A stretch of 34,944 nt of DNA. It comes from a virus. How positions within the stretch are numbered: the first letter of the stretch is position 1; the number at the start of each line of letters is the position of its first letter. Shown in pieces: positions 1 to 34,944 of this stretch. Both the position numbers and the translations under genes were made by a program. The DNA lies in the IMG/VR virus record IMGVR_UViG_3300035010_000017, positions 1-34,944 of that record; one strand, 5' to 3'. Under the pieces are notes generated by a model. That model was given only the letters and a program-made list of their open reading frames with translations. It searched no databases and was not told where the DNA came from.

Positions 1-426
1 TCAAGGATAGACTTCCGACTTCGTGACCCACGGCTGGAATGGGCAACGGTGGAACACGTTAATGAACACATCCCGCAGATCAGCAGGGCTGGCCGAAACT
101 TCAAAGGGTTGCGACAATTGTCTACCCAGCGGGCGCCCGATGGTTGTTCCGGTGCTGACGCTGCGAACCTCAATCTCGGCAAACTGTCCGCTTTCCCGGC
201 TTCCCTTGTACCACGCATACCCCGCAGGTTCGCAACTGCGGACCTTGTTGAATGCTACGACAACGCTGCTGCGACCGGGGCTAATCTCTTGAACCGACAC
301 CAGTTCATAGCTGGTATAAACAGGCCACAGCCGGGTTTCAGCAACCGGCCCTACCGTTAGAGCAAACGGGGTGAACGCCAGGATCAGCAGCAGCCAGAAG
401 ACAGGACCTCTTAGAAGCTTGATCAT
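1..426 (-). CDS. Membrane-anchored hypothetical protein, end of lysis cassette
   Basis: A 141-residue protein that I do not recognise. Residues about 7-30 form one hydrophobic segment (WLLLILAFTPFALTV) that could be an uncleaved anchor or a signal peptide. The rest is polar and beta-like with two cysteines (in RSCEP and HRCPF), so it probably lies in the periplasm. Its start codon overlaps the stop of the upstream coiled-coil gene as ATGA, which implies translational coupling. As the last gene of the lysis group it could be a spanin-like partner, but there is no lipobox and no clear coiled coil, so that is only a guess. Its stop codon is the first three bases of the window. Confidence 0.6.
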   Translation of the reverse strand: MIKLLRGPVFWLLLILAFTPFALTVGPVAETRLWPVYTSYELVSVQEISPGRSSVVVAFNKVRSCEPAGYAWYKGSRESGQFAEIEVRSVSTGTTIGRPLGRQLSQPFEVSASPADLRDVFINVFHRCPFQPWVTKSEVYP

Positions 427-776
427 GCAAACAACCTCGAAACAACCGCACTGCCTAGCGGGCTAATAACAGCTGCCACGAGCAGGAGCGTTATGCGGAA
501 CTGACCTTCCTTCTGATCCTTGGCTGTGGTGTCCATGCGCTTCTCAATAGCCTCGATAGACTTTTCAATTTCCTCCAGCCGCCGATAGAGTGACTTGTCC
601 CGCTCGTCCTCACGCGCTGCTGCAACATCGCGGGTGTGCCGCCAGTCTTCGATAGCTGCGAGGCGAGCGCCGAACTTGGCAAACTCGTCATTGTAGGCCG
701 TGAGGCTCTTGGCGTGATCTACTAGGCTGCGCTCAACAAGGGCAACGCGCTCTTCGGTGGTGATGGTGTTTGGCAC
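423..776 (-). CDS. Coiled-coil protein with C-terminal membrane anchor (XhlA-like topology)
   Basis: A 117-residue protein. Residues about 5-90 are highly charged and helical with heptad-like spacing (RRLEEIEKSIEAIEKRM). Residues about 93-115 are one hydrophobic segment (ITLLLVAAVISPLGSAVVSRLF). A cytoplasmic coiled coil followed by a tail anchor is the layout of XhlA-type phage lysis accessory proteins. I infer a role in holin or endolysin function from this layout and from its place after the endolysin; sequence identity to XhlA is not claimed. The start is GTG, with GAGGG a few bases upstream. It overlaps the next gene by 4 bases. Confidence 0.6.
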   Translation of the reverse strand: MPNTITTEERVALVERSLVDHAKSLTAYNDEFAKFGARLAAIEDWRHTRDVAAAREDERDKSLYRRLEEIEKSIEAIEKRMDTTAKDQKEGQFRITLLLVAAVISPLGSAVVSRLFA

Positions 777-809
777 GTCGCCCTCGCGAAAAGTGTTTAG
801 TCGAAAGGG

Positions 810-1199
810 TCAATGGCGCGCGAACATGCCGGCGAGCCGCTCGGCTAGTGTCTGTTGCCGAGGCGCAAGCTTGGCGACCTGTTCCACTTCCTTTGCCGTT
901 GCGCCGTTTGGCCGGAGCGCAATCTTCTCGCCGGAGCTCGTTACCACCTGCGGTTTGACCGTGGCCTGGTAGGACTGCCACTGCGTCCAAAGGTAGTAGC
1001 CAAGGCCAATGGCAGCGGATATTGAGAGGCCACCACCCTGCCCCGTAAAGATGGCTTGAACGTCAGCCTGCATGCTTGGGGACATGGCAAGGTAGATCGG
1101 CACGAGGACGCCGCCCAGGCTGGCGATCTCCTGGGCACGACGCCAGAGCCAGCCCAGGATGACGTTCTGGGCAATAGCGGTTGCGATAGTCGTGATCAT
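810..1199 (-). CDS. Small membrane protein, holin-like candidate
   Basis: A 129-residue protein. The frame stays open further upstream, but the ATG at 1199 is chosen because GGAGG (minus strand of 1209-1213) lies 9 bases before it and the upstream part reads as low-complexity noise across the neighbouring gene. Two moderately hydrophobic stretches are visible, near residues 25-45 (IASLGGVLVPIYLAM) and 60-78 (LSISAAIGLGYYLWTQW). The C-terminal 50 residues are charged. The size, the two membrane segments and the cytoplasmic-type tail fit a class II holin or holin partner, but no family was recognised. It lies between a 62-residue two-segment protein and the coiled-coil protein. Confidence 0.6.
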   Translation of the reverse strand: MITTIATAIAQNVILGWLWRRAQEIASLGGVLVPIYLAMSPSMQADVQAIFTGQGGGLSISAAIGLGYYLWTQWQSYQATVKPQVVTSSGEKIALRPNGATAKEVEQVAKLAPRQQTLAERLAGMFARH

Positions 1200-1221
1200 A
1201 GGTTTGCGCCTCCTGCGCAGC

Positions 1222-1410
1222 TTAAAATAGCCACACGCCGAGGGCGATGAAGCCGACGGCAAGGACGATGAAGATGACGGTGGGTTTATGGTCCACCATT
1301 GAAGGATTGGTGGCGCCGCCCATGTGGTTTGCGCCAGCCGACAGCAGTGCGAAGGCGGCACAGACTAGCCCGACCAGAATGGCCAGGCAGGCGAGGATGA
1401 ATTGGGCCAT
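1222..1410 (-). CDS. Two-transmembrane small protein, candidate holin
   Basis: A 62-residue protein made almost entirely of two membrane segments, residues about 4-26 (FILACLAILVGLVCAAFALLSA) and 43-61 (TVIFIVLAVGFIALGVWLF). They are joined by a short polar loop. GGAGG (minus strand of 1416-1420) lies 5 bases before the ATG. The gene is directly downstream of the endolysin, whose stop overlaps this ribosome binding site region. Placement and topology make it a good candidate for a class II holin that releases or activates the endolysin. Many unrelated small phage membrane proteins look similar, so the function is inferred. Confidence 0.65.
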   Translation of the reverse strand: MAQFILACLAILVGLVCAAFALLSAGANHMGGATNPSMVDHKPTVIFIVLAVGFIALGVWLF

Positions 1411-1419
1411 GCTGGCCTC

Positions 1420-2178
1420 CTAGAACCGGATGAAAAAAGCCCCGGCAGCTGCCAGGGCTATGAGGACGATTGCGGCAATGAGCCAGCCGGGAATGCCGCC
1501 CTTGCGCTCAGGCAAGCCGCTTGCGGGGATCGGCTGTGGATGCTGTTCGATGTCAGGCGGGGGCGGCAGCGTCACGCCCATGTCAGACGCCTGGAGAGCC
1601 GCGAGGAACTTGCTGGCATAGCCGGCGATCATGTCGGCTCGGTCGGTGCCGTTGATGACGCGACGTGCATTGACGAAATCTGCTTTAGGCTTGGGAGGCA
1701 TCGACAAGAGCGCAATGCCGCTGTCGATGTAATCGCCCAGCTTCTTGCCGGTAAACGTGCCGAGCATCGAGCCTTGCACCAGGATGCGAGCCGCTACGGC
1801 AGGTTCTTGCACCAACTGCGGCTCTTTGATCAGGTCAAGGCCGGTCCGCTTGGACCAGTCCTGATAGTTGCGTCGGCCAGTTAGCTGGACGAAGCCGCGG
1901 CCCATGAACTTCTTGCCATCACCGGCTTGAACGTTGCCGAGATCGGCCCTGCCCTCATAGCGGTTCTGGGCTGCTGTCGGTCCCCAGATCTCCCGCATGT
2001 ATTTGAAGGCGCCAGTCTCGTGGTGAGCAGTGGCCAGGATGTAGGCGAGCTTCCGAGCATCGCCGTCCCCATACTGCTCCCAAGCCTGGCCAATGGCGTT
2101 GAGGCTATCGACCTGCGCCTGGTTCAACGCGCCGCCGTATAGGGCATTGCGCACCGACGCGAAGAACGCGGTGTTCAT
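1420..2178 (-). CDS. Endolysin, GH19 chitinase-like muramidase with C-terminal membrane anchor
   Basis: A 252-residue enzyme predicted to cut peptidoglycan glycan strands at lysis. The glycoside hydrolase 19 core covers residues about 5-210. It has HHETG at 52-56, where E54 is the expected general acid; YEGR at 74-77, where E75 is the second carboxylate; and the family block FMGRGFVQLTGRRNY at 91-105. A proline-rich linker (residues about 205-225) leads to a C-terminal hydrophobic segment at about 229-250. This anchor is absent from most soluble GH19 endolysins. The ATG at 2178 is chosen because it has GGAGA 5 bases upstream; an in-frame extension to 2328 would run through the terminator stem. 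It heads the lysis cassette downstream of that terminator. Confidence 0.9.
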   Translation of the reverse strand: MNTAFFASVRNALYGGALNQAQVDSLNAIGQAWEQYGDGDARKLAYILATAHHETGAFKYMREIWGPTAAQNRYEGRADLGNVQAGDGKKFMGRGFVQLTGRRNYQDWSKRTGLDLIKEPQLVQEPAVAARILVQGSMLGTFTGKKLGDYIDSGIALLSMPPKPKADFVNARRVINGTDRADMIAGYASKFLAALQASDMGVTLPPPPDIEQHPQPIPASGLPERKGGIPGWLIAAIVLIALAAAGAFFIRF

Positions 2179-2192
2179 GGTAGTCTCCAATG

Positions 2193-2226
2193 TAAAGAAA
2201 AAGCCTCGCCCTGTTCGGAGCGAGGC
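2193..2226 (-). terminator. Intrinsic terminator ahead of the endolysin gene
   Basis: Read on the minus strand, GCCTCGC (2226-2220) pairs perfectly with GCGAGGC (2209-2203). Two more G-C pairs form inside past a bulged base, and the stem is followed by TTTTTCTTT (2202-2194). This is a strong rho-independent terminator. It lies 15 bases upstream of the endolysin start and faces late transcription, so tail-gene transcripts should stop here unless antitermination or read-through occurs. Confidence 0.85.
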
Positions 2227-2284
2227 AGTTGGCCGCCCATTCAGGGAGCGGAACTGGTGATACGTTTGACGCGAGATTTTGGAC

Positions 2285-2533
2285 CTATTGCCGCTTGCGC
2301 TTGCGTCCAAAGAAGAAAAATGCAGCACCGCCGGTCATGACGCCAACGACTGCAATGGTTGCTGCAAAAATGTCCTGCACTGCAATGCAGCGCCACAGCT
2401 CGTAGTTGGCAATCAGGAATTCTTGCACGCTGGTGCCGGTGGCGAAGGCTTCATCATGGACATCGCAACACGTCTGCCAGCTTAGCCCGCCCCAGCCATT
2501 GAAAAACATTGTGCAGCCATCGTTCTCAAACAT
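2285..2533 (-). CDS. Tail-anchored mini-protein with phospholipase-A2-like CCxxHD motif
   Basis: An 82-residue protein. Residues 22-27 read CCDVHD, the same Cys-Cys-x-x-His-Asp arrangement as the catalytic helix of secreted phospholipase A2, where the His and Asp are catalytic. It is preceded by a glycine-containing stretch (FNGWGGLSW). Residues about 54-75 form a membrane segment (DIFAATIAVVGVMTGGAAFFFF) that ends in a basic tail, GRKRKRQ. It starts in a TAATG overlap with the DUF4376-like gene and ends just before the terminator, making it the last gene of the tail transcript. A role in lysis or membrane modification is possible but inferred; the protein is far shorter than a typical phospholipase A2. 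Confidence 0.65.
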   Translation of the reverse strand: MFENDGCTMFFNGWGGLSWQTCCDVHDEAFATGTSVQEFLIANYELWRCIAVQDIFAATIAVVGVMTGGAAFFFFGRKRKRQ

Positions 2534-3198
2534 TAGTCTGGCCAGTCCTGCTCGATTGTCCCCTCAAGGGCATCAAGCGCTGCGTGGGTAGGCGCTCCGT
2601 CGATCTGGTCGCACTTAGCCCAGACCGTCTGCACCAATGACGCGACCCAATCAAATAGGCCTGTTAGAACCCCCATAGCCTGCGCATAAGTCACCATGAT
2701 AGTCGCATTGCTCTCAGGCCGGAACTTGGCGCCCTGGACTTCCCCTGCGCCCGCAATGACGGCTGCGGTGTAAGCCGACAGCGAAGCCATCCAGTTCTTT
2801 TCGTCGTCATTCTCTGGAGTTGCATCGCGCAGCTGCAGCACCTGGAGGTTTGGTGCTTCATCCGTGCCGAAGTTCACCTCGAACCCGCCGCGTCGGATGG
2901 TCATGCCATGAGCGCGAACGCGCGTCTTCAGGTCTTCCTTGCGCTCAGCAATTGTCGGCTGCGGCTTGTTCTTCGTCACATGGACGAACTTGACTTTGCC
3001 GTTGACGCGCTGCACGGCTTGGCCAGTGCTGACCTTATCGTTGGGCACAGCGTCAGGAGGCTCCGGAGCATAGAGCCCGATCCCTTCGAGCTGCGTCTTG
3101 CTCCACAGCTGCTCGATCGAAAGCGGGTGCCGCACGTCGGCAATAGGTTGGCCGATCCAAGGAGCAAAGCTCCCTGAAGTTTCAAGGTACAAGGTCAT
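2533..3198 (-). CDS. DUF4376-like tail fibre-associated protein
   Basis: A 221-residue protein starting at the ATG at 3198, which has GAGGAAA on the minus strand about 6 bases upstream; an upstream in-frame start at 3216 is less well placed. The C-terminal half (residues about 90-215) has the DUF4376 layout: a charged helix, RRGGFEVNFGTDEAPN, an alanine-rich helix, FRPESNATIMVTYAQAM and a helix containing VWAKCDQI. DUF4376 proteins are common next to phage tail fibre genes and are thought to act in fibre assembly or attachment. The N-terminal part carries a short aromatic fibre-like stretch. Its position after the fibre and receptor-binding candidate genes fits that role. Confidence 0.65.
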   Translation of the reverse strand: MTLYLETSGSFAPWIGQPIADVRHPLSIEQLWSKTQLEGIGLYAPEPPDAVPNDKVSTGQAVQRVNGKVKFVHVTKNKPQPTIAERKEDLKTRVRAHGMTIRRGGFEVNFGTDEAPNLQVLQLRDATPENDDEKNWMASLSAYTAAVIAGAGEVQGAKFRPESNATIMVTYAQAMGVLTGLFDWVASLVQTVWAKCDQIDGAPTHAALDALEGTIEQDWPD

Positions 3199-3208
3199 TT
3201 GATTTCCT

Positions 3209-3754
3209 CTATGCAACTACGCGGCGGACAGCCCGAACGCCGAACGAACCGCTTTTGTTTTGCGCACCAGACACCCCGGTGTTCATAAGAACAGTCCATC
3301 CCTCAGTTGTATTTGCTAGAACCTGAGTTGAGGACCAGTACCTGCCAGACGTTAAAGCGAACTGTTCCGCACCGCCTACCTGAAAGGCTGGCACAGCGGT
3401 TAGTCCAGAAGCGAGGTTCGCTGCTATGGCTGAGAGTTCATCAATGGCTGGCAGATACCAGTCGGTGTAACCATTCAGGTCGAGGGTGCCACAAAAATAG
3501 CCTGCCGGCGTAGCAGAAGCGTTCACCATGAGCGATGTGTTTGTCACGCCGTCAGTTCTGCTGTCTGTTCCTGCAATCGCGGCGTTGGTATTACGATGCT
3601 GAGCGGTTGTCTCTCCGCCGACTTTAGGCGCCACAAACAAGTTGTAAGTGACACCTCCGTCAACAATCTGCCCTCCAAAGTAGCCACCTTGAATGAATTG
3701 TCCTGGAGTAAACCCGACCTTTGCGTTGCCCATGAGCATGTTGTTCCAGATCAT
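3209..3754 (-). CDS. DUF1566 (Lcl) domain protein, candidate receptor-binding tip
   Basis: A 181-residue protein. The C-terminal half carries the DUF1566/Lcl signature: GYTDWYLPAIDELSAI, then GRYWSSTQ, then a final FGVRAVR. The fold is C-type-lectin-like and related to formylglycine-generating-enzyme-like domains, which tail proteins use for host recognition. Its ATG overlaps the stop of the tail fibre gene (ATGA), so the two are translationally coupled and probably assemble together. I infer an adhesin or fibre-tip role. GC is visibly lower than in the head genes, as is common for exchangeable receptor-binding genes. Confidence 0.7.
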   Translation of the reverse strand: MIWNNMLMGNAKVGFTPGQFIQGGYFGGQIVDGGVTYNLFVAPKVGGETTAQHRNTNAAIAGTDSRTDGVTNTSLMVNASATPAGYFCGTLDLNGYTDWYLPAIDELSAIAANLASGLTAVPAFQVGGAEQFALTSGRYWSSTQVLANTTEGWTVLMNTGVSGAQNKSGSFGVRAVRRVVA

Positions 3755-6012
3755 GCCACACCAACTTTGTTCAGCGAAAAATCAATACGGGTTGAGGAAA
3801 CAACTTCGTAGTCGATCCGGAATTTCACGTTGGCTCCCGTCGGCGCTGAAGGAGCCGTGGCAGAGCCGATCGGAAACCAAAGGTTGCCGAAGCTCAACGT
3901 GAACGTGCCCGTCCCATTTTGCTGACAAGCAATGCTCCCTTTCATGCCGATGTAAGACGCGATGTCCGAAGGATTTGGCAGCGTCGCGTTGTGACCAAGC
4001 GTCAGTGTGCGGCTGTTGCCGCCAGCAAGGGTGAAAGAAAGTGTTGTTGCACTGGATAGAGAAACAGGCGCAGTCCGCTGAGGTGCCGTAAAGTTCTGCG
4101 CTACGTCGGTCTTAGCAGTGTCGACGTCATAGGGTTGGAGTGTCGATCCAATTGCGGCCGCCTGCAGAGCGCTGTCCGCTTTCACGCCTTGCGCAGACGT
4201 TGCAGCATCAGTTATGCCGTAACCGGCTAAAGTGGTTGGCTTCCCGCTCGAAATGTCGTTCCAGGCATGCGTATGCCCAACAGCAGACTTCGCATCGAGC
4301 GCCGATTGGGTTGCTGTCGATATTGGTTTGCTGAGATCCGACGTGTTGTCCACGTTTCCCAGTCCAACATCAGCCTTGACCAACGCCAGCAGCGTCTTCA
4401 TGGCCGCGTAGTTTGCCGCCTGCAGCCATGACCGACCGTTCGGCGTCGCATCCGAGAGTTGCGAAACTGTATGAGAGTGTGAGATAGCCGCGTAGATTGT
4501 GCCGAAGTATGTTGCCAAGGCCGCTTTCAGATTTGCCCAAGAGAACTTCTTGAGAACGTTGGATGCGGCGCTATCCACAAGACCGACGAGGTCGGTGTCA
4601 ACCGGCGCGGTCTTGGCCGCTAAATTATTGATTTCTGTGCCAAGAGTGCCAGGCTGCAAAGCTGTGGCTGCTAGGGCGCCCTGCGCCGAGGTAGCAAGAC
4701 CTGACACAGCCACGCCGCCGCCTTTTAGCAGCTTGCCCGTGTTGGTGTCGAACACGGCAATGTGGCTATCGACAGCGCCGGCCGGTCCAATAACGTCACC
4801 TGCGCCCAGGCCATCCGAGCCTTTGTCACCGGCCGGCGAGAACGCCATGCCAAATGAAGCGCCGTTGACCAGGGTGCCGGCGTTGTCAATGAATGCCACA
4901 GGCACCTTGCGATAGCCGGTGCCTGCGATTACGGCGCCAGTGACCTTGAGCTTGAACCAGATTGCCCGATTGGCAGCATTGACGAACGTCAGTTCGCCTC
5001 GAGTGGTCGGGTTCGAACTATCGTCCCAGGTAGCGACCCATTGCGTGATGTCACCGCCAAGCGCTTCGAGATCATCGATGTAAAGGAACGTTACCGAAGT
5101 GATCGAAGAATTGTTCAGGCGGAACTTGCCGTTCCCGGGATCGGCGTCGGTTGTGCCGTTGTCATAGACCGAGAACAGCGTCAGGCGCTGCGCGACGTCG
5201 GCAAAGCCCTGCGCCGCATCTGCAGCGTTCTGAGCATTGGTGGCATTGGTCGGTGCTGCCTGGATCAAGGCGATGTTGTTCGCAGCCGCAATGATTGCGG
5301 CGATGCTGGTGGACGCTGTTTGCACAGCTGTAATATTGCTCGACACCGAGCCGATCGCGCTTGCGGCGCCAGCGACAATGCCAATGTCGGAGGCGTCGGC
5401 CGCGACAGCATTGATGTTTGCCGCGTTGCTCGCCACCGAGTTGACGTTGCCAATATTGCTGGCAACCGTGTTGATGTTTGAATTGGCCGTGGCCACCGTG
5501 TTGATGTTGGTCGAGTTAGCAGCGACAGCAGCGATGTTGGCAGCCATCCCGACGACGGTGCTGATGTTGGTCAGGGCACCGGCAACAGAGTTTATGTTGA
5601 CTACGGCTGCTGCGACTGCGTTGATATTGGTTGCATTGCCTGCAACCGCCGTGATGCTCGCAGCATTCGTCGCGGCCGTCGTAATATTGGCGGAAATCGC
5701 CGCGAGCGTCGTCAGGGCAGATGACAATGCTGCAAGCGTCGTGACATTGGCGGCTATATTGGCCAAAGTCGTAATGTTGCCTGTTATGGCAGCAAGAGCG
5801 CTGATGTCATCGCTCAGATCAACAACCGGCCCAACTTGCTCAGCCAGCCACTCACCAACCTCAGTAACGTCGGCTGTCAGGTTGAAGAGGTTGTTTATGT
5901 AGCCAGAATTGTCGAACCCATAGGGGTTGGTCGAGAGGTTGAACGCTCCGTTGTTATAGCCTTGGGGAAAGCCAGCCGAGAGGCGTGTAAGGGCGGCACT
6001 TGGAATGGCCAT
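3751..6012 (-). CDS. Long tail fibre protein with decad repeats
   Basis: A 753-residue fibre. Residues 1-68 form an N-terminal attachment region. Residues about 69-250 consist of 18 repeats of exactly 10 residues with consensus N-I-x-T/S-V-A-x-x-x-x. Residues about 270-400 form a globular beta domain. A later shaft carries HSH and GHTH motifs, as in metal-binding trimeric fibre needles (SHSHTVSQL, GHTHAWNDI), together with the common DNTSDLSKPIS fibre motif. The C-terminal 100 residues are a beta-rich head. Trimeric fibre function in host attachment is inferred from these features. The start overlaps the upstream stop as TGATG. Alanine, threonine and asparagine dominate the shaft. Confidence 0.85.
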   Translation of the reverse strand: MAIPSAALTRLSAGFPQGYNNGAFNLSTNPYGFDNSGYINNLFNLTADVTEVGEWLAEQVGPVVDLSDDISALAAITGNITTLANIAANVTTLAALSSALTTLAAISANITTAATNAASITAVAGNATNINAVAAAVVNINSVAGALTNISTVVGMAANIAAVAANSTNINTVATANSNINTVASNIGNVNSVASNAANINAVAADASDIGIVAGAASAIGSVSSNITAVQTASTSIAAIIAAANNIALIQAAPTNATNAQNAADAAQGFADVAQRLTLFSVYDNGTTDADPGNGKFRLNNSSITSVTFLYIDDLEALGGDITQWVATWDDSSNPTTRGELTFVNAANRAIWFKLKVTGAVIAGTGYRKVPVAFIDNAGTLVNGASFGMAFSPAGDKGSDGLGAGDVIGPAGAVDSHIAVFDTNTGKLLKGGGVAVSGLATSAQGALAATALQPGTLGTEINNLAAKTAPVDTDLVGLVDSAASNVLKKFSWANLKAALATYFGTIYAAISHSHTVSQLSDATPNGRSWLQAANYAAMKTLLALVKADVGLGNVDNTSDLSKPISTATQSALDAKSAVGHTHAWNDISSGKPTTLAGYGITDAATSAQGVKADSALQAAAIGSTLQPYDVDTAKTDVAQNFTAPQRTAPVSLSSATTLSFTLAGGNSRTLTLGHNATLPNPSDIASYIGMKGSIACQQNGTGTFTLSFGNLWFPIGSATAPSAPTGANVKFRIDYEVVSSTRIDFSLNKVGVA
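5263..5808 (-). repeat. 30-base (10-residue) coding repeats in the tail fibre shaft
   Basis: About 18 consecutive in-frame units of 30 bases encode decapeptides such as NINTVATANS, NINSVAGALT and NINAVAADAS. The Ile/Val/Leu recurs at every tenth residue (70, 80, 90 and so on to 250) without a single slip in register. The DNA copies are diverged, so this is an old protein repeat and not a recent tandem expansion. Confidence 0.85.
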
Positions 6013-6869
6013 CAGATGATTTCCTCGATTTGAAAGCCGGTGCTGACCCGGTTGAACATGACTTGGCTAAGCGGATCGAACTGGACGAACCGGCCAAAGA
6101 AGGAGCGCTGCTGAATGAAGGCTGCGTCATCGGGATCAGGAATGACGAAGACTTCACCGTCGTACCCGGCTACCCGAATGGCCCGCAGGAAGTTATTGAA
6201 GGCTTCCGTCTGTTCCACGGTCGGGAACGACATCGACATGACGCGAGGGTTGATGCGGCGCCACACCTCGGTATTCCCCGAAAGGGTGTTTGCCCGCTTG
6301 GAGTTGTCCTTGAAGGTCAGGCCATTGCCTTCATAGGCGTAGTTGATCGACGGGTTGAGCGCTTCGGCCATGAACAATCGGCCCGCTTCAATGAAGCCTG
6401 CCGGGTTGGATTCGTCGCGCAGCTCAATCCACCAAAACTGGCTTGAGATTGTTTGCGGCAGCACGTGGATCAACTGGATCTTGCGCTCTGGATCATCCCA
6501 CGGGACCGAACCAACCCACCAGTTCGGATGCCCCCAATCAAGGATTGCCGTGCCGGCAAATGGCTTGATCCAGCCGCTATCATAGAGCGGGGGCGCTTCC
6601 TCATCGAAGTCGATGGTTTCGAATGCCCGGACACGGTATTCATAGCTTGTCGTGACGTTCAGATGCCCGAGCACTAGGGCACGAAACGCATCCTGCTGCG
6701 GTAGCAGCACCTGGAACTGCGTACTGGTCTCGCTGGCATCGGCTGACCGGGCCACTTCGTAGTAGCGCGGGCTGGCGAGATTGCCGAGCGGGAGCGCGGC
6801 CGACCAACTACCACCCTGAAAGGCAGCACTGTCCGAGCGCGGACCATATAGAATGATCGCGTTTGCCAT
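6012..6869 (-). CDS. Tail structural protein (distal tail/baseplate-like)
   Basis: A 285-residue protein of mixed beta character, rich in Trp and Phe (HPNWWVGSVPWDDPE, SSQFWWIELRD), without membrane segments or a signal. I do not recognise a named family, but the composition and position between small tail proteins and the long fibre fit a virion structural component of the distal tail. The C-terminal half (residues about 200-285) contains a VMSMSFPTVEQTEAFNNFLRAIR stretch in two parts that resembles distal tail domain edges. The start ATG at 6869 has only a weak purine-rich ribosome binding site. The stop overlaps the fibre gene start. Confidence 0.65.
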   Translation of the reverse strand: MANAIILYGPRSDSAAFQGGSWSAALPLGNLASPRYYEVARSADASETSTQFQVLLPQQDAFRALVLGHLNVTTSYEYRVRAFETIDFDEEAPPLYDSGWIKPFAGTAILDWGHPNWWVGSVPWDDPERKIQLIHVLPQTISSQFWWIELRDESNPAGFIEAGRLFMAEALNPSINYAYEGNGLTFKDNSKRANTLSGNTEVWRRINPRVMSMSFPTVEQTEAFNNFLRAIRVAGYDGEVFVIPDPDDAAFIQQRSFFGRFVQFDPLSQVMFNRVSTGFQIEEII

Positions 6870-6893
6870 CGGGCTCTCAATGTTAGGTTTAGA

Positions 6894-7112
6894 TCAGGAC
6901 CAGTACTTGGGGTCTTCGTAGTCTGCCGGGATCGGGGTCATGGCCTCGATGCGGTTGGATGCTGTACGCACGCCAGCAATCCACAGGGTCATTTCAGGAC
7001 TGCCACCTTCGGCAAGAATGTTCATCTGGCGCCACAAAGGGTAGCGTTCCTCGATCCGACGCTGGGCTTCTGCCTTGACGTGAGATGGCGTGACCAGGTG
7101 TTCAAACCGCAT
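6894..7112 (-). CDS. Small conserved tail-region protein
   Basis: A 72-residue basic-acidic helical protein with the segment HVKAEAQRRIEERYPLW near its N-terminus and an acidic-aromatic end, IPADYEDPKYW. Short proteins of this form, with an IEERYP helix and a C-terminal PxDYxxxxYW tail, are common next to phage tail fibre genes and resemble tail fibre chaperone tails. Function is unknown; assembly assistance is a guess from context. It overlaps the stop of the upstream gene by 11 bases and has AGGA about 9 bases before the ATG. Confidence 0.6.
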   Translation of the reverse strand: MRFEHLVTPSHVKAEAQRRIEERYPLWRQMNILAEGGSPEMTLWIAGVRTASNRIEAMTPIPADYEDPKYWS

Positions 7113-7515
7113 AGGCCGTAATCCTGATCACTTGGCTTTGGTATGGGAAGGGCGGGTTTACACGAACCACCACCTTGCCAGCGAAAGCCGTCACGAATTC
7201 AAACGTCCCATCGTCAATAGGCTGAGGCTCGCCTCGGTCAATTTGAACCGTGGTGCCGAGCGGAACATTTTCGACCGCAACGGTTGTGCGACCATCAGCA
7301 GGCACCTCAATTTCAGTTTGTGAGAATAGCGCCGGCCTAGCTGTGAGCGCGCCACCTTCGACATACCAATCCCGGTCGCTCCAGCGGCCAGTCAACAACG
7401 CCTCATTCTCGGCAACATTCAACAACGCCGTGTCGTAATTTCCGACCTGCATCCGGATTTCCCCAGATTGTCGGTTATAGATCGTGAAGCCACCAGGAAG
7501 ATCAGCGTTTGCCAT
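7102..7515 (-). CDS. Beta-rich tail protein, unknown family
   Basis: A 137-residue protein if started at the ATG at 7515; a TTG at 7548 would add 11 residues. I see no clear ribosome binding site for either. The C-terminal half is a beta sandwich-like stretch (EIEVPADGRTTVAVENVPLGTTVQIDRGEP), and the N-terminal half has GEIRMQVGNYDTALLNV. There are no membrane segments. It lies between the FN3-containing fibre protein and the 72-residue protein and overlaps both, so it belongs to the tail-tip operon. I do not recognise the family; a small tail-tip or fibre-connecting role is inferred only from context. Confidence 0.65.
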   Translation of the reverse strand: MANADLPGGFTIYNRQSGEIRMQVGNYDTALLNVAENEALLTGRWSDRDWYVEGGALTARPALFSQTEIEVPADGRTTVAVENVPLGTTVQIDRGEPQPIDDGTFEFVTAFAGKVVVRVNPPFPYQSQVIRITAYAV

Positions 7516-8539
7516 TGATGTACCCAATGAAGCGTTGTGAGAAGACAATTATGCCGCTGCTTGCCCTTCCCTTAAGTTCCCAAGTTGAGTTGGAAGGGTT
7601 TGTGTCTACAAAGCTGATGCCGAAGAAACTGCTTGGCTCATCGTCGGTGTTTATCGCAGCCCCGGTTACTTCAACGCCATCTCGAAACAACGAAATGCCT
7701 CCATAGGAAACGCCGCTGCCAGCCGATCGCGCGTGAGCATTGCCGGTTACTGTTAGCTGCCCTTCGCTGGCTGAGATGTTCAGAGACACTAGAGTTGTCC
7801 AGCTAGTACCGACGCTTCTGTCGCCTGTTGATGTTGCACCATCTGAGTTGGTGACTTGGCGTATGCCAATCTTCTGCGTGCTGACCGCAAAGTCCTCCAG
7901 CTTCCCGCCGTTGATCGTACCGCCCAGAATGACGTTGCCGTTGATGAGAACGTCGCCAAGGGTCACCGCAATGGCATCCAGCCTTGTGACGTTGATTTTG
8001 TCGGCTGTAATAGCCTTGGAAGCAATCTTAGCGGCAGTGATCGTCCCAGCCGCTATAGCGTCCGCCGTAACCGCGTTCGCTGCGATCTTGTCCGCGGTAA
8101 TCGCATCAGCTGCTATCTTCACTGCGGTGATCGCGCCGGCTTGTATCTTGGCAGCCGATACCGCGTTATTCTGAAGTTCGGTCTCACCCACCGAGTTCGG
8201 CGGCGGTGCCGTCGTGCTTGTCGTTGCGGAAATTCCCGCCGTTGCACTCAGCGGTAAATAGTCGCCCAAATTACCTGACCGGTCGCGCGCACGAACCCAG
8301 TAAAACCGCGTCGTGTTGATCAGCAGCCCAGAGTGGACAAACTGATTGCCGATTGTCTCTCCGACCTTTGTAGCGTTCGCCCGATTGTTTGCCGTGGCCG
8401 ACCATATCTCGAAGCGATCGAGCTGCATGTAGGGCAAGCTGCGGAACTCGGAAGCATCCGCTGCTGTCCAGGCAAGCACAATCTGACCTACTCCGCCGGT
8501 CGCAGTGAGACCAGAGACGACGATATTGCTGTCAGCCAT
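7502..8539 (-). CDS. Central tail fibre / tail-tip protein with FN3 domain and decad repeats
   Basis: A 345-residue protein. Residues about 6-105 look like a fibronectin type III domain (QIVLAWTAADASEF ... FYWVRARDRSGNLGDY). A Thr/Pro linker follows, then six decad repeats at residues about 126-185 of the form A-I-T-A-D-K-I-A-A-x. Residues 186-235 continue as a shaft (VTLGDVLINGNVILGGTINGGKLEDF), and the C-terminal 110 residues form a beta-rich head. FN3 plus ITADKIAA repeats is typical of the C-terminal part of J-like host-specificity proteins. Here it is a separate gene following the tail hub gene. GGGGGTAGGGG is its ribosome binding site. Confidence 0.75.
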   Translation of the reverse strand: MADSNIVVSGLTATGGVGQIVLAWTAADASEFRSLPYMQLDRFEIWSATANNRANATKVGETIGNQFVHSGLLINTTRFYWVRARDRSGNLGDYLPLSATAGISATTSTTAPPPNSVGETELQNNAVSAAKIQAGAITAVKIAADAITADKIAANAVTADAIAAGTITAAKIASKAITADKINVTRLDAIAVTLGDVLINGNVILGGTINGGKLEDFAVSTQKIGIRQVTNSDGATSTGDRSVGTSWTTLVSLNISASEGQLTVTGNAHARSAGSGVSYGGISLFRDGVEVTGAAINTDDEPSSFFGISFVDTNPSNSTWELKGRASSGIIVFSQRFIGYINGKR

Positions 8540-8542
8540 CCC

Positions 8543-10096
8543 CTACCCCCAGACCGTCAGGTCAACTGTTTCGTTGGCCGGGTCTTCCTTGCGGCCGATC
8601 ACCACCATGGGCTTGCCGATGTCATAACCATAGCGAACGAACCGCACGGTCCCGGTCGAGCCGAGCAACATGGCGCTTGCGTTCTCGCGAGCCACAGGGA
8701 TGACGATGACGTCCCGGCGTGTGCCGTATAGAGCTAGGCGCCGTGCCGACTCCGCAGCGGCGTCTGCTGCATTGACCAGCAAGGTCTCAATCACGAGTTC
8801 GGGTGCCAGCGGATGCCGCACCAAAACGGCGGCATTGTCTGCCTTGGCTTCCCGGTATTCAGTAGCCAGATAACCCTTACGATCGTCGCTGAGGAACTGC
8901 CCGACGCGCTCAGCGTCTTGCAATTCCCAAATGCGGGTATGGCGCACAACCACGCGCCATGCGGGCAAGTTTCGCTGCGTGTCCGGATTGCTGAACAGGG
9001 TCAGGTCGTCAGCCAGGATAATATTCTCATCGACCGTCCATGTCGGTGTTCCAGGCGCGGCCATCCGGCCAACCTCGAAAGCGCCTAGTGCATTCGGCAC
9101 CAAATAGCCGCCGATCGACTGCAGCACAGCGCCGATCGCGTCGAGCGCCGAACGCTCATCGGTGATGTAAATGCCGACTTCCTGCGGTGCCACGGTTTGC
9201 AGGGCTGCGAAGGTAGCGGCGTTGATGTTGTCGGACCCGGTAAGGCCGAGCCGGCTGAGCATCCGTTGCACGACCGCGCCGGTCGATCGCAGGGCTAATG
9301 TCGCGCCCTCCGTCACATCGGCCGTGATGCCATAAAACGGGGTAAAGCCGATCCGGAAGAGCCCAAGAGCAAGGCACGTCGCATATTGTCCCGGCCGCAG
9401 TACCGCCGCCTGAAGCGCCGCGGCTGTTGCGTGGTCACCCCTGTTGGTCAGCGTGACGCCACCTTCGTAAGCAACGATCGCCGCAACTGCCCCATCGTTG
9501 ACCTGGTAGATCAGATCAAACGGGTTGACCAAGATCGGCTTGACCACTAGGGCACGACCATAGACCAGCGGCTTGGGCTGGTCCTTCATATCGGCCGTGC
9601 CGTTAACCAGATTGCCGACCAGGCCGCCGCTTGTGGTTGCGCCAGAGTAGCGATTGGTCTGCAGCGCCCGCTCAAGTTCAAGCCGCCGATCATAGAGGCG
9701 CAGGCGCAGCGTCGTCAGCGCCGATGAACCGTCCAGCCCTTCCACTGTCCCGCGAAGGATAGTTTCGGCCGTGCTGAAGCTCGCCTGTGGCCCCGCGATG
9801 CGTTTGATCACCACAGGACGGCCGTCAAAGCCGTAGTCTAGCCAGTTATCCAGCCGGCCTGCAGCATTGGTCAGTTCGATCGCGCCGTAATCAGCTCGAG
9901 ACATGCCCATCGTCCGGCCGTCTTCGAACAATGATCGGGCAAAATAGCCAGGGTCATTGACGTGGTTGGGATAGATGGTGTTCGGCGGGTTGTCTGTTGG
10001 ACCGGTCACATATCCGCAAGACGAGACGCGCAGCGTGCGTGTCCCGGCCCCATCAAAAGCACCGATCTCCAGCAGGAACTCAGAGGCTTGGCTCAT
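8543..10096 (-). CDS. Tail tip / hub structural protein
   Basis: A 517-residue protein from the ATG at 10096; a GTG at 10117 is an alternative. The N-terminus (SEFLLEIGAFDGAGTRTLRVSSCGYVTGP) and the segment GIELTNAAGRLDNWLDYGFDG (here GAIELTNAAG) recur in putative tail proteins of alphaproteobacterial phages. No catalytic motif is visible. Residues about 150-250 contain an NLVNGTADMKDQPKPLVYGRA block, and the C-terminal third has a beta-hub feel (VRYGYDIGKPMVVIGRKED). I infer a baseplate hub or tail-tip role because it is the first large minus-strand gene after the tape measure gene and precedes the fibre genes. Confidence 0.7.
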   Translation of the reverse strand: MSQASEFLLEIGAFDGAGTRTLRVSSCGYVTGPTDNPPNTIYPNHVNDPGYFARSLFEDGRTMGMSRADYGAIELTNAAGRLDNWLDYGFDGRPVVIKRIAGPQASFSTAETILRGTVEGLDGSSALTTLRLRLYDRRLELERALQTNRYSGATTSGGLVGNLVNGTADMKDQPKPLVYGRALVVKPILVNPFDLIYQVNDGAVAAIVAYEGGVTLTNRGDHATAAALQAAVLRPGQYATCLALGLFRIGFTPFYGITADVTEGATLALRSTGAVVQRMLSRLGLTGSDNINAATFAALQTVAPQEVGIYITDERSALDAIGAVLQSIGGYLVPNALGAFEVGRMAAPGTPTWTVDENIILADDLTLFSNPDTQRNLPAWRVVVRHTRIWELQDAERVGQFLSDDRKGYLATEYREAKADNAAVLVRHPLAPELVIETLLVNAADAAAESARRLALYGTRRDVIVIPVARENASAMLLGSTGTVRFVRYGYDIGKPMVVIGRKEDPANETVDLTVWG

Positions 10097-10161
10097 GGAA
10101 GACTCGACTCCGAGCACGGAACTTGCTTCGTTGCATGCCTAAGCATGGGGAGGGCTCTGTA

Positions 10162-10467
10162 TTGGACTTTGAAGAGAAACAACGGCTGGGTGATTTGGCA
10201 GTCCAGATTGCCCAGACAGAGATCCTGCGGCGCTTGGTAGGGCATTATCTCTACGACGCTGACCCGGACACGTTTCGAAGAAGGCTTTCAGCATTCGAAG
10301 CGGCAGTAGTTGAAGACTTAACGTCCAGGACGCATTTCGCGCAGGCGTCGAAAGCCACGAATGAGTATGTCCGCGAAGCGGCTAGCGGGTACGCTTCCCG
10401 CGTTTTGGGAACTATCAACCATGCTCCCCCGGATGACCATGTCCCCACTGATGGTGACGCGACCTAA
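10162..10467 (+). CDS. Plus-strand small hypothetical protein (moron-like)
   Basis: A 101-residue hydrophilic, mostly helical protein (LSAFEAAVVEDLTSRTHFAQASKATNEYVREAASGY read in parts). It has no membrane segment and no recognised family. The start is TTG at 10162, chosen because GGGGAGGG (10147-10154) sits 7 bases upstream; an ATG at 10135 in the same frame lacks such a site. It fills the only substantial minus-strand gap between the tape measure gene and the tail hub gene and runs against them. That is the usual arrangement for an independently expressed moron. Function is unknown. Confidence 0.6.
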   Translation: MDFEEKQRLGDLAVQIAQTEILRRLVGHYLYDADPDTFRRRLSAFEAAVVEDLTSRTHFAQASKATNEYVREAASGYASRVLGTINHAPPDDHVPTDGDAT

Positions 10468-10534
10468 CTGCGCGTCCACCGCACAAACGCTGTGCAAGCT
10501 GCTTGGTGTTTGTTCTGTCATTCTACGTGATCCT

Positions 10535-13500
10535 TCAACCGTTGGAGGCTTTCCGCTGCAGGCGAGCAAGGTCTGTGTCACGTCCGGACTTGCGAGCAGC
10601 GGTACTGACATTCCCAACGGCGCTAACCGTAGCTTGGGCGCCAGCCGCTACTGTCTGCGTCAGGACAGCAAGATCGGCGCGCAAGGCTCGGATTTCGCGC
10701 GCCATGGCACCATTGTCATTGCTAGGCGCAACGCCACGATTCATCGCCTCTAGTTGCGGCCGGAACATGCGCGTTGCCATGGCATTGGCAACGTACTCCT
10801 GCCCATGCACATAGCCGGCGATCTGGCCTTCCATACCGCCTGTGAAGCCGCCCTGAGCATAGCCAGGCATGACCACTTCACCCTTGCCGCGAGCACCATC
10901 GGCAAAGCGCTTGTAAATCTCGGCTGTTAGTCCACCAGCCTTCTGTATTTCTTTTGCCCACCAAGCAGCGCCCCCTGCGTCGGCATCACGGCCAAGCACG
11001 TTTTCATAGAGGCGATCAACCAAGGCCGATGTGCGATCCTGTTGCGCAGTACCGAGCTGTTTGTTGGCGAGTTCCAGTGCCCGGACGGCATCAGCTACCG
11101 ACAACACTGAATTATTGATGTCGATCAGGTGGCCGACCTGGGCATTGAGAACACCGAGCTGCTTCTCTGTTTCAGTTACCTGCTTGGTTGCACGAGCAAG
11201 AGCCTGGTCAAGCGTGGCATCAACCTGCTCCCAAATCCGCATGTAGCCTTCGGAGGTGCCGTAATAGGCGCGCGCCTCTTCCAGGTACTGGCGAGACACG
11301 TTCTCCAGTTCGCCAATGGCGTCCTGATCACCCGCGAGTGCCTTCTGCCGAGTTTCCATGAAGTCTCGCTCCGAGGCCTTCAGGCGGTCGATAGGCGACA
11401 AAGGCGAGATGCCCTGGTCAAAGCGAAGGCTCTGCTTGAAGGCTTCCAGAGAGCGGATGAACTGCTTGTTGCGTTCGATCACCTGATTTAGTGCTGAAAC
11501 TTCAGCATCATAGGCGGCACGCAGATTGCCACGAGCGCGATCAACAGCCTCTTGAGCATCAGCAACAGCCTTGTCCAGACCAGCCGTTCCGAGCGCTCCG
11601 GTCAGACCGGACGCGATGTCAGGGAAAATGGCTGCTAGACGCGCCAGTTCGGCTTCGCTCAGATTGGCTTCATCCGCGATCTTCTGCAGCGTCAGGTTTA
11701 GCTCGGTGAGCGCAAGGCTGCCGTCGGCGCCTAGCTGTTCAGCATCCTTGAGCCTGGTATTGTAGAGTTCCTGTGCGGCAGCGACCTCGTTGAGGTAGCT
11801 ATTGCCCTGCAGCGCGTTGACCGATGCCTGCAGATCCTTTTCGTACTGGCGTGCGAGTGTCGCTGGCAGATTGGCCAGTGCCGCTTCGATCTCCCGGACC
11901 AAGTTGTAGTCTTTGGCCTTCTTGGCCAACCCAATATATTCCTGAGCCTGACGGTTCGCGTCCGCTAAAGCCTTGGCGTAGCCGGAAACCACCTCACCAT
12001 TCATGCTGTCGATGAACTGCTCGATTGCCGGACGGACCTGATTAAGTTTTTCGCGGGCTTCTTTCAGGGCCTTATTTGCGCCGAATAGACCGCCGACGAA
12101 ACCAGCGATACCGCCGATCACCGCTCCGATTGGTCCCATGGCCGCACCCGACAGCGCCCCACCAAGAGCACCCATGATCGGGTTTTGCGTCTGAGCGCCA
12201 ATGCCAAAACCACCAAGACCGGCACCAGCCATGCCGCTTAGGCCGCCACCACCCTTGAGCAGCCCCATCAGGCCATCCTGAGCACCAGCCTCCGTCCCCT
12301 TTTTGGAGCCCTGAAATATGGCATCGAAGATTTTGGTCGAGCCACCAGCGTTGTCATTGGCTGCGTTCGGAGCGCCAAAACTCTCGAACAGCTTGCCCAG
12401 GTTCGCCTGCCCCATCTGAGCAAAGCCGCTGATCAGCTTGTCGAAGAACTCGTCCATATCCTCCATAGGACCGTCGAACAGCGAGCCGAGAGCAGAGCCT
12501 AGCGTGTCCATAAGCACGTCCGAGGTTTCCTCTGCGCGGTCCTCGAGGTTGCGTAGCCCCATGTCGGCAGCAGAAGTCAGATTTGCGATCTCTTTTTCAA
12601 CGCCCTGTATTTGAAAACTGTCGAGCTTGTCCCGGTACTGATCAAGCAGCGACATCAGTTCAGCCGCTTCCTTGCGGGCGTACTCAGCAGGAAACAGCTT
12701 TTCCGCCAGCTTGTCGGCGGTGCTGATGAAGCTGTTGAAGTCGCGCTCGGCATCCTTGAGCGCTTTGGCAGCCCCGCCGGACTTGGCAGCGACTTGATCG
12801 AAGCTGGCACCGGAAGCGGCAAGCTCTTGGTTCATAGCAGCCGTGGCACGAGCAAGCTCATCCTCTGATGCGCCCGCTGCTGTAAGCTGTGCCTGAAGCT
12901 CAGCATAGCGGTCCGAGATACGGGCTGCCGCAGCCTCACGGTCGGCCATACCGCCAATCGCCGCCTGACGTTCAGCCTGCTCGAGCTGCGCCGTCGCATC
13001 GGTGAGCCCTGTAACTTGATTTTTAGCCGCTTCAAAAGCCGAAGTTAGCTCGGCTTCGCGCGCTAGATAGGCGTCGCGGGATAGCGTCAGGCCATCGAGA
13101 GCCTTCTTGCCCTTGTCATACTCTATGGTGGCGGCAGCAAGGGAGTTCTGAGCCTGCTGGGCGGCGGCCACGGCAGGGATCAGGGCCTGCAAGCGCTGTA
13201 GTGAGCCGGCATAGACATTGGCGGCACCAGCGGCAGTGCCGTAGCCCTGAGCCGCTTGAAGTGCGGCATTAAGGGATGCTTGCATGGCGGCTGCGGCGGC
13301 ACGGAGGGAAGCCTCCAGCGCGCGGCTTTCATCTATCCACTCTTGGATGCCGCTGCGGATGGTTCCGAAGTCCTGCAGCTCCAGCCCTAGATTGCTCGCT
13401 GCGGTGCCTGCCTCACTCAGCGCCGCCTCCGCTGCGCGAGCGGCCTCAACGTTGGCCAGCATTGCATCAGCGATGTTGCGCAGCACGCTATCAGGGTTGT

Positions 13501-14569
13501 TCTGGATGAAAGCCTTGAGGCTGAGGGCTAGCCCGTCCAGATCGGGATTTGCGGCCTGGGCAGCGGATTGGATTTCCAGCAGTGCATCACGCTGGGCAAG
13601 CGCCGCTTGCCCGCCTTCCAGCATCAGAGACATCAATGTCTCTTGCGTAGTATTAGTCGCTAAAATCTGCTGGCGCACGGCCGCAAGCGCTTCTGCATAG
13701 GCCTCTTGCTTCTCAACGACATCGCCAGACAGCGCTAGGTTCACCTCCGCCTGGGGAAGTTTCCGGGCTTCATCGCCAGCGCGCTGAGCCGCTTCACGGA
13801 CGCTATCGTACCCCTGGAGGATGGTATCGAGCCACTTGTCGTGTTCCTCCAGAGCGCTTGCCGCTTCCTCCGCTTCGTCCGCTGATGAGGTGAAAAACTG
13901 AATGGCAGCCGCACTTGCTGCAACGAAGCCGATGGTGAGCAGGCTGACTGGGTTGATGATCGAGACAAACGCAGATGCAAGGCCTCGAAGTGGGTTCTGC
14001 ATCGTGTTGAGGACAGAACTTAACTGCGTGCCCTGCTGTAGGGCGATCATGAGCGGGTTCATGCCCATTGCCGCAGTAACGCCGATGTCCTGGAACTGCG
14101 CCGCAATATTGCCAGTGCTGCCCGCCGCATTGTCGTTTGCGGCCGCAAGGCGGTTCATCGCTACGGCTTGCTGGTCGACAGCCTGACTAGTTGCATTGAT
14201 TTGCGTGCGAGCTGCGGTCTCGGCAGCGGCTAGGCGCTGAAACTTGCCCTGAAGCAACTCGGTAGTTTGAGCCATCTGGCCAGCGTTAATATGCCCCACG
14301 TCGAAGGCCCGGTTGACGATCTGCATCTCACGGTCAAGCTGCCGCTGAATCCAGACCATACGGTCGTTCTTTTCGATCAGCCGATCATATGAACCTGCAA
14401 CCGACAGCACCCGCTTGGCCGTGCGGTCGGTCGTTAACGCCATTGCCTCGCCGGTCTGGCCTACGCGGTTTTGCGCATCACTGACCTTGTTCAAATCGCC
14501 CGCGACCTTATCCAGGCCCTGCGACTGACCGCGAACAGTCAGCGTCCGAATGGCGTTCAGTGATGGCAT
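10535..14569 (-). CDS. Tail tape measure protein
   Basis: A 1344-residue protein that sets siphovirus tail length and is the longest gene in the window. The start is the ATG at 14569, with GGAG 6 bases upstream; a TTG at 14593 is less likely. The N-terminal 120 residues are helical, followed by the tape-measure segment NPLMIALQQGTQLSSVL and a hydrophobic stretch near residues 205-230. Long alanine-rich coiled coils cover about 260-740. A glycine-rich hydrophobic patch lies near 760-840 (GAVIGGIAGFVGGLFGANKA). Near the C-terminus there is a DUF4214-like block (LYENVLGRDADAGGAAWW) and the common ending GYVHGQEYVANAMATRMF. It lies directly downstream of the frameshifted chaperones, as expected. 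Confidence 0.95.
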   Translation of the reverse strand: MPSLNAIRTLTVRGQSQGLDKVAGDLNKVSDAQNRVGQTGEAMALTTDRTAKRVLSVAGSYDRLIEKNDRMVWIQRQLDREMQIVNRAFDVGHINAGQMAQTTELLQGKFQRLAAAETAARTQINATSQAVDQQAVAMNRLAAANDNAAGSTGNIAAQFQDIGVTAAMGMNPLMIALQQGTQLSSVLNTMQNPLRGLASAFVSIINPVSLLTIGFVAASAAAIQFFTSSADEAEEAASALEEHDKWLDTILQGYDSVREAAQRAGDEARKLPQAEVNLALSGDVVEKQEAYAEALAAVRQQILATNTTQETLMSLMLEGGQAALAQRDALLEIQSAAQAANPDLDGLALSLKAFIQNNPDSVLRNIADAMLANVEAARAAEAALSEAGTAASNLGLELQDFGTIRSGIQEWIDESRALEASLRAAAAAMQASLNAALQAAQGYGTAAGAANVYAGSLQRLQALIPAVAAAQQAQNSLAAATIEYDKGKKALDGLTLSRDAYLAREAELTSAFEAAKNQVTGLTDATAQLEQAERQAAIGGMADREAAAARISDRYAELQAQLTAAGASEDELARATAAMNQELAASGASFDQVAAKSGGAAKALKDAERDFNSFISTADKLAEKLFPAEYARKEAAELMSLLDQYRDKLDSFQIQGVEKEIANLTSAADMGLRNLEDRAEETSDVLMDTLGSALGSLFDGPMEDMDEFFDKLISGFAQMGQANLGKLFESFGAPNAANDNAGGSTKIFDAIFQGSKKGTEAGAQDGLMGLLKGGGGLSGMAGAGLGGFGIGAQTQNPIMGALGGALSGAAMGPIGAVIGGIAGFVGGLFGANKALKEAREKLNQVRPAIEQFIDSMNGEVVSGYAKALADANRQAQEYIGLAKKAKDYNLVREIEAALANLPATLARQYEKDLQASVNALQGNSYLNEVAAAQELYNTRLKDAEQLGADGSLALTELNLTLQKIADEANLSEAELARLAAIFPDIASGLTGALGTAGLDKAVADAQEAVDRARGNLRAAYDAEVSALNQVIERNKQFIRSLEAFKQSLRFDQGISPLSPIDRLKASERDFMETRQKALAGDQDAIGELENVSRQYLEEARAYYGTSEGYMRIWEQVDATLDQALARATKQVTETEKQLGVLNAQVGHLIDINNSVLSVADAVRALELANKQLGTAQQDRTSALVDRLYENVLGRDADAGGAAWWAKEIQKAGGLTAEIYKRFADGARGKGEVVMPGYAQGGFTGGMEGQIAGYVHGQEYVANAMATRMFRPQLEAMNRGVAPSNDNGAMAREIRALRADLAVLTQTVAAGAQATVSAVGNVSTAARKSGRDTDLARLQRKASNG

Positions 14570-14620
14570 GGATTGCTCCAAGGCAGAAGCCAAGCTAGCT
14601 TCGGTGAAAACGAGGGTAGA

Positions 14621-14887
14621 ATGAGACAGCGCGTAAATCTCGGAACGACGGTCGACCTGACGCCCACTGCAGCCTGGGGCGCGGCGCTGACTATCTTTGG
14701 ACCCGTACTGAGCGGCATCCTCTACTTCCGAATGATCGGCGCTGCAGTCGCTCGCGAGGACGGCACTATCTGGGGATGGCTGCTGCTCGCCACAGCCTTT
14801 GCAAGTTTATTGGGACCGATCCTGATCTTGCTGGGGCTACGGCTCATCACTTCGGGCGAAATCGAGGACATTCAACCACGCCCTTGA
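14621..14887 (+). CDS. Plus-strand two-transmembrane small protein (moron-like)
   Basis: An 88-residue protein with two clear membrane segments: residues about 16-40 (AAWGAALTIFGPVLSGILYFRMIGA) read in parts, and 50-75 (GWLLLATAFASLLGPILILLGL). It ends in a short acidic-polar tail. The ATG at 14621 has GAGGG about 6 bases upstream. It lies opposite to the tail operon, in the gap between the tape measure gene and the chaperone frameshift product, and overlaps the end of the latter by 16 bases in convergent orientation. I infer an inner-membrane moron, perhaps affecting superinfection, but the sequence gives no specific function. Confidence 0.6.
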   Translation: MRQRVNLGTTVDLTPTAAWGAALTIFGPVLSGILYFRMIGAAVAREDGTIWGWLLLATAFASLLGPILILLGLRLITSGEIEDIQPRP

Positions 14888-15629
14888 TCGCCCTTCCGCT
14901 CGGAAACCCACTTAAGGTACTCGCCGTCCATAGCTCGCAAGAGGTCGCGGAAGCGGTCAAACTCATCAAGGACAACGACTCCATACCGGCTGGCATACTG
15001 ATCAATAGCGGAGAACGGGATCGCCCCCGCTCCGCCCAGATTGATCGGCCGGTCGGTGTGCAACTCCCACCATGCTGACCAGACGAAGTTGAGATGATCG
15101 AGCAGTTCTGGCTTAGTCTGGAGCGCTTTCGGCTCTTCGCCGGTCTCCTCTGCCAGGCCTTCCAGAAATTCAGCCTTTTCGCTCCATTCGAGATGCCAAT
15201 GGAGCGCAGCTGTTAGTTTCCCGCTGCTTCCTCAGTCGACGCCATAGCCTCTTCCGATGCCACGGTTGCAGCCCAGACAACAGCATCGCGGAATGGGCGA
15301 TAATCTGGATTGAGCAAGATGGTCTTGGCTGCTGCCTTGTCGAACTTCAGCGGCTTGCCATCGTCTCCTTCAAGGCCATCCCAGTCGATCAACACGGTAT
15401 CGACCAGGCAGGTGACGTTGATCTCGTCCAGCTTGGCCGTGTCAATGATGCGGCCGGCCTTCTTGAACTGACGCGGTGTGGCCTCCACCAACTGGCTGGC
15501 CAGCCGACGATAGTCGCTGTTGCCGATGCCCCGAACCTTCAGGCGCAGATCACCCATCTCTGGGATGTTATCAACCCAGGCGCCCTGCTCTACCTTGGCG
15601 TTGTCAATCTTGGCGTGTCCGAGCTTCAT
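14872..15629 (-). CDS. Tail assembly chaperone gpGT, made by programmed -1 frameshift
   Basis: A fusion of about 252 residues, formed when ribosomes on the gpG frame slip back one base at GGGAAAC (15222-15216), right before the gpG stop TAA. The extension re-reads base 15216 and continues as LTAALHWHLEWSEKAEFLEG to a TGA at 14872. It adds about 114 residues that include FVWSAWWELHTDRPI, IPFSAIDQYASRYG and LRAMDGEYLKW. The T part has no good start codon of its own near its 5' end, and its frame is open right across the slip site. By analogy with lambda gpGT it binds and protects the tape measure protein during tail assembly. The gene lies immediately upstream of the tape measure gene. Confidence 0.88.
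15180..15222 (-). promoter_or_regulatory. Programmed -1 ribosomal frameshift signal (slippery site plus stem-loop)
   Basis: On the minus strand the gpG reading frame is split as G GGA AAC, which is a perfect X XXY YYZ heptamer (15222-15216), followed at once by TAA. After a 9-base spacer, CGCTCCATT (15206-15198 region) pairs perfectly with AATGGAGCG (15188-15180 region), giving a 9-base-pair stem with a 9-base loop. Heptamer, spacing and stem all match known bacterial frameshift stimulators; lambda G/GT uses the related GGGAAAG. Confidence 0.92.
15213..15629 (-). CDS. Tail assembly chaperone gpG (unshifted product)
   Basis: A 138-residue protein read without frameshifting. The N-terminal region (KLGHAKIDNAKVEQGAWVDNIPEMGDLRLKVRGIGN in parts) resembles other phage tail assembly proteins, with a beta hairpin followed by a helical body. 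Its C-terminus ASTEEAAGN is acidic and unstructured, as expected at a G/T junction. The start overlaps the stop of the preceding small gene as ATGA, with GAAGGA about 8 bases upstream. It should be made in large excess over the gpGT fusion, and together they coat the tape measure protein before tube polymerisation. Confidence 0.85.
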   Translation of the reverse strand: MKLGHAKIDNAKVEQGAWVDNIPEMGDLRLKVRGIGNSDYRRLASQLVEATPRQFKKAGRIIDTAKLDEINVTCLVDTVLIDWDGLEGDDGKPLKFDKAAAKTILLNPDYRPFRDAVVWAATVASEEAMASTEEAAGN

Positions 15630-15817
15630 TCTGCGTCCTTCTGTTCTGCCGCGGCTGGCTTCGGCGCCGCCTTGGGCGTGGCGTCTGACGCCAGCCCCTT
15701 GCTGACGATAAGGTCGGCATAGGTGTCTGCCACCTCTGCCTCCTCACCATACGCGAAGTGCCGTTTGCGGCCGTTGGGATAGCCGGTAAACCCGGCCGTG
15801 ACTTTGATCGTCTTCAT
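15626..15817 (-). CDS. Small conserved tail-region protein (63 residues)
   Basis: A 63-residue protein with a short beta N-terminus (MKTIKVTAGFTGYPNGRKRHFAYGEEAEV), a helix (DTYADLIVSKGLAS) and an Ala/Pro/Lys-rich tail. The ATG at 15817 is chosen for its strong AGGAGG site 4-5 bases upstream. Small proteins of this shape, with a GEEAEV turn followed by a helix, are frequent in phage head and tail operons, where their role is mostly unknown. It is translationally coupled to gpG. Confidence 0.6.
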   Translation of the reverse strand: MKTIKVTAGFTGYPNGRKRHFAYGEEAEVADTYADLIVSKGLASDATPKAAPKPAAAEQKDAE

Positions 15818-15825
15818 GGTGCCTC

Positions 15826-16026
15826 CTAGAAGCTCATGGATTTGCAAAGCTCTAAGGCTTGCGTCTCGGTGAACCCCGCTTCAAGATGCGCCAAGTATGA
15901 AGCTCTGCGGAGTTCAGCCAGTGTCTTGGCATTCTCGATCATCGCGGGCAGTTGCCGGCGGAGGGCATCTCCGGCGGCTCTGAGTTCATCTTTGGTCGGC
16001 ATCTCAACCAAGGTGGGGCCGCTCAC
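15826..16026 (-). CDS. Small helical protein, unknown phage family
   Basis: About 66 residues if it begins at the GTG at 16026, which overlaps the stop of the tail tube gene (TAGTG). The ATG at 16002 (MPTKDELRAAG) or a TTG at 16059 are alternatives, and none has a strong ribosome binding site. The body is a run of helices ending in ASYLAHLEAGFTETQALELCKSM, a segment seen in other phage small proteins of the tail operon. Function is not known. The tight packing with its neighbours supports it as a real gene. Confidence 0.6.
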   Translation of the reverse strand: MSGPTLVEMPTKDELRAAGDALRRQLPAMIENAKTLAELRRASYLAHLEAGFTETQALELCKSMSF

Positions 16027-16955
16027 TAGGCCACGGCCCTTTCCACCATCAATGTGCAATCTTCGGTCTCATCGAGCAGAGCGCGGAACGGGATGGCAGC
16101 CATCACGTCATCGTCGTTGCCGCCAGCGGTGATGTTGCCGTCGCCAAACTTGATGCGTGGGAGCGTGATCGAATACTTCTCGCCGGTTTCATTCCCCACG
16201 TCGAAGGTGATCGAGCCCTCGCCATGGTCAAGAACTCCCTGGTAGAGCGCCTTGTTCTGGAAATAGGCTTCGATGCTGCCTGTGACCTCGAACCGGCCTT
16301 CACCGAACTCCGCAGAGTAGAGCGAGCCCACTTCTGGACGGGTGCGGAGACCGTTGTTGATCTCCAGCGACAGGCTGCGAACACGCGGCGCGGGGCTAAC
16401 GCCCGCTACCACCAAAGCGCTGACGCTTGCCGACGCGGTTGTCACAGGCGTTGTCTCTGGATCGGCATAGGTCGCGCCGGTCACGATGGCTTCAGCCAAG
16501 GCTTCCATGCGGCCCATGATGCCGAACGAGCCAGTAATGGCTGCCCGTGCAGCGATCGACAGCGACATGGTGTTGATGCGGCAGCCGCTGAACCGGCGGA
16601 ACGTGTCGGTGGTGCCAAGCTCATAGGTTTCTTCGAAGGTGAAGAACTTCTGCGCCAGTCCATTCTTGAGCACGTTGGATGACCAGGTGCTGCACATCAC
16701 ACCTTCCAAGAACTGATCGAACGACCCATAAGTCAGTTCGAAGTCGTAGGAGCCAGTAACGTCCTGACCAAGCTGGAACTCGTCGCGGACGTTGCGATCG
16801 GCCTGGCGCTCATTGCTGGTGCCGGTCGACTTTGTGGTGCGCAGCCCGCCGCTTGTGGTGCGGACGGTCTTGAACGCTGGTGTGGCTGGCGTTGTGCCAA
16901 ACGCAGTCTCTGCGACAGCGGCAACCCGCACGCCGCTTCCGGAAGCGAAAGCCAT
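16026..16955 (-). CDS. Major tail tube protein
   Basis: A 309-residue, beta-rich protein with the profile of siphovirus tail tube proteins. It has an N-terminal GSGVRVAAVAETAFGTTPATPAF stretch, which is the typical strand before the tube domain. A central core contains DVTGSYDFELTYGSFDQFLEGVM, and the C-terminal part has GRFEVTGSIEAYFQNKALYQGVL and an IPFRALLDE ending. Together these match the lambda gpV/TTP-like arrangement. AGGAG is placed 7 bases before the ATG. It follows the tail terminator and precedes the chaperones, which is the canonical siphovirus order. Confidence 0.85.
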   Translation of the reverse strand: MAFASGSGVRVAAVAETAFGTTPATPAFKTVRTTSGGLRTTKSTGTSNERQADRNVRDEFQLGQDVTGSYDFELTYGSFDQFLEGVMCSTWSSNVLKNGLAQKFFTFEETYELGTTDTFRRFSGCRINTMSLSIAARAAITGSFGIMGRMEALAEAIVTGATYADPETTPVTTASASVSALVVAGVSPAPRVRSLSLEINNGLRTRPEVGSLYSAEFGEGRFEVTGSIEAYFQNKALYQGVLDHGEGSITFDVGNETGEKYSITLPRIKFGDGNITAGGNDDDVMAAIPFRALLDETEDCTLMVERAVA

Positions 16956-16985
16956 AGTTATTCTCCTGGTGGTGGGGTTGGCCGA

Positions 16986-17396
16986 TTAGCCGGGGAAGTC
17001 ATATTTGTAGGGAACGGCCACTGCGTAAGTGAAATATTGGCCGTCTTCGTTGGCATCGTCAGACGACGCAGACGATGGGGTGAAGGTCTCGACCTCATCG
17101 AATATCTTGGCCAGAAACAGCATCTCGAGCTCGTCAGCCCATTGCCGACCAAGGTTGCCGCCTGAACCGCGCTCTACATGTAAAAGGATCCGAAAAGCTC
17201 CCTCTTCGCGATGAATATTGTTGCCGGGAACGCCGAACGTCACCCGTTCTGCCGAGGCGAATGGAAACTGCACCTGCAGAAAGGCTGTACCGTCCTCTGG
17301 CGTGCTGCCCTGGCTGTTTTCGTCATAGATCGGGCAATTCGTCCAGTTCGCCTCCAGGCGAGACCGAACGGCATTGACTACAGCGGCTTTTGCCAT
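16986..17396 (-). CDS. Tail terminator-like protein (DUF4128)
   Basis: A 136-residue protein resembling DUF4128/tail terminator proteins, which cap the tail tube and link it to the neck. The N-terminal helix (AVVNAVRSRLEANW) is followed by CPIYDENSQ, then AFLQVQFPFASAERVTFG and REEGAFRILLHVERGSG. The end is KYDFPG. A start-helix and three-strand alpha/beta layout with an INREEGxFRILL-type core is usual for this group. It lies between the HK97-gp10-like neck protein and the tail tube protein, as the family requires. The spacing to the next gene (30 bases) is small. Confidence 0.8.
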   Translation of the reverse strand: MAKAAVVNAVRSRLEANWTNCPIYDENSQGSTPEDGTAFLQVQFPFASAERVTFGVPGNNIHREEGAFRILLHVERGSGGNLGRQWADELEMLFLAKIFDEVETFTPSSASSDDANEDGQYFTYAVAVPYKYDFPG

Positions 17397-17399
17397 CGA

Positions 17400-18050
17400 T
17401 TAGCGCCCCAGACGAATAATGATGGCGGGCTGGCGCAACCGGGCTTGGGCCTGCGATCGCGACCGGGAAAATTTGCCCCCCGCCCACTGACTGATTGCGC
17501 CAGTCGCCATTTCGCGATAGCCGAAATACACACGAGCGATATTGCCGAACCGCCTGTTCGCAGTGGCGCTTACTGCTTGGTAAACACCATCTGGCGCTTG
17601 TCCAGAGAGGCCCGCTTCGATCTTCCTGGCGTAGGGTTGAGCGTTGAGGAACACGTACTCCGAAGCCTCCGGCACCACGCCGTTCGGGTCTACTTCCACC
17701 CCATCTGCAAAGAACATATGGCTCTTGCTGTAGCGTCCGGAGCGAACCGGAGAATGCGACAGCAGTTGTTTCCCGATCCAAGCAAATACCTCGAGCAGCA
17801 GATCGAACTCAGCGACCACCGTGCCGTCTGCTTTCACACTGGTGATGGCAACGCCGCGCCTGCCGTCGACCGTCACCTCATAGTCAGGCATTTGGCCGAT
17901 GACCTTCGCATTAAACGCCCGCGTTTCATCGATCTGCTCTTGCGCGTAGTTGGCAAGCAGAGCGCCGCGAGCGTCAGGCGATAGCTCCTCGTCAAAGATC
18001 AGGGCTATGTCGCGGTCCAGCGGCTCAATCTTGGTCGAAACGCGAGCCAT
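17400..18050 (-). CDS. HK97 gp10-like neck / minor tail protein
   Basis: A 216-residue protein. The central part has the family motif SPVRSGRYSKSH (residues about 99-110), then YVFLNAQPYARKIEAG (about 132-147), matching the HK97 gp10 group in which an SP-x-x-SGxxxxS loop precedes a strand with YAxxxExG. The C-terminus is basic (KFSRSRSQAQARLR). It acts at the head-tail interface. Its start overlaps the stop of the head closure gene as TGATG. The N-terminal 90 residues are a longer extension than in HK97 gp10 itself. Confidence 0.78.
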   Translation of the reverse strand: MARVSTKIEPLDRDIALIFDEELSPDARGALLANYAQEQIDETRAFNAKVIGQMPDYEVTVDGRRGVAITSVKADGTVVAEFDLLLEVFAWIGKQLLSHSPVRSGRYSKSHMFFADGVEVDPNGVVPEASEYVFLNAQPYARKIEAGLSGQAPDGVYQAVSATANRRFGNIARVYFGYREMATGAISQWAGGKFSRSRSQAQARLRQPAIIIRLGR

Positions 18051-18391
18051 CAGCCACGAACCTGAAGATTTACCCGCACCAGCACGTCGTTGATGTAGAC
18101 AGGATCGGCCATGATCACGTTGCGGCGCCGCCCGTGAAACACTGCCTTGTTGTTAATGGTCGGGAGGGTGGCGGCGAAAGGTGTGCCCGCTAGGCTAGAA
18201 GGTGACAAGACCACAGTACTATCGCCCTGCTGCACACCATTCGCCAGTTCATCAGGCTTGTACCCGCGAGTGAAGCCCCGAACAGTTGCAGTGACCGCAG
18301 GCTGGTTCGGGACGAGTCGTTCAAGCGTGATTGTCTGCCCATGCTCGGCGATCTGTCGATCGAGCATCTCAATGGCGTCTGCCGGGCTCAT
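18050..18391 (-). CDS. Head closure / head-tail joining protein
   Basis: A 113-residue protein with an N-terminal helix (SPADAIEMLDRQIAEHG) and then a small beta barrel (ITLERLV, TATVRGFTRGYKP, STVVLSPSSL, NVIMADPVYINDVLVRVNLQVRG). This is the usual architecture of phage head closure adaptors of the SPP1 gp16 / lambda gpFII type. It lies between the gp6-like connector and the gp10-like neck protein and overlaps both (ATGA and TGATG). Function is inferred mainly from fold-like pattern and order. Confidence 0.7.
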   Translation of the reverse strand: MSPADAIEMLDRQIAEHGQTITLERLVPNQPAVTATVRGFTRGYKPDELANGVQQGDSTVVLSPSSLAGTPFAATLPTINNKAVFHGRRRNVIMADPVYINDVLVRVNLQVRG

Positions 18392-18993
18392 ATGCGAGGC
18401 ACCTTGAGGCCGGAGAGGAGCCGCCGTGCTGTACCGTGGATAATGGCGCTCGCCTGATCCGAGATCGTGTAGGTTTTAGTGCCAACACCCTCGACCGCAT
18501 CGCTGCGAAGAAACAGGTTCTCTGCGCTCAGTGACTTCATGTGCTGCACCGACATGATGACCGCCTGCTTAGCCCGCGCCGGCACTTGCTCGATCCAATT
18601 TGTGGCATCCTGCTGGTCTCGCTTTCCGTAACCGGCCCAGTAGCGAATGCGCAGATCCCCGGTACGGCCACGTACGGCAGGCAAATTGTCGAAATACAAT
18701 GGCGTTGGAAAAGCCCACACCTGATCATCGCCAAGATGGTCAACGTAGGTGACGCTCTCAATTTCCAGCTCAGGCCCGATCGGCAGTGAATAGCCGCGGC
18801 AGGGCCAAGCGCTAAGCGACCATTCCAGCAATTGAGGCGCTAAGCACCGACCCAGCCAGCCGGTATAGCCATCGATCTCTTCAATGGCAGCGGCGATCAT
18901 GGCGGTGATCTTCGGATCATTTGACTGATGCGAGCCGGCAATGTCCGCGGGCGTAACAAAAGGATCGGGCGGGGTGATGACCCTGATGCTCAT
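18388..18993 (-). CDS. Head-tail connector protein (HK97 gp6-like)
   Basis: A 201-residue protein with the typical connector sequence plan: helix-rich N-terminus with a TPADIAGSHQSNDPKITAMI segment, then EEIDGYTGWLGRCLAPQLLEWSL, the beta insert SVTYVDHLGDDQV, the RIRYWAGYG motif, and a helical C-terminus with RAKQAVIMSVQHM. This is the layout of phage_connect_1/gp6-like adaptors that bind below the portal ring. A four-base ATGA overlap couples it to the head closure gene. The ribosome binding site is GGGGAA, about 10 bases upstream. Confidence 0.8.
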   Translation of the reverse strand: MSIRVITPPDPFVTPADIAGSHQSNDPKITAMIAAAIEEIDGYTGWLGRCLAPQLLEWSLSAWPCRGYSLPIGPELEIESVTYVDHLGDDQVWAFPTPLYFDNLPAVRGRTGDLRIRYWAGYGKRDQQDATNWIEQVPARAKQAVIMSVQHMKSLSAENLFLRSDAVEGVGTKTYTISDQASAIIHGTARRLLSGLKVPRI

Positions 18994-19017
18994 TGTGATG
19001 TTCCCCGCCCGTTCGAC

Positions 19018-19338
19018 TTACTTCTCGTCCGACTTGCCGTCGGATTTGGGCTCGGCCACGTCCTGTCCCTGCTCGCGCAGGTTTTCCGCAACCGCTGCGG
19101 ATCCGGTCTGAATCGGATCATTAAAATCAATGCGGTTCTGATCAACAGACGTGCCCTTGCGAGGGTCGTTGTCGACAGCAGGATGGTTCACGTCCACATC
19201 CGGCACAATCTGAACCGGAGCACCGGCTGGATCGAACTCAGTTGCAGGCGCGATGTTGGCTGCACCGGACTTGTCAGTTGCTGCTGAAGCAGTGCCGACA
19301 TTGCCAGTCGCAGGAGTGTTCGACTTGGTCTGGGCCAT
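19018..19338 (-). CDS. Low-complexity hypothetical head-region protein
   Basis: A 106-residue, acidic, Ala/Asp/Asn-rich protein with no membrane segment and little predicted order (NTPATGNVGTASAATDKSG, VPDVDVNHPAVDNDPRKGT). The ATG at 19338 is chosen for a strong AGGAGG site 5-6 bases upstream. It lies directly after the capsid gene, where many phages encode a decoration or scaffold-related protein, but it resembles no such family that I can name. It may be a disordered structural or assembly protein. Confidence 0.6.
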   Translation of the reverse strand: MAQTKSNTPATGNVGTASAATDKSGAANIAPATEFDPAGAPVQIVPDVDVNHPAVDNDPRKGTSVDQNRIDFNDPIQTGSAAVAENLREQGQDVAEPKSDGKSDEK

Positions 19339-19398
19339 GTTGGCCTCCTGAATTTGGAAAGAGTGGGTGGCGAACCGGTTGCCCGCCACTTCTATGAG

Positions 19399-20670
19399 TT
19401 AGCCGTTGGCCGCTACCTTGAGGGCTCGCATGGTCTCGGGGTTGTCGACGCCGCCACCGACGCGTTTCGTGGTGTAGAAGTGCACGAAAGGCTTGTTGGT
19501 GAAGGGATCGCGCAGCACGCGGATGCCAACGCGATCGATCACCAGGTAGGTGGCGGCCATATCGCCATAAAGCGCTGCAATCGCGTCTGCGCCGATCGCC
19601 GGCATATCCGGTATGTCCACGATCTGCTCGCCGGCCAAGGTAGCAGGCTGGCCCTGGGCAAAACTGGGCTGCCAGAGGTAATTGCCCTGCCCGTCCTTGA
19701 GCTTGCGCATAGCCGCCTGCGAACCGCGAGCGGTAAACAGCTTGGCATTTGCCCGGAACTCGCTGGGGAGCGCATAGAACAGGTCAAGAAAGCCGTCGGC
19801 AGTCAGCGTAGCAGCTGCGCCGCTGTTGACCGTTGGGATGGCACCCCAGGGGTGGCGAGCCGCGTTTGCGCCGCCTGCCACATAAGTCAGGATGCCGTGC
19901 GGCTTGTTCACACCATTGCCGGACAGAAAGGCAATGCCCTCCTGGCGCGCAAACTCAGTGTCAACTTCGTCGCCGAGCCAAGCTTCCAGATCTACGGCTG
20001 CGTCATCCAGCAACTGCTGAGATATGGCAGGGTTTGCGTAGATTTCGCCAAGGGGGAAGTCCAACGACCCGATCTGGGGCGTGGAGGTGGCCGGACGCGA
20101 CGCCGTTTCCCCGACCCAGCCCGACCCAACCGCGCGGTCGGTATAGAGCCGCTTGAAGCCGGAGACAGTAGTTGTGATCACCCGAGCATGGGCCCGGATC
20201 GGCGAAACCTGCTTGAGCTTGCCGGTGATGGTGCGGTCCCACTCCACTGGAGCGAGGTAGCCGCCATCAGCGTCGGTGCCCTTGGTCATCGCCGCCTGCA
20301 CTTCGGCGCCGGCATTGTCGCCCTTGCGCATGTGGGCCTTGAAGGCGGTCACATACTCCGGATCCGCAGGCAGATCGCCGATGACATTGGCGCCGATACC
20401 GCCAGCAGCGATCTTGGCGTTCAGGTCATCGATCACAGCCTGGAAGTTGCCCACTGCAGCATCGATGCGGCTGACCTTTTCGTCGAGGACAACGTCGGCC
20501 TTGCCCTTGAGCTTTTCATCGTTCGCCTTCTTGAACTCCTCAAAGGCGCTCTGGACGGCGGCGATCATCGCCTTGGGATCGTTGGTATCGGCTCGGGGTG
20601 CCATGCTGATCGCGCGCGGCGCAAGCATGGTCGAGCCAGCCAGCAGCGCTGGCGTGGTGAACTGCTTCAT
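19399..20670 (-). CDS. Major capsid protein, HK97 fold
   Basis: A 423-residue protein. Residues about 30-90 are a charged coiled coil, the delta domain acting as a built-in scaffold. The mature shell begins near the motif GTDADGGYLAPVEWD (131-145), typical of the phage_cap E/HK97 group, which places the likely processing site just upstream. Later motifs include SGWVGETASRPATS, IYANPAISQQLLDDAAVDLEAWL and a C-terminal FVHFYTTKRVGGGV. AAGGAG lies 7 bases before the ATG. The gene follows the ClpP-like protease that should remove the delta domain, and it precedes the connector genes. Confidence 0.95.
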   Translation of the reverse strand: MKQFTTPALLAGSTMLAPRAISMAPRADTNDPKAMIAAVQSAFEEFKKANDEKLKGKADVVLDEKVSRIDAAVGNFQAVIDDLNAKIAAGGIGANVIGDLPADPEYVTAFKAHMRKGDNAGAEVQAAMTKGTDADGGYLAPVEWDRTITGKLKQVSPIRAHARVITTTVSGFKRLYTDRAVGSGWVGETASRPATSTPQIGSLDFPLGEIYANPAISQQLLDDAAVDLEAWLGDEVDTEFARQEGIAFLSGNGVNKPHGILTYVAGGANAARHPWGAIPTVNSGAAATLTADGFLDLFYALPSEFRANAKLFTARGSQAAMRKLKDGQGNYLWQPSFAQGQPATLAGEQIVDIPDMPAIGADAIAALYGDMAATYLVIDRVGIRVLRDPFTNKPFVHFYTTKRVGGGVDNPETMRALKVAANG

Positions 20671-20681
20671 CTGAAGCTCCT

Positions 20682-21635
20682 TTAGTTCTGTAGGGTAGCC
20701 AAAAGCCCGGCAAGGCCGGAGTAGTCATCGACCGCAGCGCCTGGCGTGCTGTCTTCAGAGGCAGCGCCGGGCGTGCCCTTGATCTTGTTGATGCTGGCCC
20801 GCGCTTCGGTGCGCGACTTGCCGGCGGAAACCAATGTGAGCTCCATCGCGCGGAGCTCGTTGATCTTGCGATCCTCTGCCTTGGTGCTGTCGTCGACCGT
20901 CATGGCATCCGAGGCGAGAAGTTCGTCGGCAAACCTCCGGGTGATTGCCAAGGACCCAGACATGAAGGTTTCCTCGTCCATCCATTTGGCGATGGCTTTC
21001 GGATCCTGCCCCGTCCGGCTGGCATATACGTCGACTAGAGCCTGGTCGAACGGCTCCAGCCAGTCTGCGACTTCGCGCATGTCGTGCCGATTGCCGGCGG
21101 AAACGACCCATGTGTTGTGGATCATGATGAAAGAGGCGGCGCCGATCAGGATGTTGTCGCCAGCCATGGCGATGATTGATGCGGCCGAAGCAGCCATTCC
21201 CATTACCTTGACAGTGATCGGCTGTGGGTGTTCGCGCAAAACATTGTAGATTGCGATGCCTTCGAAGACATCACCACCCGGCGAGTTGATCTGCACCTCG
21301 ATTGGCCGCTCACCGATTGCCCGTAACTGAGACGCGATGCGCTTGGCTGTCACCCCGCCACCGGTCCAGTAATCCTCGCCTATGGCTTCAAACATGGTGA
21401 TAATATTGTCGCCAGTTGCTACGGCACGCACACCGGCCGCGTCTTCGGCCCACTTATCCATGACGTCGGGCGTTGTGAAGGCATGCACATCCCGATTGGC
21501 CGGCACGGGCAGAGCGCCTGGGCGAGCTTTGTTCTGCGGTTTCCCTACATTGCCGCCGCTGGGCTTCGACACGGACGTGCCCGCCACAACGGCTCCTCGC
21601 CGGACTGAACCTGGAGTTGGCTTACTCGTCATCAT
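20682..21635 (-). CDS. Prohead maturation protease, ClpP-like
   Basis: A 317-residue serine protease expected to cleave the capsid delta domain and itself during head maturation. The ClpP-like core spans residues about 70-240. Substrate-loop residues INSPGGDVFEG are at 116-126; the nucleophile S150 lies in GMAASAAS; H173 lies in FIMIHNTW; and an acidic partner is probably D202 in LVDVYASRTG. The first 50 residues are basic and disordered. Two adjacent ATGs exist (21635 and 21632), with AGAGGAAAACG upstream. A longer start at 21686 lies inside the portal gene and is rejected. It overlaps the portal gene by 14 bases. Confidence 0.92.
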   Translation of the reverse strand: MMTSKPTPGSVRRGAVVAGTSVSKPSGGNVGKPQNKARPGALPVPANRDVHAFTTPDVMDKWAEDAAGVRAVATGDNIITMFEAIGEDYWTGGGVTAKRIASQLRAIGERPIEVQINSPGGDVFEGIAIYNVLREHPQPITVKVMGMAASAASIIAMAGDNILIGAASFIMIHNTWVVSAGNRHDMREVADWLEPFDQALVDVYASRTGQDPKAIAKWMDEETFMSGSLAITRRFADELLASDAMTVDDSTKAEDRKINELRAMELTLVSAGKSRTEARASINKIKGTPGAASEDSTPGAAVDDYSGLAGLLATLQN

Positions 21636-22938
21636 CGTTTTCCTCTTCAGGAGGCTTAGGCTTAGGCTTGGGAGTCGGTTCGTCATTCAATGGCGGGCCG
21701 CCGTTATGACCCATCATCGGGTTTGGACCGATGTCGCGTTCAGGCAGATCCAAGGTTTCACGAACCTCGGCGTAATCCATCCAAGGCTGATGCCCGCCAG
21801 ACCCGAGCGCTTTGGCAAACGCCTCATTCTGATCCTTGATCGAACCGCGCAACAGCGCACCCGGGTTGAACTTGGCCTCGTAGCGCTCTGCCTCTTCATC
21901 GCTAAGTAACGAGCGCTCAATTGTCTGCTGCCAAGCCTCGAACCAGGGCCCTAGGGCGTAGGCGACGAAGAACTGGCCCAGTGCCTCGATGCCCGATCCC
22001 CAGCTGGTTTCGTCCACCATTAACAGCGGCCGCGGGACACCCGAGACGCGGCCGATCTCTTCGACCTGGAGCTTGCGAAGCTCGTTCATCTGCGCGTCCT
22101 TGGCATTGGTTCCAATCGACTTATATTCGGTGTCGCCTTCCAAAAGAGGCGTTTGGCCCGCGTTCGCTGCGCCGGAATAGCGTTCCGCCCAGCTCTTTTT
22201 CAGTCGATCGAAAGCCTCGTCGCTCAGCTCGCCTTTGGTGACCAAAACGCCGTCAACGAAAGCGCCGTTCTTGAATATCCGACCCGCTGCTAATTCGGCA
22301 CTCAGCGCCAGGCCAATAGCTTCCCTCGCCTGCTCTACCAGCGAGAACCCGTGCAAGCTGTCCAGTGACAGACCACGAAGATGGAAGATGTCGCGAGCGC
22401 GGTAGACGATCCTTGCGCCTTTGAGGGGCTGATACTTGTAGCTAACGGTCCAATTGTGGTTGAGCACAACTTCCATGCGCCGGGAGTCCAGCGGAACCAT
22501 GCGCACGACCTTGTCCTTGCCAGTGCGCAAATCTTTTGACCACACGATCAGCGCGAAAGCATCGCGGTGAACCAGCGCGCGCAGCTGCATCAGGGCCCTA
22601 AAGTCGAAAGCCGATTGCCAATCGTTCGGGCGCCTGTGAAGAATGCGATGAACCGGATGATCAACCGCCTTCTTTTTGGTGTCCTTCTCGATCAGGTTGA
22701 GCGGCAGCATGCCGATCGAGTTCGAGATCAGGCTGCACGCCCGGAACATTGCCGGATTGCGCAGCGCTGTCTCAACGTTGACCGTGAAACCTGATGCTGT
22801 GAGTAAGCCGTCGCGCAGGAACTCGATGGCGCGCGGATCGTCAAGCGACATGAATACGCCGCTCTCAGAACCGGCAGCACGGGGCGAGCCCCGGCCTTTC
22901 GACTTGGGGTTAGCGCGGAAGATGTCCAAGAAGCCCAT
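21622..22938 (-). CDS. Portal protein, HK97 family
   Basis: A 438-residue protein of the phage portal family that forms the dodecameric ring through which DNA enters the head. The N-terminus MGFLDIFRANPKSKGR is typical. The core has NPAMFRACSLISNSIGMLPLNL, then HPVHRILHRRPNDWQSAFDFR, and later the family block IGRVSGVPRPLLM followed by the SGIEALGQFFVAYALGPW stretch (quoted in part). The C-terminal 25 residues are disordered, with MGHNGGPP and a run of Pro/Lys and Asp. It follows the large terminase gene with a three-base gap. Confidence 0.95.
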   Translation of the reverse strand: MGFLDIFRANPKSKGRGSPRAAGSESGVFMSLDDPRAIEFLRDGLLTASGFTVNVETALRNPAMFRACSLISNSIGMLPLNLIEKDTKKKAVDHPVHRILHRRPNDWQSAFDFRALMQLRALVHRDAFALIVWSKDLRTGKDKVVRMVPLDSRRMEVVLNHNWTVSYKYQPLKGARIVYRARDIFHLRGLSLDSLHGFSLVEQAREAIGLALSAELAAGRIFKNGAFVDGVLVTKGELSDEAFDRLKKSWAERYSGAANAGQTPLLEGDTEYKSIGTNAKDAQMNELRKLQVEEIGRVSGVPRPLLMVDETSWGSGIEALGQFFVAYALGPWFEAWQQTIERSLLSDEEAERYEAKFNPGALLRGSIKDQNEAFAKALGSGGHQPWMDYAEVRETLDLPERDIGPNPMMGHNGGPPLNDEPTPKPKPKPPEEENDDDE

Positions 22939-22941
22939 GGG

Positions 22942-24762
22942 CTAGACCATCCTCACAGCGCGATTCTCATATGGCGAGCGCTTGACCTCTGCCTTCTCAT
23001 TTGTCGCCGCGCCGACGGCCATCGCGATCGTCACCATGCCGTCAATCCTTCCACGGGAGCGCTCCTTGTCGAAAGCGCGGTTCTCTTGGCCGTCACTGAC
23101 GACATGGGCGTTAGCGGCGCAGCTGTAGGTCACAGGCGAAGCGTCGATGGTGATCGACTTTTCGAGGATGCGATCTTCCAGCCGCTCGATCGATCGCGGC
23201 ATGGTCAGCTGCTTGTCTTCGAACCTGACCAGCTTGCCCTGGGCGTGACTGACCAGCTTCAGGCCCTTGCCAGCCGGTTCATCCGGTCCCTTGTAGCGCC
23301 AAACGTCAAAGCCGATTGCTTCGCAGGCAGCGATGAAGTCGGACATGCCGGCCGGGTCAAAGGCGAGGAACTCGACCCTGTGCGCCGAACAGATCTCCTT
23401 GACCTTGGCCGCGACGAAGGTCTTGTCGATCGTTGCGCCGGGTACAGCGGTTAGGCAGGCGGCCGGATCCAGGGCCCACTTGTCATAGGGCGCCATATCG
23501 GCGCGGGCCCGATCTTCGATGCCGTCCTTTGTCGTCCAATAAAACGTCTTAACCCAGAGGTGCCCGCGATCATCGATCCAACAGACTGAAAGCGACGTGA
23601 GGTCGTTTTTCTTTGATAGGTCGAGGCTCAGCCAGCATTTGAAGCCCTTCATCTTGGCTTCGTCTACGGCGCCCTGCACTGCGGCCCAGGCTTCCTCCGC
23701 AATCCAGAACTCGGTTGAGCCGACCGGAATGCCGAAATAGAGGCGCTTGACCGACAGCGCAGTAGACAGCAGCTGCTTGGCGGTGTTGACGCGCCCCTGA
23801 ATGTTTTCGAGCGGGAACGTCACGCCCAGCGCCGGCAGTGCCTTTGACCAGACTTCCGGCTTGTCGAAAACGGTATCCCGGTCGGCCTTGTCGACACGCG
23901 CGACAAACGAGAACGCTTCGTCGTCGTCGAACTCGCCCTTGGCGACCCGCTGATAAAACTCTGAATACTCGGTTCCAACAATCTGGTTCGACGCCGGCGT
24001 ATTGGTACCCAGGAGCATCAGCGCATCGCCGGGCATCTTGGCGATCGCCTCTTTCCAGAGCTCGATCGACGTGTTCGTTTTGAACTCGTGGATCTCGTCG
24101 GCCGCCACCAGCGTCGGCTTTGGTCCGGACACGGCCTCGCCATTCGCTAATGCCTGGAACAGCGCCTCGTGCTCGGGAAACTCAATCTTCCAAGCGTTGT
24201 CGCCTTCGCCGCGGATTAGAACATCGCTGCGAGAGGCCATGCTGTTCCCATCTTCATGCCCCGGCGTGGTCGCGCGGCACATGGCAACAGCATCCTTGAA
24301 GAGCACGTTGGCCGTGTTCTTGTCCTGACCGATAGCGAAGGCCTTGGCACGGTGAATGCCATAAAATCCCGTCATATAGAGGCCGATCGCCGCCATCAGC
24401 GGTGATTTAGCCTGACCTTTGCCCGTCTCGATCCATCCGGACCGAAAACGCATGCGGCCCGACTCCTTGCGCCAGCCAAACAGCGACCCGGCAACAAACG
24501 TGTGCCAGGGCAAAGGGTGGAACGGCTGACCGACGAACGAGCCTTCCGTAATCGACAGCATTGCTGGCAGGAAACGCAGCGGCCGGGTGGCATGTGGCAC
24601 CGACCAGTGGAGCCCCCGGGCTTGTCCATCGCGCAGATCGCGCATGTGGCGCTCTGCAGCTGCTGCTACCAGCTCGCCGACGACGAACTTTCCGGCCAGA
24701 GCGTCTTGCGCCCAAGCCGTAACTGGATCAGCCGGCGCCGTTTCTCTTGCTCGTGAACTCAT
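22942..24762 (-). CDS. Terminase large subunit
   Basis: A 606-residue DNA-packaging motor. The ATG at 24762 is chosen because the frame further upstream reads as a shadow of the small terminase gene. The ATPase domain has the Walker A-like ETGKGQAKS at 112-120 and Walker B VAADE at 219-223, with coupling motif LGTNTP at 251-256. The nuclease domain shows D381 in SLDLSKKNDLTS, a second acidic strand FLAFDPAGMSDF, and a C-terminal RIDGMVTIAMAVG segment with the third Asp. This matches the Terminase_1/YmfN-like group used by HK97-type phages. It overlaps the small subunit gene by about 35 bases. Confidence 0.95.
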   Translation of the reverse strand: MSSRARETAPADPVTAWAQDALAGKFVVGELVAAAAERHMRDLRDGQARGLHWSVPHATRPLRFLPAMLSITEGSFVGQPFHPLPWHTFVAGSLFGWRKESGRMRFRSGWIETGKGQAKSPLMAAIGLYMTGFYGIHRAKAFAIGQDKNTANVLFKDAVAMCRATTPGHEDGNSMASRSDVLIRGEGDNAWKIEFPEHEALFQALANGEAVSGPKPTLVAADEIHEFKTNTSIELWKEAIAKMPGDALMLLGTNTPASNQIVGTEYSEFYQRVAKGEFDDDEAFSFVARVDKADRDTVFDKPEVWSKALPALGVTFPLENIQGRVNTAKQLLSTALSVKRLYFGIPVGSTEFWIAEEAWAAVQGAVDEAKMKGFKCWLSLDLSKKNDLTSLSVCWIDDRGHLWVKTFYWTTKDGIEDRARADMAPYDKWALDPAACLTAVPGATIDKTFVAAKVKEICSAHRVEFLAFDPAGMSDFIAACEAIGFDVWRYKGPDEPAGKGLKLVSHAQGKLVRFEDKQLTMPRSIERLEDRILEKSITIDASPVTYSCAANAHVVSDGQENRAFDKERSRGRIDGMVTIAMAVGAATNEKAEVKRSPYENRAVRMV

Positions 24763-25168
24763 CGGATGCGCGAACCACCGTCTTTTTGCGCTCCGCCTTC
24801 GTCGCCGCAGACCGGCGCCGCGGGGAGAGGCCAAATTCTGCTTCAAGGGTCGCTGCGTCGGAGCCCATCTCACGCATGGCGGCAAAGTGCGGACTTGTTC
24901 GGGCAATCGCCCGAGCGTTGCCACGCTTCGGCTTGGTGACAGCGCCATGCTCGGCGACTTCGCGCAGGCTGCGGTCGTACAAGACGTAGGAGACAACTAG
25001 GCGCTGCAGAGCGTGCGCGTTGCCAGGAGCCATCAAGCCCCGATCGCGCAACTCGGTGGTGATCCGTCGCCAGTGTTCGACCGCAGCGCCGATCTCCAGC
25101 GGATCATTGAACAGGCTTTCCCAGTCGGGTTCGGGGACGATACTGCCGGTGTTTTCGATGAGGTTCAT
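24728..25168 (-). CDS. Terminase small subunit, P27 family
   Basis: A 146-residue protein resembling P27-type small terminases. The helical core has DPLEIGAAVEHWRRITTELRDRGLM and HALQRLVVSYVLYDRSL, followed by KPKRGNARAIARTSPHFAAMREM. The C-terminal tail is basic (SPRRRSAATKAERKKTV), suitable for DNA or large-subunit contact. It recognises the packaging site and recruits the large subunit. In HK97-like phages it normally follows an HNH gene directly; here two opposite-strand genes come between. The ATG is preceded by a weak GGA-rich site. Confidence 0.85.
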   Translation of the reverse strand: MNLIENTGSIVPEPDWESLFNDPLEIGAAVEHWRRITTELRDRGLMAPGNAHALQRLVVSYVLYDRSLREVAEHGAVTKPKRGNARAIARTSPHFAAMREMGSDAATLEAEFGLSPRRRSAATKAERKKTVVRASDEFTSKRNGAG

Positions 25169-25247
25169 GTCCGGATCCGTACGTCATCTTCCAGCGCCGG
25201 TTGCAGGGCAACTAATTTCGATTACTTTGCTTCGGGGAGGCGAAATT

Positions 25248-25760
25248 ATGAGAGTTCGTGTTGAGCAGTTAATCGCATTACTACTAGCGGCGGCAGCCGC
25301 ATGGTCGCCGGGTGCAATGGCTGGACCGTTTGGTCTCGCTGAAGGACAGCGTCCAGGGGACCTTTCCCTTGGTGAGAACGTAGCGCCTGGCCACTTCATG
25401 CTTATGGAAGCGCCAAGTCCTCATCCAGAGCTAAAGGAATACCTTGTCCGCCTTGGAGCAAATAGCGGCCTCTGTTCCGTGATCGGATACACGCCCATCC
25501 TCGGTAACGAAGCTTCCGGCAAACTAGCGGTGCTGCTGGGTCATCTTGAAGGCAAATATGGGCTGTTTGGAGATCAGCCAAAGTCTGGCGCAAGAAAATG
25601 GGTTACCAGTAAGCCTGAGAACTGGGACGGAGTGGAGAGCATCACCCTATTCCAATCTGCTGGGCGCGTGGGCTTGGGATACCGTTTTTCCAATTACGGC
25701 GACTGTGAGTTTGACCCATTGCTTGGATCACCGGACGCACCGGGAGCAGATGTTTTATAG
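25248..25760 (+). CDS. Secreted hypothetical protein (moron)
   Basis: A 170-residue protein whose ATG has an ideal GGGGAGG (25234-25240) 7 bases upstream. Residues 1-25 form a Sec signal peptide: basic MRVRVEQ, hydrophobic LIALLLAAAAAW, and cleavage after GAMA. The mature part begins GPFGLAEGQRPGDL, a pattern seen at the start of several periplasmic proteins of unknown function, and carries two cysteines (GLCSVIG and GDCEFD) that could form a disulfide. It faces away from the terminase genes. A hand count of one 60-base line gives about 50 percent GC, below the neighbouring packaging genes. I infer a lysogenic-conversion gene acting in the host envelope; function is unknown. Confidence 0.75.
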   Translation: MRVRVEQLIALLLAAAAAWSPGAMAGPFGLAEGQRPGDLSLGENVAPGHFMLMEAPSPHPELKEYLVRLGANSGLCSVIGYTPILGNEASGKLAVLLGHLEGKYGLFGDQPKSGARKWVTSKPENWDGVESITLFQSAGRVGLGYRFSNYGDCEFDPLLGSPDAPGADVL

Positions 25761-25775
25761 CCGCTTGGTTCGCAT

Positions 25776-25790
25776 CACCCCTTCGGGGTG
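25776..25790 (+). terminator. Candidate terminator after the secreted moron gene
   Basis: CACCCC (25776-25781) pairs with GGGGTG (25785-25790) around a TTC loop, 16 bases after the moron stop. A TTTT run occurs only about 9 bases downstream, so termination may be weak or the hairpin may have another use. Confidence 0.35.
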
Positions 25791-25913
25791 GTCTGAACTT
25801 TTATCTTGGAAATTGCTCGCAGTGCGAACGCTTGCCCCAGCCGGTCAGGCCCCAAAGCCCCTCTAGACTTTGCCCTCCCCGTCCCCTTTGATGGTGATCA
25901 GAGGAGATCATAG

Positions 25914-26414
25914 ATGACCGACGATTCTAACCTGACACCAGGTGGCCCCGACAACACCGGAACAAGCGACCAAGCTAACCTGCCAGAAGTTCCAAGCGTA
26001 TTAGATCAACCTGACGGTACCGACTGGTTCCTAGCTACACTAATACGCAATGCCGAACTTGGCCTGGAGGCTGGCGTGACACTTCAAGTCGGTGGATCGC
26101 TGGTGACAGGTCGGATCATCTCCGGTCGCAAGTACTTCGAACTGCTCGGCGAGCAGGTTGCACAGACCTTTCAAATGACTGGCGAAGGTGACCGAGAGCA
26201 ATGGAAAGCCATCGTCGTCGAAGCTTACTCCGGGTGGGCGCAGGCTTTCCCGCCACAAGGCGAGGCCTCAAACCAGGGATACAATTACATTCAATTAGCG
26301 GAAGCTCGCATTTGCGATGCAGCTGGCAATTGGATTTTTGGAGAAAACACACTTTGGCGCGGCAAACTGGCCGCTGTAGATGGATTCATACCTGGCGAGA
26401 TACAGCGCAGGTAA
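25914..26414 (+). CDS. GvpU-family (gas vesicle accessory) protein, moron
   Basis: A 166-residue soluble acidic protein. After a disordered 35-residue N-terminus, the body follows the pattern of GvpU, a small accessory protein of Bacillus gas vesicle clusters: DWFLATLIRNAELGLEAGVT, then LQVGGSLVTGRIISGRKYF with ELLGEQ, then YIQLAEARI, and finally TLWRGKLAAVDGFIPGEI. The WRGK-x-x-x-VDGF ending is the most telling element, recalled from known GvpU sequences. No other gas vesicle gene is present, so the role is probably not flotation. GGAG sits about 8 bases before the ATG. It is convergent with, and overlaps, the HNH gene by 29 bases. GC is low (about 42 percent in one counted line). Confidence 0.72.
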   Translation: MTDDSNLTPGGPDNTGTSDQANLPEVPSVLDQPDGTDWFLATLIRNAELGLEAGVTLQVGGSLVTGRIISGRKYFELLGEQVAQTFQMTGEGDREQWKAIVVEAYSGWAQAFPPQGEASNQGYNYIQLAEARICDAAGNWIFGENTLWRGKLAAVDGFIPGEIQRR

Positions 26415-26787
26415 GGTTCCAAGGATGATCGGCAGCAGTCGGTCGCCCGCTAATGTCGTTGCCCTGCTCGCCATACCCATGCTCTTCACGCTGCTTGACG
26501 ATGTCATGGTCGTCGGCACATAGCGGCTGCCAGTTCTTTCGATCCCAGAAAAGGCGTTGGTCGCCTCGGTGCGGTGTCTTGTGATCTACCCTCAAGCCGA
26601 TGCGGCGAGGGTTGGTCTCAAGTATGCCGTCCATGCGCATCGTGCCGGGGTTGAGTAGGCCACGCGCCTTGCACTTCACGCAGAACTGGTTTTCAGGATG
26701 GGCGAGGAATACCAAGCGCTCGCGTTGCCACTTGCTGCCGTAGCCACGTTGCGAAGTTGTTTCACGCTCAGGTGATTTGCGGGCCAT
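26386..26787 (-). CDS. HNH endonuclease
   Basis: A 133-residue HNH nuclease of the type that works with terminase at the packaging site of HK97-like phages. C36 and C39 (CVKC) begin a zinc knuckle. VDHKTPHRGD holds D68-H69, followed by LFWDRKNWQPLC with N85 and then H94 in ADDH. The usual fourth zinc ligand (a Cys in CxxCH) is replaced by D93 in CADDH, with C90 retained. The N-terminal YGSKWQRERLVFL is typical. The ATG has GGGAG about 5 bases upstream. It begins the late operon on the minus strand, but two opposite-strand genes separate it from small terminase. Confidence 0.88.
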   Translation of the reverse strand: MARKSPERETTSQRGYGSKWQRERLVFLAHPENQFCVKCKARGLLNPGTMRMDGILETNPRRIGLRVDHKTPHRGDQRLFWDRKNWQPLCADDHDIVKQREEHGYGEQGNDISGRPTAADHPWNLTCAVSRQV

Positions 26788-26832
26788 GCACTCCCAATCC
26801 TACTTACCACTCGCAAACCGATGGAGGTTCTG

Positions 26833-27060
26833 ATGACTTCGGCAACCCAGATGTACGATCGATACCAACACGTTTCGCGGCGCTCGGAAGGGCTAATACT
26901 ACCGGCAGGCTCAGCATTCCCCGAGGGCGCGGTTGCAGAGGAATGGAAACTGCATTCCACTGTTTCGGCAAATCGGCTTCATGCACAAGACTTGGCTGAC
27001 ATTCAGACCAAGGGGCACAGATATTTCAAACAGAACGTGAGCATCGGCATAGCAGAATGA
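26833..27060 (+). CDS. Small plus-strand hypothetical protein
   Basis: A 75-residue soluble protein with no recognised family (MTSATQMYDRYQHVSRRSEG; later EEWKLHSTVSANRLHAQDL). The ATG at 26833 is chosen because GGAGG lies 5 bases upstream. It sits opposite the presumed leader of the late operon and points away from the HNH gene, divergently. Composition is balanced and protein-like, unlike other frames nearby, but with no family match the call depends on its ribosome binding site alone. Confidence 0.4.
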   Translation: MTSATQMYDRYQHVSRRSEGLILPAGSAFPEGAVAEEWKLHSTVSANRLHAQDLADIQTKGHRYFKQNVSIGIAE

Positions 27061-27109
27061 GGTGCGCCGCCTGCAGACGACGACTTCGCAGAGATGTCTG
27101 CGCGCATTG

Positions 27110-27143
27110 CCAAAAGGCACACGCATGACACGTGTACCTTTGG
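27110..27143. repeat. Imperfect palindrome in the late leader
   Basis: The left arm CCAAAAGGCACACG (27110-27123) and right arm CGTGTACCTTTGG (27131-27143) pair over 12 positions with one bulge and one mismatch around CATGACA. It has no T run, so it is not a terminator. An operator, an RNA structure or part of a packaging site are possible. Confidence 0.45.
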
Positions 27144-27243
27144 CGACCCGTATTGAGCCTGCGAACGCACCGGGCGTAGGTTCGTGGCATCGCCTCAGTG
27201 GATTGTTTCGCAACCCCGCGCTGACGCCACACGCACGCCAGCG

Positions 27244-27249
27244 ATTATA
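27244..27249 (-). promoter_or_regulatory. Candidate late promoter -10 element
   Basis: A perfect TATAAT on the minus strand lies about 30 bases beyond the terminator and before the HNH gene. The matching -35 region (CAGTTT at 17-base spacing) is poor, so an activator or a different sigma factor would be needed. Confidence 0.3.
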
Positions 27250-27278
27250 TATTCGGGTGCAGGCCCAAACTGAAATGC

Positions 27279-27300
27279 AAAAGGCCCCCAATCGGGAGCC
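27279..27300 (-). terminator. Intrinsic terminator after the DUF6456-like gene
   Basis: On the minus strand, GGCTCCC (27300-27294) pairs with GGGGGCC (27289-27283) with one G-T wobble around a GATT loop, followed by TTTT (27282-27279). It lies about 70 bases after the stop of the DUF6456-like gene and separates early from late genes. Confidence 0.75.
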
Positions 27301-27372
27301 CTGCTTTATGGCGCGCGCCGCCAACTTATCTACTACTAGTGTGATTTGGCCCGCCGCGCAAGCAGGCCAACT

Positions 27373-28194
27373 CTAGCCCACTTCCTCGTTTTGGTGGATT
27401 AGCGGGAGCCGTTCGCCATCAGACCATCCGGTAGGTTTTCCAGTGTCCTTCGGCAAGAGGCGGAAGTGCCTGACTAGCACGTCCAAGGCATCCAGCAGTT
27501 CCTTCTCCAACTTGCGCCGTGCTTGACCGCCCTGCCCCATCTTGAGCTTTTCGCACAAGGCCCGCACCGACAAACCATAGACCACTACCTGATCCACAAT
27601 GCTCGCAGCTCGCGCACCAAGCGCTCTACGAGCTCCTTCAAGTTCTGCCCGCGTGTCATCCTGAGAAGCTGAAACTTGATCCTGTCGCGGGCCTGAGGTG
27701 TCAACGCGAACTTGGCTGTAGTCTGTCGCCTTCATGGGCCCAATCTGGCTCGTTTCGTACAGGCTCAGGTACCGAGCAGCAGCCAGGAACTGTGCATCGC
27801 TCTTGTTTTTCACCCGGGCCAACCCACCCACCAGAACCACCTGGTTGCGCAGAACGCCGCTGTGCCGATCGTGCTGGGTTGTGACCTCGCCTTCAGCCAC
27901 GGCGTCAAGCAAGCCTTGAGTGATCATCGGATTAGGCACCAGCGCCTCCTCAATCACCTTCTTGCCTTCGCCGGCTTCCACCACCGCCCGCAGCTCGTCC
28001 ACGCGAAGCATGGCAGATTTGGACTTGGCCCGTTCTCGCGCCATTATGCCGTGCATCAGCCGCAACTGCGTTATGCACTGCTCATAGGCTTCAGCGTAAA
28101 CGGACGATAATTCGCTTGCCCGTGCCATTGCGGCCGGAAGCTCTGATGCCGCCTGATCAAAGGTCAGGGGCTTGCCTTTACGGGGCTTGGACAT
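27373..28194 (-). CDS. DUF6456-like DNA-binding protein, candidate late-gene regulator
   Basis: A 273-residue protein. The N-terminal 110 residues are helical and charged. Residues about 140-245 resemble the alphaproteobacterial DUF6456 domain: RYLSLYETSQIG, then QVRVDTSGPR, RALGARAASIVDQVVVYGLSVRAL (in parts), then a QARRKLEKELLDALDVLVRHF helix that looks like a helix-turn-helix recognition segment. DUF6456 proteins are thought to bind DNA. The gene is the last of the early block, has its own promoter, and is followed by an intrinsic terminator, the position of lambda Q. A late activator or antiterminator role is inferred. Its ribosome binding site is buried in a hairpin (28200-28223). Confidence 0.65.
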   Translation of the reverse strand: MSKPRKGKPLTFDQAASELPAAMARASELSSVYAEAYEQCITQLRLMHGIMARERAKSKSAMLRVDELRAVVEAGEGKKVIEEALVPNPMITQGLLDAVAEGEVTTQHDRHSGVLRNQVVLVGGLARVKNKSDAQFLAAARYLSLYETSQIGPMKATDYSQVRVDTSGPRQDQVSASQDDTRAELEGARRALGARAASIVDQVVVYGLSVRALCEKLKMGQGGQARRKLEKELLDALDVLVRHFRLLPKDTGKPTGWSDGERLPLIHQNEEVG

Positions 28195-28199
28195 GAAAC

Positions 28200-28223
28200 G
28201 ACCTCACGAATGACTGTGAGGTC
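28200..28223 (-). promoter_or_regulatory. Hairpin covering the ribosome binding site of the DUF6456-like gene
   Basis: On the minus strand GACCTCAC (28223-28216) pairs perfectly over 8 bases with GTGAGGTC (28207-28200) around an 8-base loop. The GAGG that serves as Shine-Dalgarno for the ATG at 28194 is inside the 3' arm, so folding would block translation. Confidence 0.7.
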
Positions 28224-28240
28224 GGGCAGGCTAGTCGGAC
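28221..28240 (-). repeat. 20-base element, copy 1 (inverted match at 32475-32494)
   Basis: GTCGGGCAGGCTAGTCGGAC on the plus strand. Its exact reverse complement occurs at 32475-32494, also in the short space ahead of an early gene. Flanks do not match, so exactly these 20 bases are conserved. Here it begins about 6 bases after the -10 element of the predicted promoter, an operator-like position. Confidence 0.85.
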
Positions 28241-28246
28241 GCTGTG

Positions 28247-28275
28247 ATTATGCCTGTTCCCGCACCAATAATCAA
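28247..28275 (-). promoter_or_regulatory. Sigma-70-type promoter for the DUF6456-like gene
   Basis: On the minus strand TTGATT (28275-28270) and CATAAT (28252-28247) are separated by exactly 17 bases, matching 4 of 6 and 5 of 6 consensus positions. The start point would fall at the edge of the 20-base element, about 45 bases before the ATG at 28194. Confidence 0.6.
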
Positions 28276-28335
28276 CCAATCGCTAACTATAGGTTTATCC
28301 ACCAGATAGGCTTTCGGATGGGTTCGTAGAGGCAC

Positions 28336-28359
28336 ACTTCGCCCGGTAAGGGGCAAAGT
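28336..28359. repeat. Nine-base-pair stem-loop in the intergenic region
   Basis: ACTTCGCCC (28336-28344) pairs with GGGCAAAGT (28351-28359) with one G-T wobble when read as RNA on the minus strand, around a 6-base loop. No T run follows. It lies between the DnaA-like box and the end of the primase gene; role unknown. Confidence 0.5.
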
Positions 28360-28741
28360 ATGCGACTGACAGGCTCACGGATTGGGACGCTGGCAGCACA
28401 TCGCAGTAGCGGTTTTCCCTCTTCTTGGGAGGGGCACGGTAGGCCGGATATACCCCATGGCCGCTGCTTCATTCCTACGGCACTTTCCTCGAGCCACTGC
28501 GACGACATCGAGGAGAGCTTCCGGGCATTTTCAGCCGGAGTCTCGTGTGGACAATTTCAAAGCCGCTTTGCTCGTTTCGCCTACCGTCACCATCAAGAAC
28601 GGAGCTACTTGGTTGAGAGCCTATGTCGCGCCCTTATCGGAGACGCACGAGGGCATTGCCATCCCTCTCCCGACTGGTCATTGCCGCTAGACGCGGATCC
28701 GAACCAGTTTTGCCCCGCAGCGGCTATGGGGCGGCCCAGGG

Positions 28742-29665
28742 CTACATTTTCGCCTCTCGGATCATGGTGGAGATCAGCTTCTGGACAACGAATATTCCGT
28801 CCGCCTGGTGCATATCGTTGATGTCCATTCCCGCGACGGGCGGCATCAGGTACGGGGCGCCTGCCTTACGGGCATAGAATTCGCCCGCGCCCAGGCCATT
28901 GAACTGTTCTGGCTTGGCCTTCGGTGGAGCGTCGTGGTCAGCAGCTATCCAGCGCCGGCCGCGAATGCTTTCGCCCACCCGAGCAATATTGGATGCTGAG
29001 AAGCACACCAGGATGGTGTCGCGGCGGCTAAGGCCTTTGAGGGCTGCACGAAGCGAGAGGGCGGTAGCGAAGCCCTCGCACAGCCAAGTATCGAGGCCGC
29101 TAGCCACCCTGTGGGTCGCGCCACCCATATCACCGCCGTATAAGAATTTCTTGGTGCCGTCGGTCCAGATCAGTTGGACGCTGGTGACGCGCAGCCCGAT
29201 CCGAGCAGGAACCACGATCGCAGCGCCACCACACGCCGGCACCAGGTAGTCCCCCCCGATCCTCGCAACCACCTCATCCGCGACCACCAGCGGCTGTTCA
29301 CTAGCGAAACCTTTGCGGGCCAAATAGGGATGGGGGCCGGGCTGTGCTGCAGCAATGATCCGGGTAGCAGTCCCGGCCGCGCGGTCCGCCCTGGCGCGCT
29401 CTGCCTGCCAATCGTCCGCGCGCTGCTGAGCGTACCGGCGCTTATCCTCAACTGTGCGCTCTTCCTTGAGCCACACGGTTGCCTTATCGCCGGTTTGCCA
29501 GTTTACGCAGGTCACCCGGTCATCGTCACAGATGATCCGGCCGTCGCCTTTGCCGTTCTTGGCATGTGTGTCAGCCTTCACCCACTTGCGCATGGCAATA
29601 TGACCGCGGGGCGGGACGATGCCGACAGAAACGCAGGCTTGCGTGATGGCCTCTTCCAACGTCAT
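28742..29665 (-). CDS. Toprim domain primase-like protein
   Basis: A 307-residue protein. Residues about 1-70 include a short CDDDRVTCVNWQTG stretch, like the degenerate zinc or DUF7146-type N-terminus of phage primases. Residues about 110-300 form the catalytic part, with PHPYLARKGF, then LCEGFATALSLRAAL in which E197 is the Toprim glutamate, and RRWIAADHD with D243 and D245 as the DxD pair. It probably primes phage DNA synthesis. The start overlaps the helicase stop as ATGA, so the two are translationally coupled and may act together. No CHC2 zinc finger is evident. Confidence 0.82.
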   Translation of the reverse strand: MTLEEAITQACVSVGIVPPRGHIAMRKWVKADTHAKNGKGDGRIICDDDRVTCVNWQTGDKATVWLKEERTVEDKRRYAQQRADDWQAERARADRAAGTATRIIAAAQPGPHPYLARKGFASEQPLVVADEVVARIGGDYLVPACGGAAIVVPARIGLRVTSVQLIWTDGTKKFLYGGDMGGATHRVASGLDTWLCEGFATALSLRAALKGLSRRDTILVCFSASNIARVGESIRGRRWIAADHDAPPKAKPEQFNGLGAGEFYARKAGAPYLMPPVAGMDINDMHQADGIFVVQKLISTMIREAKM

Positions 29666-31236
29666 GCGGCTGTCGCCCGACGGTAGCGGCTGACTTCACG
29701 CTCTATCAGGGTCCACTCTTCCGAACGAACGCCCTTGCTGTCCCCAAAGGCCTCATACAAGCCAAATGGGAGGTTGCTGTCGGGGTAGATCCCGCGCCAG
29801 ATGCCATAGGCCCACTTGCGGGCTGCAGCCTCGCCTTTCTTGCTATTCACTTGGCAGTAAACCAGCGCGGCGTTCCACATGCGGCGTGGATCATTCAGGC
29901 AAGCGGCGCGAAGGCCCTTGCGTGGCGCGAAGGCTTTACCCGGGGCGTGATCGAGATCAATCATGGTGCCCTGCACTACTTCTATTTCGCCGCGCGCCGG
30001 ACGCTCCCACCCGCATGCAGGGCAGGCGCTTTCACCGGGCGCCATCTGCGTTCCACACTCGCCGCAGAACCGCTCTTTCTTGACCTTGTCCTTGGGCTCC
30101 CGAACCTCATTGTCTTTCTTCTGCGCATTGGACAAGCTGTCGACGCCATACTCGAAAAGCCAGGCGGTATCGTCAGCGAACGATATGCAATTGCCAGAGT
30201 GATCCAGCCAGAGGCCGAACTCTTTGCCGGGATGGATGCGCATCACGCGGCCCATCTCCTGAATATGGCTTGAGAAGCTCTTGCGGTACGGCCGGCAGGA
30301 GATGCCACACAGCACGTCCGGTACGTCGAAGCCCTTTGTCAGCACGGCGCAGGAGACCAGGCCATCAATGGCGCTGTCGGGCTTGCGGAACTCTGCGATC
30401 TTGTCCCGGCGCTCCTGATCGTCTGTGTCGAGATAGCTGATTTGTTGGAAGTTGAACCCGGCTTCCGCGAACTGGCGGCAAAGCTCAGCGCCATGCTTGA
30501 CCGACGGGGAGAACACGATCGTCTTGACTGGTCCGCCGAAAGTCTTGCGGGTCTGCTCGACCCAAGTTTCGACTACGTTGCCAATGATCTTGATGCCGCG
30601 CTGTCCGGCCTCTTCCTCTTCATATTCGCCGTTGAACTTTTTCTTGGCTCCCGCCATGTCGGCGCTGACACAGGCCTTGATGCGGAGTGGAGAGAGAAAT
30701 CCCTCAGCCAGAAGCTTATTGACGGTGGTGCTGTTGACCAGGCCGTCCCAGTGTTCATCCATCCCAGCCGTGAAAGGCGTTGCCGTGAGGCCAATCACCT
30801 TGGCATCAGCAGCGCGGTTGATCAGCTCAACCACGGATTTATAGGTGGCGTGGCATTCGTCCCAGATGATCAGGTCCGGCAGATCGCGGATATTGCGCCG
30901 CGCTAAGGTCTGGGCGCTGGCAATCTGCACCGGCTTTGCATAATCGGTGAGGTAGTGGTCGGCTTGGATGATGCCATGGTCGATGCCATAGAGGCCGAAC
31001 CGCTCGCTGGTCTGGTCGATGAGCGCAACACGGTCGACGATGAACCAAGCGCGAGAGCCCTTGTTTTGTGCCTCCTGCACGATGTTCATTGCCATTTCAG
31101 TCTTGCCAGCTCCAGTGGGAGCGACCAGCACTTGCCGGCGCCGCTTTTGCCGAATTCCATCACGGAGCAGCTGAACAGCACCGGACTGATAGGGGCGCAG
31201 GGAAACATCCCGCTTCTCGATCTGGAAAAGGGTCAT
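29662..31236 (-). CDS. SF2 DEAD/DEAH-box helicase with C-terminal zinc ribbon
   Basis: A 524-residue helicase. Walker A APTGAGKT is at 39-46, DECH at 126-129 and TATP at 151-154. The second RecA-like domain has TIVFSPSVKHGAELC, SCAVLTKGFDVP and the arginine motif QEMGRVMRIHPGK. Residues about 402-420 are a CGECG...CPACG zinc ribbon, and a further 90-residue C-terminal domain follows, containing NAALVYCQVNSKKGEAAARKW. The organisation matches phage replication helicases of the UvsW/RecG-unrelated DEXH type. It should unwind DNA for replication together with the Toprim protein. It overlaps both neighbours by ATGA. Confidence 0.88.
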   Translation of the reverse strand: MTLFQIEKRDVSLRPYQSGAVQLLRDGIRQKRRRQVLVAPTGAGKTEMAMNIVQEAQNKGSRAWFIVDRVALIDQTSERFGLYGIDHGIIQADHYLTDYAKPVQIASAQTLARRNIRDLPDLIIWDECHATYKSVVELINRAADAKVIGLTATPFTAGMDEHWDGLVNSTTVNKLLAEGFLSPLRIKACVSADMAGAKKKFNGEYEEEEAGQRGIKIIGNVVETWVEQTRKTFGGPVKTIVFSPSVKHGAELCRQFAEAGFNFQQISYLDTDDQERRDKIAEFRKPDSAIDGLVSCAVLTKGFDVPDVLCGISCRPYRKSFSSHIQEMGRVMRIHPGKEFGLWLDHSGNCISFADDTAWLFEYGVDSLSNAQKKDNEVREPKDKVKKERFCGECGTQMAPGESACPACGWERPARGEIEVVQGTMIDLDHAPGKAFAPRKGLRAACLNDPRRMWNAALVYCQVNSKKGEAAARKWAYGIWRGIYPDSNLPFGLYEAFGDSKGVRSEEWTLIEREVSRYRRATAA

Positions 31237-31574
31237 TGCTGCACCCCGCCCAGTTCCTCGCGGACGATCCTGCCCGCTGTGGAGACGAACCAGGACCAGT
31301 CAGAAGCATCCACGTTCTCAGGCGGCTGCGCATACAGAACCCGGGCGAACTGGCCCCATGTGAACGGCGTTGTGTCATTCTCCGAGACGTCTGGCGGCAA
31401 TGATGCAACCGCGGTTCGCAGATGCTGTTCGATCGCCTCTCGGTTCTCGGCAATCCAGTTGCGCTGATCCGTATTCAGATGCGCAGAGCCCACAATGGTT
31501 ATCTTGCCCTGCTCGAGCACGATGTCAGCGCCCAGCGCCCGCACCTTCTGCAAAACAGCACCAACATCAGCCAC
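31233..31574 (-). CDS. Small protein with TubC-N-like N-terminus
   Basis: A 113-residue protein. Residues about 3-55 (GAVLQKVRALGADIVLEQGKITIVG, then LNTDQRNWIAENREAIEQHL) have the pattern of TubC N-terminal docking-like domains, which recur in phage and plasmid replication operons. The C-terminal half contains FTWGQFARVLYAQPPENV. Function is unknown; a protein-protein docking role is only suggested by the fold resemblance. It sits in the operon between the DUF3102/ParB-like gene (8-base overlap) and the helicase (ATGA overlap). Confidence 0.65.
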   Translation of the reverse strand: MADVGAVLQKVRALGADIVLEQGKITIVGSAHLNTDQRNWIAENREAIEQHLRTAVASLPPDVSENDTTPFTWGQFARVLYAQPPENVDASDWSWFVSTAGRIVREELGGVQQ

Positions 31575-32445
31575 GGGACATTTCCCCCGTTGCCATGTCG
31601 ATCACGACGTCATCGTTTGCGCCGTACTCGTTCGCCAGCTTCCGCCAGTACTCAGAGCTGCGCAGGTTCTTGACCTTTTCGGCGCTCTCCCGCTCCACCT
31701 GACGCTGCAGCAATTCAATGCGCTGGCGGAGCCCTTCGATGACGTTGGCGAAACCACCGCGCTCGTATTCCACGACCATATCGTCGTACTTGGCCACTGT
31801 CCGCCGGAGCTCTGCGATCTCTTCGTCTTGTGCCGCGATGGTATTCCGCAGATCTTCCAACCCATCAGCGTCTGTTTCGGCTATCGGGGTGGTAGCGCGC
31901 TGGGCGCGGCGCTCATCACCGGCGGCAATATGCTGCTGTATTTCAGGTGGCAGGTTGCTGGCCACTTCCTGCCGGCGCTGCTCGTCTGCCTTCTGCGCCT
32001 CAATCGGCACTGAGCGGGCCGATGCCGCAACGGCCTTGATCGCAGTTTCCGGGCGCTCGCCGCTGTCCACGCGCTGCCTGACTGCTGCCACGGACGCAGG
32101 CAGATCGGTCTTTAGCGCCTGCACGTCACGGTGTGAAATGTCCAACGCGCTAGACAATTTGACGCCGCCGAATATCGCATCCGTGACCTTGGCCTGGTCG
32201 ATCAGCTGGTAGGCGCGTGATCGGACAATTCCCCAGCGAGCATCGCAATACGCTTCGAACGTCTTGTGTTTAGCCCGGTAAAGTTTGCCGTCGCGGATCT
32301 CGGTGAGCGCCCGGCCCACCTCAGTAAAAACGGCCACGCCGCGCTCGATGACCGCCTCGCAGCGGGCAAGGTGGGTGGCCTCATCTGGCTTCAGTGCGTC
32401 TGGCAAAGCTCCGCCGCTAACGATCTTGTCGCGCCGCATGTTCAA
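31567..32445 (-). CDS. DUF3102/ParB-like early protein with C-terminal coiled coil
   Basis: A protein of about 292 residues. Residues about 20-100 carry HLARCEAVIERGVAVFTEVGRAL, then YRAKHKTFEAYCDARWGIVRSRAYQLIDQAKVTDAI (in parts), a segment with helix-turn-helix character found in many phage and plasmid proteins annotated as DUF3102 or ParB-like. Residues about 190-270 are a coiled coil (EEIAELRRTVAKYDDM; RQRIELLQRQVERESAEKV). It probably binds DNA and may organise replication or partition. The start could be TTG at 32445 (AAGGAA 4-5 bases upstream) or ATG at 32439 (10 bases). A 20-base element lies about 30 bases upstream. Confidence 0.7.
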   Translation of the reverse strand: MNMRRDKIVSGGALPDALKPDEATHLARCEAVIERGVAVFTEVGRALTEIRDGKLYRAKHKTFEAYCDARWGIVRSRAYQLIDQAKVTDAIFGGVKLSSALDISHRDVQALKTDLPASVAAVRQRVDSGERPETAIKAVAASARSVPIEAQKADEQRRQEVASNLPPEIQQHIAAGDERRAQRATTPIAETDADGLEDLRNTIAAQDEEIAELRRTVAKYDDMVVEYERGGFANVIEGLRQRIELLQRQVERESAEKVKNLRSSEYWRKLANEYGANDDVVIDMATGEMSRG

Positions 32446-32474
32446 TGATTTCCTTGGAACGGCGGGGGCCGGTT

Positions 32475-32494
32475 GTCCGACTAGCCTGCCCGAC
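32475..32494 (+). repeat. 20-base element, copy 2 (inverted match at 28221-28240)
   Basis: GTCCGACTAGCCTGCCCGAC on the plus strand, the exact reverse complement of 28221-28240. It lies in the 72-base space between the AlpA-like gene stop and the DUF3102-like gene start, so its direction relative to the downstream gene is opposite to that of copy 1. Confidence 0.85.
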
Positions 32495-32517
32495 CGTGAT
32501 AAGTTGGGGTTCAGAGC

Positions 32518-32721
32518 TTAGGCGGCGGCTGTTTCAGCGCGACGGGCTTTAGCGGCCTCAATGACGCCCACGATTTCCGAGCGCGGCCAACGCGAAAGAG
32601 CGCCCAGCTTTACGGGCTTCGGCACGGTGCCGTCAGCAACACGGCGCCAGAATGTGGGGACGCTCACTTGAAGGAACTTTGCGCCTTCTCGTGCGGTAAG
32701 AAGTGGATCGGTGGGTTCCAT
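32518..32721 (-). CDS. AlpA/excisionase-like HTH protein
   Basis: A 67-residue DNA-binding protein of the MerR-like HTH_17/AlpA group. It reads LLTAREGAKFLQVSVPTFWRRVADGTVPKPVKLGALSRWPRSEI (in parts), with the helix-turn-helix near residues 9-30 and the wing that follows it (KPVKLGALSRWPRSEI). Such proteins act as excisionases or as activators of integrase genes. It is close to the integrase, as expected, and may be autoregulated through the inverted repeat at 32730-32750, which lies 8 bases before its ATG. The C-terminus is an Ala/Arg-rich helix. Confidence 0.85.
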   Translation of the reverse strand: MEPTDPLLTAREGAKFLQVSVPTFWRRVADGTVPKPVKLGALSRWPRSEIVGVIEAAKARRAETAAA

Positions 32722-32729
32722 TGGCTCGC

Positions 32730-32750
32730 CTCGTATTCGGTTGATACGAG
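32730..32750. promoter_or_regulatory. Inverted repeat ahead of the AlpA-like gene
   Basis: CTCGTAT (32730-32736) and ATACGAG (32744-32750) are perfect 7-base arms around a 7-base spacer, 8 bases before the ATG of the AlpA-like gene. It could be an operator for that protein or an RNA hairpin near its ribosome binding site. Confidence 0.55.
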
Positions 32751-32823
32751 ACGAGTGCCAGATGATCTAGCTGAGTGGAACACTTGCAGAACAAGCATAA
32801 TTCAAACCAAGCTTCTGCGTGTA

Positions 32824-33747
32824 TTATGCGGGCAATTCTGCTTCAATTTGCTCTGGCGCTTTGGCTTGAATGTCCTCGCGCAAAGCTCGTTTCAGAGTGT
32901 CGATAGATGCTTGATGTCCGGAAGCACGATTAACTTGTTGCATCACCCGGGGCCAAGACATCCCCCCATGTCCCATTGGGAACAGCCTCCGATAAGTTGC
33001 CAACGTCTCAACACGAACGATTGGCGGGCGCCCAGCGGACGACGGCAAGTTCTGGTTTTCCCTGAGTGCTTCCTCTGCGAACACCTTTGGCCAATGATCC
33101 GCCACGTACTCGTTAGGCACGCATAAAGCCCAACCCTCAAATGGACGGAGTACATCTATTACGTCGGCATTTTCTTCTAATTCCGCCCGCGGCAGTTCGG
33201 CTCCCAATTCCCGAAGCTTCCGAACATAGTCTACGGCTGCAAGAGAAATCGTGTAGAAGCTGCGCTCATAGAAAAATGGTAAGTCCTGGTGGAAGATTTC
33301 ATAACCATGCTCGCGAGCCACTTTGAAAAGGCTCTGGTTCTTCTCTTTGGCCTCTGCCGCGATCTCGTCGAACGGGACGAGCACCAGATCGTACATCCTA
33401 TTGAAGTTCTTTGGTATCGGTGGAAGATCGGGTTTGTCCCGCACGATGTCTTCAAGCTGGGTGATACTTAGCTCCCAGAATTCGGTACGAGTTCGCAGCT
33501 CTCTCATATCGAACTTCAGCAGCACACCTGAGGGTGAGCAGATGTGGGCGTGTTTTTCGATCGACCTGAGGAAACTGTACTCGGCAAAATCCCACATAGT
33601 ATGTGTGCGGAGTATAATTTCCCCAAAGCGGGAGTCGTCGTCTCCCTCGTACCAAGAACTGATGTGCTTGATCAGTTTGTCCTGAAAATCCCAAGTTAGT
33701 CGGTTTTCTAAGTCTGATAGCGACGTGAAGCCTTGTGGGCAGAACAT
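32824..33747 (-). CDS. Unrecognised cargo gene between integrase and excisionase-like gene
   Basis: A 307-residue soluble protein that I cannot assign. The N-terminal half is aromatic and acidic (SSWYEGDDDSRFGEIILR; TMWDFAEYSFLRSIEKHAH), followed by PFDEIAAEAKEKN and the central part FYERSFYTISLAAVDYVRKL. The C-terminal 60 residues resemble a small DNA-binding module: SAGRPPIV, an arginine/aromatic helix TYRRLFPMG, and QASIDTLKRALREDIQ. It starts immediately after the integrase stop (TAGATG). Its GC is about 50-55 percent in the lines I counted by hand, below most of the prophage. The location between int and xis-like genes is a known site for immunity or defence cargo, which I infer only from position. 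Confidence 0.7.
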   Translation of the reverse strand: MFCPQGFTSLSDLENRLTWDFQDKLIKHISSWYEGDDDSRFGEIILRTHTMWDFAEYSFLRSIEKHAHICSPSGVLLKFDMRELRTRTEFWELSITQLEDIVRDKPDLPPIPKNFNRMYDLVLVPFDEIAAEAKEKNQSLFKVAREHGYEIFHQDLPFFYERSFYTISLAAVDYVRKLRELGAELPRAELEENADVIDVLRPFEGWALCVPNEYVADHWPKVFAEEALRENQNLPSSAGRPPIVRVETLATYRRLFPMGHGGMSWPRVMQQVNRASGHQASIDTLKRALREDIQAKAPEQIEAELPA

Positions 33748-34944
33748 CTACCTGGACCCTGTAAGTTGGAGTAAAGCGCCGTTCTGGCCAGTCGCATGGC
33801 GCGCCCAGCGCTCCACTAAGACGCGCCGCTGTTCGATGTAGTCTGTTCTGCGATATGCCCGCTCGACACTGCCACCGACGGTATGGCCAAGCATTGTTTC
33901 CGCCACTTCGTGTGGAGCATCAGTGGCCTCGGCTAGCCAGTCGCGCAGGCTGGAGCGGAACCCATGCGGTCGGGCTTCCAAACCGGCCCTCTCCATATGG
34001 CGCGCCATGGTAGCGTCCGAGATCACGCCCTTTTTGACGCTGGGGAATAGAAAGCCGTCTCGGGCATGGCGCCTAGCCAGGTCGACAACGGCTTGCGCTT
34101 CGGTGGACAGCGGGATCCGGAAATCAGTGGTCGCGCCTTTGCGGCCCTTCATCATTTCGGCGGGTATGGTCCACACGTCACCGTCGATCTGTTCTTCTCG
34201 CAAGAAGCGCAGCGGGCTGGATCGCGCGCCCGTAAGGATCAGCAGGCGCAGCGCGAGGTGAGTAAGTGTTGGTTCGGCGAGCGTAGAATAGAACCCCGGA
34301 ACTTCCTTCCATGGCAACGCCGGAATGTTCTCGGCCTGGTGCCGCTGCTTGCCGAGCAAGGCGCGAGCCTTATCGGTTACCTGGAGGTCCACATCGATGC
34401 CGAGGGCTGCAGCGTGCTTGAGGCAGATGCTCAGGCGGTTCATCGCCTTTCGTGCCGTGTCCGCTTTGGTGTGCCATAGAGGTGCCAGTAGATCGCGGAT
34501 GTCTTTCTGATCGATGTCTGCAACGGGCACGCCGCCCAACTTGGGCAAGACGTGCAGTTCCAAGGGGCTGAACCATCGGCCCGCGACCCCGTCCCCCTTG
34601 AGTTCCGCCTTCCGGCTCTCGAAGGCGTCGACGGCTATTTCACGTAGCAGATGCAGATTGCGTGCAGCCTCACGGCGCAGGCGCTCGCGCTCTTTGATCG
34701 GGTCAACGTTCTCCAATGCCATCGATCGCCAGCGCTGGGCGGCCGATCGGGCGTCCTTGAGCGACACGTCGGATAACGAGCCTAGGCCCATCTCGCGGCG
34801 CCGGCCATGGACGCTGAGGCGCAGCACCCATTGGGCCCCGCCATCGTCGCGCTTGTGTAGCCAAAGCCCACCACCATCAGCATGCTTACCAGGAGCAGCA
34901 GACTTAATGGTCAGAGCAGACAGTCTGTGCAGTTCACGCGCCAT
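33748..34944 (-). CDS. Tyrosine integrase, P4 family
   Basis: A 398-residue integrase. Residues about 8-100 are the P4-type arm-binding region (DUF4102) with LTIKSAAPGKHADGGGLWL and DPIKERERLRREAARN. The core-binding part is about 105-190. The catalytic domain holds R241 (TGARSSPLRFL), K266 (MKGRKG), H327 and R330 (PHGFRSSLRDW), H354 (LGHT) and nucleophile Y364 (ERAYRRTDY). It directs site-specific integration and excision, often at a tRNA gene. The ATG is the last three bases of the window and fits the usual P4 N-terminus, so the gene seems complete. Unlike many prophages, it points in the same direction as the structural genes. Confidence 0.95.
   Translation of the reverse strand: MARELHRLSALTIKSAAPGKHADGGGLWLHKRDDGGAQWVLRLSVHGRRREMGLGSLSDVSLKDARSAAQRWRSMALENVDPIKERERLRREAARNLHLLREIAVDAFESRKAELKGDGVAGRWFSPLELHVLPKLGGVPVADIDQKDIRDLLAPLWHTKADTARKAMNRLSICLKHAAALGIDVDLQVTDKARALLGKQRHQAENIPALPWKEVPGFYSTLAEPTLTHLALRLLILTGARSSPLRFLREEQIDGDVWTIPAEMMKGRKGATTDFRIPLSTEAQAVVDLARRHARDGFLFPSVKKGVISDATMARHMERAGLEARPHGFRSSLRDWLAEATDAPHEVAETMLGHTVGGSVERAYRRTDYIEQRRVLVERWARHATGQNGALLQLTGSR

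Follow-up and report, generated by a model that had tools for sequence, protein, structure and literature searches.

Tail chaperone frameshifts in described phages and a proposed one in a new locus

The slippery heptamer of the lambda G and T genes is G_GGA_AAG. The -1 frameshift that produces gpGT in this phage (Levin 1993; Xu 2004, as described in PMC5009743) takes place at a low slippage rate that gives gpG and gpGT in a ratio of about 30:1, with G binding the tape measure protein, T binding the tail tube protein, and both being absent from the virion (PMC5009743). The heptamer GGGAAAC has been reported at gp18/gp19 of the Burkholderia phage KL1 (PMC3483164), and the same G_GGA_AAC is found in the Caulobacter phage Colossus (PMC3556154) and in the haloarchaeal virus HCTV-1 (PMC5009743). 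In E. coli, slippage is particularly frequent at heptamers that end in AAG, with A_AAA_AAG far shiftier than A_AAA_AAC (PMC5009743), so that the efficiency of the site in the host of the phage described here is not predictable.

We have analyzed a stretch of viral DNA of 34,944 nucleotides (the window), whose structural genes are encoded on the minus strand. A preliminary description had placed at 15180-15222 a programmed -1 frameshift making gpG and gpGT tail chaperones; the coordinates are correct and the strand, which had been left unstated, is minus. Like the lambda site, this one precedes the tape measure gene, has an X_XXY_YYZ heptamer close to where G ends, and is predicted to give one short and one long product, but the final base of the heptamer is C rather than G and the proteins belong to different sequence families. 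KL1 resembles the window in having GGGAAAC immediately 5' of the G stop and a predicted downstream stem-loop, and differs from it by an extra tail gene, gp20, which separates GT from the tape measure gene. From the sequence, the locus very probably yields, by programmed -1 ribosomal frameshifting, two tail assembly chaperones that share a start codon, a reading supported by the gene order, the matches to known domains and the conservation seen among relatives.

Table 1 Features of the tail chaperone locus and its neighbours, in window coordinates
Feature	Coordinates	Strand	Remarks
Tail tube protein	16026-16955	-	Upstream; Pfam Phage_tube_2 7e-54
gpG-type tail assembly chaperone ORF	15213-15629	-	138 aa, ATG start; PHROGs 8233 (3.4e-10) and 313 (9.9e-10)
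Slippery heptamer G_GGA_AAC	15216-15222	-	In-register equivalent in 42 of the 45 distinct gpG loci, window included
TAA stop, 0 frame	15213-15215	-	Directly 3' of the heptamer
Perfect stem (9 bp, loop of 9 nt, spacer of 9 nt from the heptamer)	15180-15206	-	Probable stimulatory hairpin
T part, -1 frame after the shift	14872-15216	-	114 residues past the junction, then TGA; PF23812 1.4e-16
Tape measure protein	10535-14593	-	Next gene, start codon uncertain; Pfam TMP_2 7.4e-13

Gene order and domain identity

The order of the genes (tail tube, G, T, tape measure) is the placement of the lambda G/GT type, and a frameshift of that type is therefore expected in this position, after the tail tube gene and before the tape measure gene. 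Besides its Pfam match, the tape measure gene also matches several families that PHROGs annotates as tail length tape measure. The T part, described earlier as typical of such proteins, indeed matches Phage_TAC_18 of Pfam (PF23812; 60.8 bits, passing the gathering cut-off of 27) and in PHROGs the tail chaperonin family 3817 (2.3e-21) as well as 8233. No significant Pfam match was obtained for the gpG part, which in PHROGs matches the two tail assembly chaperone families listed in Table 1. Along the 271 positions of phrog_8233 the G part corresponds to 8-113 and the T part to 141-255, and such consecutive stretches imply that in members of this family G and T are already fused.

An ORF of 88 aa with hydrophobic stretches like those of membrane proteins is located on the opposite strand (14621-14887, plus), in the interval from the T part to the tape measure gene. 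No relatives of it were found in the phage collection, PHROGs or the viral contigs, and it may be an insert specific to this genome or not a gene. Farther away, an HNH endonuclease (26386-26787, minus; phrog_2323, 2.5e-24) is located 5' of the large terminase gene (22942-24996), as is commonly seen in such phages.

The slippery site and the -1 frame

The gpG gene ends in GCG GGA AAC TAA, which places G_GGA_AAC in the phase required for a -1 slip and confirms the heptamer that had been noticed before the gpG stop. The -1 frame is bounded by a TGA at 15234-15232, just before the heptamer, and by another at 14874-14872; it is open for 116 codons counting the heptamer, and the extension of about 114 residues given previously is exact. 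In the main minus-strand ORFs of the window we found five in-frame X_XXY_YYZ heptamers (Y being A or T) in 9743 codons, among which GGGAAAC at the end of gpG is the only one that abuts a stop codon and the only one followed by a long -1 frame, with 116 codons against at most 50 at the other four.

A second of these heptamers, TTTTTTC (1438-1432, minus), lies 9 nt 5' of the stop of the ORF at 1420-2328. The open stretch of the -1 frame after it amounts to only about 50 codons, with an ATG close behind, and this heptamer is probably there by chance.

The T part could in principle be a gene that is started separately, in which case the heptamer would only reflect a conserved Gly-Asn or Lys-Asn at the end of G, and databases do often list the T part as an ORF of its own (Lacusarx gp018, Xp15 gp18, MAR10 gp041). 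In the window, however, the first codon of the -1 frame that could serve as a start (among ATG, GTG and TTG) is the TTG at 15063, 159 nt from the beginning of the heptamer and in the middle of the T domain, in keeping with the earlier remark that the -1 frame has no good start near its 5' end. Early starts are often lacking in the loci described below as well: from the heptamer to 60 nt beyond it, the -1 frame has no ATG in 36 of 42 loci and none of ATG, GTG and TTG in 23. The choice of codons at the site and the sequences of the same three phages, both given in the following section, also stand against a separate T gene, which we consider very unlikely.

Conservation in relatives and named phages

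Relatives were collected by a scan of viral contigs and another of bacterial genomes that gave 50 loci, corresponding together with the window to 45 distinct G sequences; they share ancestry and their counts are not independent, though the spread of G identity to the window is wide (about 30-58%). An in-register heptamer was found in all but three of the distinct loci (window included), as GGGAAAC in 23, AAAAAAC in 17 and GGGAAAG in 2. Each of these 42 loci has a -1 extension of 113-152 codons, and a common T motif could be recognized by eye in the translations. The stop codon is directly 3' of the heptamer in 29 of them and 3 to 60 nt farther in the remaining 13; in nine loci the 0-frame stop is 12-60 nt downstream with the heptamer still in register. 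As the heptamer stays in place where the stop moves, it is the heptamer and not the stop that is the conserved element.

The codons used at the site point in the same direction. The Gly codon is always GGA, which makes up 6.6% of the Gly codons elsewhere in these genes, and at sites of the AAAAAAC type the Lys codon is always AAA, which elsewhere accounts for 21% of the Lys codons; this choice runs against the usage of these genes and speaks against a by-product of a conserved protein ending. Furthermore, a single additional in-frame heptamer was found in 6176 codons of the G ORFs of these loci. The comparison indicates that the heptamer is under strong selection.

A one-base sequencing or assembly error splitting one gene into two would likewise separate the frames, but here the break recurs at a slippery motif in loci from independent sources (42 of the 45) and in six named phages, and an indel of this kind is vanishingly improbable. 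The composition of the heptamers also bears on the mechanism of the fusion, which might have been transcriptional slippage instead of ribosomal frameshifting given that the AAAAAAC relatives carry a run of six A. GGGAAAC, on the other hand, contains at most three identical bases in a row, GGGAAA followed by C or G is the form found in 25 of the 42 loci, and the preference for X_XXY_YYZ is a prediction of tandem tRNA slippage, all of which makes slippage during transcription extremely improbable and agrees with frameshifting by the ribosome.

The three loci without a heptamer (L050-L052) contain weak gpG homologues with 29-30% identity. A profile search with the T part detected no T domain in any frame of their available DNA, so they are not counter-examples to the frameshift; possibly they represent another chaperone arrangement. 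Relatives devoid of the heptamer and provided with a separately started T gene, the case named beforehand as contrary to the frameshift, were not found in this collection.

The phages RcRudolph, RcSimone-Hastad, Lacusarx, Xp15, MAR10 and vB_EliS-L02 all have GGGAAAC at the G stop or one codon before it, and the -1 frame past the heptamer is open in the six. For the two Rhodobacter phages (RcRudolph and RcSimone-Hastad) the annotation gives a tail assembly chaperone CDS joined from two pieces at GGGAAAC. They resemble the window in having GGGAAAC directly before the G stop and in their homologous T part, although they are distant from it (T part with about 30% identity). In Lacusarx, Xp15, MAR10 and vB_EliS-L02 two separate genes are annotated, and these records illustrate what had been anticipated, that an annotation of the two frames as separate genes misses the fusion.

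The downstream hairpin

The hairpin is present in the window as it was first described, with a spacer TAACAGCTG of 9 nt between the heptamer and the stem and the arms CGCTCCATT and AATGGAGCG forming nine perfect pairs around a loop of 9 nt. A perfect stem of at least 9 bp appeared at equivalent positions in 15 of 2000 synonymous recodings that kept the protein of the -1 frame, and a chance origin of the stem in the window is unlikely. By plain dinucleotide shuffling its folding is not exceptional (z-score of -1.1). Among frameshifts of the lambda G/GT type a stimulatory structure past the heptamer is frequent but is no requirement.

Over the family, the minimum free energy compared with synonymous recodings at the 42 loci gave a mean z of -0.44, with no clear support for a stem; values of p<0.05 were reached in 7 of the 42, loci that are not independent. 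The perfect stem had a mean length of 4.1 bp observed versus 3.5 expected (p<0.05 in 5 of 42 loci), and only three loci, the window among them, have one of at least 7 bp. L028, L033 and L040 show structures stronger than the protein demands while many other relatives do not, and the register of the stem differs from one relative to another. Conservation of the hairpin was not found across the 42 gpG/T loci. The comparison with related phages suggested at the outset had a divided result, favourable for the heptamer and unfavourable for the stem. The evidence for the frameshift is carried by the heptamer and the coding extension; the stem in the window is probably a local stimulator outside the conserved core.

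Proposed mechanism and implications

We propose that most ribosomes would release gpG on reaching the TAA that follows GGA-AAC, and that a minority would slip by -1 from G_GGA_AAC to GGG-AAA, with the 9-bp hairpin as a probable aid. The ribosomes that slipped would read through the T domain to give a gpGT of 252 residues. The lambda proteins suggest the roles by analogy: the tape measure protein may be a ligand of gpG and of the G portion of gpGT, the T part may recruit tail tube subunits, and both chaperones would depart before the tail is completed. More tentatively, and with considerable doubt, the heptamer of this phage family, which is found mostly in alphaproteobacterial genomes, could alternate between GGGAAAC and AAAAAAC and set the ratio of GT to G largely without a conserved downstream structure, hairpins like the present one being gained locally for tuning.

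The predicted fusion of G and T is of a kind already described, as phrog_8233 spans both halves, and the tail chaperone frameshift is well known in tailed phages. The understanding of the mechanism is unchanged. What the locus provides is a correction of the genome annotation, in which an ordinary gene caller would lose the T part or shorten it to a TTG ORF of 63 aa, and a well-sampled group of relatives by which a recoding family already known is enlarged.
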